From positions 387-64,386 of the forward strand of contig NZ_VTOK01000019.1 in assembly GCF_009765375.1 (NCBI RefSeq): 64,000 nucleotides of DNA, written 5' to 3'. The number at the start of each line of letters is the position of its first letter. The stretch's first letter is position 1. The translations under genes and the position numbers were made by a program. The stretch comes from Alteribacillus sp. YIM 98480 (GTDB lineage: Bacteria; Bacillota; Bacilli; Bacillales; Marinococcaceae). This document shows positions 1 to 64,000 of the stretch, piece by piece. The notes beneath the pieces are model-generated. The model was given only the letters and a program-made list of their open reading frames with translations. It had not been told where the DNA came from and did not search any database.

Positions 1-608
1 TATTTAAGCCAGTGTTGGTAAATTCCCTGTCCCATTTCAATCGATGGGTTCATGCCAAGACGTCTAGAACTTTTAATTTGGGCGCGATATGTACCCAGAT
101 TCTGAATTCCGTTTTCAGGATCTTTCGATACGTACATAGAATTAGTAGTATAAGGAGCATTATCAAAACCTGGTGTGGAAATAGGAACCGGAAGGTGTTC
201 CAATCCTTTTCCATCTTCATCCAGTTCATCCCCTTGGTAAACGACCTCTTGACACGGAGCACTATCTACGTTAACAGGGGCAATAGGATTAGATTTAGCT
301 TCTGCCCACTTTTCTCCTATTTTTTCAACAGGAACTCCCATCCCTAAACTGTATACTTCGCGGTTTACAGAGAGACCGCCAACCACAACCGGAATATCAT
401 ATTTACGGCCGTTACTGTCTACAACATTATGAAAAACAAAAGCTTTTCTTTCAGCTTCTGGAATATTACCGCGAAATTGCCATCTTACCAGTGGATGTAA
501 TTCTGTATCTTTGTTTATTTCTTTATAGATATGGTGAACGAGCCCTCTCTCTTCAAGTTTTTTCAAATGAGTTTGAAAACTAGGATTTGTTTTTGTTGTA
601 TCCATCAT
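1..608 (-). CDS. UbiD-family decarboxylase (N-terminal part, cut by window edge)
   Basis: Reading the minus strand from the ATG at 608 gives about 202 codons with no stop, so the gene runs off the left edge. An AAAGGAG sequence lies 5-8 bases upstream of two adjacent ATG codons (608 and 605). The protein resembles the N-terminal region of UbiD-type decarboxylases: a segment reading VVGGLSVNREVYSLGMG, then an NLGTYRAQ stretch near residue 175 that fits the family's metal/prenyl-FMN binding region, followed by RRLGMNPSIEMG. UbiD enzymes use prenylated FMN, made by UbiX, to decarboxylate aromatic or alpha,beta-unsaturated acids. A UbiX gene lies at 4123-4683 on the same strand, with a carboxylate transporter between them. 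The catalytic Glu-Arg-Glu residues would be off the window. The substrate cannot be told from the sequence. Confidence 0.85.
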   Translation of the reverse strand, partial: MMDTTKTNPSFQTHLKKLEERGLVHHIYKEINKDTELHPLVRWQFRGNIPEAERKAFVFHNVVDSNGRKYDIPVVVGGLSVNREVYSLGMGVPVEKIGEKWAEAKSNPIAPVNVDSAPCQEVVYQGDELDEDGKGLEHLPVPISTPGFDNAPYTTNSMYVSKDPENGIQNLGTYRAQIKSSRRLGMNPSIEMGQGIYQHWLK

Positions 609-751
609 ACATTCTCCTTTACTAATAGAAAATAATTTAAAAATTTAATATGGTAAACAGTGCAACAAATACCCTATCGTCATTTCCCAACAGATAAGCT
701 ACTGAATGTTAATAAACAAAGGCAAGAAACATAGTCATTGCAATTCCTTTG

Positions 752-2257
752 TTATTTACTATGTGTATTTGTTAATCCCCCATCCGATTTGTTAAACAAT
801 TTCTTTATGAAACCTATAATCATTGGAGAAGCCAATATTAATATTGTTACTATTAAAATAGTTAATGGAATAGGAGTAAAAAAGATACCATAAGAGCCAT
901 CAGACATTAACAGTGCTCTACGATAATTGCTCTCAACCATACTCCCTAATACCAACCCTAAAATAAGTGGAGCAAGCGGGTACTTATATTTAACTAGTAT
1001 ATATCCAAGTACACCAAAGGCTATAGCAATCAACATATCCGTTACTTTATAGTTATAAGCATATGCTCCGACTAGCGCTAACGTAATAACCCCTGCTCCT
1101 AAAAGTTCATTTGGCATACTAGTTACCCTTACAAAGTGTTTCATACCAATTAATGCAACAATGAAAAAAGCAAACTGAGCTAAGAGCATACCTACAAAAA
1201 CAATGTAAGAAACAGAAGAACTACTTGAAAAAAATGATGCTCCTGGTTCTAAACCGTGTAACGTAATAGCTGCTAAAAATATAGCAGAGGTAGCCCCACC
1301 TGGTAATCCAAGCGTTATTGCCGGTATTAATTCCGAAACCGTAGTGGCATTATTTGCACTTTCCGGAGCAACAACTCCTCCAACGTTTCCTTTTCCATAT
1401 GATTTTGGCTTTTTGGATGACCGCTGTTCAAACATATAAGCAACAAAATTGGCAATGGAAATCCCCACTCCAGGAATAGCTCCTAAAACGACCCCAGTTA
1501 TACTAGAACGGGTTAAATTGATAGGTCTTTTAAATGTTGCTATTACGCCTTCACTGACTTTACCAATACTACCTCCTATTTTGGAAATCGTACCGCCCTG
1601 ACCAATCAGAACGAAGGCTTGAGAAAGGGCAAACAAACCAATTGCAGACGGTACGAAGGAGATCCCATCTTCTAAATAAATATTATCGAAAGTAAATCTC
1701 AATCCACCGCTAACCGGATCACGTCCTATAAATGATATAAGCAGACCAAATCCAGCTAACATTAACCCCTTTAAGGTATTTCCGTGTGCTGCAAATGCAA
1801 CCATTGAAAGACCAAATAGAGCAAGCATAAAATATGTTGCAGGATTAAATTTAAGAGCAATACTTGCTATTAAAGGAGAAATAGTTGCTAAAGCAATAAA
1901 ACCAAAAATTCCCCCAACAAGTGAAGCAGTAGCTGCAGCTCCAAGTGCCAGCCCGCCTTTACCTTGCTGTGCTAAAGGGTATCCATCAAATGTAGTTGCT
2001 ACCGATCCAGGAGTTCCAGGAGCATTAATAAGAATAGCCGTGATACAGCCTCCAAATACACTTGAAGAATACAAGACGCCTAAAAATACAAGCGCAGAAG
2101 GGGGATCCATACCAAATGTCATTGGTAAAAAAAGAGCTAAAGTAAAAGCTGGGCCCAGTCCAGGTAATGATCCTAGAGTAATGCCAAGTAATGTTCCTCC
2201 TATAACAATTAGAATATATTCTATACTTAAAAACATACTAAACGCTTCAAGCCACAT
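752..2257 (-). CDS. tctA: TctA-type permease of a tripartite tricarboxylate transporter
   Basis: This 501-residue, highly hydrophobic protein has the hallmarks of the large TctA membrane subunit: the conserved block INAPGTPGSVATTFDGYPLA near residues 75-95, an N-terminal GSLPGLGPAFTLALFLPMTF block, and a second half with GVVAPESANNATTVSELIPAITLGLPG. TctA proteins have 10-12 membrane segments and work with a small TctB subunit and a periplasmic or lipoprotein binding protein TctC as a sodium- or proton-coupled carboxylate importer. The tctB gene ends 35 bases upstream on the same strand and tctC precedes it, so this is a complete TctCBA set. A ubiD-family gene follows 144 bases downstream, which suggests the imported acid is then decarboxylated. 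Confidence 0.93.
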   Translation of the reverse strand: MWLEAFSMFLSIEYILIVIGGTLLGITLGSLPGLGPAFTLALFLPMTFGMDPPSALVFLGVLYSSSVFGGCITAILINAPGTPGSVATTFDGYPLAQQGKGGLALGAAATASLVGGIFGFIALATISPLIASIALKFNPATYFMLALFGLSMVAFAAHGNTLKGLMLAGFGLLISFIGRDPVSGGLRFTFDNIYLEDGISFVPSAIGLFALSQAFVLIGQGGTISKIGGSIGKVSEGVIATFKRPINLTRSSITGVVLGAIPGVGISIANFVAYMFEQRSSKKPKSYGKGNVGGVVAPESANNATTVSELIPAITLGLPGGATSAIFLAAITLHGLEPGASFFSSSSSVSYIVFVGMLLAQFAFFIVALIGMKHFVRVTSMPNELLGAGVITLALVGAYAYNYKVTDMLIAIAFGVLGYILVKYKYPLAPLILGLVLGSMVESNYRRALLMSDGSYGIFFTPIPLTILIVTILILASPMIIGFIKKLFNKSDGGLTNTHSK

Positions 2258-2292
2258 AAGTTATCACCTTCCTTTTCTTATAAAGTTACCAA

Positions 2293-2763
2293 TCAAAAGA
2301 GAAGCCCTTGAGGAAAGCGAACATTCATTAACATGTAAAAACCAACCCAATATATAATAAAAAATGAAATCATAGACAAAACAACAAATTTCAACTTATT
2401 ATATTTATAAAAGATTGGAATGAAAACCAAAAACACCACAGTAGAAACGAAAAACCCTAGGTTTACAATCAATAAGTAATAACCAAGAGTAAATAGTATT
2501 ATCATCCAAACCGGTTTTTTAGGCTTCCTTTCTTCTTCGGTTTGTTCTTCCTCTTCATCACCTGCAACGGCTTCATTTCTTGCTTTTCTAAAATCAACCA
2601 ATACTGCAATCGCTGACAAGACTGCCATAATAGAACACACCAGAATCGGAGCAAGAGCTGATTCATCTGATAAACTAGTAAAAGATAGAGTTAAAAACAG
2701 TATGGAAGCAAGAAAAATAAAAAGGTTGAAAAAGACAGGCACATAGCTCTGTTGCTGTTCCAT
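2293..2763 (-). CDS. tctB: TctB-type small membrane subunit
   Basis: A 156-residue protein with four predicted hydrophobic segments (about residues 10-30, 36-55, 85-110 and 125-150), separated by a charged loop rich in Glu and Lys (EEEEQTEEERKPKK). Size, topology and position between tctC and tctA fit the DUF1468/TctB small subunit of tripartite tricarboxylate transporters. Sequence conservation in TctB is low, so the call relies partly on neighbours. The start follows an AGGAGGG ribosome binding site. Confidence 0.85.
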   Translation of the reverse strand: MEQQQSYVPVFFNLFIFLASILFLTLSFTSLSDESALAPILVCSIMAVLSAIAVLVDFRKARNEAVAGDEEEEQTEEERKPKKPVWMIILFTLGYYLLIVNLGFFVSTVVFLVFIPIFYKYNKLKFVVLSMISFFIIYWVGFYMLMNVRFPQGLLF

Positions 2764-2789
2764 ATTAGCCCTCCTCCTGCAATTATTGC

Positions 2790-2821
2790 GTTCTGGGCAG
2801 CTGCCAGGAGCCGCCCAGAAC
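2790..2821 (-). terminator. Intercistronic hairpin after tctC
   Basis: A 9-bp perfect stem (GTTCTGGGC / GCCCAGAAC) encloses a 14-base loop between the tctC stop and the tctB start. No run of T follows on either strand, so it is more likely a 3' stabiliser or partial terminator that raises binding-protein expression over the membrane subunits than a full terminator. Confidence 0.6.
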
Positions 2822-2843
2822 CGTATAAAACTAAGAAAAATGA

Positions 2844-3911
2844 TTATTCAGTTGAAAATCTTTCTTGAAACCCTTCAATAACTTGATATTGAGCATCTCG
2901 TTCTTCTGCAAATTCATCTGGCATTAAGATCTTTTCTTTAAACCCAGCCCGTTCTGCTGCTTCACTGAAAGAAGGATCCTCGCTTGCTTCCTTCATCGCT
3001 TCAGAAAGTGTCTCTATGACGTCTTCTGGAGTACCTGGCGGAGCCCAAAAACCATAAAGAATTTCGAATCCTAAGTCTTCGTAACCGTTTTCAACTAAAG
3101 TCTCAGCATCTGGAAAACTATCAAGTCTTTCATTAGCTGTTGTTCCAATGACGCGAACTAAACCTTCTTCCACCGGAGATTGTGCAGCAATTTCACTCGC
3201 TACCCCAAAATCAACATGTCCGCCAGCTACCTGCTGAACAGATTCACTACCTCCATCAAACGGAACATATTCGTGTTTAACACCCATTTCATCTAGGAAA
3301 ATACTCCCTAAAGCAGCGTTTGTGGCTGTACCTGATCCTGATGCTTTTAAGCTCTCGGATTCTGACGCTTCAATGAGATCATCAATTGTTTCATATGGGG
3401 AGTCCTCAGGAACAATCACCACATTGGATGTGTTTCCAAACATATTAAATACCGGCTCAAAATCTAAGGTGTTAAAATCCCCCTCTTCTACTATTTCACC
3501 AATTGCCATGGAAGGGATAGGAGTTTTAAGTAAGGTATAACCATCAGGGTCTTCACCGAAAATTTGTGCCCTTGCTATGTTTCCACCTGCTCCTTCAACG
3601 TTTTCCACCACTACAGGAACATCTAATATTTCTTGCAGCGGTTCTGTTATGGACCGCGCAGCCATATCGTTACTTCCCCCAGCAGAATTACTTACTACTA
3701 TAGTGATTTCTTTTTCAGGGAAAGTTCCACTCTCCTCTTCTTCCTCACCCTCTTCCTGTTCACTGCTGTTTGCTTCACTTTCTCCTTCACTTTCTGAAGT
3801 TTCACTGCTAGCAGTGTCTTCTGTTGCTTCTGAACACGCAGCAATAAGTACAAATAAGGTTAATACGATACATACCCTAAACAACACGCCTGCATTCATT
3901 TTCACTTTCAA
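2844..3911 (-). CDS. tctC: TctC/Bug-type substrate-binding lipoprotein
   Basis: The N-terminus is a lipoprotein signal peptide ending in LIAAC with Cys at about residue 26, followed by a 40-residue acidic Ser/Glu linker typical of halophilic Bacillaceae. The mature part begins FPEKEITIVVSNSAGGSNDMAARSI, which is the N-terminal signature of the Bug/TctC family that binds organic anions for tripartite tricarboxylate transporters. The position directly upstream of tctB and tctA supports this. Three in-frame starts are possible: TTG 3911, GTG 3905 and ATG 3899; an AGGGTGG sequence lies immediately upstream, closest to the TTG, so the exact start is uncertain. The ligand is unknown. Confidence 0.92.
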   Translation of the reverse strand: MKVKMNAGVLFRVCIVLTLFVLIAACSEATEDTASSETSESEGESEANSSEQEEGEEEEESGTFPEKEITIVVSNSAGGSNDMAARSITEPLQEILDVPVVVENVEGAGGNIARAQIFGEDPDGYTLLKTPIPSMAIGEIVEEGDFNTLDFEPVFNMFGNTSNVVIVPEDSPYETIDDLIEASESESLKASGSGTATNAALGSIFLDEMGVKHEYVPFDGGSESVQQVAGGHVDFGVASEIAAQSPVEEGLVRVIGTTANERLDSFPDAETLVENGYEDLGFEILYGFWAPPGTPEDVIETLSEAMKEASEDPSFSEAAERAGFKEKILMPDEFAEERDAQYQVIEGFQERFSTE

Positions 3912-4122
3912 AATACCACCCTTTCTTTTGTTTTAAAATTTTAAATAATGCATAAATAATGTATCTTCCTTACATTTAAACACCCCCTTAATAGAATGAC
4001 TTTAATATTACAAATGGAATGAACATAAAGAAGTGACTAATAGAAAAAGCTTTCCAATCAGTCAGTGGCTAAATGATTTTCACACCCTAAATCACCCTTT
4101 TGAGACAGCCTCGTTTTCTGCA

Positions 4123-4683
4123 TTACGTTTTTTGAAGCCATCTTTTCGTTAATTGATTATCTATACCGAATTGATCTAGAGTGCGTGCAACTGTATGATT
4201 AATAATGTCATCTACCGATTGAGGATGATTATAAAAGGCAGGCATTGGTGGATTAATAACAACTCCCATTTTCGACAAGCGCAGCATATTTTCAATGTGT
4301 ATCTGATTCAAAGGTGCCTCACGTGGGAGAATTACTAATTTTCTATTTTCTTTTAACACTACATCAGCACTACGGCTGATTAAATTATCAGCAAGGCCAA
4401 AGCTAATAGATGCCAGCGTTTTCATACTGCAAGGAGCAATAATCATACCATCCGTAATGAATGAACCACTAGAAATAACTGCAGCTTGATTTGAAGTATT
4501 ATAAATATAGGATGCTAGCCCCTTAACATAATCAACAGTATAAGTCGTTTCAATAGCAATGGTTTTTTCTGCCCACTCGCTAAGTATTAAATGGGTTTCT
4601 ACTCCAGCCTGATCTAATGCTTCTAATAATCGAATGCCATAAATTGGCCCAGTAGCTCCCGAAATCCCTACTATTATTTTCAT
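4123..4683 (-). CDS. ubiX: UbiX-type flavin prenyltransferase
   Basis: The 186-residue product starts MKIIVGISGATGPIYGIRLL, the FMN-phosphate loop of the UbiX/Pad1 family, and carries the later motifs APCSMKTLASISFGLADNLI and LPREAPLNQIHIENMLRLS. UbiX prenylates reduced FMN with dimethylallyl phosphate to make the prenyl-FMN cofactor used by UbiD decarboxylases, one of which is encoded downstream at the left edge. The open frame continues 15 codons upstream, but the ATG at 4683 is preceded by GGAGG at good spacing and begins at the conserved family start, so I use it. Being first in the cluster, it is probably cotranscribed with the transporter, although a 211-base gap to tctC allows a separate promoter. 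Confidence 0.92.
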   Translation of the reverse strand: MKIIVGISGATGPIYGIRLLEALDQAGVETHLILSEWAEKTIAIETTYTVDYVKGLASYIYNTSNQAAVISSGSFITDGMIIAPCSMKTLASISFGLADNLISRSADVVLKENRKLVILPREAPLNQIHIENMLRLSKMGVVINPPMPAFYNHPQSVDDIINHTVARTLDQFGIDNQLTKRWLQKT

Positions 4684-4712
4684 AATTGTTTTCCTCCGTT
4701 TTAATAAGATTT

Positions 4713-4728
4713 TTGTTACCGCTTTCAA
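4713..4728 (-). promoter_or_regulatory. Catabolite response element (cre) upstream of ubiX
   Basis: TTGAAAGCGGTAACAA on the minus strand matches the CcpA consensus WTGNNARCGNWWWCAW at every position. It lies 30-45 bases upstream of the ubiX start, so it would place ubiX and the transporter genes under carbon catabolite control. Confidence 0.7.
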
Positions 4729-4799
4729 ATCAAATCAAATAACTGGTAAAAATTAATGCCATTAAATTCTCAATGACACTTTCTTTTCTTAACTTTTAT

Positions 4800-4847
4800 A
4801 GTATATAATAAAAGTGACATAAAGGAAACATTGGTTTCTTGTGAAAC
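4800..4847 (-). promoter_or_regulatory. Candidate promoter and operator of the ubiX-tct cluster
   Basis: At 4825-4847 the plus strand reads GAAAC-ATTG-GTTTC-TTGT-GAAAC, three 5-bp arms alternating in orientation and spaced by 4 bp. This is the layout of a dimer- or tetramer-binding operator. Just downstream on the minus strand a TATACT box (4805-4800) could be a -10 element, with a poor TTTCCT at -35 overlapping the operator. The regulator gene is not in view. Confidence 0.4.
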
Positions 4848-4928
4848 AAAGTATCATGAATTAATATTAAAATAACCTATCTGAAAATTCAAGTTTTTTT
4901 ATATTTTTTTTATACTTTTCGGATATTT

Positions 4929-4990
4929 TAATTTTGCTAAAGGATCAAAGTATATTGTCATTGGATTTGGCAGCAAGCCAAGTTTTCCTA
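4929..4990 (+). repeat. Dispersed hairpin element, forward copy 1 (degenerate)
   Basis: It contains the family core GCTAAAGGATCAAAGTAT followed by TTTGGCAGCAAGCCAAGTTT. The left arm of the hairpin is lost, so this looks like a decayed copy of the element intact at 5007-5086. Confidence 0.6.
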
Positions 4991-5006
4991 CTACTTTAGG
5001 AGAATT

Positions 5007-5086
5007 CTAACTTTGTTAATGGTTCAAAGTATAAGGAAAACTAGAGCTTCCGCCATTTGGATTTGGCGGCAAGCCAAGTTTTCCTA
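5007..5086 (+). repeat. Dispersed hairpin element, forward copy 2 (best preserved)
   Basis: The element starts TAACTTTGTTAA, passes through GGTTCAAAGTATA, and ends in a long hairpin: outer arms AGGAAAACT and AGTTTTCCT (5034-5042 and 5077-5085), then GCTT/AAGC, then CCGCCA/TGGCGG around a short loop. Related copies occur throughout the window in both orientations. Confidence 0.75.
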
Positions 5087-5299
5087 ATAATAAAAATAAT
5101 GCTTGCTAATTAGAAAGCTTTCATTTACAATGACTAGAAATTTAGGGGAAAATATTTCATTATGGGGAAATTTGTAAATAAGATAGGAATAGAGCAGAAA
5201 GAAAAGAAAGGGTTTACATTGTCGGGGGTGTGATCAATTTGAAATGCTGAAAACTGCCGTTTCTCGCATGCTGATCACCGATAAAATGTTCTCCTTTCC

Positions 5300-5327
5300 T
5301 TAACAGGACAAGTTTTTATGATAAAAT
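5300..5327 (+). promoter_or_regulatory. Candidate sigma-A promoter of the moa operon
   Basis: TTAACA (5300-5305) and TAAAAT (5322-5327) are separated by 16 bp and lie about 125 bases upstream of the moaA start. This would leave a leader of roughly 115 bases. No molybdenum-cofactor riboswitch was recognised in it. Confidence 0.4.
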
Positions 5328-5399
5328 GGCACCTATAGAACCTATAAATGATCAGATATATAGGTAATACATTCACCTCCGTCTTGTCATCCTAGTCTT

Positions 5400-5439
5400 G
5401 TATTACTAATTAATCCTCTGTATTACTAATTAATCCTCT
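5400..5439 (+). repeat. 20-bp tandem duplication abutting the moaA ribosome binding site
   Basis: The 20-bp unit GTATTACTAATTAATCCTCT occurs twice without a gap. The second copy ends one base before the moaA Shine-Dalgarno AGGAGGG. The TCCTCT end of each unit is complementary to AGGAGG, so each copy could in principle occlude the ribosome binding site. Confidence 0.85.
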
Positions 5440-5452
5440 TAGGAGGGAAATA

Positions 5453-6469
5453 ATGAAAAGAAATGTTATCACAGACACGTTAAACCGTCCATTACGCGAT
5501 TTGCGTATTTCTGTTATAGATCGCTGCAATTTTCGCTGTTCCTACTGTATGCCTAAAGAAATATTTGGCGATGATTATCCGTTCATGCCAGAAAGTGAGC
5601 TGCTTTCCTTTGAAGAAATCCTTCGTCTGGCGGAACAATTTACAAAACTAGGAGCAGAAAAAATTCGTATTACCGGTGGTGAACCGTTAATGCGAAAAAA
5701 CCTCTCTCTTTTAATAAAACAATTATCCGCATTGGAAGGAATCCATGATATTGGTTTAACGACAAACGGTGTATACTTGGTTAAACAGGCAAAAACCTTA
5801 AAGGAAGCCGGTTTGCATAGAGTAAATGTCAGTCTTGATGCAATTGAGGAAAAGATTTTTCAGACCATGAACGGCAGGAATGTAAAACCGAAAGCAGTTT
5901 TAAATGGTATCGATGCTGCTTTGTCAGCCGGCCTTAAGGTAAAAGTAAACATGGTCGTAAAAAAAGGAGTCAATGACGGACAAATCCGTCCTCTGGCAGA
6001 ATATTGCAAAGCTAGAGGCATCACTCTCCGTTTTATTGAATATATGGATGTCGGTCAAACGAACGGCTGGAACTTTTCTGATGTGGTAACCAAAAAAGAA
6101 ATTTATGAAAAGCTGACTGATATTGCCCCATTAATTCCAGTAGAAAAAGCTTATTTTGGAGAAGTGGCGTCAAGGTACCGTTATAAAGACAGTGATGTGG
6201 AAGTTGGGTTTATCTCTTCTGTCTCTGATGCGTTTTGTTCGAGCTGTACGCGGGCACGTATTTCAGCAGACGGGAAACTCTACACTTGTCTGTTTGCCGA
6301 ATCAGGCCATGATTTACGAGCTTTCCTTAGAAACGGTGCCTCTACAGAAGAATTGGAACACTACCTGACTTCGATCTGGTCCAGCCGCAGCGACAGATAT
6401 TCTGAGGAAAGAACAGAAGAAACCGTGAAAAAACGAAAGAAAATTGAGATGTCTTATATAGGCGGATAG
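5453..6469 (+). CDS. moaA: GTP 3',8-cyclase MoaA
   Basis: A 338-residue radical-SAM enzyme that catalyses the first step of molybdopterin biosynthesis, converting GTP to 3',8-cyclo-GTP. The N-terminal radical-SAM cluster motif CNFRCSYC lies at about residues 24-31, the SAM-binding ITGGEPL follows near residue 75, the second [4Fe-4S] site is [19 protein letters not shown] near residues 260-280, and the protein ends with the required Gly-Gly. AGGAGGG precedes the ATG. It opens an operon of six cofactor genes with short gaps or overlaps. The partner moaC is not in the window. Confidence 0.97.
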
Positions 6470-6491
6470 ACAAATAAGGAGGAAAGGACCG

Positions 6492-7520
6492 ATGGATACT
6501 CGTTACTCAAGACAAGAACTTTTCTCCGGAATCGGAAAAGAAGGTCAAAAACGGCTCCAGGAAAAACATGTGCTCGTTCTTGGAGCCGGCGCCCTTGGAA
6601 GCGCGAGTGCAGAGACGCTCGTTCGGGCTGGTGTCGGCACCCTTACGATAATAGACAGAGATTTTGTCGAATGGAGTAATCTTCACAGGCAGCAATTATA
6701 CACCGAAGCCGATGCTGAACATAATCACCCAAAAGCTATCGCAGCCAAAGAACGGCTGCAAAGTATTAATAAAGACACAACGGTAAAAGCATATGTACTC
6801 GACGCCAAAGCCGATAATCTGAAAAAATTAGTTCAAGACGCCGATGTAGTTATTGATGGAAGCGATAACTTTGATATTCGTTTCATTATAAATGACCTTT
6901 CGCAGAAATACCGTGTTCCGTGGATTTTTGGTGCTTTTGCAGGAAGTTTTGGAATGTCATATACATTTCTTCCCGAAAAGACCCCTTGCCTGCAATGCAT
7001 TCTTTCCACCATCCCTAGCAGCAGTATGAGCTGTGAAACGTCCGGCATCATTGCTCCTGCCGTTCAGATGACATCCGCTCATCAAACGACCGAAGCATTA
7101 AAAATACTTACGAATCAAGAAGAGTCATTACGCGGGACATTGCTGTTGTTTGATGTATGGAACACCCAGCAGCAATCAATCCGCACCGACAAGATAAAGA
7201 AAACAGACTGCCCTTCCTGCGGCAAAGAGAGAACCTATCCATACCTAGTCCACGAACAAGATACCAAGCTTGAGGTATTGTGCGGACGAAATACCGTCCA
7301 AATCCGGCCATCGGAGAAAAAAGAATACGATTTTAACACGCTTGCCAGTGAACTCAAACAACATGGAAACGTTCGAAAAAACAGTTATATTTTAATATGC
7401 ACATTAAGTGACTGCAGACTCGCCATTTTTCAAGATGGACGCGTACTTATCCATGGGACGAAAGAAATTGACAAAGCCAAACATTTATATCACCGCTTTA
7501 TTGCAAAAGAAAAGGAGTAG
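6492..7520 (+). CDS. moeB: MoeB/ThiF-type adenylyltransferase
   Basis: A 342-residue E1-like enzyme. It has the nucleotide-binding VLGAGALGSASAETLVRAGVG loop near residues 30-50, the conserved DRDFVEWSNLHRQQLY segment and DGSDNFDIRFIIND. A C-terminal extension of about 90 residues follows, as in Bacillus MoeB. It adenylates the C-terminal Gly-Gly of MoaD so that sulfur can be loaded for molybdopterin synthase; MoaD is the last gene of this operon. A conserved Cys in TSGIIAP context (near residue 180) and a CPSC pair, possibly zinc binding, are visible. ThiF-type specificity for thiamine synthesis cannot be excluded, but context favours MoeB. Confidence 0.92.
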   Translation: MDTRYSRQELFSGIGKEGQKRLQEKHVLVLGAGALGSASAETLVRAGVGTLTIIDRDFVEWSNLHRQQLYTEADAEHNHPKAIAAKERLQSINKDTTVKAYVLDAKADNLKKLVQDADVVIDGSDNFDIRFIINDLSQKYRVPWIFGAFAGSFGMSYTFLPEKTPCLQCILSTIPSSSMSCETSGIIAPAVQMTSAHQTTEALKILTNQEESLRGTLLLFDVWNTQQQSIRTDKIKKTDCPSCGKERTYPYLVHEQDTKLEVLCGRNTVQIRPSEKKEYDFNTLASELKQHGNVRKNSYILICTLSDCRLAIFQDGRVLIHGTKEIDKAKHLYHRFIAKEKE

Positions 7521-7525
7521 AGAGC

Positions 7526-8815
7526 ATGGTAGAAAAACGAACCCCCCTCCCGGTTGCTGAAGCTGTAGAACGAGTGATGAATTATAAAAAAAGACAAGAA
7601 AAAGAATGGGTTCCGCTAGAAAAAGCACATGGCCGTTTTTTGGCTGAAGATTTAAAAGCCGATCATGACGTGCCATCATTTGACCGCTCTCCTTATGACG
7701 GATTTGCTGTTATTGCCGAAGATACAGCCGAGGCATCCCAGGAAAACCCAGCAGTTCTCGAAGTGATCGGTAAAATCGGCGCCGGCTCTGTATTTAAAAA
7801 TGAAGTCAAACGAGGACAAGCCGTGCGGATAATGACCGGAGCCCAAATTCCTGACAGCTGCAATGCTGTCGTTATGCTAGAACTTGTTAAAGAGAAAAAA
7901 GATAATAATAACAACTATATTGAGATCAAACGGTCTTTTAAAGCCGGAGACAATATATCCTTTCAAGGTGAAGATACGAAAGCAGGAGCATCTCTCATCG
8001 ATAAAGGTACCTGTATTACACCGGGCATCAGTGCATTACTTGCTACATTTGGATATGATAAAGTCCCGGCTGCCAAAAAACCTGTTATTGGTATCATTGC
8101 TACAGGAAGTGAACTTTTAGAAGTCAAGGAGCCTCTGCAGCCAGGGAAAATACGTAACAGTAATGCCTATATGATAATGGCTCAAATTGAAAAAGCAGGT
8201 GCAGAACCGAAATATTTTGGCAAATTCAGTGATGATTTTGATGATTGTCTGCGTGCAGTTCAAGACGCCTTGACGGAAGTAGATTTATTAATAACGACAG
8301 GCGGTGTATCTGTCGGTGATTATGACTACATGCCTGCTATTTTAAAAGAATTAAATGCCTCGGTGTTATTTAATAAAGTAGGTATGCGTCCGGGCAGCGT
8401 TACCACCATTGCTGCTATGGAAGACAAGCTTATTTACGGTTTATCTGGAAATCCATCTGCCTGCTATGTCGGCTTTGAGCTTTTTGTTCGTCCGATTGTC
8501 CGCCATTCTTTATTTACTAATAAACCCCATTTAAGAAAATCTAAAGCGGTATTGGGCGCGAGCTTTCCGAAGCCTAACCCGTTCACACGCTTTGTTCGTG
8601 CCAAACTGTTCGATGAGGACGGTCAGTATCAAGCGGTTCCAGCTGGACTTGATAAATCAGGTTCTGTCACTTCTCTTGCTGAAGCGTCTGCTTTAATTGT
8701 TCTTCCTGGAGGTACACGCGGGTATGAAAAAGGAATGATAGTGGACATTTTACTGATCGACGATGAGCAAGGAAGTGAATGGCCATGGGCCAATATTGTC
8801 CCGTCTTACAAATAA
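7526..8815 (+). CDS. moeA: Molybdopterin molybdotransferase MoeA
   Basis: A 429-residue protein that inserts molybdate into adenylated molybdopterin. Visible motifs are SFDRSPYDGFAV near residue 50, RIMTGAQIPDSCNAVVMLE near 95, IGIIATGSEL near 190, LITTGGVSVGDYDYM near 255 and YGLSGNPSACYVGFELF near 310. It starts five bases after moeB and overlaps the downstream mobB by 37 bases in another frame, which indicates tight translational coupling. Confidence 0.97.
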   Translation: MVEKRTPLPVAEAVERVMNYKKRQEKEWVPLEKAHGRFLAEDLKADHDVPSFDRSPYDGFAVIAEDTAEASQENPAVLEVIGKIGAGSVFKNEVKRGQAVRIMTGAQIPDSCNAVVMLELVKEKKDNNNNYIEIKRSFKAGDNISFQGEDTKAGASLIDKGTCITPGISALLATFGYDKVPAAKKPVIGIIATGSELLEVKEPLQPGKIRNSNAYMIMAQIEKAGAEPKYFGKFSDDFDDCLRAVQDALTEVDLLITTGGVSVGDYDYMPAILKELNASVLFNKVGMRPGSVTTIAAMEDKLIYGLSGNPSACYVGFELFVRPIVRHSLFTNKPHLRKSKAVLGASFPKPNPFTRFVRAKLFDEDGQYQAVPAGLDKSGSVTSLAEASALIVLPGGTRGYEKGMIVDILLIDDEQGSEWPWANIVPSYK

Positions 8816-9312
8816 TTGGTTACGAGAACAGCGGAAAAACAACGTTAATGGAAAAGTTAATAAAAAAAAGCAGTTGCAGGGGCCTTCAAGCAGCTTCCGT
8901 AAAACATCATGGCCACGGCGGAGAGCCAGCAACGGAGAAGAACGATAAAGACAGCTCCCGCCACCAGCAGGCTGGGGCCTTCCTTTCCTCTGTAGAAGGA
9001 AGCGGGATGCTGCATCTGCAAGCTTCAACCCATCAGTGGGGCCTAGAGGAAATTATTGAATTATATTATCATTTTCACCCTGATATTATTTTTGTAGAAG
9101 GCTACAAAAATGCCGCTTATCCAAAAGTAGTACTATTGCGTAATCAAGAAGATGAACACCTTCTAGACCAGTGCACAAATGTGATTTGTGCTATTTCTCA
9201 TTATAAAAACACGGGTGAGCAAAAACGCCTGCCGGTGCCACATTTCTTTTTGCAAGACGATGTCGAATATATTGATTATATTTTTCAAAAGGTGAGAAAA
9301 CAAGATGAATAA
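8779..9312 (+). CDS. mobB: Molybdopterin-guanine dinucleotide adapter MobB
   Basis: A 177-residue P-loop protein with GYENSGKTT at about residues 14-22, the SVKHHGHG segment near residue 42, and IIFVEGYKNAAYPKVVLLR near residue 95, all typical of MobB. MobB is a small GTP-binding partner of MobA in making the guanine dinucleotide form of the cofactor; mobA itself is not in the window. It overlaps the end of moeA and the first bases of moaE, consistent with one polycistronic message. Confidence 0.94.
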   Translation: MAMGQYCPVLQIIGYENSGKTTLMEKLIKKSSCRGLQAASVKHHGHGGEPATEKNDKDSSRHQQAGAFLSSVEGSGMLHLQASTHQWGLEEIIELYYHFHPDIIFVEGYKNAAYPKVVLLRNQEDEHLLDQCTNVICAISHYKNTGEQKRLPVPHFFLQDDVEYIDYIFQKVRKQDE

Positions 9313-9781
9313 AGAGAAACGTTTTGAAGTAACGGACCACCCAATATCAACAGAAAATGTTATTCAGAAAGTGACACGTCGTGAGTGCGGAGCTATTACT
9401 ACATTTATCGGAACGGTTCGTGAATTTACTGATGGCAAACGAACTCTTCGCTTAGAGTACCAGGCGTATAAAGATATGGCCGAAAAAATGCTGGCGCAAA
9501 TTGATAAAGAAGTGCAAGAAAAATGGCCGGATGCAAGGAGTGCGATTACCCATCGCACAGGAACGTTAGATATTTCCGATGCAGCTGTCGTCATTGCGGT
9601 GTCATCTCCTCACCGAAAAACAGCATATGAAGCAAATGAATATATTATTGAGCGCATAAAACAGATTGTCCCTATTTGGAAAAAAGAGTATTGGGATGAT
9701 GGATCAGCCTGGATAGGTGATCAGTTAGAAAAAACCCCGTATCCAAAAGGAAAACCCCCGAAAGGAGCAAATGATGATTAA
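9305..9781 (+). CDS. moaE: Molybdopterin synthase catalytic subunit MoaE
   Basis: The 158-residue protein carries the MoaE motifs GAITTFIGTVREFTDGKRT near residues 30-48, LEYQAYKDMAEKML, a central IAVSSPHRKTAYEANEYIIERIKQ and the catalytic-region PIWKKEYWDDGSAWIGD. MoaE forms a heterotetramer with MoaD and transfers two sulfurs to cyclic pyranopterin monophosphate. Its last codons overlap the moaD start. Confidence 0.96.
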   Translation: MNKEKRFEVTDHPISTENVIQKVTRRECGAITTFIGTVREFTDGKRTLRLEYQAYKDMAEKMLAQIDKEVQEKWPDARSAITHRTGTLDISDAAVVIAVSSPHRKTAYEANEYIIERIKQIVPIWKKEYWDDGSAWIGDQLEKTPYPKGKPPKGANDD

Positions 9782-10007
9782 AATATTATTTTTTGCCCGG
9801 TTGCAAGAAGAAATCGGTAAAGACAGTTTGAATATTGAAAAAGCTGGCTTAACCGTCGATCAGTTAAAGCAGTGGCTGGAAAAAGAGCACGGTTTGCAAT
9901 CTCTTGATCAAACCATGGCTGCAGTGAATGAAGATTATGCTGATGGATCGGAAGTGCTTAAAGAAGGAGATACTGTTGCATTGATCCCGCCAGTGAGCGG
10001 CGGATGA
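9771..10007 (+). CDS. moaD: Molybdopterin synthase sulfur carrier MoaD
   Basis: A 78-residue ubiquitin-like protein beginning MIKILFFARLQEEIG and ending ALIPPVSGG. The terminal Gly-Gly is the site adenylated by MoeB and then thiocarboxylated. It overlaps moaE by 11 bases and is followed by an intrinsic terminator, so it ends the operon. Confidence 0.96.
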   Translation: MMIKILFFARLQEEIGKDSLNIEKAGLTVDQLKQWLEKEHGLQSLDQTMAAVNEDYADGSEVLKEGDTVALIPPVSGG

Positions 10008-10025
10008 GATCTAGTACGCCCATTG

Positions 10026-10064
10026 AAGAAGGTATGGAGATCCTTTCTCCATGCCTTCTTTTTT
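10026..10064 (+). terminator. Intrinsic terminator of the moa operon
   Basis: An inverted repeat (GAAGGTATGGAGA / TCTCCATGCCTTC, one mismatch) with a short loop is followed by TTTTTT on the plus strand, about 20 bases after the moaD stop. Confidence 0.9.
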
Positions 10065-10076
10065 GCACTTTAGAAA

Positions 10077-10141
10077 GTTTAACTTTGTTAAAGGTTCAAA
10101 GTATAAGCGCCATAGGACTCGGAGACAAGTCGAGTTCTAGG
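10077..10141 (+). repeat. Dispersed hairpin element, forward copy 3 (short hairpin)
   Basis: It carries the family head AACTTTGTTAAAGGTTCAAA followed by GTATAAG and GGACTCGGAGACAAGTCGAG. The outer AAAACT/AGTTTT arms are reduced compared with the copies at 5007 and 45757. Confidence 0.65.
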
Positions 10142-10189
10142 ATTGCAGGAAACAGCGGCGATGGTGATTGATAGAAAGCATCATAGGGG

Positions 10190-10283
10190 GGTAATTTCCA
10201 GTCAATTTCCAACACTATCCGAATTTGCCGATTTACTCGCCGTTTTGAACCAAATACTAGCCAAAAACGTCGTTTTACTCGCC
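10190..10283. repeat. 21-nt periodic array, TTTACTCGCC class
   Basis: Related 10-mers TTTACTCGCC, AATACTAGCC and TTTACTCGCC start at 10232, 10253 and 10274, exactly 21 bases apart, and a weaker AACACTATCC sits one period upstream at 10211. Read on the minus strand the array is open and gives heptads beginning LAS. I see no start signal that makes it a gene. Confidence 0.6.
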
Positions 10284-10294
10284 AATGCTGCTTA

Positions 10295-10329
10295 TAAAAA
10301 AAGAACCACCCCAAAGCTGGAGTGGTTCA
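10295..10329 (-). terminator. Intrinsic terminator of the opuA operon
   Basis: On the minus strand GAACCACTCC and GGGGTGGTTC form a stem with a five-base loop followed by TTTTTTT, just downstream of the opuAC stop. Confidence 0.9.
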
Positions 10330-10337
10330 GAAAAATT

Positions 10338-11297
10338 TTATTGAAGATCTTCGATGGAATCAGCTTCCACGTATTCTGGTACAACTAGACCGATTTTTGC
10401 ACCTTCTAGGTTTGCACCAAGATCTTCGAATTCTCCCTCATAGTCGTTGTAATATTGTTCGTGTGTTGCTGGGAGCCATGCTGCTACCATTGCATCTGCT
10501 TCATCTTCGGCAACTGCACCAAACATAATCGGTGCTTCCATTGAATTTGTCTCGACTTCATACCCAAGATCAGACAATACAGTTGCCACGACATTGGTAG
10601 AAGCAATTTCAGAATCCCAAGCTACAAATGCGAAAGTGATTTGTTCACCATCTACTTCTTCGACACCTTCTGTCCATTCGGAAACCATGTCTTCATTTTC
10701 ATCTACCCAAGCACGGGCAGCCTCTTCTGGTTCGGTTCCTTCATTAACTTCGAGCATGACTTCTTCCATATCCTCGCCTTCCCAATAGAAGTTATCGAGA
10801 ACCTGATAAGCTTCCGGCATATCCGCTTCCAAATCGCTTCTTACAAGGGTATGAATGTCTTCTGCTTCACCAAAAGACCCTTCAGGATCTTCGAGATATT
10901 TCAAGTCATGAACGGCAAACTTCCAATGCGGGTTCCAGCCTGTTACGATAATAGGCTCTTCATTGGCAATTGCATCATCTAACGCACTGGTCATAGCAGC
11001 CGAAGAACTTGGCTGTACGCTCCAGTCTTCTAATTCATAATCTTCAATAGCTTGCTCTGCTGCTGCCATAACACCTGCACCAGCATCAATTCCAGTAATG
11101 GTGTAATCTACTTCTTCTCCGATATTGCCTGCTGCTTCTTCTTCGTTACTTCCTTCATCTGCACCGTTTTCTTCTGTTTCTTCTGGTGCCTCTCCTTCTG
11201 TGGTATCTTCTTCGTCTTCCTCTGCCCCGCATGCTGCAAGTACAAGAGACAAGGAAAGCCCTGCAGCTATACCTGCTCTTTTCCAAGTCTTCATCAT
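10338..11297 (-). CDS. opuAC: Glycine betaine-binding lipoprotein OpuAC
   Basis: A 319-residue lipoprotein with signal peptide ending LAAC (Cys at about residue 23) and a very acidic linker. The mature domain (VDYTITGIDAGAGVMAAAEQAIEDYEL, then IIVTGWNPHWKFAVHDLKYLEDP) matches the OpuAC family of glycine betaine/proline betaine binding proteins. The Trp residues in TGWNPHWKF and in AFVAWDSEIAS are expected to form the aromatic cage for the trimethylammonium group. It is the third gene of an opuAA-opuAB-opuAC operon; AGGAGTG precedes the start. Confidence 0.95.
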   Translation of the reverse strand: MMKTWKRAGIAAGLSLSLVLAACGAEEDEEDTTEGEAPEETEENGADEGSNEEEAAGNIGEEVDYTITGIDAGAGVMAAAEQAIEDYELEDWSVQPSSSAAMTSALDDAIANEEPIIVTGWNPHWKFAVHDLKYLEDPEGSFGEAEDIHTLVRSDLEADMPEAYQVLDNFYWEGEDMEEVMLEVNEGTEPEEAARAWVDENEDMVSEWTEGVEEVDGEQITFAFVAWDSEIASTNVVATVLSDLGYEVETNSMEAPIMFGAVAEDEADAMVAAWLPATHEQYYNDYEGEFEDLGANLEGAKIGLVVPEYVEADSIEDLQ

Positions 11298-11370
11298 GAT
11301 TGACCCACTCCTTATAAAAATATTATATATGTTTACTCTTGTTCTTTTTATAAAACAAGAGATAAACGCC

Positions 11371-12204
11371 TTATTTGTCCTTGCTTAAGCTTTGCGTTAA
11401 GCGATCAAGAATAATAGCGAGAATAACGATGGCAAAACCGGCTTCAAAGCCTCCGCCTGCATCATTACGGCCAACCGCATAATAAACGGCTGTTCCAAGA
11501 CCGCCTGCTCCGATCATCGAAGCAATGACAACCATCGATAAAGCGAGCATAATTGTCTGGTTAATCCCAGCCATGATGGTCACCTTCGCCATTGGAAGCT
11601 GTACTTTAAACAGCTTTTGACTAGCAGTAGAACCAAATGCATCTGCTGCTTCTATCGCTTCGGTAGATACTTGACGAATCCCCAAATTCGTCAACCGGAT
11701 CGTCGGCGGCATAGCAAAAATAACAGAAGCGACTACACCCGGTACTTCCCCTATACCAAAGAAAGCAACCGCCGGAATTAAGTATACAAATGCGGGCATC
11801 GTCTGCATAAAATCAAGTACTGGTTTAATAATGTTTTCTACGATATCGTTTTTCGCCATCCAAATCCCAAATGGAACACCCACAACTACAGAAATTAAGG
11901 AAGCAGATATCACAATCGCAAGCGTCAATACCATGTCTTCCCAATACCCCATATTATCAATGAGAAAAAGTCCAAGAAACACAAAGAATGTAAGCCCTGT
12001 TTTTCTCCCTGCAAACCAAAACGTAAGGGCACTAATTAAAACAATTAAAATCCATGAAGGTAAAAAACCAATTGTCGCTGCTAAGCTTTCAATGATGGCA
12101 TCAATTAATCCCGTTAATGTATCAAACAAGAAATCAGCGTTTTTTAACCAATCAACAAACGCATCTATCCAGTCGGCTAACGGTAGTCTAGGAAGGAAGT
12201 CCAT
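11371..12204 (-). CDS. opuAB: Glycine betaine ABC transporter permease OpuAB
   Basis: A 277-residue inner-membrane permease with several hydrophobic helices and the EAA-type cytoplasmic loop [32 protein letters not shown] around residues 180-210. It belongs to the ProW/OpuAB family that carries betaine across the membrane for osmoprotection. The frame is open to 12219, but the ATG at 12204 has GAGGTGG seven bases upstream and is the better start. It overlaps the end of opuAA by about 17 bases, which suggests translational coupling. Confidence 0.94.
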
Positions 12205-13390
12205 CTTGTTCCACCTCACTTCCGGACAATGCCGCTATGACCGTGCCACGAACGACAACGCCTTTTAATTTTCCTTCTTCAACAACAGCTACCGGTACAT
12301 TTGTATAGGTAAGCAAGTTCATAATGTCTCTTAGTACCGTATCTTTTGCTGCAGTCGGAACATCGGTCTGAATAATTTCTTTTATGTTGTCTTTTCCTTC
12401 CTTCACCAAGCGGGATACATCATCTGCATGGATAATGCCTTTTAACTTTCTGTCCCTATTGGTAACATAAATGCTGGAAATTTTTGCATCTCTCATCCGC
12501 TGCAATGCAACTCGCGGTCCTTCTTTATCCATGTTCACAGATTCCGCACGCGACATCACGTTTTCTACCGTGAAAACTTTTGAACGGTCTACATCTTCTA
12601 CGAATTTTTCTACGTATTCATTTTCTGGATTCGTGAGAATTTCTTCAGGGGTACCGATCTGAACGATGGCCCCATCTTTCATGATGGTAATACGATCTCC
12701 TATGCGGAGAGCTTCATCCAAGTCATGGGTAATAAACACGATCGTTTTTTTCATTTTCGTTTGCAAATCGAGCAGTTCATCCTGCATATCTTTACGAATA
12801 AGCGGATCAAGTGCGGAAAATGCTTCATCCATTAATAAGATGTCCGGATCATTTGCAAGCGCTCTAGCCAATCCAACACGCTGCTGCATTCCTCCAGACA
12901 ACTCGTCAGGATACATATTTTCATAGCCTTTTAGACCAACCAGTTCAAGCGCGTTAAATGCTTTTTGTCTTCTTTCTTCTCTATCTTCTCCTTGAACTTC
13001 AAGTCCGTATTCTACGTTGCTGAGTACAGTTCGGAAAGGAAACAACCCAAATTTTTGGAAAACCATACTCATTTTCTTGCGGCGGGCTTCTCGCAATGTT
13101 TTGTCATCCATAGTAGACAAGTCTTCTCCGTCTACCCAGACATTCCCGGAAGTAGGATTAATCAAACGGTTTAATAAACGAACGAGGGTTGATTTCCCGC
13201 TTCCTGAAAGCCCCATAATAACAAAAATTTCTCCATCTTCAACGGAAAAAGAAGCACGGTTAACCCCCACCGTATTTCCTGTTTCTCTTAAAATGTCGTC
13301 TTTGCTTTTATTTTGCTCAAGCAGCTCTAGTGCCTTTTTTGGCTTTTTACCAAAAACTTTCGTAAGGCCGTCAACTTTTAACTTGGCCAC
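12188..13390 (-). CDS. opuAA: Glycine betaine ABC transporter ATP-binding subunit OpuAA
   Basis: The protein has the OpuAA-type N-terminal extension, the Walker A GLSGSGKS near residue 65, ABC signature LSGGMQQR near residue 165, Walker [15 protein letters not shown] near residue 185, and two C-terminal CBS domains (about residues 275-395) that sense ionic strength in OpuA. I place the start at GTG 13390, which has GAGGTG upstream, rather than at the ATG 13405, which has no ribosome binding site. It is first in the opuA operon. Confidence 0.95.
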
Positions 13391-13440
13391 CCCTATACAC
13401 CTCATTTAATCGATTTGCGTTCAAATAAATTACTTTCCTC

Positions 13441-13469
13441 ACTATACGGGAATAGGGAAAAAGTAGCAA
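13441..13469 (-). promoter_or_regulatory. Sigma-A promoter of the opuA operon
   Basis: On the minus strand TTGCTA (13469-13464) and TATAGT (13446-13441) are separated by 17 bp, about 50 bases upstream of the opuAA start. Confidence 0.7.
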
Positions 13470-13485
13470 ATCTTATTTATCGTTA

Positions 13486-13521
13486 ATACAGTTTGTTTGA
13501 ATCGTAAAGTTTAAACTGTAT
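13486..13521. promoter_or_regulatory. Candidate GbsR-type operator between opuAA and its regulator
   Basis: Arms ATACAGTTT and AAACTGTAT are exact inverted repeats separated by 18 bases, and a 10-bp palindrome AGTTTAAACT overlaps the right arm. The site lies just upstream of the opuA -35 box and between the two divergent genes, as expected for a regulator that controls both. Confidence 0.6.
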
Positions 13522-13658
13522 GAAATTTATTTGCTTATATCTATTAATGTCTTCCTATTTCGACATATTTCCTGTTTTTCTTTCACTTTTACTATCTTCT
13601 CTTATTTCTGTTAGACTTTTTTCAACTGGACTAAAAGCAGGAAAGGAGGTTTTGATTA

Positions 13659-14210
13659 ATGGATGAATCCAATAAAAAGAACTCATATGAGTGGGAAAAG
13701 CTTCAAAATACAAGACACCATTTTATCTCGGTCATGGCACAAAATATGGGTCTGTACGGCATTTCAGAAACGAATGGGAGATTATACGGAACCGTGTTAT
13801 TTTCCGAAGCACCAATGACGTTAGACAGCATGAGCAAGGCTCTTGAGATGAGCAAAACGAGTATGAGCACCGGTGTTCGTGCCTTGAGTGATGCATGTAT
13901 GCTGTCGAGGGTCTGGGAAAAAGGCGTGCGTAAAGATTTGTATCAAACCGAGGATGATTGGTATAAATCTTTTATTTCTGTGTTTGTGAACCGCTGGCGA
14001 GAAGCAACTGATAATAACCATAATGCCGCCTTAGAAGCGATTGACGAGTTGAAGGAAATAAACAAACAAACCGATGATGTTTCGTTACAAGAACAAATAG
14101 AAACGGATATTAACAAACTTCAACAAGCTGTTAAATATTACAGTTGGCTCGATGAAGTGATTGCTCTTTTTGAAAACGGAGATATTTTTCAAATTGTTGA
14201 ACAAAAATGA
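13659..14210 (+). CDS. GbsR/OpcR-family transcriptional regulator of osmoprotectant uptake
   Basis: A 183-residue MarR-like winged-helix protein. The sequence MGLYGISETNGRLYGTVLFSE and the helix-turn-helix region MTLDSMSKALEMSKTSMSTGVRALSD are typical of the GbsR family, whose Bacillus members repress betaine uptake and choline-to-betaine genes in response to choline or osmotic state. It is divergent from opuA with a shared 268-bp control region that holds an inverted repeat. A C-terminal helical region (from about residue 110) would carry the dimer interface. AGGAGG precedes the ATG. Confidence 0.88.
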   Translation: MDESNKKNSYEWEKLQNTRHHFISVMAQNMGLYGISETNGRLYGTVLFSEAPMTLDSMSKALEMSKTSMSTGVRALSDACMLSRVWEKGVRKDLYQTEDDWYKSFISVFVNRWREATDNNHNAALEAIDELKEINKQTDDVSLQEQIETDINKLQQAVKYYSWLDEVIALFENGDIFQIVEQK

Positions 14211-14256
14211 TATGATGGTAGTATGTTCCAATTCTGATGAGAAAGGGCGGTTTAGA

Positions 14257-14784
14257 ATGGATTACAAAGATATTATTCGAAACCGGCGTGAAATCACAAG
14301 CTACCTGGACAAAAACATTCCGGATAAAGTGATGAAAGAATTATTGGACGCTGCTGTGCTTGCGCCTTCTGGCAATAATTTACCGTCTCGTGAATTTATT
14401 GTGGTGCAAAACAAGGATATGCTTCAACATTTGGAAGGTGCAAGCCCATTTATACCGTGGATGAATGAGGTAAAAGGTGCGATCGTCGTAACGGGCAGGC
14501 CCGATATTAGTAAATACTGGCTTCAGGATGCTTCGATTGCTTGCAGCTTCATTTGGCTTGCTGCTGTAGACAACGGACTTGGTTCGGCGTTTGGAGCCAT
14601 TTATCATGCGCAGGATCAAGAAGAATCAAGAAAAAGAGAGGGATATGTCCGTAAAGCATTATCCATTCCTGATGACAGGCGTATCGTCGCTATTTTAGGA
14701 TTAGGATACCCTGCTGAGCATCCAGGACAAAAAAAGCCGCCAGAACATAGTGAACTTGTCCATTATGGAATTTTTAATCAATGA
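14257..14784 (+). CDS. Nitroreductase-family oxidoreductase
   Basis: The 175-residue product begins MDYKDIIRNRREITSYLDKNI and has the FMN-binding features RNRRE, LAPSGNNLPSREFIVV and a C-terminal VAILGLGYPAE. These define the nitroreductase-like FMN enzymes that reduce nitro groups, quinones or flavins with NAD(P)H. The ATG at 14257 follows a GAAAGGGCGG ribosome binding site; the longer upstream frame overlaps the regulator gene and is unlikely to be used. It may be cotranscribed with the GbsR-like gene. The substrate is unknown. Confidence 0.85.
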   Translation: MDYKDIIRNRREITSYLDKNIPDKVMKELLDAAVLAPSGNNLPSREFIVVQNKDMLQHLEGASPFIPWMNEVKGAIVVTGRPDISKYWLQDASIACSFIWLAAVDNGLGSAFGAIYHAQDQEESRKREGYVRKALSIPDDRRIVAILGLGYPAEHPGQKKPPEHSELVHYGIFNQ

Positions 14785-15279
14785 TTTCCTATTATGATAA
14801 GGAGCTGCCACCATTACGACAGAGAGTGGATAGCTCCCTATATTAGAGGAAGTACAAATAGTTTCCATGCGACGTTCCGATTGAACAGCCGATAAAAGAG
14901 CGACCACACGCCATTTCTATAAAGACTGTTCTTACAAAAGACATTATCTCTAGCTTTTGGAAGCTCACCCTGGCTTTTTCCTTCACTGACGATCTCTAAG
15001 GAAAATAAAGCAAACAGCGATATTATTACCCAATCACAAAAGCACCAAGAATAGATATATCTTTTCTTATCGAATCTATCACCTTTGCCTGCGATTGGCT
15101 CTTTATCTAACCTCCCCCATTGCATTCTTTTCTCGATGTGACCAGATAATTTAATTAAGACAATATTCCTAATTCTTTTTTACACCAAGATAATTTCCGG
15201 ATTCCAAATTATTCCTTTCAAAACCCATCCTTTTTTCCTAAAATAAACATTGATTGGAAAATTTTACAGGAGGGATTGC
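14785..15279. other. 495-bp intergenic region
   Basis: A hairpin with arms GGAGCT-CCAC and GTGG-AGCTCC (about 14801-14838) follows the nitroreductase but lacks a T-run. A 95-codon minus-strand frame (14838-15125) has no clear ribosome binding site and resembles no family I know; it may be a gene remnant or chance. Nothing else was seen apart from the AGGAGGG site of the next gene. Confidence 0.5.
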
Positions 15280-17175
15280 ATGGGTAATAAGAGGACCATC
15301 GGCTGGTGTGCTGCTGCACTATTATCAATTTTACCAATAAGCGAGGCATCAGCGGCAGAAGAGATTTCTCGTGATGAGTTCATCAAAGAACTAATGGACA
15401 CGATGGATGTCCCTGTCGACAGTTGGGAAGTGGAAGAAACACATTTCAACGATGTCGACGAGGAGTTTGCTCCATATGCAGAAGCTGCGTTAGAACTAGG
15501 CATTACAAACGGCTGGACAGAAAAAGAATTTGGAACGGAGAAATCAGTTACTGGCAGCCAGGCCCTGCTCCTTTCGCTGCGCGCTCTTCAATTGGAAAAC
15601 GCAAATAACATGTACGACAGTGCTATTAAAAATGGAAAACATCGTGGTAAAGCTGCTCAGCTAGGTCTTCTGCAAAACTATGAAAGTGGGCCGTTTCGCC
15701 CTAACCATCCTATTACTGAAGAACAAATGGACGAGCTGTTTGATCGATATGAAAACAATTTTGAGAGACTAACTTTTGTACATACCAACGATGTACATGG
15801 ACGTCTTGCTGCCGATGAAGAAAACGGAGAAATGGGTTTAGCTAAAATTGCAACGATTGCAGACAAGATAGAAAATGAAAGTAAAAGTAGTCTAGTAGTA
15901 GATCTTGGTGATGCTTTTCACGGAACAAATGTCGTGAATTTCAATGAAGGCGAAGCGGCAGCAGACATAATGAATGAAATCGGGTATGACGCCTTAACTG
16001 CCGGAAACCATGATTTCAATTACGGATATGAACGATTGCTGGAATTAGATGATAGGACTGATTTTCCTGTGTTAAGCGGCAATGTCGTTTACACAGAATC
16101 CGGGGAGGAATTTTTAACTTCCACTCATCAAGTAAAGGTTTTGGATAAAACAATTGCGCTCGTAGGGCTAACTGCAGCAGATACGCCTATAAGCACGCAT
16201 CCTGACAATGTAGATGGATTAACATTTGAAGACGAGGTTGATGCTGCCCATGAGCTCGTTGAGGAAGCCGAAAAAGAGGCTGATCATGTTGTTCTTTTAA
16301 CCCATAACGGTTACTCCGTCGATCAGGAAATTGCAGAAAAAGTGGACGGAATTGACTTAATCCTGGGTGGACACAGTCATACGAGGATAGAGTCACCTGA
16401 AAAACATGGAGATACTTTTATTTCTCAAGCTTATGAACACAGTAAAGCAGCCGGTATCACTCATATGGTTTTTCATAATAATGAACTCCTAACCGTAAAT
16501 GGGCATCTCATACGTGATCATGAAGAATTAGAGCCAGATCCTGAAGTCGAGCAAACTATATCAACCTATGAAAAGGAAGTAGAGGAGCAGTTAAGTGAAG
16601 TAATTGGTACGATTGATACAACGCTTGATGGAACACGAGAATTAGTGCGTACCCAGGAAACCAACCTTGGCAACCTCGTGACAGATGCCATGCGGGAGAT
16701 GACAGATGCTGATATAGCTATTACAAATGGCGGAGGAATCCGTGATAATATGGAAGCAGGTGATGTGACGCTTCAAGATGTGCTGACTGCTTTTCCATTC
16801 CCAAATACAGTAGTTGCCATTGAATTGACCGGTGAGCAAATTATAGAAGCCATTGAACACGGCATTAGAATGTATCCAGAACAGAACGGAGGTTTTCCGC
16901 ATATATCTGGAGCTCAGTTTACGTTTGACCCTTCACAAGAACCAGGAGCTAGAATTCAAGAGTTCACTATAAATGGTGAAACTCTCGATGAACATGAAAC
17001 GTATGTGGCAGCGACCAACGACTTTTTGGCAGCAGGTGGTGACGGCTATGAAAGCTTCACTGAGGGAGAAACCATCTTTGAATCCGGCGAAGTACTTAGT
17101 GATGTAATCAGTGAGTATATTACAGCTGGAAAGACTATTCCAGAAGTAGATGGACGTATTATTTCCCTTGACTAA
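15280..17175 (+). CDS. Secreted SLH-type 5'-nucleotidase / UshA-like phosphoesterase
   Basis: A 631-residue exported protein. Residues 1-26 form a signal peptide ending ASAAEE. Residues about 30-155 resemble S-layer homology modules (for example FNDVDEEFAPYAEAALELGITNG), which bind cell-wall polymer. The metallophosphatase domain follows from LTFVHTNDVHGRL near residue 165, with DLGDAFHG, AGNHDFNYG and GGHSHTRI supplying metal ligands. A 5'-nucleotidase C-terminal domain (NLGNLVTDAMREM, NGGGIRDNMEAG, TNDFLAAGGDGYE) completes it. It probably dephosphorylates extracellular nucleotides at the cell surface. The ATG at 15280 is chosen for its AGGAGGG site and because the signal peptide begins there. 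Confidence 0.92.
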   Translation: MGNKRTIGWCAAALLSILPISEASAAEEISRDEFIKELMDTMDVPVDSWEVEETHFNDVDEEFAPYAEAALELGITNGWTEKEFGTEKSVTGSQALLLSLRALQLENANNMYDSAIKNGKHRGKAAQLGLLQNYESGPFRPNHPITEEQMDELFDRYENNFERLTFVHTNDVHGRLAADEENGEMGLAKIATIADKIENESKSSLVVDLGDAFHGTNVVNFNEGEAAADIMNEIGYDALTAGNHDFNYGYERLLELDDRTDFPVLSGNVVYTESGEEFLTSTHQVKVLDKTIALVGLTAADTPISTHPDNVDGLTFEDEVDAAHELVEEAEKEADHVVLLTHNGYSVDQEIAEKVDGIDLILGGHSHTRIESPEKHGDTFISQAYEHSKAAGITHMVFHNNELLTVNGHLIRDHEELEPDPEVEQTISTYEKEVEEQLSEVIGTIDTTLDGTRELVRTQETNLGNLVTDAMREMTDADIAITNGGGIRDNMEAGDVTLQDVLTAFPFPNTVVAIELTGEQIIEAIEHGIRMYPEQNGGFPHISGAQFTFDPSQEPGARIQEFTINGETLDEHETYVAATNDFLAAGGDGYESFTEGETIFESGEVLSDVISEYITAGKTIPEVDGRIISLD

Positions 17176-17183
17176 TAGAACCG

Positions 17184-17229
17184 GAAAAAGGGTGTCCTTA
17201 CGTTACTAAAGGGCACCCTTCTTTTAGAA
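17184..17229 (+). terminator. Intrinsic terminator after the 5'-nucleotidase
   Basis: AAGGGTGTCCTT and AAAGGGCACCCTT form a stem over an eight-base loop, followed by CTTTT, ten bases after the stop codon. Confidence 0.85.
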
Positions 17230-17289
17230 TCTCCGCGTCCAGTACTATACATAGTTCCAACGGAGACATGAATCTAAACATTTAAAAAC

Positions 17290-18243
17290 TTAACCCTGTT
17301 GGTTTTTCACTACACCGGCAAGAGCATACAACACGATCGTGGAAGCCAGATGAGCAGAAAACTGGTTAAGATCGGTTTCCGGATAGACTTCGACAAAATC
17401 CATACCGATAATTCCTTTTTTGCCGAATTCGTGCACCAGCGTCAGCAATTCATAGGAAGTAAGACCATTCGCATCAGGCGGGCCGCCTGGATTAAAAGCA
17501 AAGTCCAAAATGTCGCTGCAGATGGATAAATAAACAACATCTACATCCTGACTTGCTTTTTGGTAAATCTCATCGGCCATTTTGTAGATATCGCTGCATT
17601 CACGGATATCTCTTACTGTAATGGTTACAGCACCTGCCTCGTTGGCAAATTTGCCGCTTTCCGGTTTGTTTCTAGGGCCGTGAATACCAGTATGAATCAA
17701 GCTTTCGTTACGTACACCGTCCAGCTCATACAAACGGGCAAACGGTGTGTTTCTTGCATATTTATCGTCTCCAAACGTTTTTGCATTGTCGTAATGCGCG
17801 TCAAGATGAATGATGCCGACTTTTTTGCCCTGTTCTTCCACCAGTCCCTTAATAATAGGGTATGTAATGCTATGGTCACCACCTAACCCGATTGGAAACA
17901 CAGACGGGTTATTCCAAATATTTTTTCGTGTGAACGAGGTAATATGATCCATCGTTTCTTCAGGGCTGTTCCAGTTAATCATAATGTCGCCTAAGTCACC
18001 GAGTTTTATATGCTCGAATACATCGACAGCATCGAGTTCAGGCAAAAACCCGGAATAGCGGCCTGACGCAAGTCGCATTGATTTCGGCCCCATTTCACAG
18101 CTCGTATAATTTCCCCACGTCACGCCGCCTTCCCACGGCACACCGTACACTACGGCATCTACTTCATTCAGTTCTTTTTTATCATATATCTTTTTACCAT
18201 TTAAAAAACATGGTGTATTTCCATAAACAAATTCTTCAGCCAT
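17290..18243 (-). CDS. Arginase/agmatinase-family ureohydrolase with a Cys in the metal site
   Basis: A 317-residue protein of the ureohydrolase fold. Metal-site motifs GLGGDHSITYP (His124) and IIHLDAHYDN (Asp148, His150, Asp152) are intact. The third motif, normally SxDxDxxDP, reads SICSDILDF: the first Asp is Cys242, with Asp244 and Asp247 kept. The family includes agmatinase, arginase, guanidinobutyrase, formimidoylglutamase and guanidine hydrolase. The substitution and the unusual WGNYTSCEMGPKSMRLAS segment put it in a divergent clade, so I do not assign a substrate. It has its own ribosome binding site and no functionally linked neighbour. Confidence 0.8.
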   Translation of the reverse strand: MAEEFVYGNTPCFLNGKKIYDKKELNEVDAVVYGVPWEGGVTWGNYTSCEMGPKSMRLASGRYSGFLPELDAVDVFEHIKLGDLGDIMINWNSPEETMDHITSFTRKNIWNNPSVFPIGLGGDHSITYPIIKGLVEEQGKKVGIIHLDAHYDNAKTFGDDKYARNTPFARLYELDGVRNESLIHTGIHGPRNKPESGKFANEAGAVTITVRDIRECSDIYKMADEIYQKASQDVDVVYLSICSDILDFAFNPGGPPDANGLTSYELLTLVHEFGKKGIIGMDFVEVYPETDLNQFSAHLASTIVLYALAGVVKNQQG

Positions 18244-18349
18244 TTACATTGTCTCCCTTCCATACAGGAAATTTTTAAGCTGATTTGCTAGAAAATTTTA
18301 CCGTATAATTAGGGATGCGTCAATTTAAGCAGGTGCGGCCTTGCTGGGT

Positions 18350-18420
18350 GGCGTTATTGATTGCAGGCTGTATACCTGTCTTCCCCACCAGTCATACCCC
18401 GCTTCCTGCCTGCTAACGCC
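18350..18420. repeat. Large imperfect hairpin between the ureohydrolase and galE
   Basis: GGCGTTA (18350-18356) and GCAGGC (18363-18368) pair with the contiguous GCCTGCTAACGCC (18408-18420), giving a 13-bp stem with a 6-base bulge and a 39-base loop. There is no T-run. It could be a processing site, a galE 3' structure or a remnant of a mobile repeat. Confidence 0.55.
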
Positions 18421-18436
18421 AGTGCTTCTACCCAAT

Positions 18437-19435
18437 TCATAGCAGCCGGTCTCCATATCCTTGAGGATTTAAGTTGTGCCAATTCCAGGCATCGTTAATG
18501 ATCGTGTAAATATCGGTGCGTATTGGCTCCCAGCCAAGCACTTTTTTTGCTTTTTCAGAAGAAACAATCAATCTGGCTGGATCCCCTGCTCTGCGTTCAC
18601 CGGAAGTAACAGTAATTTGTTTTCCTGTAACTGCACGAGCAGCTTCAATTATTTCTTTGATAGAAAAGCCCTCACTGCTTCCAAGGTTAAAAACATCACT
18701 ATGCCCACCCTTTTTTAGATAAGTCAGGGCCTTAAGGTGGGCAGCAATTACGTCTTCTACGTGTATATAATCCCGTATACACGTGCCATCCGCAGTCGGA
18801 TAATCCTCTCCAAATACAGTAACGGCTTCGCGCTTACCCATTGCTGCTTCTAAAATAATCGGAACAAGATGAGTTTCCGGGCGGTGGTCTTCTCCTATCA
18901 ACCCACCCGGTCTTGCTCCTGCTGCATTAAAATAACGAAACGACACATACCGAAGTCCATGGGCTTTTTCACACCATTTCATCATTTTTTCTATTGCACA
19001 ATTTGTTTCTCCATAAGGAGTTTCCGGATTAGCTGGCGCTTCCTCTGTAATCGGCACCTCTTCTGATACTCCATACACAGCTGCCGTCGAGGAAAATACA
19101 ATTTTTTTCACGTTTGCTTCTATCATTGTTTCAAGCAGCACCTGAGTGCCATGTACATTATTGTCATAATACTGAAGTGGACTTTCTATCGACTCACCGA
19201 CAAGAGAATGAGCAGCAAACATCATTACCTGCCGAATACGTTTTCGTTTAAAAACATTTCTCATAAACGTACGATCACGAACGTCACCTTTGTAAAACAC
19301 CGCGCCTCTTGGCAGGGCTTCACGATGACCGGTTTGTAAATTATCTACGACTACAGGCTGTTTTCCCCGCTCTAGTAATTGATGTACAGCATGTGAACCA
19401 ACATAGCCGGCTCCTCCTACTACAAGAACACTCAT
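18437..19435 (-). CDS. galE: GalE-type UDP-glucose 4-epimerase with catalytic Lys replaced by Asn
   Basis: A 332-residue short-chain dehydrogenase/epimerase with the NAD-binding GGAGYVGSHAV at residues 7-17, FSSTAAVYG at 114-122 and the GalE-typical GEDHRPETHLVP, DGTCIRDYIHVEDV and FNLGSSEGFS. It would interconvert UDP-glucose and UDP-galactose for exopolysaccharide or cell-wall precursors. The active-site motif, normally YxxxK, reads PYGETNCAIEKMM: Tyr141 is present but residue 145 is Asn (codon AAT at 19003-19001). In well-studied GalE proteins this Lys is needed for full activity. Single-gene unit. Confidence 0.88.
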   Translation of the reverse strand: MSVLVVGGAGYVGSHAVHQLLERGKQPVVVDNLQTGHREALPRGAVFYKGDVRDRTFMRNVFKRKRIRQVMMFAAHSLVGESIESPLQYYDNNVHGTQVLLETMIEANVKKIVFSSTAAVYGVSEEVPITEEAPANPETPYGETNCAIEKMMKWCEKAHGLRYVSFRYFNAAGARPGGLIGEDHRPETHLVPIILEAAMGKREAVTVFGEDYPTADGTCIRDYIHVEDVIAAHLKALTYLKKGGHSDVFNLGSSEGFSIKEIIEAARAVTGKQITVTSGERRAGDPARLIVSSEKAKKVLGWEPIRTDIYTIINDAWNWHNLNPQGYGDRLL

Positions 19436-19917
19436 GTAAGAACTTACCTCCCCGATCCATTCTTTTTCTCCGTCTCCATTTACTTAATAAACTGCCTAGT
19501 CAATTTCCTTTTTGAAAAGATAGATCCTCCAGCGAAAACGTCTCCCCCTTTTTCCGGTAAGTTTTCGAACTACATTTTTAATCTCGTTTGGTCTTTTCGG
19601 TAATACGTGCGGATTTATTGTAGCAGTGCTTGGAAAAACATATGTCGAGTCAACTCCACTTTATTGATTCTAATACGTACTTCGATCATATTAATGATTT
19701 AGTAAAAAGTAAAATTTTTATGTATTCTTAGTGAAAATATTGAAAAAACGTCAGGATGCGGAACAGAGAAGTAAACCAAATAAATGTACAAAAAGTCAAT
19801 TAGGAAAAGTTTAGTTTTCTAAACGAATTAAAATGCAAACACTTTGCTTTTTTCTTGTTATCTCTTCCATAATAAGCACAGACTAAGACATGAATTGACG
19901 TGAAAGGAGATTGTCTT
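19436..19917. other. 482-bp divergent intergenic region
   Basis: It separates galE (minus) from the luciferase-like gene (plus). I found AT-rich sequence, no gene, no repeat of the families listed here and no convincing promoter match. Confidence 0.6.
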
Positions 19918-20919
19918 TTGAAATTAAGCATCCTTGATCAGTCCCCCATTTCAAAAGGATCTACGGCCCGTGAGGCGTTACTGCAAACAAAACAGCTAGC
20001 CCAAACAGCGGAAAAATTGGGGTATTCAAGATTTTGGGTGGCAGAACATCATAGTACAAGCGGGCTCGCCAGCACCTCCCCCGAAGTGTTAATTTCTCAC
20101 TTAGCTTCAAGCACCAATCATATTCGTATTGGTTCAGGCGGTGTGCTGCTGCCGCAATACAGTCCTTATAAAGTAGCGGAGAATTTTAAACTGCTAGAAG
20201 CACTGTTCCCTGGCCGAATAGACCTTGGTGTCGGACGTTCTCCAGGAGGCAGTGAAACGATAAGGCTCGCTCTCACTGATGGAAAAAAGAAAAACTTAAT
20301 TGAATTTCCAAGACAGCTTGCAGATTTGCAAGGTTTTTTAGATGACAATTTACCAAATGAGCACCCTTACGGAACGATAAAAACAGCACCAGCAATTGAT
20401 ACCCTCCCCCAATCCTGGGTCCTTGGGCTTTCTAGACGTGCAGCTAAACATGCTGCGAAAAACAGTACTGGTTTCACGTACGGCCATTTTATAAACCCGG
20501 AGTACGGCCAAGAAGCAGCAGAAAAATACTTATCATGTTTTCAGCCTACGCAGCGTATGCCGCATCCTAGAATAAACGCCTGTGTATTTGTTATCTGCGC
20601 AAAAACGCAGCAAGAAGCTGAAGAATTAGCGCTTAGCCAGGACTTGTGGCTTTTGGCAGTTGAAAAAGGCAGGAGCACCCAAATTGTTTCGGTAGAAGAA
20701 GCCAAAAACACCCCTCTTACCTTTGAGGAAAAAGCACGAATACAAGAAAACCGAAAACGCGCAGTCATCGGCTCACCTGACTACGTAAAAAAAGAGCTTC
20801 ACCACTTGGGTGAGCTCTATCAAACCGATGAAATGATGGTCATTACAAATATTTTTGATTTTCATAAAAAAGTCCGTTCTTATGAATTGTTAGCGGAAGT
20901 ATTCGATTTACAGTCTTAG
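19918..20919 (+). CDS. Luciferase-like flavin-dependent oxidoreductase
   Basis: A 333-residue TIM-barrel protein of the LLM class, MsnO8-like subgroup: LKLSILDQSPISKGSTAREAL at the start, FWVAEHHSTSGLASTSPEV near residue 40, IRIGSGGVLLPQYSPYKVAENFKLLEALFPGRIDLGVGRSPGG around 70-110. Such enzymes use FMN or F420; in Bacillaceae FMN is expected. The substrate is unknown. The TTG at 19918 lies eight bases after AAAGGAG, whereas an upstream GTG at 19900 would include that ribosome binding site within the gene, so TTG is preferred. It stands alone. Confidence 0.88.
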   Translation: MKLSILDQSPISKGSTAREALLQTKQLAQTAEKLGYSRFWVAEHHSTSGLASTSPEVLISHLASSTNHIRIGSGGVLLPQYSPYKVAENFKLLEALFPGRIDLGVGRSPGGSETIRLALTDGKKKNLIEFPRQLADLQGFLDDNLPNEHPYGTIKTAPAIDTLPQSWVLGLSRRAAKHAAKNSTGFTYGHFINPEYGQEAAEKYLSCFQPTQRMPHPRINACVFVICAKTQQEAEELALSQDLWLLAVEKGRSTQIVSVEEAKNTPLTFEEKARIQENRKRAVIGSPDYVKKELHHLGELYQTDEMMVITNIFDFHKKVRSYELLAEVFDLQS

Positions 20920-20963
20920 TTAAATTGATCCAACAACGCTATTTTAGAAGGAATTGGCTCCAC

Positions 20964-22016
20964 TTAAACGATGCGGCGGCGTCTTGCCTGTTCAGCCATT
21001 TCCAATAAGTTGGCAATACTTGTATTTAACGTGCTGAATCTGCTGTCTTCTATTTCTCCTATTTTCCAGCGGTGATAGAGCTGCTGGAGAATGCCAGCTA
21101 GTTTATAAAAACCAAAGGCCGTATAATAATGAATATCCGATAAATCACGGCCGCTAATATTTGCATATTCCTCTAAAAATTCTCTCCTGCTGTAAAACCC
21201 TGATTGATCGGTAACCCTGGAAATGCCTATGTCAGGGTCATCGGATTCCGCCCAGTAAGCAATAGTTGAACCTAAATCCGTAAAAGGATCACCGATGGTG
21301 GAAAGCTCCCAGTCTAGAATGCCTTGAGTTTTCCCCGGATCAGCTGCATCTAACACCATATTATTCAATTTAAAATCATTGTGAACAATCGTTGTTTCTC
21401 TTTCAGGAGGAAGATGATCGATAAGCCACTGCTCAAGATCTTTCACTTGAGGCTTATCCTCCGTATCTGCTCTTTCATACCGTTTGATCCAGCCATGGAC
21501 CTGCCGCTCTAAATACCCTTTTGGTTTTCCGAGGTCTTGTAAATCAGCTTCTTTATAGTCAATAGATTGAAGCGATGCGAGCGTATGAATGACATTTGTT
21601 GAAATAAGCTGTCCTGCGTTTTCTTTATCCTTATATTCAGCAGGCAGTTCATCATCCACCACAACGCCTTCCTTTTTTTCCATCACATAAAAATGTTTAT
21701 CCATCACTTCTGGATCATCACAATAGAAGTAGGGCTTTGGAGCAAGCGGGAAAACGGGATGGACTTTTGTTAAAATACGGTGCTCTCTCTTCATATCGTG
21801 AGCCTTCGGAGGAACATAACCAAACGGCGGCCGCCTTAACACGGCTTCCCAATCACCAATACGCAGCAAATACGTTAAATTAGAGTAACCTTCCGAAAAT
21901 TGCTTGACCTTCATATTGGCTTTTGGAAGATCTGGCATTTCAGAACGAAGATAATGTTCAACTTTTTCCCAATTAATCGTTTCCTGCCGGCTGTTGTTTA
22001 TGCTTTGTTCGCTCAA
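20964..22016 (-). CDS. Phosphotransferase-family protein (ACAD10-like APH domain)
   Basis: A 350-residue aminoglycoside-phosphotransferase-fold protein. Kinase-like motifs are visible: the lipid/nucleotide region YSNLTYLLRIGDWEAVLRRPP near residues 47-67, catalytic HNDFKLNNMVLD near 220, and the metal-binding LDWELSTIGDPFTDLG near 240. Relatives are fused to or encoded beside acyl-CoA dehydrogenases and are thought to phosphorylate hydroxy acids or their CoA esters. It is the last gene of the acyl-CoA degradation cluster here, which fits that role. The TTG start is supported by AGGTGG upstream. Confidence 0.82.
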   Translation of the reverse strand: MSEQSINNSRQETINWEKVEHYLRSEMPDLPKANMKVKQFSEGYSNLTYLLRIGDWEAVLRRPPFGYVPPKAHDMKREHRILTKVHPVFPLAPKPYFYCDDPEVMDKHFYVMEKKEGVVVDDELPAEYKDKENAGQLISTNVIHTLASLQSIDYKEADLQDLGKPKGYLERQVHGWIKRYERADTEDKPQVKDLEQWLIDHLPPERETTIVHNDFKLNNMVLDAADPGKTQGILDWELSTIGDPFTDLGSTIAYWAESDDPDIGISRVTDQSGFYSRREFLEEYANISGRDLSDIHYYTAFGFYKLAGILQQLYHRWKIGEIEDSRFSTLNTSIANLLEMAEQARRRRIV

Positions 22017-22058
22017 ATGATCCCACCTAACCTTGCAAAATATTGTGCATTTTACGTA

Positions 22059-22904
22059 TTACCTGTATGAATAAAATCCTTCTCCTGTTTTTCGTCCCAA
22101 ACGACCCGCTCTTACGTATTTTTTCAAGAGAGGAGCTGGTCTGTATTTTGAATCGTTCGTTTCGGTATACAGCGTTTCAATGACTAACAGGGTTGTATCA
22201 AGCCCGATCAAATCAGCTAGTGCTAACGGTCCGATTGGATGACTTGCTCCAAGTTTCATTCCTTCATCAATGTCTTCTGCGCTTGCAACGCCTTCCCCGA
22301 GTACAAATATGGCTTCATTAATCATAGGAACGAGAATTCGGTTTACAGCAAATAATGGGGCATCTTCTACAGAAATGGCCGTCTTATTAAATTCTTTTAC
22401 AAGACGATGGGCGGTTTCAAACGTTTCATCCGATGTTTGTTCACCTCGAACCACTTCTACCAGCGGCATTACCGGAACCGGGTTAAAAAAGTGTGTGCCA
22501 ATAACCTGGCTGCTTCGGCTTACCGCGCCGGCCATTTCCGTTACGCTAAGTCCAGAGGTATTAGACGCGAAAATCGCTGATGGTTTACAAACTTGGTCTA
22601 ATTTTGAAAATAATTCTTTTTTAGGTTCGATCTTTTCAATGATGGCCTCAATAACGACATCTGCTTCTTTTACATCTTCTATGTGTAAGGTAGCTGTAAT
22701 CCGGTTTCTGATAGCGTCTGCAGTGGATTGATCTATTTTTTCTTTTTCGACGTTTCTCCGCAGGGTTTTTTCTATTCGGTTGAGACCGTTGTTTAGGCCT
22801 TTTTCATTAATATCACAGAGCAAAACGTTGTATCCGGCTTCTGATGCTACTTGGGCAATGCCATTTCCCATCGTTCCTGCTCCTACTACTGCAATGGTAT
22901 TCAT
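22059..22904 (-). CDS. 3-hydroxyacyl-CoA / 3-hydroxybutyryl-CoA dehydrogenase
   Basis: A 281-residue NAD(P)-dependent dehydrogenase with Rossmann motif VVGAGTMGNGIAQV at residues 5-18, SNTSGLSVTEMA near 117 and the family signature GTHFFNPVPVMPLVEVVRG near 137, including the catalytic His. It oxidises 3-hydroxyacyl-CoA to 3-ketoacyl-CoA, or runs in reverse. It starts 18 bases after the enoyl-CoA hydratase gene. Similar proteins are named HbdA, PaaH or MmgB depending on pathway; the cluster does not settle which. Confidence 0.93.
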   Translation of the reverse strand: MNTIAVVGAGTMGNGIAQVASEAGYNVLLCDINEKGLNNGLNRIEKTLRRNVEKEKIDQSTADAIRNRITATLHIEDVKEADVVIEAIIEKIEPKKELFSKLDQVCKPSAIFASNTSGLSVTEMAGAVSRSSQVIGTHFFNPVPVMPLVEVVRGEQTSDETFETAHRLVKEFNKTAISVEDAPLFAVNRILVPMINEAIFVLGEGVASAEDIDEGMKLGASHPIGPLALADLIGLDTTLLVIETLYTETNDSKYRPAPLLKKYVRAGRLGRKTGEGFYSYR

Positions 22905-22922
22905 ATGAACAAAAACTCCTTT

Positions 22923-23693
22923 CTACTTGCCGACAAATTCTGGTTTACGCTTTTCCATAAATGCTTGAACGCCTTCTTGTTTATCTTTTGATTCGCATAG
23001 TTCACCAAATAACTCACTTTCAAGGGCCTGCCCGAGTTCGACAGATTGTTCGATGCCTTCATTGACAGCTCTTTTTGCTTTAGCAAGTGCTAATGGACTT
23101 TTTTGAGTCATTTTTTCTGCCAGCTCTTCCGCTTTTTCTAACGATGTGCCCGCAGCTGCTAAATGTTCCACTGCTCCAAGCCGGAACGCTTCCTGTGCGG
23201 TGATTGTTTCGCCTGAAAAGATCAGTTCTTTCGCTTTGCCAGTACCGATTAAACGAGCAAAACGCTGCGTTCCTCCATAACCTGGAATAATGCCAAGACC
23301 TGTTTCTGGAAATCCCACTTTTGCTCGTTCATCTGCTATTCTCACATCACATGCAAGCGCTAGTTCCAATCCGCCTCCAAGCGCCATTCCATTCATCGCA
23401 CACAGCACTGGAAATGGAGCATTGGCAAACTTATCTAATACCCTTTTACCTTTATTTACTAAATTAACTCCGGTTTGCTTATTAAGAGATGGAAACTGGC
23501 TAATATCTGCACCTGCTGCAAAAGCTTTCTCTCCAGCTGCTGTCACTATTACCACTCGCGTTTTTTGGGCGCAAAGCACTTCTTCTACAGCGTCATCCAA
23601 TTCGGACAGCAGCGGGTCGGTCAGCACATTAACCGGGGGATTTTGAAGCGTAATGATCGCAAGAGAATCCTTCCACTGAAGATCAATATACAT
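22923..23693 (-). CDS. Enoyl-CoA hydratase with both catalytic glutamates
   Basis: A 256-residue crotonase-fold protein. The oxyanion-hole regions (KAFAAGADISQF, MNGMALGGGLELALACD) and the second catalytic loop (VGFPETGLGIIPGYGGTQR) are present, with Glu residues in GGGLEL and FPETGLG at the positions used to hydrate trans-2-enoyl-CoA. It therefore looks like a true hydratase, unlike the paralogue at 23869. It sits between that paralogue and the dehydrogenase and would feed it. Confidence 0.93.
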   Translation of the reverse strand: MYIDLQWKDSLAIITLQNPPVNVLTDPLLSELDDAVEEVLCAQKTRVVIVTAAGEKAFAAGADISQFPSLNKQTGVNLVNKGKRVLDKFANAPFPVLCAMNGMALGGGLELALACDVRIADERAKVGFPETGLGIIPGYGGTQRFARLIGTGKAKELIFSGETITAQEAFRLGAVEHLAAAGTSLEKAEELAEKMTQKSPLALAKAKRAVNEGIEQSVELGQALESELFGELCESKDKQEGVQAFMEKRKPEFVGK

Positions 23694-23868
23694 ACAATTC
23701 CTCCTTCTCCCCTGTTTTTATTTCATTCAGGTTATTTTAAAAAACTCGGTTTTCCGCCGCGCTCTTATGACGAATGGGGTAGTTTTATTACTAATAAAGC
23801 TCCTAACACTAACACCATCACTTACATCTGTTTTGATGCTTTCATCCTTCTCCTCCTAAATAAAGCTT

Positions 23869-24645
23869 CTACTTCCCATTAAAAGCAGGTTTGCGCTTAT
23901 TTAAAAAAGCCTCGACCCCTTCTGCGTGATCTTCCGATTGTAAAAGGAGCGTCTGGGCGTTTATTTCTTGCTGAAGCGCTGCATCCGTAGAAAGCTCTTT
24001 GGCATGATTCAATAATTTTTTCTCGTACACTTGACTAAGCGGAGAACCTTTTGTAATCAACTCTGAAAACGTTTCAGCTGCTTTTATAACGTCCGCATCT
24101 GTTAGACGGTTGATTACTCCTTTTTCATACAGTTCTTCTGCTGAAAGTGCTCGGCCTGTTGCAATCCATTCTTTGGCAAGCTGCAGCGGCACCCGATCTG
24201 TTAAAAATTTGGTCAAACCTAAATCAGGAATTAATCCAATATTCGTAAAACTGCTCACAAATTTAGCATTTTTTTCTGATATGAGGAAATCACAAGCTAA
24301 AGCTAAACTAAAACCAGCCCCGGCTGCAAAACCATTCACCGCCGCAATTACATATTTATTAGACTCCACTATTGTTTTAGTAAATTGAGAGGCCTTTTTC
24401 ATCCAGCTTGTTATTTCTCCTGGGCCATTTAATGCTTGCATCGTGGCAATATCTCCTCCTGCAGAAAAGGCCGGCCCAGCGCCTGATATAATAATTATCT
24501 TTACATCTGGGTTATTCTCGAATTCTTTAAGTGCCTGCGTGGATTGTTCGATCAGCTCCGTGGATAAAGCATTACGTTTGTTTGGCCGATTGAAAATAAG
24601 ATGACCTATGCCGTTGCTGATCTCTGATTTGATTGGATTTTCCAT
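23869..24645 (-). CDS. Crotonase-family isomerase, PaaG-like (lacks hydratase glutamates)
   Basis: A 258-residue crotonase-fold protein. The positions of the two hydratase Glu residues are changed: GAGFSLALACD has Ser, and the second loop reads FVSSFTNIGLIPDLGLTKF with no Glu but an Asp in IPD. That Asp arrangement matches PaaG-type isomerases, which act on 1,2-epoxyphenylacetyl-CoA or shift enoyl double bonds. So I infer an isomerase rather than a hydratase. A 175-bp gap separates it from the downstream hydratase gene. Confidence 0.85.
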   Translation of the reverse strand: MENPIKSEISNGIGHLIFNRPNKRNALSTELIEQSTQALKEFENNPDVKIIIISGAGPAFSAGGDIATMQALNGPGEITSWMKKASQFTKTIVESNKYVIAAVNGFAAGAGFSLALACDFLISEKNAKFVSSFTNIGLIPDLGLTKFLTDRVPLQLAKEWIATGRALSAEELYEKGVINRLTDADVIKAAETFSELITKGSPLSQVYEKKLLNHAKELSTDAALQQEINAQTLLLQSEDHAEGVEAFLNKRKPAFNGK

Positions 24646-24666
24646 GCCATACTCCCCCTTGTCTCT

Positions 24667-25647
24667 TTAAGGTTTAATGACCACTTTTCCGTATGTTTGC
24701 CGTCCCCCTAATCGTTCAAGCGCTTCCGTTACGTTTTCAAAAGAAAATTCTTCATACACCATTGGAGAAATGTATCCCTTTTGATGAAGTTCCATTAATT
24801 CGTGATGGGCTTTTATTACTTTTTCTGGAAATTTTTTTCTGAATAAACCAAAATGCACGCCGACGATAGAGTAATTTTTAATCAATGCATGATTGGTCGG
24901 CGCTTCTGCGATCCTTCCGCCGGCAAATCCAATAACGAGAATCCTGCCTTCAAAAGCAATACATTTTCTTGAGCGGTCAAACACGTCGCCTCCGACAGGA
25001 TCATAGATAACATCTGCTCCTCTTCCATCTGTAAATGCTTTTACTTTTTCTACAAAATCTTCTGTTTTGTAATTAATCGCTAGATCTGCCCCAAGCTCTT
25101 CACACAATGTAACTTTCTCATCACTTCCAGACGTGGCAATGATTTTAGCTCCTGCCGCTTTTCCTAATTGAATCGCAGCCGAGCCCACACCTCCTGATCC
25201 AGCATGAACTAACAGTACCTCCCCTTTTTGTAAGCGGCCGCAGCGATGAAGCGCGTAATAAGAAGTCTGGTACGTGATAAACATTGAAGCTGCTTCACTT
25301 GCTGCAAGTGATTCCGGAATAGGGAAAACATCTTCTTCTTTGACAACAACGTGCTCACTCCACCCCCCTTTTGGAAGCTGAGGAGTAGCTAGCACACGCT
25401 GTCCTTTTGCACTGATTGTATCAGGACCGGTGTCGGTGATTTCTCCCGCCATCTCTGCGCCAGGAATAAAAGGAAGCGGCGGCTTTTCCTGATACTCTCC
25501 TTTACACAGTAAAATATCAAAAAAATTCAAGGCAGCTGCTTCTGTTTTAATAAGAACTTCACCAGATCCAGGCTCGGGTGCAGGCATCTTTTCTATTTGA
25601 AGTGCTTCTTTTGGCTCTCCTAATTTTCGTACTTGCCAGGCTTTCAT
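24667..25647 (-). CDS. Zinc-independent NADPH:quinone oxidoreductase family protein
   Basis: A 326-residue medium-chain dehydrogenase/reductase. It has the N-terminal GroES-like domain (KTEAAALNFFDILLCKGEY) and the cofactor-binding loop VHAGSGGVGSAAIQLGKAAGA near residue 145, without the zinc-binding Cys/His set, placing it with quinone or enoyl reductases that use NADPH. In this cluster it may reduce a 2-enoyl-CoA or a quinone-like intermediate; the sequence alone does not tell. Gap to the preceding gene is 16 bases. Confidence 0.87.
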   Translation of the reverse strand: MKAWQVRKLGEPKEALQIEKMPAPEPGSGEVLIKTEAAALNFFDILLCKGEYQEKPPLPFIPGAEMAGEITDTGPDTISAKGQRVLATPQLPKGGWSEHVVVKEEDVFPIPESLAASEAASMFITYQTSYYALHRCGRLQKGEVLLVHAGSGGVGSAAIQLGKAAGAKIIATSGSDEKVTLCEELGADLAINYKTEDFVEKVKAFTDGRGADVIYDPVGGDVFDRSRKCIAFEGRILVIGFAGGRIAEAPTNHALIKNYSIVGVHFGLFRKKFPEKVIKAHHELMELHQKGYISPMVYEEFSFENVTEALERLGGRQTYGKVVIKP

Positions 25648-25663
25648 TTTACCCTCCTTCTCT

Positions 25664-26638
25664 CTATTGCTTTACTGTTAATTCGTTAAAAGCAGAGTGG
25701 TAAGATTCTTTTAATTCCTCTATCATTTCCTGAAGCGTTTGTATTTGAGTCACCGAACCTACGCCGTGCCCTGCTGACCACACGTCTTTCCATGCTTTCG
25801 TTTCGGAAAATTCGCTGACATTATGCTTCGTTACTTTTTTATCGACAATATCTTTGGGATCAATTCCTGCTTGTGTAATACTCGGCTTAAGATAATTAGC
25901 ATTTACGCCGCTAAACACATCCGTATACAAGATATCTTCCATTGTTGATTGAACGAGCATTTCCTGATATTCTTCCGGTGCTGAGCTTTCTGCGGCAGCT
26001 ATAAATTTTGTTCCGATATAAGCGAAGTCTGCACCCATGACCTCAGCTGCTAAAACATCCCGGCCATCTGATATGCTTCCTGCTAAAACGGTAATTCCAT
26101 TAAAAAACTGTTTTACTTCTTTTAAAAACGCCATCGGATGATAAGTACCAGCGTGACCGCCTGCACCATTACAAACTAAGATAAGCCCGTCTACCCCTTT
26201 GTCCGCTGCTTTTTTGGCAAAAAAGATATTAATGACGTCAGCAAAGACGAGTCCTCCATACTGATGCACGATATCAACAACTGGCTTCGGATCACCTAGC
26301 GAAGTAATTACAATCGGCGGCTGGTATTGTTCTATCAGTTTTAAATCTTCGTCATAACGCTTATTATGGTTTTTATGAGAAATAAAGTTCACAGCCCAAG
26401 GCGCAATATTCCCTGCAGGATTTTCATTTTTGGCCTTTTCTATTTCAGCTTTGATTTCTGTCATCCAGTCGGCTAATATATCACCCGTTCTAGCATTTAA
26501 AGCCGGAAAAGACCCGATTATCCCGGAGGTACAGCCTTTAATAACCGTTTCCGGATTTGATACTAGAAACATAGGTGCCATAATAACTGGCAGTGACATT
26601 TTATTGGAAATTTCCGAATACAGACGGCTTTTATTCAA
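25664..26638 (-). CDS. Nitronate monooxygenase / 2-nitropropane dioxygenase-family flavoprotein
   Basis: A 324-residue FMN TIM-barrel protein. Features are the N-terminal PVIMAPMFLVSNPE, GLILVCNGAGGHAGTYHPMAF near residue 160 and GSISDGRDVLAAEVMGADFAYIGTKF near 195, typical of the NPD family, which also contains enoyl reductases. True nitronate oxidation cannot be assumed. It is the first enzyme gene after the tetR regulator, 57 bases away on the same strand. Confidence 0.85.
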   Translation of the reverse strand: MNKSRLYSEISNKMSLPVIMAPMFLVSNPETVIKGCTSGIIGSFPALNARTGDILADWMTEIKAEIEKAKNENPAGNIAPWAVNFISHKNHNKRYDEDLKLIEQYQPPIVITSLGDPKPVVDIVHQYGGLVFADVINIFFAKKAADKGVDGLILVCNGAGGHAGTYHPMAFLKEVKQFFNGITVLAGSISDGRDVLAAEVMGADFAYIGTKFIAAAESSAPEEYQEMLVQSTMEDILYTDVFSGVNANYLKPSITQAGIDPKDIVDKKVTKHNVSEFSETKAWKDVWSAGHGVGSVTQIQTLQEMIEELKESYHSAFNELTVKQ

Positions 26639-26695
26639 TCTTATGTCCCCTCTCTAACATTGCATTTCTGTAACGCAGAAGACCTGTAGATGTTT

Positions 26696-27280
26696 TTATG
26701 TGAGGGTTTTAAGCAAATATTTTGCATAAACATTAGCAATATCTTCAATGTTTTTATCTCCCTCAGATGAATACCATTGTTGAATCCAATTCATCGCTCC
26801 TAGAATAATCATGCGTGCCATCTTTTTTTCCTTAACCGCAAATTCCCCGTTTTCTACACCTTGCTGAATAATTTTGTCAAAAATACTGGCATACTCATCC
26901 CTTTGCTGCAAAATCAAGGAGATATGTTCATCAGAAAATATTAGTTCGGGCTTGATAATCATATTGAACGTTTCTTTTTCGTTAATGACTACTTCGATAT
27001 GAAACGTAATTGCTTTTTTCATTTTTTCGGTGGACGAAATATTTTCTTTATATATCTCCTCTACTTGTTTGGAAGCCTCTGATAGAATAAGATAATGACA
27101 TTGATAGAGTAAGTCTTCTTTATTGGCAAAATAGTAGTATAAAGCTCCTTTTGTCATTAATAATTCAGCTGCAATATTCTCCATTGTGGCGCCGTTGTAC
27201 CCTCGTCTTGATATAATTTTAGAAGCAGAACGAAGTATTTCTTCTTTTTTCCTGGCTGCCTTTTTTTCTCTTAAATTCAT
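26696..27280 (-). CDS. TetR-family regulator of the acyl-CoA cluster
   Basis: A 194-residue protein with an N-terminal TetR helix-turn-helix (GYNGATMENIAAELLMTKGALYYYFANKEDLL, residues about 27-58) and a helical ligand domain. It is transcribed just ahead of six degradation genes and most likely represses them until an acyl-CoA or aromatic-CoA ligand binds, as FadR and PaaR-type TetR proteins do. Function beyond that is inference from position. Confidence 0.9.
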   Translation of the reverse strand: MNLREKKAARKKEEILRSASKIISRRGYNGATMENIAAELLMTKGALYYYFANKEDLLYQCHYLILSEASKQVEEIYKENISSTEKMKKAITFHIEVVINEKETFNMIIKPELIFSDEHISLILQQRDEYASIFDKIIQQGVENGEFAVKEKKMARMIILGAMNWIQQWYSSEGDKNIEDIANVYAKYLLKTLT

Positions 27281-27625
27281 TTAATCCCCCCTCCTCCAAC
27301 AGTTATTAATATGGCATACGGTTATCCCCCCCTTATGTAAAGGCTTTCATTTATAAGTAAAAGAGGTTCTTTTTCGACGTTTGTTATCCTATAGGTTCAA
27401 ATTCATTCTATAAGGTTTAAATTTAAATTACAAGTATAATTTTAAATATTTCGACAACTATCAAGAAAATATCTGATCTGCTGGCAGCTCGGTGCTGAAT
27501 CTAGTCTAGTAGACCCAGCATTTTCTCACTTCCAACCCACTGGTATATCAACCTTTCCGGAGGGAGTCTGCGTGTATTTCAGCTGAAGTTAAGCCGACTC
27601 GACTTATGGGACAGCTCATAAATAA

Positions 27626-28015
27626 GAAAAGCACAAGCGCCCTGGTCAGCCGCGACAGGTTCTGGAGCTTTCGCGCAGGGTCGCCTGTAGCCCGGAGTCG
27701 AAAGGGGAGACATCAGACGTTCAGCTCATTTTAATGAACTTCTACTAAGATCGCACACGTCGACGCATAGGATGTGCTAATGTCGCCAATGCCACAGGAC
27801 GTAGCGTTTTTGGCGACGAGTGTGCAACGTAGAAGTCACCACATCGTGTGGAAGGACGTCCTGTGACAACGCTGAACGGGCTTGCACAGGAGGTGTTGAC
27901 TTTTGCGTTGCGACAGGACGTTCGCGGTTTTAGCAAAAGTTCCTCTTTATCGTGTGCGCCTGAGCGCTGAAGCTAGACATCAAAAACGCCAACTATTTAT
28001 CATTTCTTACCTTTT
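27626..28015. repeat. Long dispersed repeat, copy A, split by an insertion
   Basis: The left part (27626-27709) matches 42963-43046 almost base for base through CCGCGACAGGTTCTGGAGCT, and the right part (about 27960-28015, from GAGCGCTGAAGCTAGACATC) matches 43069-43119. Between them lie about 250 bases absent from the other copy. The two parts were therefore once contiguous. Confidence 0.8.
27738..27836. repeat. Palindromic element inserted within copy A
   Basis: Nested inverted repeats ACTTCTAC/GTAGAAGT, GCACAC/GTGTGC and GTCGCCA/TGGCGAC define a hairpin of about 100 bases. ACAGGACGT occurs in it and again near 27912, and its reverse ACGTCCTGT near 27854, so the insert may be a cluster of related short elements. 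No transposase is encoded. Confidence 0.65.
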
Positions 28016-28020
28016 AAAGA

Positions 28021-28047
28021 AAAACCAGCCTTCTCCAGACTGGTTTG
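28021..28047 (-). terminator. Intrinsic terminator of the thiolase gene
   Basis: On the minus strand AAACCAGTC and GGCTGGTTT form a stem with a short loop followed by TTC TTT, 17 bases after the thiolase stop. Confidence 0.8.
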
Positions 28048-28063
28048 CCTATATAAAAAACTC

Positions 28064-29245
28064 TTACTGCATGTTTTCTACAATCATAGCAGCCCCTGGA
28101 CCGCCGCCTGCACAGAGCGTTGCACACCCATACCGCTCTCCGCTTCTTTTTAGTTCATGAAGCAAGGTAACTAAGAGACGAGCTCCCGTTGCACCTACAG
28201 GATGTCCCAATGAAATACCAGATCCATATCGATTCACGTTATGAAGATCAAGCTGAAGGTCCCGATTAACAGCTAAAAACTGCGCAGCAAACGCTTCGTT
28301 GATTTCCCAATAGTTTATATCTTCTTTTTGCAGCCCGCTTTGCTGTAAAGCTTTTTTAACTGCTGGAACCACGCCAATTCCCATAATTTTCGGATCTACT
28401 GCCGCTGAGGCAGCGCTTACAATTCGAGCTAAAGGTTTTAATTGAAGTTCTTCTGCTTTTTCTTCGGCCATTAAAATAAGAGCCGCGCCCCCGTCATTCA
28501 AACTCGATGCATTTCCTGCTGTAACACTGCCATCTTTTTTAAAAGCTGGCTTTAATCCGCCCAGCTGTTCTGCCGACGTGTTTGGATTTGGGTTCTCATC
28601 AGTGTCCATTGTAAATGTGTCTTTTTTCTTTTTCACTTCCACAGGGACGATTTCGTCTTTGAAAATGCCTTTTTCAGCCGCTTGTTTTGCCCTATCTTGA
28701 CTGAGCAGCGCCAATTCATCTTGTTCCTCTCTAGAAACACTGTGTTCCTCAGCCAGATTTTCAGCTGTAACCCCCATATGGTAACCGTTAAAAGCATCGA
28801 GCAGTGCATCATGTAATAGAGAATCTACTAGTTTCCCATCTCCCATTCGGTAGCCTTCACGAGCTTTAGGCAGAAGATAAGGAACATTCGTCATGCTTTC
28901 CATTCCAACGACAGCCCCGGCGTCTATTTTTCCGAGCATAATATCTCCAGCTAGCATATCTGCTGCTCGAAGGGAGGATGGGCACTGCTGATTGATCGTA
29001 ACCGCTACCGTTTCTACTGGACAGCCTGCATAAATGGCAGCTTGTCTCGCCGTATTCCCTTTGCACCCTGCTTGATAGACATGCCCGCCAATCACTTCTT
29101 CTATATGAGCTGGATCTACGTTTGCCTCATTCAATGCTTCTTGAAGAGCAGCCACTCCTAAGTCGACCGCTGTTTTATCCTTTAAAGTACCGTTAAAACG
29201 ACCTATAGGCGTTCTTTTCCCGCTGACAATCACTACATTACGCAT
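28064..29245 (-). CDS. Acetyl-CoA acyltransferase (thiolase)
   Basis: A 393-residue thiolase. The nucleophilic Cys is in TINQQCPSSLRA near residue 88; the second active-site region has the motifs NEAFAAQFLA near 315, GHPVGATGARL with its His near 350, and the final catalytic Cys in CAGGGPGAAMIVE near 380. It cleaves 3-ketoacyl-CoA or condenses acetyl-CoA. It lies upstream of the tetR operon on the same strand but is separated by repeats and has its own terminator, so it is a separate transcription unit probably serving the same pathway. Confidence 0.94.
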   Translation of the reverse strand: MRNVVIVSGKRTPIGRFNGTLKDKTAVDLGVAALQEALNEANVDPAHIEEVIGGHVYQAGCKGNTARQAAIYAGCPVETVAVTINQQCPSSLRAADMLAGDIMLGKIDAGAVVGMESMTNVPYLLPKAREGYRMGDGKLVDSLLHDALLDAFNGYHMGVTAENLAEEHSVSREEQDELALLSQDRAKQAAEKGIFKDEIVPVEVKKKKDTFTMDTDENPNPNTSAEQLGGLKPAFKKDGSVTAGNASSLNDGGAALILMAEEKAEELQLKPLARIVSAASAAVDPKIMGIGVVPAVKKALQQSGLQKEDINYWEINEAFAAQFLAVNRDLQLDLHNVNRYGSGISLGHPVGATGARLLVTLLHELKRSGERYGCATLCAGGGPGAAMIVENMQ

Positions 29246-29351
29246 CTCATCACTCTTTCTGTCTTTTTAGTTAGAAAAATCAAAATAGTGTATCTATTTA
29301 TTGATATTAGCAATCTTTTCGCTTTTCGTAAATGCGGAAAACTGTAAAAAG

Positions 29352-29377
29352 CCAGGCAGATTGATGTATCTGCCTGG
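29352..29377 (-). terminator. Intrinsic terminator of the alpha-glucoside operon
   Basis: CCAGGCAGAT and ATCTGCCTGG form a perfect 10-bp stem over a six-base loop, followed on the minus strand by CTTTTT. Confidence 0.92.
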
Positions 29378-29385
29378 TCTTCCCC

Positions 29386-31044
29386 TTAAATAGAATATAA
29401 TCTCGCTTCATAAGGACGGAGTTTGTATCGTTTATTTTCGTCATTATCATAATTGCTTAGAATAAGCTGATCAAATGATGTTTCATAGTCTTTTAACAAG
29501 CTGCATTCTTTTTCTTCCTCGGAATGATTTAAAGCAATCAGCCAAGTTGTACTGTGAAGTGTCCGCTTGTAGATATATAAATGCTCGTCTTGACCCGATA
29601 GATCTTCAAAGTCTCCATACACCATCACGTCATTGTTTTTACGGAGCTCAATCAGTGTTTTATAAAAATAAAAGACAGAATTAGAATCGTTTAGAGCTCG
29701 TTCTACGTTAATATCTTTATAGTTCGGATTTGTCTTGATCCAAGGTGTGCCGCTAGTAAAGCCAGCATTCCTTTCCGCTGTCCAATGCATTGGTGTACGG
29801 GAGTTATCACGGCTTAGAGGAAGCAGTTCTTCAAACACTTCCTCCGGGTCCCGGCCTTTATCTACTTCTTCTTTATATTTATTTTTCATTGCCACATCAT
29901 TATAATCCTCAATGGAAGGAAAACGGACACCTGTCATTCCAATCTCTTCTCCTTGGTACACATAAGGAATGCCTGGAAGGGTATGAATCATCATACCTAG
30001 CTGTTTCGCTGATTCTACCCTGTATTTTCCGTCGTTTCCGTACCTGGTTACTTGGCGGGTATGGTCATGATTATTTAAAAACTGAGAGTTCCAGCCGCAT
30101 CCTTTTAACCCCTCATACCAGCGCTTCTGAATTTCTTTAAAACGGCGCATATCCCAAGATGGCATATCGTCTGCAACTTCAAAATGAAAGAGCGTATGAA
30201 GCTCTTCTCTGTCTTCTCCTACATATAAAACACCGTCTTCGGGCCCCACAAATGGAATTTCTCCGACTGTCATAATATCATAATGCTTGAAAACTTCTTC
30301 ATGCATTTCGTGTAAAAAATCATGAATACCAGGATTATTGCCTAAGTAATCTAACGTATACGGATTCTCTGCATCTGGAAATCCAGCTTGTTTAGCCAAA
30401 AGATTAATCACATCCAAACGGAATCCATCAATCCCTTTATCAAGCCAAAACCTCATCATCCGATAGATCTCTTCTCTTAATTCACGATTCTCCCAATTTA
30501 AATCAGGCTGCTCTACCGCAAAGGAATGAAAGTAATATTGGTTCGTTTGTTCCTCCCATTCCCATGCCGACGGGGCAAAATACGACCGCCAATTATTGGG
30601 CGGCCCGCCATTGACCCCGTCTTTCCAAATATACCAATCCCGTTTCGGGTTATTCTTAGACGATCGTGATTCTTGAAACCAAGGATGCTGATCAGATGTA
30701 TGGTTTACCACTAAGTCCATGATCACCTTCATCCCCCGCGCATGCACTTCCGTCATCAGTCTGTTGAATACGTTAAAATCTCCCGCTTTATCCATAATCG
30801 CGTAATAATCCGAGATGTCGTAGCCATTATCAACGTCTGGAGAGTCATAAAATGGATTCAGCCAGAGAACATCTACTCCAAGCTCTTTCAAATAGTCCAG
30901 CTTTTCAATCACACCCTCAAGGTCGCCAAAGCCGTTTCCGGTCGTGTCGTTAAAACTGCGCCAGTATATCTGATATACTACCGCTTCTTTCCACCATGCT
31001 TTTTTTAATTGATCTGTTATTGGTTTCTGCTCTGTTTTTAACAT
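29386..31044 (-). CDS. GH13 alpha-glucosidase / oligo-1,6-glucosidase
   Basis: A 552-residue cytoplasmic glycoside hydrolase without a signal peptide. GH13 regions: MDLVVNHTSDQHPWF near residue 100, nucleophile region DGFRLDVINLLAK near 200, acid/base VGEIPFVGPE near 255, and NNHDHTRQVTRYG near 325. QPDLNWENRELREEI after the second region is common in oligo-1,6-glucosidases, alpha-glucosidases and trehalose-6-phosphate hydrolases. Because the operon has an ABC importer rather than a PTS, an unphosphorylated alpha-glucoside is the likely substrate. Last gene of the operon. Confidence 0.93.
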   Translation of the reverse strand: MLKTEQKPITDQLKKAWWKEAVVYQIYWRSFNDTTGNGFGDLEGVIEKLDYLKELGVDVLWLNPFYDSPDVDNGYDISDYYAIMDKAGDFNVFNRLMTEVHARGMKVIMDLVVNHTSDQHPWFQESRSSKNNPKRDWYIWKDGVNGGPPNNWRSYFAPSAWEWEEQTNQYYFHSFAVEQPDLNWENRELREEIYRMMRFWLDKGIDGFRLDVINLLAKQAGFPDAENPYTLDYLGNNPGIHDFLHEMHEEVFKHYDIMTVGEIPFVGPEDGVLYVGEDREELHTLFHFEVADDMPSWDMRRFKEIQKRWYEGLKGCGWNSQFLNNHDHTRQVTRYGNDGKYRVESAKQLGMMIHTLPGIPYVYQGEEIGMTGVRFPSIEDYNDVAMKNKYKEEVDKGRDPEEVFEELLPLSRDNSRTPMHWTAERNAGFTSGTPWIKTNPNYKDINVERALNDSNSVFYFYKTLIELRKNNDVMVYGDFEDLSGQDEHLYIYKRTLHSTTWLIALNHSEEEKECSLLKDYETSFDQLILSNYDNDENKRYKLRPYEARLYSI

Positions 31045-31096
31045 TTCTCTGTCACTCCCAGCTGATTATATACCAGCGCAACTCGTTCATAATGTA

Positions 31097-31723
31097 TTAT
31101 TGCGTTATAGTACTGTTATCTATTTTAAGAAAGATATGGTGGCAAACGCTGCCAATAATAAGGGCTCCTAAACTCATACCAAAAAAGAAAAATAAGGCAG
31201 GAAGAAATAACATGACATAATAGGATACAAAAATTCCAATAGCCATTGTTAAAACGTGCAGCGGTCTCATAATCCCTATAAAAATGGAATGTTTAAAATA
31301 TGAAAAAAACCGTACATCATAATGTGAATAAACTGGAAAAAACATGATCAATGCGATGACATAGATAACACTTAAAAATCCTACTAAAATTAGAAAAACA
31401 GCTGCTATTTCACTATTCATGCCCATTAAAAAGTAAACATCCGCCAATAAAATAATTCCCATCACAACAAAACAGTAAAATAATCCATTAATCTTAAAAA
31501 AATCTTTGCGATAATAAGTTAAAAACAACCTCGTTACAGGCACCTTTTCCTCTGCCAAAAATAATTTTCTTATGACAGCAAACATTGCGGAGGTAGAAGG
31601 CGCCGCCCCTAAAACAACCCCTCCCAATAAAGTAAAGAGGATCCATAGAATATTGAGATAAGCTATATTCATAAACCATTCAAAAAAACGATTTAAACCT
31701 TCCATCCAACTTTTGTAGGCCAT
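31097..31723 (-). CDS. YesL-like membrane protein (DUF624)
   Basis: A protein of about 208 residues with five hydrophobic segments and the DUF624 features: N-terminal FFEWFMNIAYLNILWILFTLLG, GAAPSTSAMFAVIRKLF, and a central YYRKDFFKINGLFY. YesL-type proteins are found in many Bacillus carbohydrate ABC operons; their molecular role is not established. Start ATG 31723 is eight bases after GGAGG and is better than the TTG at 31729. Confidence 0.85.
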   Translation of the reverse strand: MAYKSWMEGLNRFFEWFMNIAYLNILWILFTLLGGVVLGAAPSTSAMFAVIRKLFLAEEKVPVTRLFLTYYRKDFFKINGLFYCFVVMGIILLADVYFLMGMNSEIAAVFLILVGFLSVIYVIALIMFFPVYSHYDVRFFSYFKHSIFIGIMRPLHVLTMAIGIFVSYYVMLFLPALFFFFGMSLGALIIGSVCHHIFLKIDNSTITQ

Positions 31724-31747
31724 GAGCAACGCCTCCTGCCAATAGTA

Positions 31748-33325
31748 TTACCGTGCTTCTAATTGCGGCCAATCTATTTCAACGCCTTCTTGTACTAACA
31801 CATTCTGAAAGTCCTTCAATAATTTTTCATTGTTGCGTACTTCTGTAGGCTGCAATCCATGTTTTATACAATAAGCCGCTAAATATCCTGCTGACTCCCC
31901 AATATTCCACTCTACTGGGTGCAATCTGTAACAACCGGTAGTAATGTGAGTTACGCCAAGATTTTTCCCGGCAGCAATGACATTTTTCACTCTTTTTGGA
32001 ATTAAACTGCCCAGCGGGATTTGAAACGGCAAGCTGGATACGTCTAAATAATTTCTGTCTCCTGTACTAGGATGCAGATCAATCCGGTAGCTTCCAATCC
32101 CTACGGAGTCTGTAAAATATTCACCTGTTACTCCTGATTGATAGTCAGGACTGACGTGTTGTTCTACGACTGTAAATTCAGCTTGGATTCTTCTGGACTC
32201 GCGGATATACGGCATGGCCAAACCATCTTCGGTTCCTACTATATCTTTTCTCAACCTTAGGCCTGGGTAGCCTTTATTTCCATCAGGCCGCGGTGCTTCG
32301 GTTTGCATCCAATATAAAAACGAAAGAGACAGCTGTTTCGCTTGTTCGATATGCTTGTTTCGTTCGGCTTCGGACACCTCAAATACCGGACCAAGCCAAT
32401 AATCAATCTGCGGCCAGTTCACAAGCGTAATATCGCTTGAAAACGTACCTTCTTCAAAATTGTCTTTGTCAATAATTCTTCTAAATAGCCATAAAGAATC
32501 AATGATCGTTCTTCCTTCTTGTTTAAATAAATCTCTTGTCCACGGCTCAAGCGTTTCTGGGAAAGGGTGGGTCCAGCTAAGTAATTTATCCGGCCAAAAG
32601 TCCGGTTTGTACTCCTTCCAGAAATCATAGTCGCGTGGTCTTTCTATCGTATGGTCTTCTCCTTCAAGATAATCAAGGGCAAAACATACACTGACAGACT
32701 GCATATCTAGTGGATCAGCTTCATCTAGAGCACTTGGTTCTCCTGTCTGTTCCTTAGATTCCGCCCCTGTAACATATTCAATGTCAGCAGCAGGCAGAAC
32801 ATCACCGCATTCCGTGGCATCCAAAAAGAAAGGAGCGTTTAGAACGAATGTATTTTTTGTTTCTTCATTTTCTACTAAGATGGATTCGACATGATCGCCA
32901 TTTACTTGTGCGTCTTTTATTTTATGCTTATGCAAAATGGTAACTTTACCGCTTGATACAAAAGGAGCCAGCATATCATGAAGAACAGACAGGGCCACTT
33001 TAGGTTCGTGGCATAAACGGCTCACCCAGCCGTTTCCCGGGTTTAAACGTTCTTTGTTTCTTGCAGACGCCTTTATCGGATAATGATCACGATAATAATT
33101 TCTCACTCGATTTCTAAACTCTCTATAAGTCTGTGTACACCCAAATTGTTCAATCCAAGGATGCTCATCTGGTGGAACGGCCTGATTTGTCAGCTGGCCG
33201 CCAATCCAATTTGTTTCTTCCGTCATGATAACTGTCTTACCGCTCTTAGCAGCAGACAATGCAGCAGCTGTACCGCCAACTCCTCCTCCAGCAACAATGA
33301 TATCTGCCTTCATAATTTGTCCCAT
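31748..33325 (-). CDS. FAD-dependent oxidoreductase in a sugar-uptake operon
   Basis: A 525-residue flavoprotein of the FAD_oxidored type. The dinucleotide-binding motif ADIIVAGGGVGGTAAALSAAKSGKTVIMTE is at residues 8-37, a conserved NWIGGQLTNQAVP follows, a substrate-side DATECGDVLP lies near 170, and GVTHITTGCYRLHPVEWNIGESAG near 465 would complete the FAD site. Members of this family recur in polysaccharide-use operons but are mostly uncharacterised. Between permease and glycosidase genes here it probably oxidises a sugar or glycoside before or after cleavage. AGGAGG precedes the start. Confidence 0.85.
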   Translation of the reverse strand: MGQIMKADIIVAGGGVGGTAAALSAAKSGKTVIMTEETNWIGGQLTNQAVPPDEHPWIEQFGCTQTYREFRNRVRNYYRDHYPIKASARNKERLNPGNGWVSRLCHEPKVALSVLHDMLAPFVSSGKVTILHKHKIKDAQVNGDHVESILVENEETKNTFVLNAPFFLDATECGDVLPAADIEYVTGAESKEQTGEPSALDEADPLDMQSVSVCFALDYLEGEDHTIERPRDYDFWKEYKPDFWPDKLLSWTHPFPETLEPWTRDLFKQEGRTIIDSLWLFRRIIDKDNFEEGTFSSDITLVNWPQIDYWLGPVFEVSEAERNKHIEQAKQLSLSFLYWMQTEAPRPDGNKGYPGLRLRKDIVGTEDGLAMPYIRESRRIQAEFTVVEQHVSPDYQSGVTGEYFTDSVGIGSYRIDLHPSTGDRNYLDVSSLPFQIPLGSLIPKRVKNVIAAGKNLGVTHITTGCYRLHPVEWNIGESAGYLAAYCIKHGLQPTEVRNNEKLLKDFQNVLVQEGVEIDWPQLEAR

Positions 33326-33342
33326 TTGACTTCCTCCTTTTT

Positions 33343-34179
33343 CTACCCCTTAACTGCAGAACTTGCTACGCCTTCAATAATGTAGCGCTGGCCTAATAAG
33401 AAAATAATAATTATTGGAACGACCGAAGCAGTAGCTGCTGCCATCATTCCTGAGTAATCAACGGAAAACTCTAATACAAAGTTATCTAACCCTAACGGAA
33501 CGGTATACAATTCTTCACTTACTAAAAAAACTAACGCATCTTCGTAATTATTCCAGTTCCACGAAAAATCAAGAATAGCAAATGTAGCAATAGCAGGTTT
33601 TGCTAACGGCAAGAATATTTTAAAGAAGATTCTAAAATGACCTGCTCCATCCATAAAGGCAGATTCTGATATTTCATTAGGAATAGTGATAAAAAACTGA
33701 CGCATATAAAAAACACCGATAATCGTAAATATAGTTGGCAATATTAAAGCCCAATGCGTATTATAGATGCCCGTCCAATCAAACATAATAAATTTTGGTA
33801 CAAACAAAACTTGCGGCGGCACCATCATCATCATGAGATATAATAAAAACAAAAAATCTCTGCCTTTAAAAGGAATTCTTGCAAATCCATACGCTGCCAT
33901 AGCTCCTATAAACGTAGCTCCAGCTGTTCCAAGCACAGCAATTTTAATCGAATTGAAATAATAATTAAAAAAGCTTAGGTCACCAAACCAGACTCTTTTA
34001 TGAGGGTCCCAATCAAATTCAGACGGAATCCATTGAATCGGATATTCAAATATTTCATTTGGTGATTTAAAAGACGTACTAAGCATCCAAAAGAAAGGAA
34101 TGATCATAATAAAACCAGCAGCCAGTAATACAGCGGTCATTATCGTTTTGTAGACGTTTATTTGTTTATTTTGCTTCAT
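33343..34179 (-). CDS. Carbohydrate ABC transporter permease (MalG/AraQ type)
   Basis: A 278-residue protein with six hydrophobic helices and the C-terminal EAA-like loop ESAFMDGAGHFRIFFKIFLPLAKPAIATFAI at residues about 178-208, typical of the second permease in CUT1 sugar importers. It lies 19 bases downstream of the MalF-type permease. No ATPase gene is in the operon; as in other Bacillaceae a shared MsmX-like ATPase is probably used. Confidence 0.93.
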   Translation of the reverse strand: MKQNKQINVYKTIMTAVLLAAGFIMIIPFFWMLSTSFKSPNEIFEYPIQWIPSEFDWDPHKRVWFGDLSFFNYYFNSIKIAVLGTAGATFIGAMAAYGFARIPFKGRDFLFLLYLMMMMVPPQVLFVPKFIMFDWTGIYNTHWALILPTIFTIIGVFYMRQFFITIPNEISESAFMDGAGHFRIFFKIFLPLAKPAIATFAILDFSWNWNNYEDALVFLVSEELYTVPLGLDNFVLEFSVDYSGMMAAATASVVPIIIIFLLGQRYIIEGVASSAVKG

Positions 34180-34198
34180 AGCTTATTCCCCCTGAAAC

Positions 34199-35083
34199 TT
34201 AATAATGTACCCATTTCTTTTGACCGAACCATTGTAATAAAGTAATAGCAAATATTACGATAAATAAAACAATAGCGATCGTTGATGCATAGCCAAGCTC
34301 ATAATATCTGAAAGCTGTCTGGTACACATATAAAGGGAGAATGTTTGTACTATTAGCAGGACCGCCGCCTGTTACAGCTTGAATTAAACCAAAGTTTTTA
34401 AAAGCATTGGCTATCCCTATAATAAGCAAAAATAATGTAATAGGACTTACAAAAGGAAAAATCACGTTTTTCGTTATTTGCCAGCGTTTGGCCCCATCCA
34501 TTTTTGCCGCTTCTTCTAATTCTCTAGGAACATCCTGCAGAGCTGCCAAATAAATAATGATGTTAAAACCCATAATCTGCCATGCAGACATCACAATGAT
34601 GGCGTACATAGAACTACCGCTTGAAGCAAGCCAGCCAGGAGGATTGTCTATTCCCAGATTCATTAACAATACATTAATAGGCCCTTCAGTTGGATTAAAC
34701 AACAGCATCCACACAAAACCGATGGCAATCGGACTGATAAGATATGGCAAGAAAAACACAGCTCTTAATAAATTTTTAAGATAAACACTGCGGTTTAGAA
34801 ATACAGCAACGATAAAACCGAAAATAACGGATATCGGCACATGTAAAAGGTATAAGAAGTTGTTTCCAAATGCTTGGTGAAACACAGAATCTCCTACAAG
34901 CCTCTGAAAATTTTGAAGGCCTACAAACTCTGTGCCTTGCCCGCTGGGTCCTGTCCAGTTGGTAAATGATAAAACAAAGGAGAAAAGCAAAGGAAATAAA
35001 AAAAAGATTGTTACACCGATAAGACTGGGCAGAATAAATAAATATCCTATTAATTTTTGCTTTTTCATCCAATTCAATTTCAT
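34199..35083 (-). CDS. Carbohydrate ABC transporter permease (MalF/UgpA type)
   Basis: A 294-residue membrane protein with an N-terminal LIGYLFILPSLIGVTIFFLFPLLFSF block, LGLQNF-type FVGLQNFQRLV, and EAA loop ELEEAAKMDGAKRWQITKNVIFPFVSP near residues 195-222. This is the first permease of a CUT1 oligosaccharide importer. AGGGAGG precedes the ATG. Confidence 0.93.
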   Translation of the reverse strand: MKLNWMKKQKLIGYLFILPSLIGVTIFFLFPLLFSFVLSFTNWTGPSGQGTEFVGLQNFQRLVGDSVFHQAFGNNFLYLLHVPISVIFGFIVAVFLNRSVYLKNLLRAVFFLPYLISPIAIGFVWMLLFNPTEGPINVLLMNLGIDNPPGWLASSGSSMYAIIVMSAWQIMGFNIIIYLAALQDVPRELEEAAKMDGAKRWQITKNVIFPFVSPITLFLLIIGIANAFKNFGLIQAVTGGGPANSTNILPLYVYQTAFRYYELGYASTIAIVLFIVIFAITLLQWFGQKKWVHY

Positions 35084-35133
35084 GCGCCTCCCTTTACCTC
35101 GAGTGTGTTTTTTCTCTATTGATTAGCGGTAAA

Positions 35134-35162
35134 GGGAGCCCAAAATAAAATTTCGTGCTCCC
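35134..35162 (-). terminator. Intercistronic hairpin after the sugar-binding protein gene
   Basis: GGGAGC and GCTCCC flank a 17-base loop between the binding-protein stop and the first permease. Only TTTACC follows on the minus strand, so this is probably a stabilising or partly terminating structure. Confidence 0.5.
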
Positions 35163-35174
35163 CATCCTTGATCT

Positions 35175-36467
35175 TTAATTTTCTCGTTGAATATGTTCAT
35201 TGTGAACATTAACCATTTGCTCGATGGTCTGATCTATATCTTGTTCTCCCATAAAATAAGCTTCTAACTGTTGATTAATGCTATCTAATACTTGATATGG
35301 AGGGTCAACTATCATTTCTGTATCTTCTATTTCATAGACGTTATTTAATGATTCAAGATTATACGTGTCTTCTGCTCCTCCAACAATTTTTTCTCGTGCT
35401 TCTTCAGCTGGTGCATCCTCAGACGCAGGAACTCTTCCACCAGGAGCCAAATGCAGCATTCCCTCATTTGTATACCACTCAATAAATTCCCATGCCTCGT
35501 CTGGGTGTTCAGAAGCTGCCACAATAGACATCGCATCTTCAACATGGTGAGCTGGAGTACTTTGGCCTTCAAAATGTGGATAAGGCGCAAATGCGATATT
35601 GAAATCCCTTTCATATTCTTCTAAATCATTTGTCATACGCAGTCTCCAAGCCCCGGCTTGATACATTCCAATTTCTCCATTAATAAACATTTGCTCTGGC
35701 TGCATGTTCGTAGCTACTTGTTCTGATAGCTTTGGCATAACCTCGTCTTCATGCATCATCTGATAATACAACTCTAAACCTTCTTTTACGTTCTCATGAT
35801 CGAGATTGGACTTTCCTTGTTCGTTTACCAATCCTTCGTCAACTAGAGCATTTTGTATGATCCCATGAATCGTGTCGTAATCAAGAGCATAAGAATAAGA
35901 AAAATCTTCATTTAAGACCTTCGCGTATTCATGTACTTCTTCCCATGTCCAAGACTCAGGAACAGACAAATCGTGTTCTTCTAATTTATCTTCGTTAAGC
36001 ATAATGAACAGAGCATTGGTATTCGTAGGTACTGCATAATAGGTATCGTCCATTTTCCATCTTTGTGCGGCAGGACCAATCTTGTCTTCTATATCAAATT
36101 CTTCTGTATAGTCCGCTAAATCTAATAGAAAATTGGATTGGACACGTTCTTCAAGATGATTTGGGGAATGAGACATTAAAATGTCCATGTCCTCTCCTGT
36201 TTGCAAAGACGTATTCACTTTCATGTTACCTTCATCTTCATTGACATAACGTGTGTACTCTACTTGTACATCTGGATGATTTTCATTCCATTCATCGACA
36301 GCATCTTGCGGGCCGTTTTCTGGAGGCACACCGCCCCAAAAATGCAATGTCACTTCATCACTGTTATCTCCACCGCCTTCGTTTTCTCCGCCGCCTTCAT
36401 TTTCTCCACCACAAGCTGTAAGAGCACCAACTAATAAAGCAAATGTTAATAACTTAAATTTCTTCAA
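35175..36467 (-). CDS. Extracellular sugar-binding lipoprotein
   Basis: A 430-residue lipoprotein, signal peptide ending LTAC (Cys19), followed by a Gly/Glu linker with GGGENEGGG repeats. The mature part (VTLHFWGGVPPENGPQDAVDEWNENHPDVQVEY) is typical of family 1 solute-binding proteins for oligosaccharides. It leads an operon with two permeases, an oxidoreductase, a YesL-like protein and an alpha-glucosidase, so the ligand is likely an alpha-glucoside. The TTG start at 36467 has GGGGGAG upstream. Confidence 0.92.
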   Translation of the reverse strand: MKKFKLLTFALLVGALTACGGENEGGGENEGGGDNSDEVTLHFWGGVPPENGPQDAVDEWNENHPDVQVEYTRYVNEDEGNMKVNTSLQTGEDMDILMSHSPNHLEERVQSNFLLDLADYTEEFDIEDKIGPAAQRWKMDDTYYAVPTNTNALFIMLNEDKLEEHDLSVPESWTWEEVHEYAKVLNEDFSYSYALDYDTIHGIIQNALVDEGLVNEQGKSNLDHENVKEGLELYYQMMHEDEVMPKLSEQVATNMQPEQMFINGEIGMYQAGAWRLRMTNDLEEYERDFNIAFAPYPHFEGQSTPAHHVEDAMSIVAASEHPDEAWEFIEWYTNEGMLHLAPGGRVPASEDAPAEEAREKIVGGAEDTYNLESLNNVYEIEDTEMIVDPPYQVLDSINQQLEAYFMGEQDIDQTIEQMVNVHNEHIQREN

Positions 36468-36542
36468 GGTTCTCTCCCCCTTTTAAGATTTCACTTAGAA
36501 TGTGTAAAGTTCCTCGGCCCTCCTTGTTGAAATAAATAATTT

Positions 36543-36556
36543 TGAAAAGGTTTTCA
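36543..36556. promoter_or_regulatory. LacI-type operator A, upstream of the sugar-binding protein gene
   Basis: TGAAAAGGTTTTCA has perfect TGAAAA/TTTTCA arms. Its reverse complement has the same core as operator C at 37668, upstream of the adjacent lacI gene. Confidence 0.75.
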
Positions 36557-36591
36557 GTTTATGGCAAAAAATAACCGCACTATAGGATTTA

Positions 36592-36613
36592 TTTTTGAAA
36601 AGCTTTTCAAAAA
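36592..36613. promoter_or_regulatory. LacI-type operator B, 22-bp perfect palindrome
   Basis: TTTTTGAAAAG is followed directly by its reverse complement. It lies between the lacI stop and the binding-protein gene, 43 bp from operator A centre to centre of the gap, a layout that allows cooperative binding. It could also act as a hairpin at the lacI mRNA end. Confidence 0.75.
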
Positions 36614-36633
36614 ACGCTGCCCTGTGTTTTCTT

Positions 36634-37644
36634 TCAATTAATGTCTTTTACAGACTCTCTTTCTATAATTTCATGAGTTAAGTATTTCCGTAATTGACTA
36701 GCTTGTCCATCTTCTAATGTTTGTTCTAATGCAGTTACTGATTCGTACCCTATTTCATACATTGGCTGGGCAACTGTCGTTAATTTAGGGATACACATCT
36801 TTGCTATTTTTGTATTGTCAAACCCCATCACCGAAACGTCATCCGGGACGCTGATTCGTTTTTCATATAAATAGCTCATCGCGCCTAACGCCATTTCATC
36901 ACTAGCACAAAAGACTGTGGTAATCGTTTGATTTTTTTCATGCAGTTTTTTCATAGCTGTATATCCCGAATCAAACGTAAAGGATCCGTATTCTACTATT
37001 GTTTCAAAGTCGGTTCTGCTGAATTTTTCACGCATCGCGCTTTTAAAAGCAAACAATCGAGGTGTTCCAGAAATAGGATCCCAAGTAGGACCACTGATCA
37101 TCCCGATTTGTGTGTGACCTTTTTTTATTAAGAAATCTACTGCATCAAATACAGCTTGTTCATCATCTACCTTCACTGAAGGAAGATCGTACTCTAAACT
37201 ATGAGTAGCTGCTAACACAACTGGAAGTCCCAGCTCTTGAAAAATTTCATGATATTCTTCTGAGACAGGTTCACTCGTAAACACAAAACCATCCACTTGT
37301 TTTTCTTTTAAGACGCGAAGATATTCTATCATTTTTTCTTTGTTTTGATCTGTGTTACAAATAATAAGGTTTGACCCCATTTTGTGGGCGGCCTCTTCCA
37401 TCCCTCTTATCACTTCTGACACAAACGGATTAGACACATCCGTTATTAATACGCCAATCGAATGGGTTCTTTTATTAATAAGTCCTCTTGCCAGGGCGTT
37501 AGGATGATAATTTAACTCCTTAATCGTCTGGAGTACTTTTTCACGTTTATCCTTTTTTACACTTCCCGGGCTGTTTAATACCCTAGAGACAGTACTAATC
37601 GATACGTCTGACAAACGGGCTACATCTCGAATAGTAATTTTCAT
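36634..37644 (-). CDS. LacI-family repressor of the alpha-glucoside ABC operon
   Basis: The 336-residue product begins MKITIRDVARLSDVSISTVSRVLNSPGSV, a LacI helix-turn-helix with hinge helix NALARGLINKRTHSIGVL near residue 50, followed by a periplasmic-binding-like sugar domain (VLITDVSNPFVSEVIRGME onward). The frame is open to a GTG at 37662, but the GAGAAGG ribosome site lies inside that extension, so ATG 37644 is used. Matching palindromes upstream of it and of the binding-protein gene indicate autoregulation and control of the operon. Confidence 0.92.
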   Translation of the reverse strand: MKITIRDVARLSDVSISTVSRVLNSPGSVKKDKREKVLQTIKELNYHPNALARGLINKRTHSIGVLITDVSNPFVSEVIRGMEEAAHKMGSNLIICNTDQNKEKMIEYLRVLKEKQVDGFVFTSEPVSEEYHEIFQELGLPVVLAATHSLEYDLPSVKVDDEQAVFDAVDFLIKKGHTQIGMISGPTWDPISGTPRLFAFKSAMREKFSRTDFETIVEYGSFTFDSGYTAMKKLHEKNQTITTVFCASDEMALGAMSYLYEKRISVPDDVSVMGFDNTKIAKMCIPKLTTVAQPMYEIGYESVTALEQTLEDGQASQLRKYLTHEIIERESVKDIN

Positions 37645-37667
37645 CGCTCTCAACCTTCTCACATGTC

Positions 37668-37685
37668 TTTGAAAACCTTTTCAAA
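37668..37685. promoter_or_regulatory. LacI-type operator C, upstream of lacI
   Basis: TTTGAAAACCTTTTCAAA lies 24 bp upstream of the lacI start and matches operator A in reverse, supporting autoregulation. Confidence 0.75.
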
Positions 37686-37787
37686 TAAATTATAAAAAAT
37701 CTTCTAAAGAATATCAATAGAATTTTGAAGATTTAATGAAAAAAATGTCGATTTATAGCTGACATCTTAAGTTTACAGAGCAGCAAT

Positions 37788-37821
37788 GCCATGCAGGCTG
37801 CTTATTGGCAGCCGGCACGGA
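37788..37821 (-). terminator. Hairpin after the second GH13 gene
   Basis: GGCTGC and GCAGCC, extended by imperfect flanking pairs, form a GC-rich stem with loop TTATTG just after the GH13 stop. There is no clear T-run, so termination is only possible. Confidence 0.45.
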
Positions 37822-37838
37822 CTTTACACATGTACATT

Positions 37839-39527
37839 TCATAAAAATTTATAAACAAATGCTTCGTAAGGGGCTAGGCAAATCGATGCTAAATGATCAT
37901 TGCCGCTGCGTGCTTCGTCGTTTGAAATTAATAACTTTTTGTTTTCTCCCACATACGAAGCAATATCGTCCCGCTGTACTTTTTTATCTGTGAAATTGCA
38001 AACAACGAGCAGCTTTTCGTTTCCTAATGTGCGTGTGTAAGAAAAGATTTCCTCATCTTCTTCTAACAAAAGCTCGTAATCTCCATACACAACGATTTCT
38101 TCTTGTTTTCTTAATTGAATAAGCTTTTGGTAGTAATAGAAAATAGAGTTCTGATCATTGAGTGCTTGTTCTGCATTGATTTGCTTATAGTTTGGATTCA
38201 CGCTGAGCCACGGCCTGTCTTTGGTAAAACCAGCATTTTCTGAGGCATCCCATTGTACCGGTGTCCTCGCATTGTCACGGCCTCTAGCATAAATGGACTG
38301 CATTAATGTATTAGGATCGGCATTAAACTCTTCCCGCTGTTCGTTATACCAATTCAGCGTTTCAATATCCTCATAGTCTTTAATAGAAGGGAACGCTGCA
38401 TTTGTCATCCCTATTTCTTCTCCCTGGTAAATATAAGGCGTGCCTTTCATCATATGAAGACAGGTCGCAAGCATTTTCGCTGATTTTTCTCTGTAGTCTT
38501 TGTCATTACCGAAGCGAGAAACCACCCGGGGCTGGTCATGGTTGTTCCAATAAAGGCTGTTCCATCCTTTCTGTGCCAGCCCTTTTTGCCACTTTGTCAT
38601 AATTTTTTTCATATCGGTTAACTTCCACGGAAGGTTATCCCACTTGCCGCCAGGACCATCACCGAGTCCCATATGTTCAAAGTGAAACACCATATTTAAT
38701 TCTTCTCTTTCTTCTGCAGTGTAACGTTTTGCTTCATCTACGTTAACACCCGGCATTTCTCCGACCGTCATAACATCGTAGTGCTGAAGCACTTCATTGT
38801 TCATTTCTCGTAAAAATTCATGAATGCGTGGACCGTTCTTAAAGTATGGAGAGCCTGATGCATAATTCTGTCCTGGTTTCTTTTCGCCGTCAGGAAAGCG
38901 CTGATCTTTAGAAATAAAGTTAATAACGTCCATACGAAAACCGTCGACACCTTTATCCAGCCACCAGCGCATCATATCATACACTTGTTTACGCAGGTCA
39001 GGATTTTCCCAATTTAAGTCAGGCTGTTTTTTACTGAAAAGGTGAAGATAGTACTCCCCTGTTTGTTCATCATACTGCCATGCAGACCCGCTGAAATTCG
39101 AGGCCCAATTATTCGGTTCTTCGCCGTTTTTCCCTTCTTTCCAGATGTAATAGTCTCTTTTTGGATTATTTTTGGAGGAACGGGCCTCGACAAACCAGGG
39201 ATGTTCATCGGAAGTATGATTAACTACCAAATCCATCACAAGCTTTAAGCCTCGTTTATGCATTTCTGCTAACAGTTCATCAAATTCTTCCATCGTGCCG
39301 AATTCATCCATAATCTGGAGGTAATGGCGGATGTCGTAGCCATTATCATCATTTGGAGAATCATATACCGGAGAAAGCCAAACAACGTCTATTCCTAATT
39401 TTTTCAAATAATCGAGCTTTTCAGTGATACCTTTGATATCGCCAATTCCATCTCCATTGCTGTCATTAAAGCTTCTCGGATAAATTTGATAGACCACGCT
39501 TTCTTTCCACCATTGTTTTGTTTGCAT
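37839..39527 (-). CDS. GH13 alpha-glucosidase, second copy
   Basis: A 562-residue cytoplasmic GH13 enzyme beginning MQTKQWWKESVVYQIYPRSFNDSNGDGIGD. Motifs are MDLVVNHTSDEHPWF, nucleophile region DGFRMDVINFISK, acid/base VGEMPGVN, and NNHDQPRVVSRFG. It is clearly paralogous to the enzyme at 29386 and has its own LacI regulator gene immediately upstream. ATG 39527 is preferred over GTG 39539 because the AAAGGGTG site would otherwise touch the start codon. Likely an oligo-1,6-glucosidase or maltase; a trehalose-6-phosphate hydrolase cannot be excluded. Confidence 0.93.
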   Translation of the reverse strand: MQTKQWWKESVVYQIYPRSFNDSNGDGIGDIKGITEKLDYLKKLGIDVVWLSPVYDSPNDDNGYDIRHYLQIMDEFGTMEEFDELLAEMHKRGLKLVMDLVVNHTSDEHPWFVEARSSKNNPKRDYYIWKEGKNGEEPNNWASNFSGSAWQYDEQTGEYYLHLFSKKQPDLNWENPDLRKQVYDMMRWWLDKGVDGFRMDVINFISKDQRFPDGEKKPGQNYASGSPYFKNGPRIHEFLREMNNEVLQHYDVMTVGEMPGVNVDEAKRYTAEEREELNMVFHFEHMGLGDGPGGKWDNLPWKLTDMKKIMTKWQKGLAQKGWNSLYWNNHDQPRVVSRFGNDKDYREKSAKMLATCLHMMKGTPYIYQGEEIGMTNAAFPSIKDYEDIETLNWYNEQREEFNADPNTLMQSIYARGRDNARTPVQWDASENAGFTKDRPWLSVNPNYKQINAEQALNDQNSIFYYYQKLIQLRKQEEIVVYGDYELLLEEDEEIFSYTRTLGNEKLLVVCNFTDKKVQRDDIASYVGENKKLLISNDEARSGNDHLASICLAPYEAFVYKFL

Positions 39528-39552
39528 ACAGTTTAACACCCTTTCTTCTTGG

Positions 39553-39678
39553 TAAGTGCTGAAGTTTCACGCCTAAGTGCTGAATTCTTCCCTCTAACTG
39601 CTGAATTGCCGAAAGAAAGGGTTGAATACAGCTTCCTCTCAGCTGAATTTCCTCTGCTAAGCGCTGAACCCTCCCTTT
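39553..39678. repeat. 21-nt periodic array, AGCGCTGAA class, six units
   Basis: Variants of TAAGCGCTGAA begin at 39553, 39574, 39595, 39616, 39637 and 39658, exactly 21 bases apart each time. On the plus strand one frame is open across the array and gives heptads beginning SAE. It lies in the leader of the GH13 gene and has no evident start signal. Confidence 0.8.
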
Positions 39679-39702
39679 AAACATTGTCGACGAAATTGAA
39701 AG

Positions 39703-39730
39703 CGAAAAGAGTAAACGTTTACTCTTTTCG
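39703..39730. promoter_or_regulatory. 28-bp perfect palindromic operator upstream of GH13 copy 2
   Basis: Two perfect 14-bp arms meet at the central AAACGTTT, with core GAGTAAACGTTTACTC at 39709-39724. The same core occurs twice upstream of the adjacent lacI gene. The site lies between the lacI stop and the GH13 start and could also fold as a hairpin in the lacI message. Confidence 0.8.
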
Positions 39731-39739
39731 TAAAGTATC

Positions 39740-40747
39740 CTACAGTTCTTTTACTGACTCCCGTTCCACAATACGATGAGGCATAATAATGCTTTGCCCA
39801 TCTTCTCCTGTTTTTAACATCTCAAACAGTAATTCTGCTGCTTTTTCTCCCATTTCTCTTAAAGGCTGGGCAACGGTAGTGAGCGGCGGAATCGCCATTT
39901 CTGAAATCTTAATATTGTCATAGCCAATGATAGAAATATCATTCGGGACAGCGATATTCATTTTATAAGCAGAAGCGATCGCGCCGACTGCCATTTCATC
40001 ACTGGCGGCAAATACGGCCGTAATATCTTCGCCTTCCTGTCTTAGCTTTTTAAACATTTCCATGCCTTCTTTATAGGAAAATCCTTCGGCTGAGAAGACG
40101 GAAGGTTTTTCAGTAAGCAATCCGTGGTCACGAAGAGCTGCTTGAAATCCTTCGATTCTCGGAAGACCGGCAATCATATCGTCTGGATTGCCGCTAATCA
40201 TTCCAATCTTCCGGTGCCCTTTTTCGATTAAATAAGAAGCGGCCGTATAGGCAGCATCTTGGTCGTCCACTTTTACATACGGCAGCAGATGCTTTTGAGA
40301 TTTGGTAGACACTAGAACGGTTGGCACCTTCATATCTTTAATAGCTTCATAATATTCGTCGGTTAACATTTCACTGGCAAACAAGATGCCTTCCACTCTT
40401 TTTTCATTTAAAAGCTGAAGATAGTCGAGTGTTCTCTTTCCTTGCGATGCTGTATTACACACAATCACGCTATGTCCCAATTGGTGTGTAACATTTTCAA
40501 TACCATGAAGCAGCTCTGAGGTGACCATACCGGAGACATTAGGAAAAAGAACCCCAATAGTTTGTGTTTTATTATTAATTAACCCTCGTGCTACAGCGTT
40601 TGGCTTATACCCCAATTCTTCGATTGCTGCTTTCACCCGCTTCTTTGTTCCCTCGGAGTAGCCGGCAGAAGTGCTATTTAGAATTCTTGAAACAGTTGCA
40701 ATAGAAACATTTGCGTGCTTGGCCACGTCTTTTATGGTTGGATTCAT
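39740..40747 (-). CDS. LacI-family repressor (MalR-like) of GH13 copy 2
   Basis: A 335-residue LacI-family protein: helix-turn-helix PTIKDVAKHANVSIATVSRILN at residues 3-24, hinge PNAVARGLINNKTQTIGVLFPN near 50-71, then the sugar-sensing core domain. It is about as long as, and similar to, the LacI protein at 36634. Three palindromes with the core AGTAAACGTTTACT flank it, two upstream and one downstream before the GH13 gene, so it probably controls itself and that gene. Confidence 0.92.
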   Translation of the reverse strand: MNPTIKDVAKHANVSIATVSRILNSTSAGYSEGTKKRVKAAIEELGYKPNAVARGLINNKTQTIGVLFPNVSGMVTSELLHGIENVTHQLGHSVIVCNTASQGKRTLDYLQLLNEKRVEGILFASEMLTDEYYEAIKDMKVPTVLVSTKSQKHLLPYVKVDDQDAAYTAASYLIEKGHRKIGMISGNPDDMIAGLPRIEGFQAALRDHGLLTEKPSVFSAEGFSYKEGMEMFKKLRQEGEDITAVFAASDEMAVGAIASAYKMNIAVPNDISIIGYDNIKISEMAIPPLTTVAQPLREMGEKAAELLFEMLKTGEDGQSIIMPHRIVERESVKEL

Positions 40748-40768
40748 TTTCTATCTTCCTCTCAGCTA

Positions 40769-40782
40769 AGTAAACGTTTACT
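40769..40782. promoter_or_regulatory. LacI operator proximal to the second lacI gene
   Basis: AGTAAACGTTTACT is a perfect palindrome 22 bp upstream of the lacI start and shares its core with 39709-39724. Confidence 0.8.
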
Positions 40783-40798
40783 CAAACAGAAAAAATAT

Positions 40799-40816
40799 AG
40801 AGTAAACGTTTACTCT
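40799..40816. promoter_or_regulatory. LacI operator distal to the second lacI gene
   Basis: AGAGTAAACGTTTACTCT is an 18-bp perfect palindrome. A TTGACA box with a weak TAAGGT at 17 bp lies on the minus strand just upstream (about 40828-40857), so binding here would block the lacI promoter. Confidence 0.75.
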
Positions 40817-40945
40817 TCATATGATTGACCTTAATGTACCATCTATCACATGTCAAGAAAAATAAATTTATTTTTTGTCACTTTTTCTCTAGTTGTTGCG
40901 TCAAACTAATGTAAAATATATACAGAAAAACAAGGGGGTAGTTAA

Positions 40946-42832
40946 ATGTGCGGATTTCTCGGGGAATTGACTGATTTTCCAAAAACGATAAATGAACAAG
41001 ATAAATTACGATTTTACGAAAGAAACAATTTACTTTATCATCGCGGGCCTGATGAAGAAGGCTTCTATTTTGATGAACACGTTTCCTTAGGTTTCAGGCG
41101 ATTAAGTATTATTGATTTAGAAAGTGGAAGTCAGCCGGCCAGCTATGACAGTGAAAGATATTGGATTGTGTTTAACGGAGAAATATATAACTTTTTATAC
41201 TTAAAAAGTCAGCTTGTTGATAAGGGGTATAGTTTTTCTACCTCCTCAGAGGCGGAGGTTATTGCAGCGATGTTTACTCATTGGCACGTTAACATGTTTT
41301 CATACCTTCGCGGTATGTTTGCTATTCTTATTTGGGATAAAGATGAAAAAGAACTGTATGGAGCCAGAGATTTTTTTGGTATAAAACCGCTGTATTATAA
41401 AGAGGAAGTTGAAAGGATCACTTTTTCATCTGAAAAGAAAACCTTAATGGCAGAAAAAGAAAATATAAATAAAGAAGCGCTGCACCATTACATGAGTTTT
41501 CAATATGTCCCTGAACATACGCTAACGGCAAACATTTGCACCCTTGCCCCAGGCTGTTACTTTAAGAAAATACCAGGGAAGCCTATTGTTATTTTGAAAT
41601 ATTGGGAACCTTCTTTTCAACCAGTTTACCGTGAAAAAACAGAATGGCAGACACTTATTAAAGAAACATTATTTTCATCCGTCCACGCCCACTTACAAAG
41701 TGACGTTCCCATTGGTTCTTTTTTGTCTGGGGGCGTTGACTCTGCCATTATCGCATCGATTGCAAAAGAGTTTAAACCGGACTTGACTACTTTTTCCATT
41801 GGATTTGAAATACCAGGTTATTCTGAACTCGATGTGGCAAGAGAAACAGCTGAAAAACTAAAAATAAAAAATAAAAGATACACTATTTCCGCTAATGAAT
41901 TTGCAGAAAGTATTCCAAAAATCATGTGGCACATGGATGACCCTCTAGCCGATCCTTCCTGTGTTCCTCTATATTTTTTAGCGAAAGAAGCAAGAAAACA
42001 CGTCAAAGTTGTTTTGTCCGGAGAAGGAGCAGATGAGTTATTTGGCGGTTACAATATTTACCGAGAGCCCTCTTCGTTAAAGCTATTTAATTATTGTCCG
42101 GCTGTTTTACGCGACTTATTAAATCAAGCTGCTAAAGCGCTTCCGGATCGAATGAAAGGAAAGAATTTTATTGAAAGAGGTACGACACCTCTTGCTGAAA
42201 GGTATATTGGCAATGCCAAAATGTTTGAAGAACATGAAAAACGATTGTTTTTAAGAAATACGTCAGATGACTGGAACTATCAAACAGTTACTCGTCCTTT
42301 GTTTGAAAAAGCTAAGCATTTACATCCGGTCCAGCAAATGCAGGCCATAGATATTCAAACGTGGCTCCGCGGTGATATTTTATTAAAAGCAGATAAGATG
42401 ACAATGGCTCATTCTTTGGAACTACGTGTTCCGTTTCTAGATAAAGAGGTATTTGATGTGGCTCGCAAACTGATATTTAACCTCACTATAGCCAATAAAA
42501 CGACAAAATCAATTTTGCGGGATTCTTTTCGCGGAATTGTCCCAGACCATGTATATGATCGCAAAAAACTAGGATTCCCTGTCCCAATTCGTCATTGGTT
42601 AAAACACGAACTGTTTGATTGGGCAGTACATCTTATTAAAAACAGTCAAACGGAACGTTATATCGACAAATCATACATTTTATCGCTATTAGAAGCTCAT
42701 GCTTTAAACAAAGCAGACTACAGCCGTAAAATTTGGACCGTGCTCATTTTTATGATTTGGCATAACGTTTATATGGAAAACAAATATCCATTGGAAAGTA
42801 CGCAGGCGCAGCCAGTCTTAGCAAGTGTTTAA
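40946..42832 (+). CDS. Glutamine-hydrolysing asparagine synthase (AsnO-like)
   Basis: A 628-residue class II glutamine amidotransferase fused to an AsnB synthetase domain. Cys2 in MCGFLGEL is the glutaminase nucleophile; RRLSIIDL, FNGEIYN and SSEAEV complete that domain. The synthetase P-loop SGGVDSA lies near residue 265 and LSGEGADELFGGY near 355. Bacillus has several such paralogues for vegetative growth, sporulation or surface modification; the length and start resemble the sporulation-type AsnO, but that is not certain. AAGGGGG precedes the ATG. Confidence 0.92.
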   Translation: MCGFLGELTDFPKTINEQDKLRFYERNNLLYHRGPDEEGFYFDEHVSLGFRRLSIIDLESGSQPASYDSERYWIVFNGEIYNFLYLKSQLVDKGYSFSTSSEAEVIAAMFTHWHVNMFSYLRGMFAILIWDKDEKELYGARDFFGIKPLYYKEEVERITFSSEKKTLMAEKENINKEALHHYMSFQYVPEHTLTANICTLAPGCYFKKIPGKPIVILKYWEPSFQPVYREKTEWQTLIKETLFSSVHAHLQSDVPIGSFLSGGVDSAIIASIAKEFKPDLTTFSIGFEIPGYSELDVARETAEKLKIKNKRYTISANEFAESIPKIMWHMDDPLADPSCVPLYFLAKEARKHVKVVLSGEGADELFGGYNIYREPSSLKLFNYCPAVLRDLLNQAAKALPDRMKGKNFIERGTTPLAERYIGNAKMFEEHEKRLFLRNTSDDWNYQTVTRPLFEKAKHLHPVQQMQAIDIQTWLRGDILLKADKMTMAHSLELRVPFLDKEVFDVARKLIFNLTIANKTTKSILRDSFRGIVPDHVYDRKKLGFPVPIRHWLKHELFDWAVHLIKNSQTERYIDKSYILSLLEAHALNKADYSRKIWTVLIFMIWHNVYMENKYPLESTQAQPVLASV

Positions 42833-42962
42833 TGATAATTAGCAGTTATGGCAATGCCTTAAGAGATTCGAAACAAATAGCACAGCTGGCTCACTCTCTC
42901 ATATTAGGAAAACTTGACTTACCGAAAGTCCAAATAGTGTTTTGCAAAGTTAATTCCCTATA

Positions 42963-43119
42963 TAAAAAAAGCGCAAGCGCCCTGGTCAGCCGCGACAGGT
43001 TCTGGAGCTTTCGCGCAGGGTCGCCTGCGGCCCAGAGTCGAAAGGGAAGAAACCCCGAGCGGCTGGGCGCTGAAGCTAGACATCAAAAACGCCAACTATT
43101 TATAATTTCTTACCTTTGT
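42963..43119. repeat. Long dispersed repeat, copy B (uninterrupted)
   Basis: This copy runs from GCGCAAGCGCCCTGGTCAGC through TTTCGCGCAGGGTCGCCT to GGGCGCTGAAGCTAGACATC and the AT-rich tail CAACTATTTATAATTTCTTA. GCGCCC and GGGCGC near its ends are inverted repeats, and the interior can fold further. The same element is split by an insert at 27626-28015. Confidence 0.8.
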
Positions 43120-43121
43120 AT

Positions 43122-43166
43122 AAAAAAGCGAATTATTTGCAGTAAATGCAATGATTCGCTTTTTTT
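43122..43166. terminator. Bidirectional terminator between asparagine synthase and phnE
   Basis: AAAAAAGCGAAT and ATTCGCTTTTTTT flank a 20-base loop, so either strand gives a stem with a T-run. It suits the convergent genes on both sides. Confidence 0.85.
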
Positions 43167-43230
43167 ACAGTGTCCTCCTTTGCGGCTCCCATTGGGATTT
43201 ATTTTCCAGAAACAGTATTCATCTTACCCG

Positions 43231-44016
43231 TTAAGTTAAACGAGCTCTTATTTTACCTGATATTATATCAATCATTGTTACCATTACGATGATGCCAAGT
43301 AAAATTATTCCAACTCGTTCCCAGTCTCTTACACTTAAAGCAAATATGAGCGGAGTGCCGATCCCTCCTGCCCCAATAATGCCTAAAATCGTAGCAGCCC
43401 GGACGTTAATTTCAAAGCGGTACAAAACGAAAGAAAAAAAGTTTGGCAAAACCTGAGGAATCACTGCAAACATAAGGGTTTTCACAGGATTGGCTCCCGT
43501 TGCAACCAATGCTTCTCGAGCACTTAAGTCTACTCCTTCCATATCCTCAGAAATAAGCTTTCCGAGCATCCCAACTGCTCCAATCCCCAGGGCTAGAACC
43601 CCCGAAAAAGCTCCGGGACCAACTGCTTTGATAAACAAAAGCGCAAGCACTATATCAGGAAAGACACGAATGAAGCTTAAAATAAATTTATTTGTTCCAA
43701 CAATAGCTTTATTCTTCATGATATTACGAGCAGCCATAAACGAAAAAGGGATGCACAGAAAGGATGCGATAAACGTTCCCAGTAACGCTATCGCCAACGT
43801 GTCCAGCAAACCACGCAGCAAATCCTCTCCTTTTGGATCATAAACATAAGTCCAGTCCGGCTGCAGCAGCCCTGAAAAAATAGAAGAAATAACTTCCATC
43901 GAAGTTTCTTTAAACTGCAAAACCGGCAAACCAGAAAATGCCCAAATGTAAACAGCCAGTACAGCGATCACAACCAGCACTCTTCGAATAATTAGAAGTG
44001 ATTTGTCTCGCTTCAT
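43231..44016 (-). CDS. phnE: PhnE-type permease, second subunit
   Basis: A 261-residue permease with about six hydrophobic helices and the PhnE signature [47 protein letters not shown] around residues 165-210. It probably pairs with the permease at 44013, whose stop overlaps its start by four bases. Phosphonate, phosphite or phosphate-ester transport is expected. Confidence 0.92.
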   Translation of the reverse strand: MKRDKSLLIIRRVLVVIAVLAVYIWAFSGLPVLQFKETSMEVISSIFSGLLQPDWTYVYDPKGEDLLRGLLDTLAIALLGTFIASFLCIPFSFMAARNIMKNKAIVGTNKFILSFIRVFPDIVLALLFIKAVGPGAFSGVLALGIGAVGMLGKLISEDMEGVDLSAREALVATGANPVKTLMFAVIPQVLPNFFSFVLYRFEINVRAATILGIIGAGGIGTPLIFALSVRDWERVGIILLGIIVMVTMIDIISGKIRARLT

Positions 44017-44816
44017 GTTAATTTCTCCCTTGCAACCGTACTAACATAGTCAATAATTAACACTACTGCTAAGGTATATACAATCAAGGAAGCCGTTTTA
44101 TCGTATTCAAAAAAGCCTAACGTTTGTTCATAATACAATCCAATTCCTCCTGCACCGACTAACCCCAGTACAGCTGCCGCTCGGACATTAATTTCAAAGG
44201 CATATAAAAAAAACGAGACAAACGTCGAAGTAACTTGGGGAACAACTCCAAATACGATCCACTTTATCTTATTAGCACCAACAGCGGTCATTGCTTCCAT
44301 TGGTCCAGGATCAATGGATTCAATCGACTCATAGAACAATTTGGCAATAATGCCGAGTGAAAAGAGAGCTAACGCAAAAATACCTGGAATAGGACCAATA
44401 CCAAATATAGCCACAAATATCGCAGCCAAAAGAAGTTCTGGAAGTGTTCGAATTAAATTTAAAATAAATCGGCAAGGGATGGTTACCCATGACGTATGAA
44501 TAACATTTCTAGCCGCCAGCATAGAAAGCGGTGCGGCTAAAAGCCCCCCAATCGTCGTACCGACCACTGCCATTCTGATTGTTTCTAAAATCGGAACAGT
44601 GATCTGAGAGAAATAACCCCAATTCGGAGGAATCAATTGGACAATGAGATCCCACATATTTGGGAGACCAGACATCAATTCTTCCAATGAAAACCCTATC
44701 TGCCAGCCGCTTGCCATTACTAGCAGTAAAACAAGCAGAACAGTTATGTGCTGCTTCGTTTTTTTAGGCGGAGCCGGCATTCCTGTGGTTTGATTTTTTA
44801 ATTCTGCTGTTCTCAT
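44013..44816 (-). CDS. phnE: PhnE-type permease, first subunit
   Basis: A 267-residue membrane protein with the same PhnE loop, [48 protein letters not shown]. It overlaps phnC by four bases (ATGA) and the second permease by four bases, so three genes are translationally coupled. Two different PhnE subunits per operon are common in Bacillaceae. Confidence 0.92.
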
Positions 44817-45583
44817 CGCGCCACACCCATTATTTCATCTTCTTCCAACGGACGTCCGTAAATCTCAGCAAACATCTCGTCTGTTGCATTTTCAACTGGT
44901 CCATCAAAAACAACTTCTCCTTGCTTTAAACCGATTATTCTCGTAGCATATTTTCTTGCCACGTCGATAAAATGCAAATTAACAACCATTGTTATACCTA
45001 ATTCCTGGTTTATATGCTGCAAGTCATCCATCACTTGTTTTGTCGTTAACGGATCAAGTGATGCCACGGGCTCATCAGCAAGAATAAGTTTTGCTTCTTG
45101 CGCTAATGCCCTGGCAATTGAAACCCGCTGCTGCTGCCCGCCGGAAAGCTGGTCTGCTCTCATGTAAGCTTTTTCAGGCATATTCACTCGTTTTAAAGCC
45201 TGAATGGCAAGTTCTTTATCCTTTTTTGGAAACAAACCGAGAACCATCTTCCACGTCGCATGGTACCCTACCCGTCCGGATAGGACGTTACGCATCACAG
45301 AAGAACGTTTTACAAGATTAAAATGTTGAAAGATCATCCCAATGTCACGGCGAATACGGTATAAGTCGGTTCCTTGTGCTTTTGTAATAGATTTACCTCC
45401 AACGATAATTTCTCCGTCACTTACTTCATGCAGGCGATTAATGGACCGAAGCAGCGTCGATTTTCCTGCGCCGGATAAACCAACAACTACAACAAATTCA
45501 CCTTTTTCTATTTTTACATTGATGTTTTTTAATCCTCTTGTTCCGTTTGGATACACTTTAGAAACATTCTTAAACTCTATCAC
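44813..45583 (-). CDS. phnC: Phosphonate-type ABC transporter ATPase PhnC
   Basis: A 256-residue ATPase with Walker A GLSGAGKS near residue 35, signature [15 protein letters not shown] near 145, Walker [14 protein letters not shown] near 165 and the His switch NLHFIDVA near 200. The N-terminal [22 protein letters not shown] is typical of PhnC. The GTG start is supported by AGGTG seven bases upstream. The absence of C-P lyase genes nearby means the substrate may be phosphonate, phosphite or another phosphorus compound. Confidence 0.93.
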
Positions 45584-45756
45584 ATTTTTTCACCTGCTCT
45601 TTCTTTCCTTCGGTAAACGTGAATTTCAGACTTTTTAAAGTAAAATTGGGTAGTGCCATGTCTTTAGGCGAAGGCGATTGCCTAGTTGCACTTATACTGA
45701 TTTCCTCAACGTTTTGACGACATCGATGATTCATCCACGCTAAAATTTTATGCTTT

Positions 45757-45831
45757 CCTGTTAAAGGGTCAAAGTATAAGAAAAACTAAGACTTCGCCAT
45801 AAGGACTCGGCGGCAAGTCAAGTTTTTCTAG
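45757..45831 (+). repeat. Dispersed hairpin element, forward copy 4 (well preserved)
   Basis: TGTTAAAGGGTCAAAGTATA is followed by a hairpin with arms AGAAAAACT (45779-45787) and AGTTTTTCT (45821-45829), and inner ACTT/AAGT and GCC/GGC pairs. Confidence 0.75.
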
Positions 45832-45858
45832 AAGATGAAACTTACTATAGTACAAGGA

Positions 45859-45894
45859 AAGAGCTGCCCAAGACGTTTGTCCACGGCAGCTCTT
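45859..45894 (-). terminator. Hairpin after phnD
   Basis: AAGAGCTGCC and GGCAGCTCTT form a perfect 10-bp stem over a 16-base loop. On the minus strand it is followed by TCCTTG, so termination may be partial. Confidence 0.65.
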
Positions 45895-45918
45895 CTTGTC
45901 CATATTCTCACGTAGACG

Positions 45919-46947
45919 TTACTCGACTTCTGCACTTACTTTCTCTTCGTATTCTCTTACGATATCAAAATTGCTGTCATCAGATTCGGTGTATCCTTCA
46001 TGGGAATAAATATCACGAATAATCTCACGGCCTTCTTCATCTTTTCCAATGCTGATAAACGCTTGTGTTACATCTTCTTTCATATCGTCGGTAATTTCTG
46101 GGCGAATGGCGATCGTGTCATTTGGAATATCTTCTGTAAACTCTATAACTTTTGTTTCATCAAACACTTCTTCGTAATCTCCAACTACCGTATTACGAGC
46201 GTCCTGGAAAGTTACAGCAGCATCTACATCTCCATTTAAAAGAGCGATAATGGCCTGATCATGACCTTTCAACGTAATGGGTTCTACGTCTTGAAGAGGA
46301 TGAAGGCCGACATCCATTAAAGAAGCTGCCGGCCATACAAAACCAGCGGAGGATGTTACATTCTGATAACCAATTGCTTTTCCTTCAAGATCTTCAAGAG
46401 ATTCGATATCGGAATCTTCATTTACAATAAACATAGATTTATAGAAATCAACGAGCTCGTCCGTTGCAGAACCATCTTCATCGTTTACACCATATCGCTG
46501 CGCCTGAAGAATGACTTCTGCCGCTCCTTGTTCTTCAGCTAATACATACGCAGTTGGCGGCAAAAATCCTACATCTATCTGTTCAGAGTCCATTGCCTCT
46601 ACAATCGTATTGTAATCAGTTGATACGCTTACTGTTACCGGAATCCCTAATTCATCACCGAGAAGTTCTTCTAACGGCTTTGCTTTCGCTTCGAGCGTGT
46701 CAGCGTTTTGAGAAGGGACAAATTGTACAGTAAGTTCGTCAAGTTCTTCCCCCTCTTCACTAGCTGTTTCTTCGTTTTCTTCACTTACTTCTGCCTCGGC
46801 CTCATCTTCTTCTGCTTCTACTTCTTCGTTTGATTCTGCTTCGATTTCTTCTCCCGCTGCTTCTTCTGATTCCTCGCCTTCACCGCAAGCTGTCATCAAT
46901 CCTAGTGATAGAAGCAGTGAATACCCCATGTACGCAAATTTCTTCAT
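45919..46947 (-). CDS. phnD: Phosphonate/phosphite-type binding lipoprotein PhnD
   Basis: A 342-residue lipoprotein with lipobox MTAC (Cys21) and an extremely acidic linker of about 50 residues. The mature part, LTVQFVPSQNADTLEAKAKPLEELLG, then GFLPPTAYVLAEEQGAAEVILQAQRYG and SAGFVWPAASLMDVG, fits the PhnD/SsuA/transferrin-like binding proteins for phosphonate or phosphite. It precedes phnC and two phnE genes. Confidence 0.92.
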   Translation of the reverse strand: MKKFAYMGYSLLLSLGLMTACGEGEESEEAAGEEIEAESNEEVEAEEDEAEAEVSEENEETASEEGEELDELTVQFVPSQNADTLEAKAKPLEELLGDELGIPVTVSVSTDYNTIVEAMDSEQIDVGFLPPTAYVLAEEQGAAEVILQAQRYGVNDEDGSATDELVDFYKSMFIVNEDSDIESLEDLEGKAIGYQNVTSSAGFVWPAASLMDVGLHPLQDVEPITLKGHDQAIIALLNGDVDAAVTFQDARNTVVGDYEEVFDETKVIEFTEDIPNDTIAIRPEITDDMKEDVTQAFISIGKDEEGREIIRDIYSHEGYTESDDSNFDIVREYEEKVSAEVE

Positions 46948-47061
46948 GTTTTTACCCCCTAAAGTCTTAGTAAGTATTTCTCACTACACTCTAGCAAACT
47001 TGTGTAAAAGGAATATTTTTCTTCCTTGTTGAAATAATTAATTTTGTTTATTTTTTGTAAA

Positions 47062-49656
47062 TTATTGGGGGTATTGCCAGTATTGCAAGTATTCTTCTTC
47101 TATTTTTTTACCAGATTGTGCTTTCATCTGATGCTGCAATGCATTCCATTTCCCTTGCCGGGATGGTTCATTTTTTGCCTGCTGGACATTCTCTGCTTTT
47201 TTCAGCAAGCGTTCCGCCACTTTATCATTTTTAATAAACCCTTGGTGTTTTCCTTCTGCAATCAAATCGTCTAATTGTGATAAGTCAAGCACTGCCTCTA
47301 CTGTAAAAGTACGTTCTGTACTATTTCCTTCCTCATCCGCTGCTTTGATGTTTATTTCATATTCACCAGGAGTAACCTGTAAAGGCGAAATTTTCACTTG
47401 ATCTTCCCATGTTTCCCCGTTAAGAGAGGCTGTCACTTCAGCAATATCATTATCTTTATCCGTTACCGTAAGAGGTACGGAGTATTCTTTTGTTATATCA
47501 AACGTAGAAAAATCAATATTCTTAATGACCGGCGGGTGTGTTTCTTTATTGATATCTTCCAAATTTAAAAGCATAAGCTGATAAGTGTTCTGATAAATAG
47601 AAGCAATTCCGGCAATCGTTACAATATCTCCTTCTTGGAATTGAGATTGAAATGATTCTAAGGAGATTCCTGTTCGATTGTCCACCCGCACTCTCGTTGT
47701 TTTACCATTTTTAGTGATATCAAATTCAAATGCATTATAATAACTTTCTATATTTTTGACAGTACCAGAAGATATTTCTACACGCTCTCCTTGGTGCTGA
47801 TCATTTACTTCGTCCACTGTATAATACGGCGGTAATTCTGTTGTTCCATTCTTTTCTATCGATTCAATGTCTGTCAGCTCGATTTGATTTTGAAAAGACG
47901 CTGTCGATCCTGTTATTGTTACGTGCTCACCTTTTTCAAAACCCCTGTCATGCTGATAAATATATACTCCTCCTGTATCATCTTGCACATAAAAGCCTTG
48001 AGCTCCAAATATCCCTGGTGTGGAAGTAATCACGCCCTCTACTTGGACAGTTGTCCCTCCTGTTTGCTGACGAACTTCAGCAATTGTCATAAGTTCGGGC
48101 TCTTCTTCTCCCGGATTATCGGATGTTTCATCAGCCAATGCAACTGTTGTCGTATAAAGGTTGCTTCCACCTTGTCTTAAGCGCAGGTTAGCTGCTCCAT
48201 CCGTTCCTTCTTTTACCTTAACGGTTAATTCTTTTACAGCCATTCCTTCTTCATCCGCTGTTACCGAAAACTCCTCGCTGTATCCGTAAGAAGAGGGCCA
48301 GCTTCCATCTTCGTTTTGTACTTGGGCTATTTGCTCTCCTCCATCAAGATACATACCAGCGTTATATCCTGTTACTGTTTCTCCAGCTTGCAGCCCTTCT
48401 ATGATTAATTCCAAAGTGAAAGATTCGTTGTTTGGAAGCGGGTCTTGATGCTGAAATTGATAAGAAGGATCCTTTTCTGCTTCCTCATATGATCCATAAG
48501 ATCCTGGAGCAAATGTATCCGGGTTGTACCACTCATAACCTGCTTCAGGCTCTGACCAGGGCTCTGTTTCTGGTTCTGTAGATTGTTCAGGGATTTCTTT
48601 ATCTAAAAGCGGCGAGACGTTATCCAACGGTATATCTTTTTCAGAAAAGCTTTTATAGGATTCTTCTTCTGCTAACCAATCCACCATATTTAAAAGTAAA
48701 ACGGAATCGTCTGCTTCTTGAAACCCGTCATATGTCGTTTTACTATCTCCTGTTTCTTCATTGCGATATTTAGGAGTAGCGTCTTCAACAGGAGAAGAGT
48801 CTCCGATAAAAGCAGCCTTACCGGCTTGCAGTTTAGAAATAGCAGCATAAGGACCTTCTTCTTCTCCGCCTCCAAAGTAGATTCCTTCATCTACAGCCGG
48901 TCCCCATTTATCACTTTCATTTAAATTTTCAGGTAAATAAACAATCCCCTTTGCTTTATCTGGATCTGTGATCGCTAACGTGGAGCCGGCATGCATCGCA
49001 ACTTCATTCACTCCTTCCGTAATACCAAACGTTTCGTCAGGTGAAACAATATCATCGGCCATCACTGTACCAGGAGCGTTATATCGAAAGCGAATACCAA
49101 AATGATCAGCTAACCAATCTGAACTTTCTACTCCTTCTATTGCTTCTTTTTCATTATCATCCATGTCTTTTGCTGGATTATCGTAAGCACCGCGGCGGTA
49201 GCCATTCATAATTTCTGATGAATCCCAGCGATTTTTATTGCGATCTGCGTTGTAGTGATCAGATATAAAGAAAACACTGCCTCCGTTTTCGGTATATTCA
49301 ATTAGTGCTTCTTGCTCTTCTTTTTGAAAAGGGATATTAGCCTCCGGAATGATAAACACGTCATACGGTTCTAAATCCTCGACTTGTATTGGGGTTGTTT
49401 GCCGAAGCTCCTCTACGTAATAACCTTTATCAGCAATTCCTTCTGCAAAATCAGAAAATGCCCCATCAATCACCCAGTCAGCTTGTCCAGCTGTCTGCCC
49501 GTGCGTATTATCAAATAATACTTGTTTTCCATTTGCCTCTTCAGGCTCGATAACTGGCGCAGGGTCTTGTGGACCAAATGCTGCTACCGTTCCCGGGATC
49601 CATAAACACACTGCGAGGACAACCACAGATAAAAACGTGACATGACGTAATTTCAC
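47062..49656 (-). CDS. Large secreted OB-fold protein with FIMAH domain
   Basis: An 864-residue exported protein. A signal peptide ends near AAFGPQDPAP. Residues about 30-330 resemble the DUF4350/GATase-like fold (LFDNTHGQTAGQADWVIDGAF, YDVFIIPEANIPF). A Glu/Pro linker follows, then a region with two OB-fold-like nucleic-acid-binding modules (TIAEVRQQTGGTTVQVEGVITSTPG; FYVQDDTGGVYIY), an Ig-like region, and a C-terminal FIMAH-like helical domain (LDDLIAEGKHQGFIKNDKVAERLLKKAENV). Related proteins are secreted nucleases; I see no nuclease active site here. It lies upstream of phnD on the same strand. The GTG at 49656 follows AAGGAGG and is used as start. Confidence 0.75.
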   Translation of the reverse strand: MKLRHVTFLSVVVLAVCLWIPGTVAAFGPQDPAPVIEPEEANGKQVLFDNTHGQTAGQADWVIDGAFSDFAEGIADKGYYVEELRQTTPIQVEDLEPYDVFIIPEANIPFQKEEQEALIEYTENGGSVFFISDHYNADRNKNRWDSSEIMNGYRRGAYDNPAKDMDDNEKEAIEGVESSDWLADHFGIRFRYNAPGTVMADDIVSPDETFGITEGVNEVAMHAGSTLAITDPDKAKGIVYLPENLNESDKWGPAVDEGIYFGGGEEEGPYAAISKLQAGKAAFIGDSSPVEDATPKYRNEETGDSKTTYDGFQEADDSVLLLNMVDWLAEEESYKSFSEKDIPLDNVSPLLDKEIPEQSTEPETEPWSEPEAGYEWYNPDTFAPGSYGSYEEAEKDPSYQFQHQDPLPNNESFTLELIIEGLQAGETVTGYNAGMYLDGGEQIAQVQNEDGSWPSSYGYSEEFSVTADEEGMAVKELTVKVKEGTDGAANLRLRQGGSNLYTTTVALADETSDNPGEEEPELMTIAEVRQQTGGTTVQVEGVITSTPGIFGAQGFYVQDDTGGVYIYQHDRGFEKGEHVTITGSTASFQNQIELTDIESIEKNGTTELPPYYTVDEVNDQHQGERVEISSGTVKNIESYYNAFEFDITKNGKTTRVRVDNRTGISLESFQSQFQEGDIVTIAGIASIYQNTYQLMLLNLEDINKETHPPVIKNIDFSTFDITKEYSVPLTVTDKDNDIAEVTASLNGETWEDQVKISPLQVTPGEYEINIKAADEEGNSTERTFTVEAVLDLSQLDDLIAEGKHQGFIKNDKVAERLLKKAENVQQAKNEPSRQGKWNALQHQMKAQSGKKIEEEYLQYWQYPQ

Positions 49657-49831
49657 TTTTATTTCCTCCTTTTTACAATTATTTATTATCACCGCTAAGT
49701 ATAAAGATCCTTTATGTACGCACTTTTAAAATAGTGTAAATATTTTATAATACTTGTATTATTTTCCTATTTTTTCTTTTTCTCTTTGGTATACTAATGA
49801 AACAATAAAAGACAGGGGAAGGAAGGTCACA

Positions 49832-50677
49832 TTGCCAATTCAGTGGAATGAAATAAAAACAGCGATATTTGATTTGGATGGAACATTGTATGAAGATACT
49901 CATCATTTTGAGTACTATGCAGCATTACTAGAAGAAAAGCTAGATAAGAACGATCGGAATTCTTTTAGAAAAGATTATGAAAACATGCTGAAAGGAAAGC
50001 ATCCGGTGGCTGTCGGCCGTGTATATGATGCAGTCCGCGACCGTGTGTTAGAAGTAGATCCGGAAACAAACCGAGTTATAAACACATGGGATTGGGAAGG
50101 AAAACCCGTTACAAAAGAAGAGGAATATAAAGAGCCGATTACTTTTGATTTTGATTCAATGATTGCGATTGGAGATGGTTGGTGGCTCCCTGTAGCAGCA
50201 GCAAAGCACTATGGTGTGCAAAGTACTTATGATGCTTACCATAAAACTAAGGAATTTATGCAAACAGAAGCCTTTCAATTTACTGAACAGCCCGAACGGC
50301 GAAAAGCGCTTAAGCAGCTTAGAGATCATATGAAACTTATTCTTATCACGAATTCTCAAGCAGATGATGTAAAACGGCTGCTTGATACTTTAGATTTAAA
50401 CGGTATTTTTCATGAAGTGATTGCTAATGCCAAAAAGCCTGTACACACTGAAGAGCACTTCAAAAAAATAATAGAAACAGAAGAGATACTGCCAAATGAA
50501 GCGGTCTCGCTTGGTGATAACTATTTAAATGATATCGTTCCAGCAGAAAATCTTGGAATGAACGCTGTCCTTATCGACCCACAAGGCTGTACAACGACAC
50601 GCGGACATACAGAGTGTGTTCAATCACTGACAGACTTATTTCCAACCATTAAGAAATTACAGCACACTTCCTTTTAG
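49832..50677 (+). CDS. HAD-superfamily hydrolase
   Basis: A 281-residue haloacid-dehalogenase-fold phosphatase. Motif I is AIFDLDGTLY near residue 12, motif II LILITNSQADD near 170, the Lys of motif III in ANAKKPVHTEEHF near 207, and motif IV AVSLGDNYLNDIVPAENLGMNAVLID near 228. All catalytic residues are present. The substrate is unknown. The TTG start is chosen because GGAAGG lies five bases upstream and the conserved region begins soon after; the longer upstream frame has no ribosome site. It is divergent from the secreted OB-fold gene. Confidence 0.88.
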   Translation: MPIQWNEIKTAIFDLDGTLYEDTHHFEYYAALLEEKLDKNDRNSFRKDYENMLKGKHPVAVGRVYDAVRDRVLEVDPETNRVINTWDWEGKPVTKEEEYKEPITFDFDSMIAIGDGWWLPVAAAKHYGVQSTYDAYHKTKEFMQTEAFQFTEQPERRKALKQLRDHMKLILITNSQADDVKRLLDTLDLNGIFHEVIANAKKPVHTEEHFKKIIETEEILPNEAVSLGDNYLNDIVPAENLGMNAVLIDPQGCTTTRGHTECVQSLTDLFPTIKKLQHTSF

Positions 50678-50755
50678 AAAAACTGGGCTTTCTGCCAAGT
50701 ACGAATGTCGAAAGCTAGTTTTGCTTATGCTTTGATCGTTTAACAAAGTTAAATA
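50675..50755 (-). repeat. Dispersed hairpin element, reverse copy 1
   Basis: It starts at the HAD stop codon with AGAAAAACTGGGCTTTCTGC and ends TTAACAAAGTTAAAT. The hairpin is degenerate. It may serve as the 3' end of the HAD transcript. Confidence 0.65.
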
Positions 50756-50793
50756 TTTTAAAAGTATTAAGGTAAACTCGCCAATTAGCAGTC

Positions 50794-50823
50794 TTGACAG
50801 GCGAAGGTACGCAAACTTAATAT
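50794..50823 (+). promoter_or_regulatory. Strong sigma-A promoter of a candidate small RNA
   Basis: A consensus TTGACA (50794-50799) is separated by 18 bp from TAATAT (50818-50823). No protein gene on the plus strand follows until 53552. TCGCC (50778-50782) and GGCGA (50800-50804) are inverted repeats around the -35 box. Confidence 0.65.
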
Positions 50824-50829
50824 GGAAGT

Positions 50830-50962
50830 ATTTATCTGTAACCGGAAAAATCTCATTACTTAGGGAAATGGCTCTAGTGGTATGGCTAAAGCTACGTTGT
50901 TATACCGATACGGATCTCTGGTCGCTGCATTACTTCCAGAATACACTAGAGCCTTTTTCTTT
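50830..50962 (+). ncRNA. Candidate small RNA with three-way-junction fold
   Basis: From the predicted start near 50830 to the T-run at 50954-50962 the transcript would be about 130 bases. Its closing stem is a perfect GGCTCTAGTG (50870-50879) with CACTAGAGCC (50944-50953), followed by TTTTTCTTT. Inside are two further stems, GGTAT/ATACC and TCTGG/CCAGA, so the closing helix both completes a three-way junction and acts as terminator. It has its own promoter, no open frame of note, and is convergent with the flavoprotein gene at 51005. I recognise no known RNA family. Confidence 0.5.
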
Positions 50963-51004
50963 CATACAGCTTCCGTTTTCATATCTAACGCTTGGGAAAA
51001 AACT

Positions 51005-51574
51005 CTACTTTGATTTTAAAACGTCATGGTCTACATAACGTTCACCATTTAATTCCGTAAGTACATTTATCGCTACTTTTGCTCCGTCACCTGCAGTAAT
51101 AATCGTGTGTACACTCACACCAGCAACGGTCCCTGCTGCCCATACGCCTTGTACGCTTGTTTTGCCAGCATCATCTGTGTCTATGATTGTTTTAATACGC
51201 GGTTCCTTTCCTTCCGCTGTTTTTATACCTGATGTTTCTGCAAGCTTGGTGTTTCCTCCAGTTGTCATAATAACGTGTTTGGCTTCATAGCTGCCGTCAT
51301 CTGTCTCGACTATTACGCGCTGATCTTTTTCATTTTTTACGGTATTGACCTGGGTTTTTACCATTTCCGCTCCGAACTTTTGCGCTTGTTCTTTTCCTGT
51401 TTGCAAAAGCTCAGGTCCTTCGATTTCCGGAACACCGTAGTGGTTTTCTACCCAAGCTGCTTTGGTCATGCTTTGATCGTTATCAAGGACGAGAGTTTTC
51501 TTACCTGCTTTTGCAGTAAATAATGCAGCACTTGCGCCGGCAGGTCCTGCTCCGACAATAATTACGTCATACAT
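51005..51574 (-). CDS. Half-size thioredoxin-reductase-like FAD protein
   Basis: A 189-residue protein that begins MYDVIIVGAGPAGASAALFTAKAGKKTLVLD, a canonical FAD dinucleotide-binding fold, and ends with VQGVWAAGTVAGVSVHTIITAGDGAKVAINVL, the thioredoxin-reductase FAD-closing motif. Normal thioredoxin reductases have about 310 residues, with an NADPH domain and a redox CxxC between these halves. Both are missing here and the two FAD half-domains are joined directly. It could be a flavin carrier or an oxidoreductase that uses a partner. GGAGGAG precedes the start. Confidence 0.82.
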   Translation of the reverse strand: MYDVIIVGAGPAGASAALFTAKAGKKTLVLDNDQSMTKAAWVENHYGVPEIEGPELLQTGKEQAQKFGAEMVKTQVNTVKNEKDQRVIVETDDGSYEAKHVIMTTGGNTKLAETSGIKTAEGKEPRIKTIIDTDDAGKTSVQGVWAAGTVAGVSVHTIITAGDGAKVAINVLTELNGERYVDHDVLKSK

Positions 51575-51709
51575 GTGTAACTCCTCCTATTTATTATTTG
51601 CTTTTTTCTAACCACTAACAGTTTAAATCTATTAGATTAAAGAGGTCAAAGAAAACGCTTGCAAAATTTATTAGCACACACAGATTCTATTCATTTTTAT
51701 TCCTCATTC

Positions 51710-51814
51710 AGCTCTTCTTTTTTTGACTCTATTTGCATCCGATTCAGCGATTCTCTTTTGTTATCAAGCGCTTCGCATTTGGTTTCAGAGCTTCGAACCT
51801 AATTATCAGCTAAA
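51710..51814. repeat. 21-nt periodic array, AGCGCTT class, degenerate
   Basis: Variants of AGCGCTT start at 51710, 51746, 51767, 51787 and 51808, that is 36, 21, 20 and 21 bases apart. The units are the reverse-strand form of the class at 39553 and 62864. Confidence 0.6.
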
Positions 51815-51930
51815 CTCTATTAATCCCAAATGGAAATTTTGGATTTAGTAAGTCCTTATGTCGGAAGTCGTAATTATCCTTATAACTTCATCCTTTAACA
51901 CAATTAAATATCACCAAAATCCAAAAAATA

Positions 51931-51957
51931 AATCCCCGATTGCTGCGCTCGGGGATT
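51931..51957. terminator. Isolated GC-rich hairpin
   Basis: AATCCCCGA and TCGGGGATT form a 9-bp stem around TTGCTGCGC. There is no strong T-run on either side. It lies just ahead of the TGA-interrupted frame. Confidence 0.45.
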
Positions 51958-51984
51958 CGAAAAAGTATAAGGAGGCTTAAAAGC

Positions 51985-52161
51985 TTGCGGATGGAATGAT
52001 TTCATAGCGAAAAGGGTAAGCTGACCTCTCATCAATCAGCCAATTATTTAAAGGAGGAATTATCATGATCGCCTGAAGAAATCGTCCTTACCACATTTTT
52101 TTACTTTTTAGATGCTGGCATGGGCCTCCTTATATTAAAAAGGGGGAGTTGGGATAGATGA
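51985..52161 (+). pseudogene. Small ORF interrupted by two in-frame TGA codons
   Basis: After AAGGAGG (51969-51975) a frame opens at TTG 51985 or ATG 51991 and reads ME-stop-FHSEKGKLTSHQSANYLKEELS-stop-SPEEIVLTTFFYFLDAGMGL and on to RGSWDR and a final TGA at 52159. The two internal stops are TGA at 51997 and 52066. The peptide is protein-like in composition and each TGA is one base from TGG (Trp). A second Shine-Dalgarno, AAAGGAGG, and an ATG lie across the second stop in another frame but lead only to Met-Ile-Ala-stop. I do not recognise the protein. Most simply a decaying gene of about 58 codons. Confidence 0.4.
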
Positions 52162-52263
52162 GAGTGTTTGCTATCTATCCTTTACAATTCATACTGTACG
52201 CTTGTTTTATGTCAGCAAAATGTCAGGATAACAATTTTTTAGTAATACGCTGTTCTTTTCTGT

Positions 52264-53178
52264 TTATCCCGACAATAAATCAGACAGTGCGGTTTTAAGA
52301 TTATTATATTGAAAAGTGAACCCTTCATCTATTAATTTTTGCGGCAAAGCATTGCGGCCTGTTAAAGCAAGGCTTGGCTCTGTCCCCATCACCACGTAAG
52401 CTCCTGCCCAAACGAGCGGCGTTGGAGCAGGCGGAGCCCAGCCTTTATTCAACACTTTGCGTAGCGTTTTCATGAATTCTTTATTCGTTACTGGCTGCGG
52501 TCCGGTTGCATTATAAATGCCGCCCATTGATTTATCTTCTATCGCTTTTAGAAACATACTATTTAAATCATCAATATGCAGCCAGCTTATATACTGATTG
52601 CCGGGACCAACTTTACCGCCGAGATTGTATTTAACCAATTTTTTTAACGGTTCTAATGCACCGCCATCACGCCCAAGAGCAAAACCTATTCTAAGCATTG
52701 CTTGCCTTGTATGGGGAAGGGATGCTGCAAAAAAGGCTTTTTCCCAAAGCTGGCAGACTTTGACCGAAAAGCCTTCTCCATGTGGAGAGTTTTCGGTGCA
52801 TACATCTCTTGTATTTCCAAAGATAGCAAGAGAACCTGCTTGAACAAATGCTTGAGGCGGCTGCTCGCATGTTTGAATCGCTTTTTGCAGGATTCTCACA
52901 GAGTAATAACGAGAACGAATGATTTCTTTTTTATTTTCTTCGGTATAGATGCAGTTCACACTTTTTCCGGTGAAGTTTACGACGGCATAACATCCGTCCA
53001 GCTCTTTTGCCCATTCTCCCATCGTTCTGCCATCCCAATGGACATAACGGATACTATTCTCCACTCGAGAATGTCCTCTAGTTAGAATTGTTACGTCGTA
53101 TCCTTTATTTAAAAGAAACAAGGCTAACGATTGACCGAGAAAACCAGAACCGCCCGGAAGTACAATTTTTTTATTCAT
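52264..53178 (-). CDS. TIGR01777-family NAD-dependent epimerase
   Basis: A 304-residue SDR-fold protein starting MNKKIVLPGGSGFLGQSLALFLLNKGYDVTILTR. It has the TIGR01777 features YVHWDGR near residue 45, VNFTGKSVNCIYTEENKKEIIRSR near 70, and GGKVGPGNQYISWLHIDDLNSMF near 200, plus a C-terminal DUF1731-type tail (NALPQKLIDEGFTFQYNNL). Related YfhF/YfcH proteins have no established substrate. ATG 53178, after GAAGGGA, is preferred over the longer frame starting at 53226. Confidence 0.87.
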   Translation of the reverse strand: MNKKIVLPGGSGFLGQSLALFLLNKGYDVTILTRGHSRVENSIRYVHWDGRTMGEWAKELDGCYAVVNFTGKSVNCIYTEENKKEIIRSRYYSVRILQKAIQTCEQPPQAFVQAGSLAIFGNTRDVCTENSPHGEGFSVKVCQLWEKAFFAASLPHTRQAMLRIGFALGRDGGALEPLKKLVKYNLGGKVGPGNQYISWLHIDDLNSMFLKAIEDKSMGGIYNATGPQPVTNKEFMKTLRKVLNKGWAPPAPTPLVWAGAYVVMGTEPSLALTGRNALPQKLIDEGFTFQYNNLKTALSDLLSG

Positions 53179-53320
53179 ATATATCCCTTCCTTCAAAAGC
53201 GCAAAAACTAGTATCTTTCTAACCATACCATATTTTCAGACTTATACGTTTCCTTTTAAAATTATTGGTAAAAGGTGTATGATTACTATAGGAAGCAACC
53301 GCTGGATGCTGATGAAATAT

Positions 53321-53400
53321 TAGAAAAACTTGACTTACCTCCAATCCCTATGGAGGAAGTCATAGTTTTACTTATACTTTGTTCATTTTAAAAAAGTTAA
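53321..53400 (-). repeat. Dispersed hairpin element, reverse copy 2
   Basis: AGAAAAACTTGACTTACCTC and TATGGAGGAAGTCATAGTTT form the hairpin region, followed by ACTTATACTTTGTTC. The tail lacks the TTAACAAAGTT of the next copy. Confidence 0.75.
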
Positions 53401-53415
53401 TCATTTCTAAAGTAT

Positions 53416-53510
53416 TAGAAAAACTTGACTTACCGCCAACACCTATGGCGTAACTCATAGTTTTGCTTATAATTTATTCCGTTAACAAAGTTAAACTTTC
53501 CTAAAGTATC
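53416..53510 (-). repeat. Dispersed hairpin element, reverse copy 3 (near complete)
   Basis: AGAAAAACTTGACTTACCGC with CCTATGGCGTAACTCATAGT gives the hairpin, followed by TTTGCTTATAATTTATT and GTTAACAAAGTTAAACTTT. It directly follows the previous copy in the same orientation. Confidence 0.78.
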
Positions 53511-53551
53511 ATGACAATAATATAAACAGATCAGTAAAGGAGACAGGCGAA

Positions 53552-54595
53552 ATGAAAATTGATCAATGGATGTCCCGTATACCTTCCCTGGATAAGGAAG
53601 CAGGCGATAAAGCAGCAGCATACATAGATAATTTAACGAAACCACCGGGAAGTCTCGGCCGTCTTGAAACCATCGCAGCCAAATTAGCCGCCATGACTGG
53701 CAATCCTTTTCCAGATGTCACACCAGCGGGCGTGCTTGTGTTCGCGGCTGATCACGGCATCACTGCAGAAGGTGTGTCTGCTTTTCCTCAAGAAATAACG
53801 GTGCAGATGGCCAAAAACTTCTTAAAAAAAGGCGCTGCTATCAATGTGTTTTCTAATCAAATCAATGCCGATTTCCAGCTGATTGATATTGGAATGGCCA
53901 AAGAAGTAAACGAAGACGGAATTATTTCGAGAAAAATAAAAGCAGGAACGGCCAACTTTTGCAAAGAAGACGCGATGTCAAGAGATGAAGCCGTTCAGGC
54001 GATGGAAGCCGGTTTTGAAGAAGCCGAAAAAATGATTACCCAAAAAGGGATTAAATGCCTGATTTTAGGCGAAATGGGTATTGGCAATACGACGGCAAGC
54101 AGTGCAATGATATCTGCGTTCACCAATAAAAATCCAGCTAGCGTCACAGGTCCTGGTACTGGTCTCACGAAAGAGCGCATGCTTCATAAACAGCATATTC
54201 TTCAAACTGCACTGCAAAACAGAAACATAAATAACCATGATCCACTTGATGTGCTAGCAAAAGTAGGTGGATTGGAAATAGCCGGCATCACCGGTGCCAT
54301 GCTGGCCGCTGCGTCTCATCGGGTGCCCATTTTGGTTGATGGCTTTATTAGTGCTGCCGCTGCCGTTACTGCTCAAGCCCTTTCACCGCTTGCTGCAGAT
54401 TATATGTTCGTCGGCCATTATTCGACTGAACCAGGACATGCTATTGCCATAGAAATACTGGACAAGAAACCTTTGCTTGATCTTCAGATGAGACTTGGCG
54501 AAGGCAGCGGAGCAGCTCTTGCTTTTCCTATTTTGCGTTCAGCTTGTGCGATGGTTCGTGAAATGGCTACCTTTGAAGACTTAGCCAACTATTAA
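53552..54595 (+). CDS. cobT: Nicotinate-nucleotide:dimethylbenzimidazole phosphoribosyltransferase
   Basis: A 347-residue CobT. Motifs are NLTKPPGSLGRLE near residue 30, VFAADHGITAEGVSAFPQEIT near 70, LGEMGIGNTTASSAM near 172, and the C-terminal LRLGEGSGAALAFPI with the catalytic Glu near 317. It makes alpha-ribazole 5'-phosphate for the lower ligand of cobalamin. No other cobalamin gene is nearby, so it may serve salvage of corrinoids. AAAGGAG precedes the ATG. Confidence 0.95.
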   Translation: MKIDQWMSRIPSLDKEAGDKAAAYIDNLTKPPGSLGRLETIAAKLAAMTGNPFPDVTPAGVLVFAADHGITAEGVSAFPQEITVQMAKNFLKKGAAINVFSNQINADFQLIDIGMAKEVNEDGIISRKIKAGTANFCKEDAMSRDEAVQAMEAGFEEAEKMITQKGIKCLILGEMGIGNTTASSAMISAFTNKNPASVTGPGTGLTKERMLHKQHILQTALQNRNINNHDPLDVLAKVGGLEIAGITGAMLAAASHRVPILVDGFISAAAAVTAQALSPLAADYMFVGHYSTEPGHAIAIEILDKKPLLDLQMRLGEGSGAALAFPILRSACAMVREMATFEDLANY

Positions 54596-54613
54596 AAGAG
54601 CAGCCGCTTCACT

Positions 54614-56041
54614 TTATCGTTTTCCTTCTATTGGAAGTTTAAGCGTAAATACCGTACTTCCAGGACTACTTTCTTTTAAGAAAAGGTCACCCTCCATGCT
54701 TTGGGCAATCATTTTACTAAATGGCAGTCCAAGCCCTAAACCGTGAGTGTCGTATTTTTTATTTTCACCTCGGTAAAACCGTTCAAAAATAAAATCTTTT
54801 TCCTCTTCTTTAATGCCCGGTCCATTATCTTCTACATTTATTTCGATCCAACCGGGCCTTTCTTTTTTTATCGAAATAGAAAGAATCCCATTTCTTTTAA
54901 CGGCTTGTTTTGCGTTGTTCAGTAGGTTTATCATTATTTGCTGAATCCGGATGGAATCCACCTTTGCGTATATATCGTCTTTTGGCAGATTTTTGTTTAT
55001 TTTTAGACCTTCTTCATCATTAGCTACCTGCCATTGATGAAGAATTTCTTTTATTAATTTATTTACTTCATATTTTTCTTTTGTAATCGGTATGGCATGT
55101 GCCGCAAAGGAGTTAAATTCAAGTAAATCAGCTACCATTGTTTTCATACGGTTTGCTTCATTTAATGAGACATTCAGAAAATCTTTCGCTTCCTCCCCAT
55201 GCACTACATCATCCCGAACTGCTTGAATAAGCCCTGTCATAGACGTGATGGGTGTTTTCAATTCGTGTGTCACCCCTGCAAGCAGTTCAGAACGAAGAGC
55301 TTCTAGCTGCTCGAGCCGGCTTGACATTTCTTTAAATGAATGAACGAGTTCGTGTACTTCTTGCTCTTTCATATTCTCTGGAAGTGTGAAGTTATAATTC
55401 TGTTCTTGGACATGTTTGGCAGCAACAGCTACATCTTGTATCGGCTTTGACAACTTTCTTGAAAGAAAATAAATAGTGGCCCAGCCAATTAGTGCCAGGG
55501 AGAAAAGCATTATCGCAAGCAGCCGGTACTCTTCATTCATCTGTGTGAGCTGATTGGCAGACTGAATAATAACTACCCAGCCAGCAGTTACCCCATCTGC
55601 TTGTATGGGTCGTTTTACGATATAAGAATGGGCTCCATTATCTAATTTGAGACGCTGCACTTCACTTTCAGCTTGTAGAATTCTTAGTGGGAACCTTTCT
55701 GATGTAAAAGGTTCTCTTTCAAATGGATTAGACAATACTCTTCCATTTGCATTGACAATATATATAATCGGATCTAGCTGCGTATCAATGATATTCTGGC
55801 GTTCTTGAATATACTCCAGTACGCCTTCTCTAGGAACTGTTTCTCCTGCTTGTTCCTCTACAAACCGATCAGCAATTTCTTGAGCTAAATATTTCGTAAC
55901 ATTTAAACGATGTTCAAGATTTGTATGACGAATCCATATTACAGACACGATCGCCACGACAATGAGACCAATAATCAACGTAATAAAATATCGTGTGGTC
56001 CAATAACGAAGTAATGAAATTTTCTTGTTGTTGTTATTCAT
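54614..56041 (-). CDS. Membrane sensor histidine kinase (HisKA type)
   Basis: A 475-residue kinase. One membrane segment near residues 15-35 and another near 165-190 flank an extracellular sensor region. A HAMP domain follows (SRKLSKPIQDVAVAAKHVQEQNYNF), then HisKA with ELLAGVTHELKTPITSMTGL (phosphoacceptor His) and an HATPase domain with N box QQIMINLLNNAKQAV, DNGPGIKEEEKDFIFERFYRG and GLGLGLPFSKMI. The ATG at 56041 overlaps the regulator gene stop, so translation is coupled. The signal and targets are not evident. Confidence 0.93.
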   Translation of the reverse strand: MNNNNKKISLLRYWTTRYFITLIIGLIVVAIVSVIWIRHTNLEHRLNVTKYLAQEIADRFVEEQAGETVPREGVLEYIQERQNIIDTQLDPIIYIVNANGRVLSNPFEREPFTSERFPLRILQAESEVQRLKLDNGAHSYIVKRPIQADGVTAGWVVIIQSANQLTQMNEEYRLLAIMLFSLALIGWATIYFLSRKLSKPIQDVAVAAKHVQEQNYNFTLPENMKEQEVHELVHSFKEMSSRLEQLEALRSELLAGVTHELKTPITSMTGLIQAVRDDVVHGEEAKDFLNVSLNEANRMKTMVADLLEFNSFAAHAIPITKEKYEVNKLIKEILHQWQVANDEEGLKINKNLPKDDIYAKVDSIRIQQIMINLLNNAKQAVKRNGILSISIKKERPGWIEINVEDNGPGIKEEEKDFIFERFYRGENKKYDTHGLGLGLPFSKMIAQSMEGDLFLKESSPGSTVFTLKLPIEGKR

Positions 56042-56717
56042 ATACACAAAATTGATACCCCAATCCTCGCAGCGTTTTTATTTCACCTTCTGTCTCCGGC
56101 CAGTTCTGGAGTGACTTTCTAATACGTTTGATGGATAAGTCCACCGCCCGGTCACTGCCTTCGTAATCTATTCCCCAGACATGTTCAATTAATTGTTCTC
56201 TATCAAATGTTTGATTCGGGTGTCTGGCAAGAAAAAATAACAAAGACAAATCCCTCGGTGTTAACGGCACATCCACACCATTTAGTTTAACACTATGGGC
56301 TCTTTCGTTAAGTGTTAAACTGCCATAGTGTTTAACTTCCTCTTCTTGCAGCGTTTGGCCTGTTCTGCGCAGCACCGCTTTCACTCTAGCAACTACCTCA
56401 CTCGCATCGAATGGTTTTGCGATGTAATCATCCGCCCCGCTATTTAACCCTTTCAAACGATAATCCACATCCCCGAGCGCTGTCAGCATGATAACAGCAC
56501 ATGCGCTTTCTTCACGGATTAGATCTAAAATACTCCATCCATCTTTTCCTGGTAGCATGACATCAACAAGAGCCAGGTCTGGCTGCATACTACGAAAAGC
56601 TGGCATAGCTTCATCTCCATGAAAAACTGCTTTCACTTCATATCCTTCTTTTTGCATATATGCTTGCAGCACTTTGCTGATCGCTGCTTCATCTTCTATA
56701 ATTAATATTTTGGTCAT
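56034..56717 (-). CDS. OmpR-family response regulator
   Basis: A 227-residue regulator. The receiver domain (residues 1-115) has acidic pocket IEDE, phosphoacceptor LALVDVMLPGKDG near residue 53 and Lys in AKPFDASEVVARV near 103. The winged-helix output domain runs from about residue 130 (PLTPRDLSLLFFLARHPNQTFDREQLIEHVWG, then DLSIKRIRKSL). It partners the kinase gene that overlaps its stop codon. AAGGAGTG precedes the ATG. Confidence 0.94.
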   Translation of the reverse strand: MTKILIIEDEAAISKVLQAYMQKEGYEVKAVFHGDEAMPAFRSMQPDLALVDVMLPGKDGWSILDLIREESACAVIMLTALGDVDYRLKGLNSGADDYIAKPFDASEVVARVKAVLRRTGQTLQEEEVKHYGSLTLNERAHSVKLNGVDVPLTPRDLSLLFFLARHPNQTFDREQLIEHVWGIDYEGSDRAVDLSIKRIRKSLQNWPETEGEIKTLRGLGYQFCVYE

Positions 56718-57092
56718 TTATACGCTCACTCCTTCACTTTCCCTTTCAAAAAGGGACATGAAGATAGAATTATTACGTTCTGATAGTACTTTGAAAAACA
56801 CAGCTTACCGACAAAATTAAATGACAAGTTTTAGCTTTACTTATACTTTTGATAACTAGGAAATTAAACTTTCTTAAAGTATAAGAGAAATATGAGTCCA
56901 CTTCCAATTTTCATAAAAAATATTACTTTCCAAACAGTACAAAAGGAAACCCCCGATTTATGCATCAGGGATTTCCATATATCTATCAAAAGGGGGTCAA
57001 TGAAAAAGATAGCTTTTTGATCGCTTATTGTGTGCTGCTTTACAGCAAGGGGTTCTTTATATGCAGGCTGCTGGGGGACAGCGCTGCATTGT
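56718..57092. other. 375-bp intergenic region
   Basis: It holds a degenerate reverse hairpin-element copy (about 56792-56880) and small hairpins (AAAAAG/CTTTTT near 57003-57018, GCTG/CAGC near 57032-57045) that may terminate the secreted-protein gene. No gene was supported. Confidence 0.6.
56792..56880 (-). repeat. Dispersed hairpin element, reverse copy 4 (degenerate)
   Basis: Recognisable parts are GAAAAACACAGCTTACCGAC, TTTTAGCTTTACTTATACTT and AAATTAAACTTTCTTAAAGT; the central stem has decayed. Confidence 0.55.
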
Positions 57093-57734
57093 TTATTCAT
57101 ACATTAAGGGGTCAACATCATGCTTTCCGGCAGGGAAGATGTCTAAATGTTTTGCTTCTTCCTCATGTTGATTTACAATTTCGTCCAGTATTTCTTCTGA
57201 ACTTTTTCCGGCAGTTTCAATTCCGATCTCGTCTGCTGCCATCTGAACTTGTTTTGCTTTTATTTCTACCATAATCTGCTGTACTTCTTTACCATGGGGG
57301 TCAATGTTTAGTTCTGCTGCTTCTTTTTTTAGTTCTGCAAGGCTCACTTCTTTCACTAACTCATTTACATCTTTTCCGTTTGCCTCGATACCATAGTCTG
57401 CTGCTTTTTTCTTTAAAGCTTCTTCTCTCCCTTTTTCAGACAACGTTTCATTCTCTTTTTTATTTGAACCTATTCCTAATTGATTAATATATGGTTTGGT
57501 GGCTGCTGCATCTTTATTTAAAGTTTTTATCCTCATTTCCTTACTGCGTTTTTGATTAAAATTACTAGCTGCTTTGTTGGGAGAAAAGCTTATTTCGTTC
57601 TGATTTACTGCTTTTTTGGCAGCTATGCTGTCTGTGGATTGCTGGGCGGCACCTGCTAGACCTGGTGTGGTGCCAATTATTCCAATAGACAAAACGGATG
57701 CCAGAAGATAATTTTTTTTACGTTTCCATAGCAC
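57093..57734 (-). CDS. Secreted protein with four SAP-like helical repeats
   Basis: A 213-residue exported protein of unknown function. A signal peptide (KRKKNYLLASVLSIGIIG...GLAGAAQ) is followed by a low-complexity region, then four repeats of about 22-35 residues with the pattern A-x(4)-I-x(3)-GK-x(5)-I/V-x(2)-E/D: AADYGIEANGKDVNELVKEV, AAELNIDPHGKEVQQIMVEI, AADEIGIETAGKSSEEILDEI and AKHLDIFPAGKHDVDPLMYE. Such GIxxxGK helical repeats occur in secreted Bacillus proteins of unknown role. GTG start 57734 has GGAGGG seven bases upstream. It is flanked by a two-component operon and a transporter gene. Confidence 0.7.
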   Translation of the reverse strand: MLWKRKKNYLLASVLSIGIIGTTPGLAGAAQQSTDSIAAKKAVNQNEISFSPNKAASNFNQKRSKEMRIKTLNKDAAATKPYINQLGIGSNKKENETLSEKGREEALKKKAADYGIEANGKDVNELVKEVSLAELKKEAAELNIDPHGKEVQQIMVEIKAKQVQMAADEIGIETAGKSSEEILDEIVNQHEEEAKHLDIFPAGKHDVDPLMYE

Positions 57735-57878
57735 CTCACTTCCCTCCTGGAATATTTGATTGGATCAGCTCTTGCCGATCACATTTTTAACTTTAAAGCA
57801 CCTATATGTCAGCATGATGTCAATCAAAAAACTTTTTCTCCAAATGTTATACGTTCTGTATGTGTATTTCGAATCGAA

Positions 57879-57908
57879 AAACCGTCCCAGATTTTATCCG
57901 GGACGGTT
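57879..57908 (-). terminator. Intrinsic terminator of the DASS transporter gene
   Basis: AACCGTCCC and GGGACGGTT form a 9-bp stem, with GAT/ATC extending it inward, followed by TTTCG on the minus strand. Confidence 0.88.
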
Positions 57909-57916
57909 CCTCCTGT

Positions 57917-59605
57917 TTATCTAAACTGTGATGGTATGCTTTGCAGGTCAATTCCCCATACGACTGGTAAATAAAAAGTTACAGATAACACAATGATAAT
58001 TATCGCGAGAATATTTAACCAAAAACCGTTTTGCACCATTTGAATAATTTTCAGTTTGCCTGTTCCAAATATGATAGCGTTTGGCGGCGTTCCGACTGGA
58101 AGCATAAATGCACAGTTTGCTGCCATCGCACACGGCACCATTAACGCATAAGGGTGTACGTTTAAGGCAAACGCCAAGGACGCTACGACAGGCAGTATCA
58201 TTGTACCCGTTGCTGTGTTTGAAGTTATCTCCGTTAAAAACAGCACCAATGCGGTTGCTACAAGTACGATAAGGATAAAGTTCATGCCTTCAAGGACAGT
58301 CAGTTGTTCACCAATCCAATTAGACAGCTCCGTTTCACTGAAACCAGCTGCAATCGCAAGACCTCCCCCGAATAGCAGAAGAATACCCCATGGAATTTCT
58401 CTGGAATCTTTCCATTCTAACAGCTTTGTTGCTTCTTTTTTCTTTGCCGGAATCATGAAAAGAAGCACCGTAGCTGTCATCGCAATCATTCCGTCACCGA
58501 TACCTGGAACACCTACGATGTCTTCCCAAATAAACGTACGTGTAATCCACATAAATGCAGCAAACAAGAAGACAGAAAGCACTGCTTTTTCTTCGTACGA
58601 TATATTTCCAAGGGCCGTTTTTTCACGCTGAATGAGTTCACGTCCGCCCGGAAGCTGCTGCATGTTAATTGGATAGACAATACGTGTAAGATACAGCCAT
58701 GCACTAACCAATAAAATGGCAACAAGAGGTACTGCAAACGCCATCCAGCCTGCAAAAGAGATTTGAACGCCATAAAGACTATCAACGGTCCCCGCTAGAA
58801 TGCTGTTTGGCGGTGTTCCAATTAATGTCCCAAGCCCGCCGATAGTACCGGAATAACCGATACCAAAAATGATGGCTTTTTCAAACTTAGGAACATCAAC
58901 CTCATGCTTGTCTCCTTTCACAGCTTGTGACACTTGATATGTTATCGCTAAACCGATTGGTATCATCATCATAACAGCCGCTGTATTAGAAACCCACATG
59001 GAAAGAAAACCGCTGGCAATCATAAATCCTAATATGATTTTTCTTGTGCTTGTCCCAATAATTGAGATAATATTCAGAGCAATTCGCTTATGAAGATCCC
59101 ATTTCTCCATTGCTGTTGCAATAAAGAAACCACCAAGAAATAAGAAAATAATGTTATCTCCATAGGCGGAAAAAACTGTATCCCCATCTAGAGCTCCTGT
59201 AATTGGCAATAGAATAATCGGCAAAAGGGAAGTCGCTGGAATGGGAATAGCTTCTGTAATCCACCAGGTTGCGATCCACAGAGTCGATGCCAATACGGCT
59301 TTTGCTTCTGGATTCAACCCTTCTGGATTAAAAAACAACAATGTAAATATAAACAATAAAGGCCCCAATAGAAGTCCTATAAACTGTGCTCTTGTGTAAG
59401 CTGGTTTTTCCTCGTCATCACCTGATTTTCCTCCTGGTCCGCCTGGGCCTCCCGGACCGCTTCCAACAGCTGAATCTGCTTGATGCTTTTTTGTTTCCGC
59501 AGCCTTTCCTGCTTGTCTTATTTGTGAGAAAGTCAGCAGCTTTTTTGTCTGCGCATGGGACGACCAAAGGCTTTTCCAAACGGAAGCTGCAGTTCCTTTA
59601 GACAT
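57917..59605 (-). CDS. DASS/SLC13 sodium:dicarboxylate symporter (SdcS-like)
   Basis: A 562-residue transporter. About 12 hydrophobic segments carry SLC13 signatures: TSLLPIILLPITGAL, VSNTAAVMMMIPIGLAI near residue 205, IGTPPNSILAGTVDSLYG near 260, ITSNTATGTMILPVVASLAF near 455 and PVGTPPNAIIFGTGKL near 510. The two SNT motifs bind sodium and substrate carboxylates. An unusual 80-residue hydrophilic N-terminus contains GPGGPGGPGG. ATG 59605 follows GGAGGAG. The adjacent DcuS/DctR-type pair and a cre site suggest induction by dicarboxylates and catabolite control. Confidence 0.92.
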   Translation of the reverse strand: MSKGTAASVWKSLWSSHAQTKKLLTFSQIRQAGKAAETKKHQADSAVGSGPGGPGGPGGKSGDDEEKPAYTRAQFIGLLLGPLLFIFTLLFFNPEGLNPEAKAVLASTLWIATWWITEAIPIPATSLLPIILLPITGALDGDTVFSAYGDNIIFLFLGGFFIATAMEKWDLHKRIALNIISIIGTSTRKIILGFMIASGFLSMWVSNTAAVMMMIPIGLAITYQVSQAVKGDKHEVDVPKFEKAIIFGIGYSGTIGGLGTLIGTPPNSILAGTVDSLYGVQISFAGWMAFAVPLVAILLVSAWLYLTRIVYPINMQQLPGGRELIQREKTALGNISYEEKAVLSVFLFAAFMWITRTFIWEDIVGVPGIGDGMIAMTATVLLFMIPAKKKEATKLLEWKDSREIPWGILLLFGGGLAIAAGFSETELSNWIGEQLTVLEGMNFILIVLVATALVLFLTEITSNTATGTMILPVVASLAFALNVHPYALMVPCAMAANCAFMLPVGTPPNAIIFGTGKLKIIQMVQNGFWLNILAIIIIVLSVTFYLPVVWGIDLQSIPSQFR

Positions 59606-59624
59606 AAAAACTCCTCCCTTCATG

Positions 59625-59640
59625 ATGTAAACGTTTTCTA
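59625..59640. promoter_or_regulatory. Catabolite response element candidate upstream of the DASS gene
   Basis: ATGTAAACGTTTTCTA matches the cre consensus with one mismatch in either orientation and lies 20 bases upstream of the start codon, within the leader. Confidence 0.55.
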
Positions 59641-59744
59641 ATCACTATAAAAGATAGAAGGGTGAAAATATACCTTTCGTAAGTAATCCAAGTTTTTTGT
59701 AACTAAAAAAAGTAAGAAAAGGATTAAAAAGAAAGCAGCCAGGT

Positions 59745-60470
59745 TTATTCTTTATCTGCTGCCATGAATGTGTTGATCACATCTATTTTCTCTATCCTTA
59801 AGCAAAATTGGTGACGTGGTCTTCCGGTTGATTGGTAAATAACATCAGCTTCTAACACATCGACGTCAACTAAATAATGTAAGTATTTCCTCACAGACAC
59901 CCTTGAAATTCCAGTTGCTTCAGCTATATCTTTGGCTGAAAACGTTCGATCCTGCCATGCTTTTATTTGTTTGGCAATACGGGCAAACGTAATAGGGGTA
60001 AGCCCTTTTGGCAGTGAGGGGGGCTTTCCCTCTGATTCCTCTCTGTTTAATAAAAATGGATCCAGTTCTTCCTGACTCACTGCTTCTGCCTCGTTAATAA
60101 AAGCCTGCTTTTTCTTATAAAGAAGCAAAGACTCCCTAAAACGCTCAAAATCAAATGGCTTAATTAAATAATCAACGGCACCGTAACGAAGAGCTGTCTG
60201 AACGGAGTAATTGTCATTTGCAGCTGTAATAATGATAACGTCTACAGGTCTGCCGCTTTTTCTAAGTTCCATTAGCATCTCAAGCCCGGTGGTTTTTGAC
60301 ATATAAACATCTAATAAAAGCAAATCCACCTCCTCTCTCTTTAAAAATTCCCATGCTTGTGCTACATTATGCACCACTCCGGCAGCTTCAAATCCGTCCA
60401 CTTTTTCCACGTACACTCGATTAAACTTTGCTACCATTGGATCGTCTTCTACAATTAATATCTTTATCAT
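59745..60470 (-). CDS. DctR/CitB-family response regulator
   Basis: A 241-residue regulator with a receiver domain (VEDD acidic pair, phosphoacceptor LLLLDVYMSKTTGLE near residue 54, Lys in LIKPFDFERF near 104) and a C-terminal helix-turn-helix (FSAKDIAEATGISRVSVRKYLHYLV near residues 180-205). This CitB/DctR architecture controls di- and tricarboxylate uptake in Bacillaceae. Its start overlaps the kinase stop by four bases. The DASS transporter gene follows on the same strand. Confidence 0.93.
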   Translation of the reverse strand: MIKILIVEDDPMVAKFNRVYVEKVDGFEAAGVVHNVAQAWEFLKREEVDLLLLDVYMSKTTGLEMLMELRKSGRPVDVIIITAANDNYSVQTALRYGAVDYLIKPFDFERFRESLLLYKKKQAFINEAEAVSQEELDPFLLNREESEGKPPSLPKGLTPITFARIAKQIKAWQDRTFSAKDIAEATGISRVSVRKYLHYLVDVDVLEADVIYQSTGRPRHQFCLRIEKIDVINTFMAADKE

Positions 60471-62077
60471 GCTTTTTCACCTTCATATGGAATCTTCACT
60501 TTAAAAATGGTTCCTTGCTCCTCTTCTGTTCTCACACTAATGGTGCCATTTAACTCTTGCAGAGCTTTATTTATTAAGTACATACCTAGGCCTCTATTTT
60601 CCCCTTTTGTAGAACGTCCTTTCCTAAATAATTGTTTCACGTTCGTTTCACTCATCCCAGGTCCATTGTCTTTCATTATAAAATGAAAATACCCATCTAT
60701 ATAATTAATAGTCATTTCTATTCGTTTATCTTCCTGATCTGCTATGGCCTCGAATGCATTATCGCTTAAATTTCCAATGATGGTAATAAGGGCATCTATT
60801 TTTTCTGTGTCCTTTAATATTGGCAGCGGGAAATCGCCATTTATTTCAACCTTTGTCCCTCTTTCTTGAAAATGGTTGAGTTTATTCAACAAAAAACCTG
60901 CTAACACGGGATCCTTCACGACACGGGATATAGAACCTACTTCTTGTTGATAAGCTTTCGATATTTGTTTTATATAATCCTTAAGCTCTTGATAGGATTC
61001 TGTATGTACCATTGCTGACATTACGTGCAGTTTATTCATAAATTCATGGGTTTTCTCACGCAAGGTTTCTGCATAATGTTTCGCACCTGTCAGCTGTTCT
61101 ACAAGGGATGCTAGTTCTGATTTGTCTCGAAACGTTGCCAAAGCCCCGACTACCTGCCCATTTATAATTACTGGCACTCGGCTTTCGACCAATACCACCC
61201 CATTTAAAATGTGTTCTTGGTCGAATTCAGCTGTTTGATGAGTAAGTACTTGCTTTAACGATGAAGATTTTAAAAAATATTCTGCATCCTGTCCGATTGG
61301 ATTTTTTATTAAACCAGTTTTTCTAAAAAGCTCTTTAGCAGCATCATTAGCAACAACAATCGTGCCTGTGTCATCAATAGCTATAATTCCTTCCCGAACG
61401 GATGCAAGCATAGCTTCTCTTTCTTGAAGAAGCTGTGCTATTTCTTTTGGCTCGAGACCATGAAGCGTTCGTTTGACGCGCCGGGCCAAAAAGACAGCAC
61501 CAATAATACCAGCCAGCATGCCAGCTCCTGTACCAAGATAGACCATGCGTTGTTGCTTCATGACAACACTTTCTACATTATCTAATAAAATACCGACAGA
61601 AACGACCCCGATTTGTCCGCCATTTTCGTTCCAAATCGGTACAAAAGAACGAAGCGACTCCCCAAGTGTCCCTTCTGCAACAGAAGTGTAGCGTTCTCCT
61701 TGAAATGCCCTGTCTTCATCTCCTCCAACAAAATACTGACCTATCCGCTCTTCCACTGGGTGAGACTGTCGAATACGGTTCATATCCATGACCACAATAT
61801 ATTCCACATTGGTGTTTGCCTGTACGTCTTGGGTATATGATTGAATGGTTTCCGACGGTTCTCTATCTGCTAACCCTTCCATTACAACCGGCGCACGGCT
61901 TACCGTATTTGCAATATTCATCGTTTTATCTTCTAGAGTTTCTCTTGCCTTTTCTGATGTATCCCTTCCAATTAATAAACCTGTCACAGATAATGCGACA
62001 ATGAGAACGAGACATACAAGCAATGTGATCCACGTTTGCAGTCTAAGTGTTTTGTGTTTGTGAAAAAATCCTTTCAT
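60467..62077 (-). CDS. DcuS/CitA-type sensor histidine kinase
   Basis: A 536-residue kinase. Two membrane segments (about residues 14-36 and 178-198) flank an extracellular Cache/PAS sensor of about 140 residues. A cytoplasmic PAS domain follows (MLASVREGIIAIDDTGTIVVAND near residue 228), then the SpoOB-type histidine region THEFMNKLHVMSAMVHTESY near 347 and the ATPase domain with IGNLSDNAFEAI, DNGPGMSE and GENRGLGMYLINKAL. These kinases sense C4-dicarboxylates or citrate. With its regulator it most likely controls the DASS symporter. Confidence 0.93.
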   Translation of the reverse strand: MKGFFHKHKTLRLQTWITLLVCLVLIVALSVTGLLIGRDTSEKARETLEDKTMNIANTVSRAPVVMEGLADREPSETIQSYTQDVQANTNVEYIVVMDMNRIRQSHPVEERIGQYFVGGDEDRAFQGERYTSVAEGTLGESLRSFVPIWNENGGQIGVVSVGILLDNVESVVMKQQRMVYLGTGAGMLAGIIGAVFLARRVKRTLHGLEPKEIAQLLQEREAMLASVREGIIAIDDTGTIVVANDAAKELFRKTGLIKNPIGQDAEYFLKSSSLKQVLTHQTAEFDQEHILNGVVLVESRVPVIINGQVVGALATFRDKSELASLVEQLTGAKHYAETLREKTHEFMNKLHVMSAMVHTESYQELKDYIKQISKAYQQEVGSISRVVKDPVLAGFLLNKLNHFQERGTKVEINGDFPLPILKDTEKIDALITIIGNLSDNAFEAIADQEDKRIEMTINYIDGYFHFIMKDNGPGMSETNVKQLFRKGRSTKGENRGLGMYLINKALQELNGTISVRTEEEQGTIFKVKIPYEGEKA

Positions 62078-62586
62078 ATATATCTCCTTGACTACGTGTT
62101 CTGTTCATCTAATGTACTATATCCAAAAGGGTGAGTCTATTTTCTTTTTTAACCATACTAGGTACTAATGTTTAGATGAGACGTGCTGTAATCTATCAAA
62201 AAAAGCACTTTCCTTTGTACTGATCAAAAAGTATTAGATTATGTCGAAGCAAGACGACGATATTCACTGCGACAAGCCGAGTTGTTCTATGAGTGCGGAT
62301 TTCTCTTTTCGATATATACAACCAGATTTGTGAACTTTTTCATCAATATCTATAAGTGATGATTTTTCTCCATTATAAATCCTTTTCATGCTCTCTGCGG
62401 TGACCATCAGTCATAAAAGTCATACTATTATAACGGTTTAAAAGAGCCACAACCCTTTTTGTTTCCCTATAAATTACGACTTTTCTATTATTTATTACAA
62501 TTATATTACATGATAATATGTATGCTAAATAAATGTTTTTCCAAATGATTCTATTTTTTGGTACGAAAAACAAGGAGGAATTTCTG
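62078..62586. other. 509-bp divergent intergenic region
   Basis: It lies between the kinase (minus) and a small gene (plus). A very degenerate copy of the hairpin element may be present at about 62226-62290 (AAAAAGTATTAGATTATGTC, CGACAAGCCGAGTTGTTCTA). Otherwise only AT-rich sequence was seen. Confidence 0.55.
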
Positions 62587-62766
62587 TTGAACGAAGATAA
62601 ACCATACGTCGAGTTGCTGCTGTCCTCTCCTAATCCGCATACAAGCTTTTTATCCTTATCGCAGACCATTTGGAACCAACAAGATGTCACAACCTGCGCA
62701 AAAAAGAATGCGCTGCAAAAAGTGGTTGAGGCCTATGAAGAAATCTGTCAAAACATGCACCGTTAA
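62587..62766 (+). CDS. Small hypothetical protein
   Basis: A 59-codon gene starting at TTG 62587, eight bases after a strong AAGGAGG. The product is soluble and acidic-to-neutral, with segments KPYVELLLSSPNPHTSFLSL and NALQKVVEAYEEICQNM, the latter likely helical. It contains two Cys. I do not recognise a family. The strong ribosome site and protein-like composition support translation; the longer frame from 62533 would include the ribosome site. It stands alone between the kinase gene and a transporter gene. Confidence 0.55.
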   Translation: MNEDKPYVELLLSSPNPHTSFLSLSQTIWNQQDVTTCAKKNALQKVVEAYEEICQNMHR

Positions 62767-62816
62767 GTGACTTTTTTTTCCACCATTAGAAATCATCTTC
62801 TATTACATTCATATTA

Positions 62817-62839
62817 CACCCAACCTTTATGGTTGGGTG
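62817..62839. terminator. Perfect 9-bp hairpin after the small gene
   Basis: CACCCAACC and GGTTGGGTG flank the loop TTTAT. No T-run follows, so it may be a weak terminator or RNA-stability element. Confidence 0.55.
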
Positions 62840-62863
62840 AATTGTATTATATAACGTATTCCT

Positions 62864-62980
62864 AGCGCTTCCTTCCTCTTTAACAGCGCTTCCCCTCTTT
62901 TCCGGTCTCTCCCCTTGAGATTCAGCGCTTTTCCTCTTTGCTTCAGCTCTTCTCTTCTTTATTCCAGCACTTCCTTGACC
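62864..62980. repeat. 21-nt periodic array, AGCGCTT class
   Basis: AGCGCTT-like cores start at 62864, 62885, 62924, 62945 and 62966, spaced 21, 39 (21+18), 21 and 21 bases. All spacings are multiples of three, and both strands have an open frame through it; the minus-strand frame gives heptads starting SAG, RAE, SAE and SAV. Confidence 0.7.
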
Positions 62981-62991
62981 AATGTTATTAT

Positions 62992-63077
62992 TAAAACCGC
63001 CGAGTCCTATGGCGGAAGACGTAGTTTCACTTATATTTTTTTCCTTTTACAAAGTTAAATAATGTTCCTAAAGTACA
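62992..63077 (-). repeat. Dispersed hairpin element, reverse copy 5
   Basis: AAAACCGCCGAGTCCTATGG and CGGAAGACGTAGTTTCACTT are followed by TTTACAAAGTTAAATAATGT and CCTAAAGTA. The CCGCC/GGCGG inner stem is intact but the outer arms are shortened. Confidence 0.7.
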
Positions 63078-63100
63078 ATTGAATCACAAACCTAAACTTT

Positions 63101-63150
63101 GCATGGGTGATGCTAACCATTTGGCTGATCCCATGCTCCGCGTTTATAAT
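63101..63150 (+). promoter_or_regulatory. Promoter and inverted repeat upstream of the MFS gene
   Basis: TTGGCT (63121-63126) and TATAAT (63145-63150) are 18 bp apart. GCATGGG (63101-63107) and CCCATGC (63130-63136) form an inverted repeat that brackets the -35 box, a likely operator position. Confidence 0.55.
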
Positions 63151-63203
63151 AGATATATACTTATAATATATTGCCAGGCGCTTATTTAAAAAGGATGTTT
63201 TCG

Positions 63204-64000
63204 ATGCCCTCATTTATTTCTGAAAAAAAATTGTCTCATTCTTCTCATTTTTTTCTTATTCTAGGCATTATTTTTGTGGCTTTTAACTTAAGACCAGCCA
63301 TTACCTCAGTTGGCCCACTGATTCCTATTATTAGAGAGAGCACCGGCATGTCCAACAGCATGGCTGGTTCTTTAACTACTATTCCTCTTTTATCATTTGC
63401 GATTTTTTCCCTGCTCGCCCCAAAACTTGGTCTTCGTTTTGGCAATCATCTTTCTATTTTTTTTGCTCTTATCATTTTGGGAACTGGCATTCTTATGCGC
63501 TCCACAGGTGTAATCGCTGCCATTTTCATAGGCACCGCTTTAGCTGGAGTCGGAATTGCCATTTGTAATGTCCTGCTTCCCGGGGTTGTTAAGTTTAGTT
63601 TTCCAAAAAAAGTAGGATTAATGACCAGTATTTATACAGTGTGTATGGGGAGCTTTGCCAGTATTGGTTCCGGTGTCAGTATACCCCTATCTGAAACTCT
63701 CGGCCTTGGCTGGGAAAAAGCGTTAGGAGTGTGGGCTGTCCTTACTGTGCTTGCTTTAATTGCATGGACCCCTCAAATCAGAGGAAAGAAAGAAGCAAAG
63801 AAGCCAGTCAAAGAGAATAAGACGTCTTTCTCTCAATCTATCTGGTCATCTACTCTGGCTTGGAACGTAACCTTATTCATGGGGATGCAATCCTTTTTGT
63901 TTTATTGTTTAATCACGTGGATTCCTGATGTACTGCAGGAATTAGGAATGAGTTTGTCCGCAGCAGGCTGGATGCTGTTTCTTCTTCAATTAGTAGGGAT
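63204..64000 (+). CDS. CynX/NimT-type MFS transporter (cut by window edge)
   Basis: About 265 codons of a membrane protein are visible. The start MPSFISEKKLSHSSHFFLIL leads into ILGIIFVAFNLRPAITSVGPLIPIIRESTGMSN, the characteristic first-helix NLRPxxTSVGP motif of the CynX/NimT/YycB family (cyanate, 2-nitroimidazole and related exporters or importers). Seven hydrophobic segments are covered before the window ends, and the loop after helix 6 is rich in Lys. Substrate unknown. AAAAAGGA precedes the ATG. Confidence 0.88.
   Translation, partial: MPSFISEKKLSHSSHFFLILGIIFVAFNLRPAITSVGPLIPIIRESTGMSNSMAGSLTTIPLLSFAIFSLLAPKLGLRFGNHLSIFFALIILGTGILMRSTGVIAAIFIGTALAGVGIAICNVLLPGVVKFSFPKKVGLMTSIYTVCMGSFASIGSGVSIPLSETLGLGWEKALGVWAVLTVLALIAWTPQIRGKKEAKKPVKENKTSFSQSIWSSTLAWNVTLFMGMQSFLFYCLITWIPDVLQELGMSLSAAGWMLFLLQLVG

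Follow-up and report, generated by a model that had tools for sequence, protein, structure and literature searches.

A candidate intrinsic terminator whose loop is branched and unusually long, between convergent genes of Alteribacillus sp. YIM 98480

For intrinsic terminators, a Term-seq study (PMC12207403) gives a median loop of 4 nt, reports a U count of 7–9 for most species, and quotes canonical prediction limits of 3–13 nt for the loop and an upper limit of 59 nt for the whole stem-loop. We describe here an element from a 64-kb stretch of Alteribacillus DNA (the window) that has a stable GC-containing hairpin with a U-rich tract directly 3′ of it. Compared with these figures (PMC12207403), its U count after the helix, 8 within 10 nt, lies inside the 7–9 range, and its 64-nt interior and total length of 84 nt lie outside the limits. 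Because both loop and stem-loop exceed what is canonical, we label the element terminator-like and non-canonical. A terminator scan restricted to loops of 3–8 nt did not list it.

On balance, we favor the view that this element, placed between convergent genes, is an intrinsic terminator of the plus strand whose loop is branched and unusually long. This is the most economical reading because of the convergent position, the one-sided U-tract, the lack of any other terminator-like hairpin in the gap, and the hairpins found at the same position in a neighboring genus. Polymerase arriving from the left would be released at the U-tract (about 50954–50962) once the 10-bp helix closes, having started either at a predicted promoter at 50794–50823, which would yield an orphan RNA of about 130 nt, or at a site farther to the left. 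Helix and U-tract can be read directly from the DNA; termination and the short transcript we infer. A putative orphan transcript of this size, running from promoter to U-tract, is plausible, and it would probably have no conserved trans-acting role.

The closing helix is formed by a 5′ arm, GGCTCTAGTG (50870–50879, plus strand), and a 3′ arm, CACTAGAGCC (50944–50953, plus strand). These pair over 10 perfect base pairs, six of them G-C, and enclose 64 nt. Both arms were identified by direct reading, folding and a repeat search, which recovered them as a 14-nt match at 93% identity, flanks included. The U-tract TTTTTCTTT (50954–50962, plus strand) follows immediately, and the U-rich sequence directly 3′ of the helix, TTTTTCTTTC, contains T at 8 of 10 positions. 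Only on the plus strand does such a tract follow the helix; read on the minus strand, the helix lacks one. Folding places two stem-loops in the interior, both on the plus strand: GTATGGC/GTTATAC with a 12-nt loop (50880–50905), which has seven pairs, two of them G-U, and an eighth G-C pair possible at the expense of the last outer pair, and TCTGG/CCAGA (50917–50940). Between them, the minimum free energy (MFE) fold adds a marginal 3-bp plus-strand mini-hairpin, GAT-ACGG-ATC (50907–50916). Since this is absent from the centroid, the junction may be three- or four-way. The earlier note, made from the sequence alone, had described a perfect 10-bp helix around a 64-base interior with its 3′ strand running into a T-tract, as well as two further stems, and all of these are present; its three-way junction holds for the centroid, with the MFE fold admitting a fourth arm.

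The predicted fold stands out against shuffled sequence. The 88 nt at 50869–50956 fold at -28.9 kcal/mol (z = -3.52), and no shuffle out of 200 did as well. The same was true of the presumed 132-nt transcript (50831–50962; z = -3.46, 0/200), and a 151-nt segment (50820–50970) gave a weaker result (z = -2.00, 6/200). Across both strands of the window, we found two T-tailed perfect 10-bp stems enclosing 30–110 nt; 40 shuffles gave 0.8 on average. When at least six G-C pairs were required, only the helix at 50870–50953 remained, and none occurred in the 40 shuffled windows.

Upstream lies a predicted sigma-70/sigma-A-like promoter (50794–50823, plus strand), consisting of TTGACA at 50794–50799, an 18-nt spacer and TAATAT at 50818–50823, all by direct reading. 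It is followed after 46 nt by the 5′ arm of the closing helix, in line with the promoter and the interval of about 45 bases initially noted. It matches 10 of 12 consensus positions. The two strands of the window together have 25 matches of at least 10/12 (about 0.02 per 100 nt per strand), and of these it alone has an exact TTGACA. Taken alone, the promoter match is weak evidence, because a regional scan (50500–51200, at least 9/12) found two such sequences, compared with 1.6 expected from shuffles. Promoter spacing and the fold of the 132-nt segment together suggest a 5′ leader for the putative transcript at 50831–50869 (plus strand). As a set, the promoter, fold and terminator-like tail are unlikely to have arisen by chance. 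We also observed that GGAAGTA (50824–50830), just 3′ of the -10 box, could pair with TACTTCC (50931–50937) in stem-loop 2; this alternative fold would be available only to transcripts begun upstream of the predicted start.

The element occupies a 327-nt gap between two convergent genes. On the left is a plus-strand gene for a HAD-family hydrolase (49832–50677; Pfam HAD_2/Hydrolase), whose coordinates are those of the open reading frame (ORF), with the start codon unassigned; on the right is a minus-strand gene for an FAD/NAD(P)-binding protein resembling pyridine-nucleotide-disulphide oxidoreductases (51005–51574, from ORF and Pfam). Their orthologs in a sister species (G001) are 95 and 96% identical, respectively, and the closest named relatives of the oxidoreductase come from Salibacterium salarium and S. 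aidingense (81–82%). The next recognized plus-strand gene, encoding a CobT-type phosphoribosyltransferase, begins at 53552, so the 2.6 kb without a downstream sense gene that had been noted originally stands. That first description did not mention the convergent gap or the repeat copy within it. This is a copy of an interspersed repeat of about 95 bp (50674–50771, plus strand) with a hairpin, AAAACT/AGTTTT. It takes up the left third of the gap and extends over the end of the HAD gene; its 50674–50740 portion folds no better than shuffled sequence (z = -0.62). From 50670 to 51010, neither strand contains a T-tailed hairpin with a stem of at least 7 bp and a loop of at most 30 nt.

Support for a terminator at this position comes from a neighboring genus (g5), in three genomes of which (G006, G014, and G020) the HAD and oxidoreductase genes are also convergent neighbors. 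A scan with relaxed settings (loop of 3–30 nt, perfect 7-bp stem with three or more G-C pairs, T-tail) showed that all three g5 gaps (L012, L014, and L015) hold a terminator-like hairpin oriented like the HAD gene. These ordinary, smaller hairpins have a 7-bp stem, a loop of 14–22 nt and a T-tail, and 0, 3, and 0 of 200 shuffles of the respective gaps contained one. Two of the three gaps also have such a hairpin in the opposite orientation (at most 3/200 shuffles with one). A scan limited to loops of 3–8 nt missed these main hairpins: it returned nothing in L012, and in L014 and L015 it listed a single other site apiece. Given the hairpins in all three gaps, a terminator is what this gap position holds in g5.

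The repeat beside the element has many copies. In addition to the gap copy, the window contains copies at 53320–53417, 53415–53509, 5087–4981 (minus strand), and 45833–45759 (minus strand), and partial copies at 10108–10069 (minus strand), 4954–4909 (minus strand), and 63022–63061. Each unit forms a hairpin closed by AAAACT/AGTTTT and has a conserved tail, CTTATACTTTGATCCTTTAACAAAGTTAAAC...CTAAAGTATAA. There are at least 40 matches in the source genome (40 of 166 candidates scored), at least 25 in the sister species with another copy as the query (22 of 300 scored), and at least 23 in G011, from another genus (22 of 74 scored). Overall, the repeat was present in 9 of 41 genomes, with none in four g5 genomes, and an Rfam search of the tandem copies at E ≤ 1 gave a single match far below threshold. 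Elsewhere in the window, two copies of Bacillaceae-1 RNA (RF01690) face each other 30 nt apart, at 27729–27852 (plus strand) and 27883–27949 (minus strand).

No known RNA family had been recognized in the element beforehand, and the Rfam search agrees: none of 4227 families matched it at the gathering threshold, and at E ≤ 10 the region 50600–51100 yielded three matches only, all far below threshold and none credible. A tRNA relic was ruled out, as ARAGORN found no tRNA or tmRNA gene in the same region. Two plus-strand ORFs, of 56 (50868–51038) and 43 (50882–51013) codons' worth of amino acids, cross the hairpin and pass the U-tract. We rejected a coding role for these: the longer has no Pfam match and, by eye, an AGGGA one base before its ATG, which is too close; the shorter has no evident ribosome site by eye; and the sister species has a one-base deletion where the ORFs overlap.

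Homologs were sought at several phylogenetic depths. BLAST with a 181-nt query (E ≤ 0.001) against 61 genomes, including its own, returned only the window itself. In its own genome the element is single copy, other matches having E ≥ 0.72, and a 174-nt query against the genus (three genomes, own included) gave matches elsewhere only at E ≥ 0.5. A covariance model in which the single sequence was entered twice recovered the element itself and no other credible match among genomes of the family (29), order (397), and class (398); these sets overlap and include the source genome, and stricter filters applied to the order and class searches than to the family search. Because the model represents a single sequence, distant structural relatives with a different sequence could be missed. 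Its weak matches, two in G009 (E = 0.04, in an alignment without the T-tract, and E = 0.37) and one in G092 (E = 0.036, over 65 nt and without inner stem 2), are at chance level for the 29 and 397 genomes searched. Phage matches (11 records, E = 0.2–0.6, 17–25% coverage) were likewise taken as chance, and a plasmid search with the element gave none. Viral contigs contained no instance of the exact hairpin-1 pattern and 77 stretches with the two-arm pattern. Run on those stretches together with L040, the sister-species sequence, and L010, the covariance model gave five matches at E ≤ 10 (best E = 0.043), three of them in alignments lacking either the T-tract after the helix or the inner stems, and the others at E = 7.7 and 9.9. 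A full-text literature search for Alteribacillus with ‘small RNA’ found no paper. Thus, the covariance search for homologous loci that had been proposed revealed the element in no other genome searched, and by sequence it is apparently a singleton, found only in the source species among those genomes.

The sister species offers the one homologous locus. Its HAD and oxidoreductase genes are still convergent neighbors and differ from ours at 16/107 and 22/90 four-fold sites (15–24%); the gap between them is about 754 nt vs. 327 nt in the source. The two sequences agree closely (151/163 identical) from ATACACTAGA-CCTTTTTCTTT into the oxidoreductase gene on the right; leftwards, the agreement breaks off abruptly inside the helix. 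The sister species thus keeps the T-tract and all of the 3′ arm except one G. To the left of this arm, identity is about 50% (66/131 aligned bases), the 5′ arm and inner stems are not kept, and 10 of 25 pairs stay standard, a count in which several outer pairs depend on where MAFFT places the last bases and the 5′ arm. The earlier note had named stems lacking conservation through compensatory changes in relatives as grounds for refutation, and in the sister species this is what the comparison returned. Freely folded, the G001 segment is unremarkable (z = -0.49, 56/200 shuffles as good), and the covariance model did not find the locus even unfiltered. The promoter has no counterpart at this position in G001, whose gap contains three promoter-like matches elsewhere on the plus strand, vs. 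1.6 expected.

Some weak colinear similarity may nonetheless remain left of the 3′ arm. A global alignment over 50806–50942 was matched by 5 of 1000 shuffles and one with other ends (50772–50942) by 57 of 1000; four local tests were matched by 48, 9, 22, and 27 of 500. An alternative 5′ arm, GGGAAATAACTCTGGTG, is identical at 14 of 17 positions and could form about seven outer pairs by eye, so some ancestral pairing is possible; it did not form in the free fold. The 5′ part of the element may have been lost in the sister species or gained in the source species; the missing G would fit decay after loss. Since only a single homologous locus was found, missing covariation is indistinguishable from recent origin. 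The G001 gap has no T-tailed hairpin with a stem of at least 7 bp and a loop of at most 30 nt on either strand, and with the helix not predicted there either, a terminator seems dispensable in that species. The gap (L040, 2347–3100) does hold other GC-rich, repeat-like sequence, GAAAAGCGCAAGCGCC..., which suggests that convergent gaps may collect repeats; a search of it with Rfam gave no match at the gathering threshold. In L255, a stretch similar to this sequence follows the copy of the 95-bp repeat.

The structured small RNA originally proposed retains its promoter, fold, tail and lack of an Rfam family, and loses the expected conservation. That the element is a regulatory sRNA of about 130 nt, young and confined to this species, which acts in trans by base-pairing through its leader or its two 12–14-nt loops, is possible but doubtful. 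The promoter, leader, stable fold and terminator-like tail occur in the right order and spacing, and many sRNAs are narrowly distributed. Against this, no other genome searched has a homolog, and the sister species lacks the promoter and has only about 50% identity left of the 3′ arm despite a four-fold divergence of just 15–24%. With one homologous locus, structure or sequence conserved through compensatory changes was not found, and neither a conserved sRNA class nor a new RNA class is supported. A more elaborate version, in which a branched domain, possibly responsive to a ligand or RNA, is closed by the terminator helix so that folding decides between an end at about 50958 and readthrough, strikes us as highly improbable; if true, such a sensor-terminator would be free-standing, with no adjacent gene to control. 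It is rather unlikely that the structure is decaying or fortuitous, in unconstrained intergenic DNA without useful transcription. The rapid turnover of the gap, with its different length and sequence in G001, the repeat copy within it, and the 10 of 25 pairs kept there would all agree with such an origin, but chance did not produce a T-tailed helix of this kind in any of 40 shuffles, and the fold beats 200/200 shuffles and coincides with a perfect -35 box.

We considered two further readings. We think it very unlikely that the element is a cis-antisense RNA to the mRNA of the minus-strand oxidoreductase gene, opposite the 3′ end of that mRNA, which may itself extend leftwards across the element. 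The transcripts would overlap if that mRNA ends no earlier than 50962, scans of the gap (loop 3–8; stem of at least 7, loop 3–30) found no minus-strand terminator-like hairpin, and a good fold is predicted for the minus strand too (z = -3.16); yet its copy of the helix lacks a U-tract, the overlap would fall entirely outside coding sequence, and G001 has not retained the promoter. The perfect inverted ends and 84-bp length, in a genome rich in repeats, recall a MITE-like mobile element with 10-bp terminal inverted repeats, but single-copy status largely refutes this, no direct target duplication is visible by eye beside the arms, and G001 has the 3′ arm and outside flank without the remainder, leaving such an origin barely credible. 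Taken as a terminator, the element, if transcribed, would exemplify intrinsic termination beyond the loop-length limits of standard predictors, and would add one more orphan sRNA candidate. It opens no new RNA class, and illustrates the gain or loss of intergenic structured elements between close species.

Among known systems, the only Rfam family in the window, Bacillaceae-1 RNA (RF01690), has no match at the element even at E ≤ 10. Generic intergenic sRNA genes share with it a promoter-like sequence, a short leader, a structured body, a terminator-like tail and the absence of a recognized sense gene for 2.6 kb downstream; they differ in that no homolog of the element was found and in that its entire structured body lies within the terminator stem. 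Intrinsic (Rho-independent) terminators of the canonical kind in Bacillota, with a loop of about 4 nt and a 59-nt prediction limit (PMC12207403), are far smaller than its 64-nt branched loop and 84-nt stem-loop. Like them, however, the element has a GC-containing perfect stem that runs into a U-rich tract (8/10 U), and like them it is placed between convergent genes.
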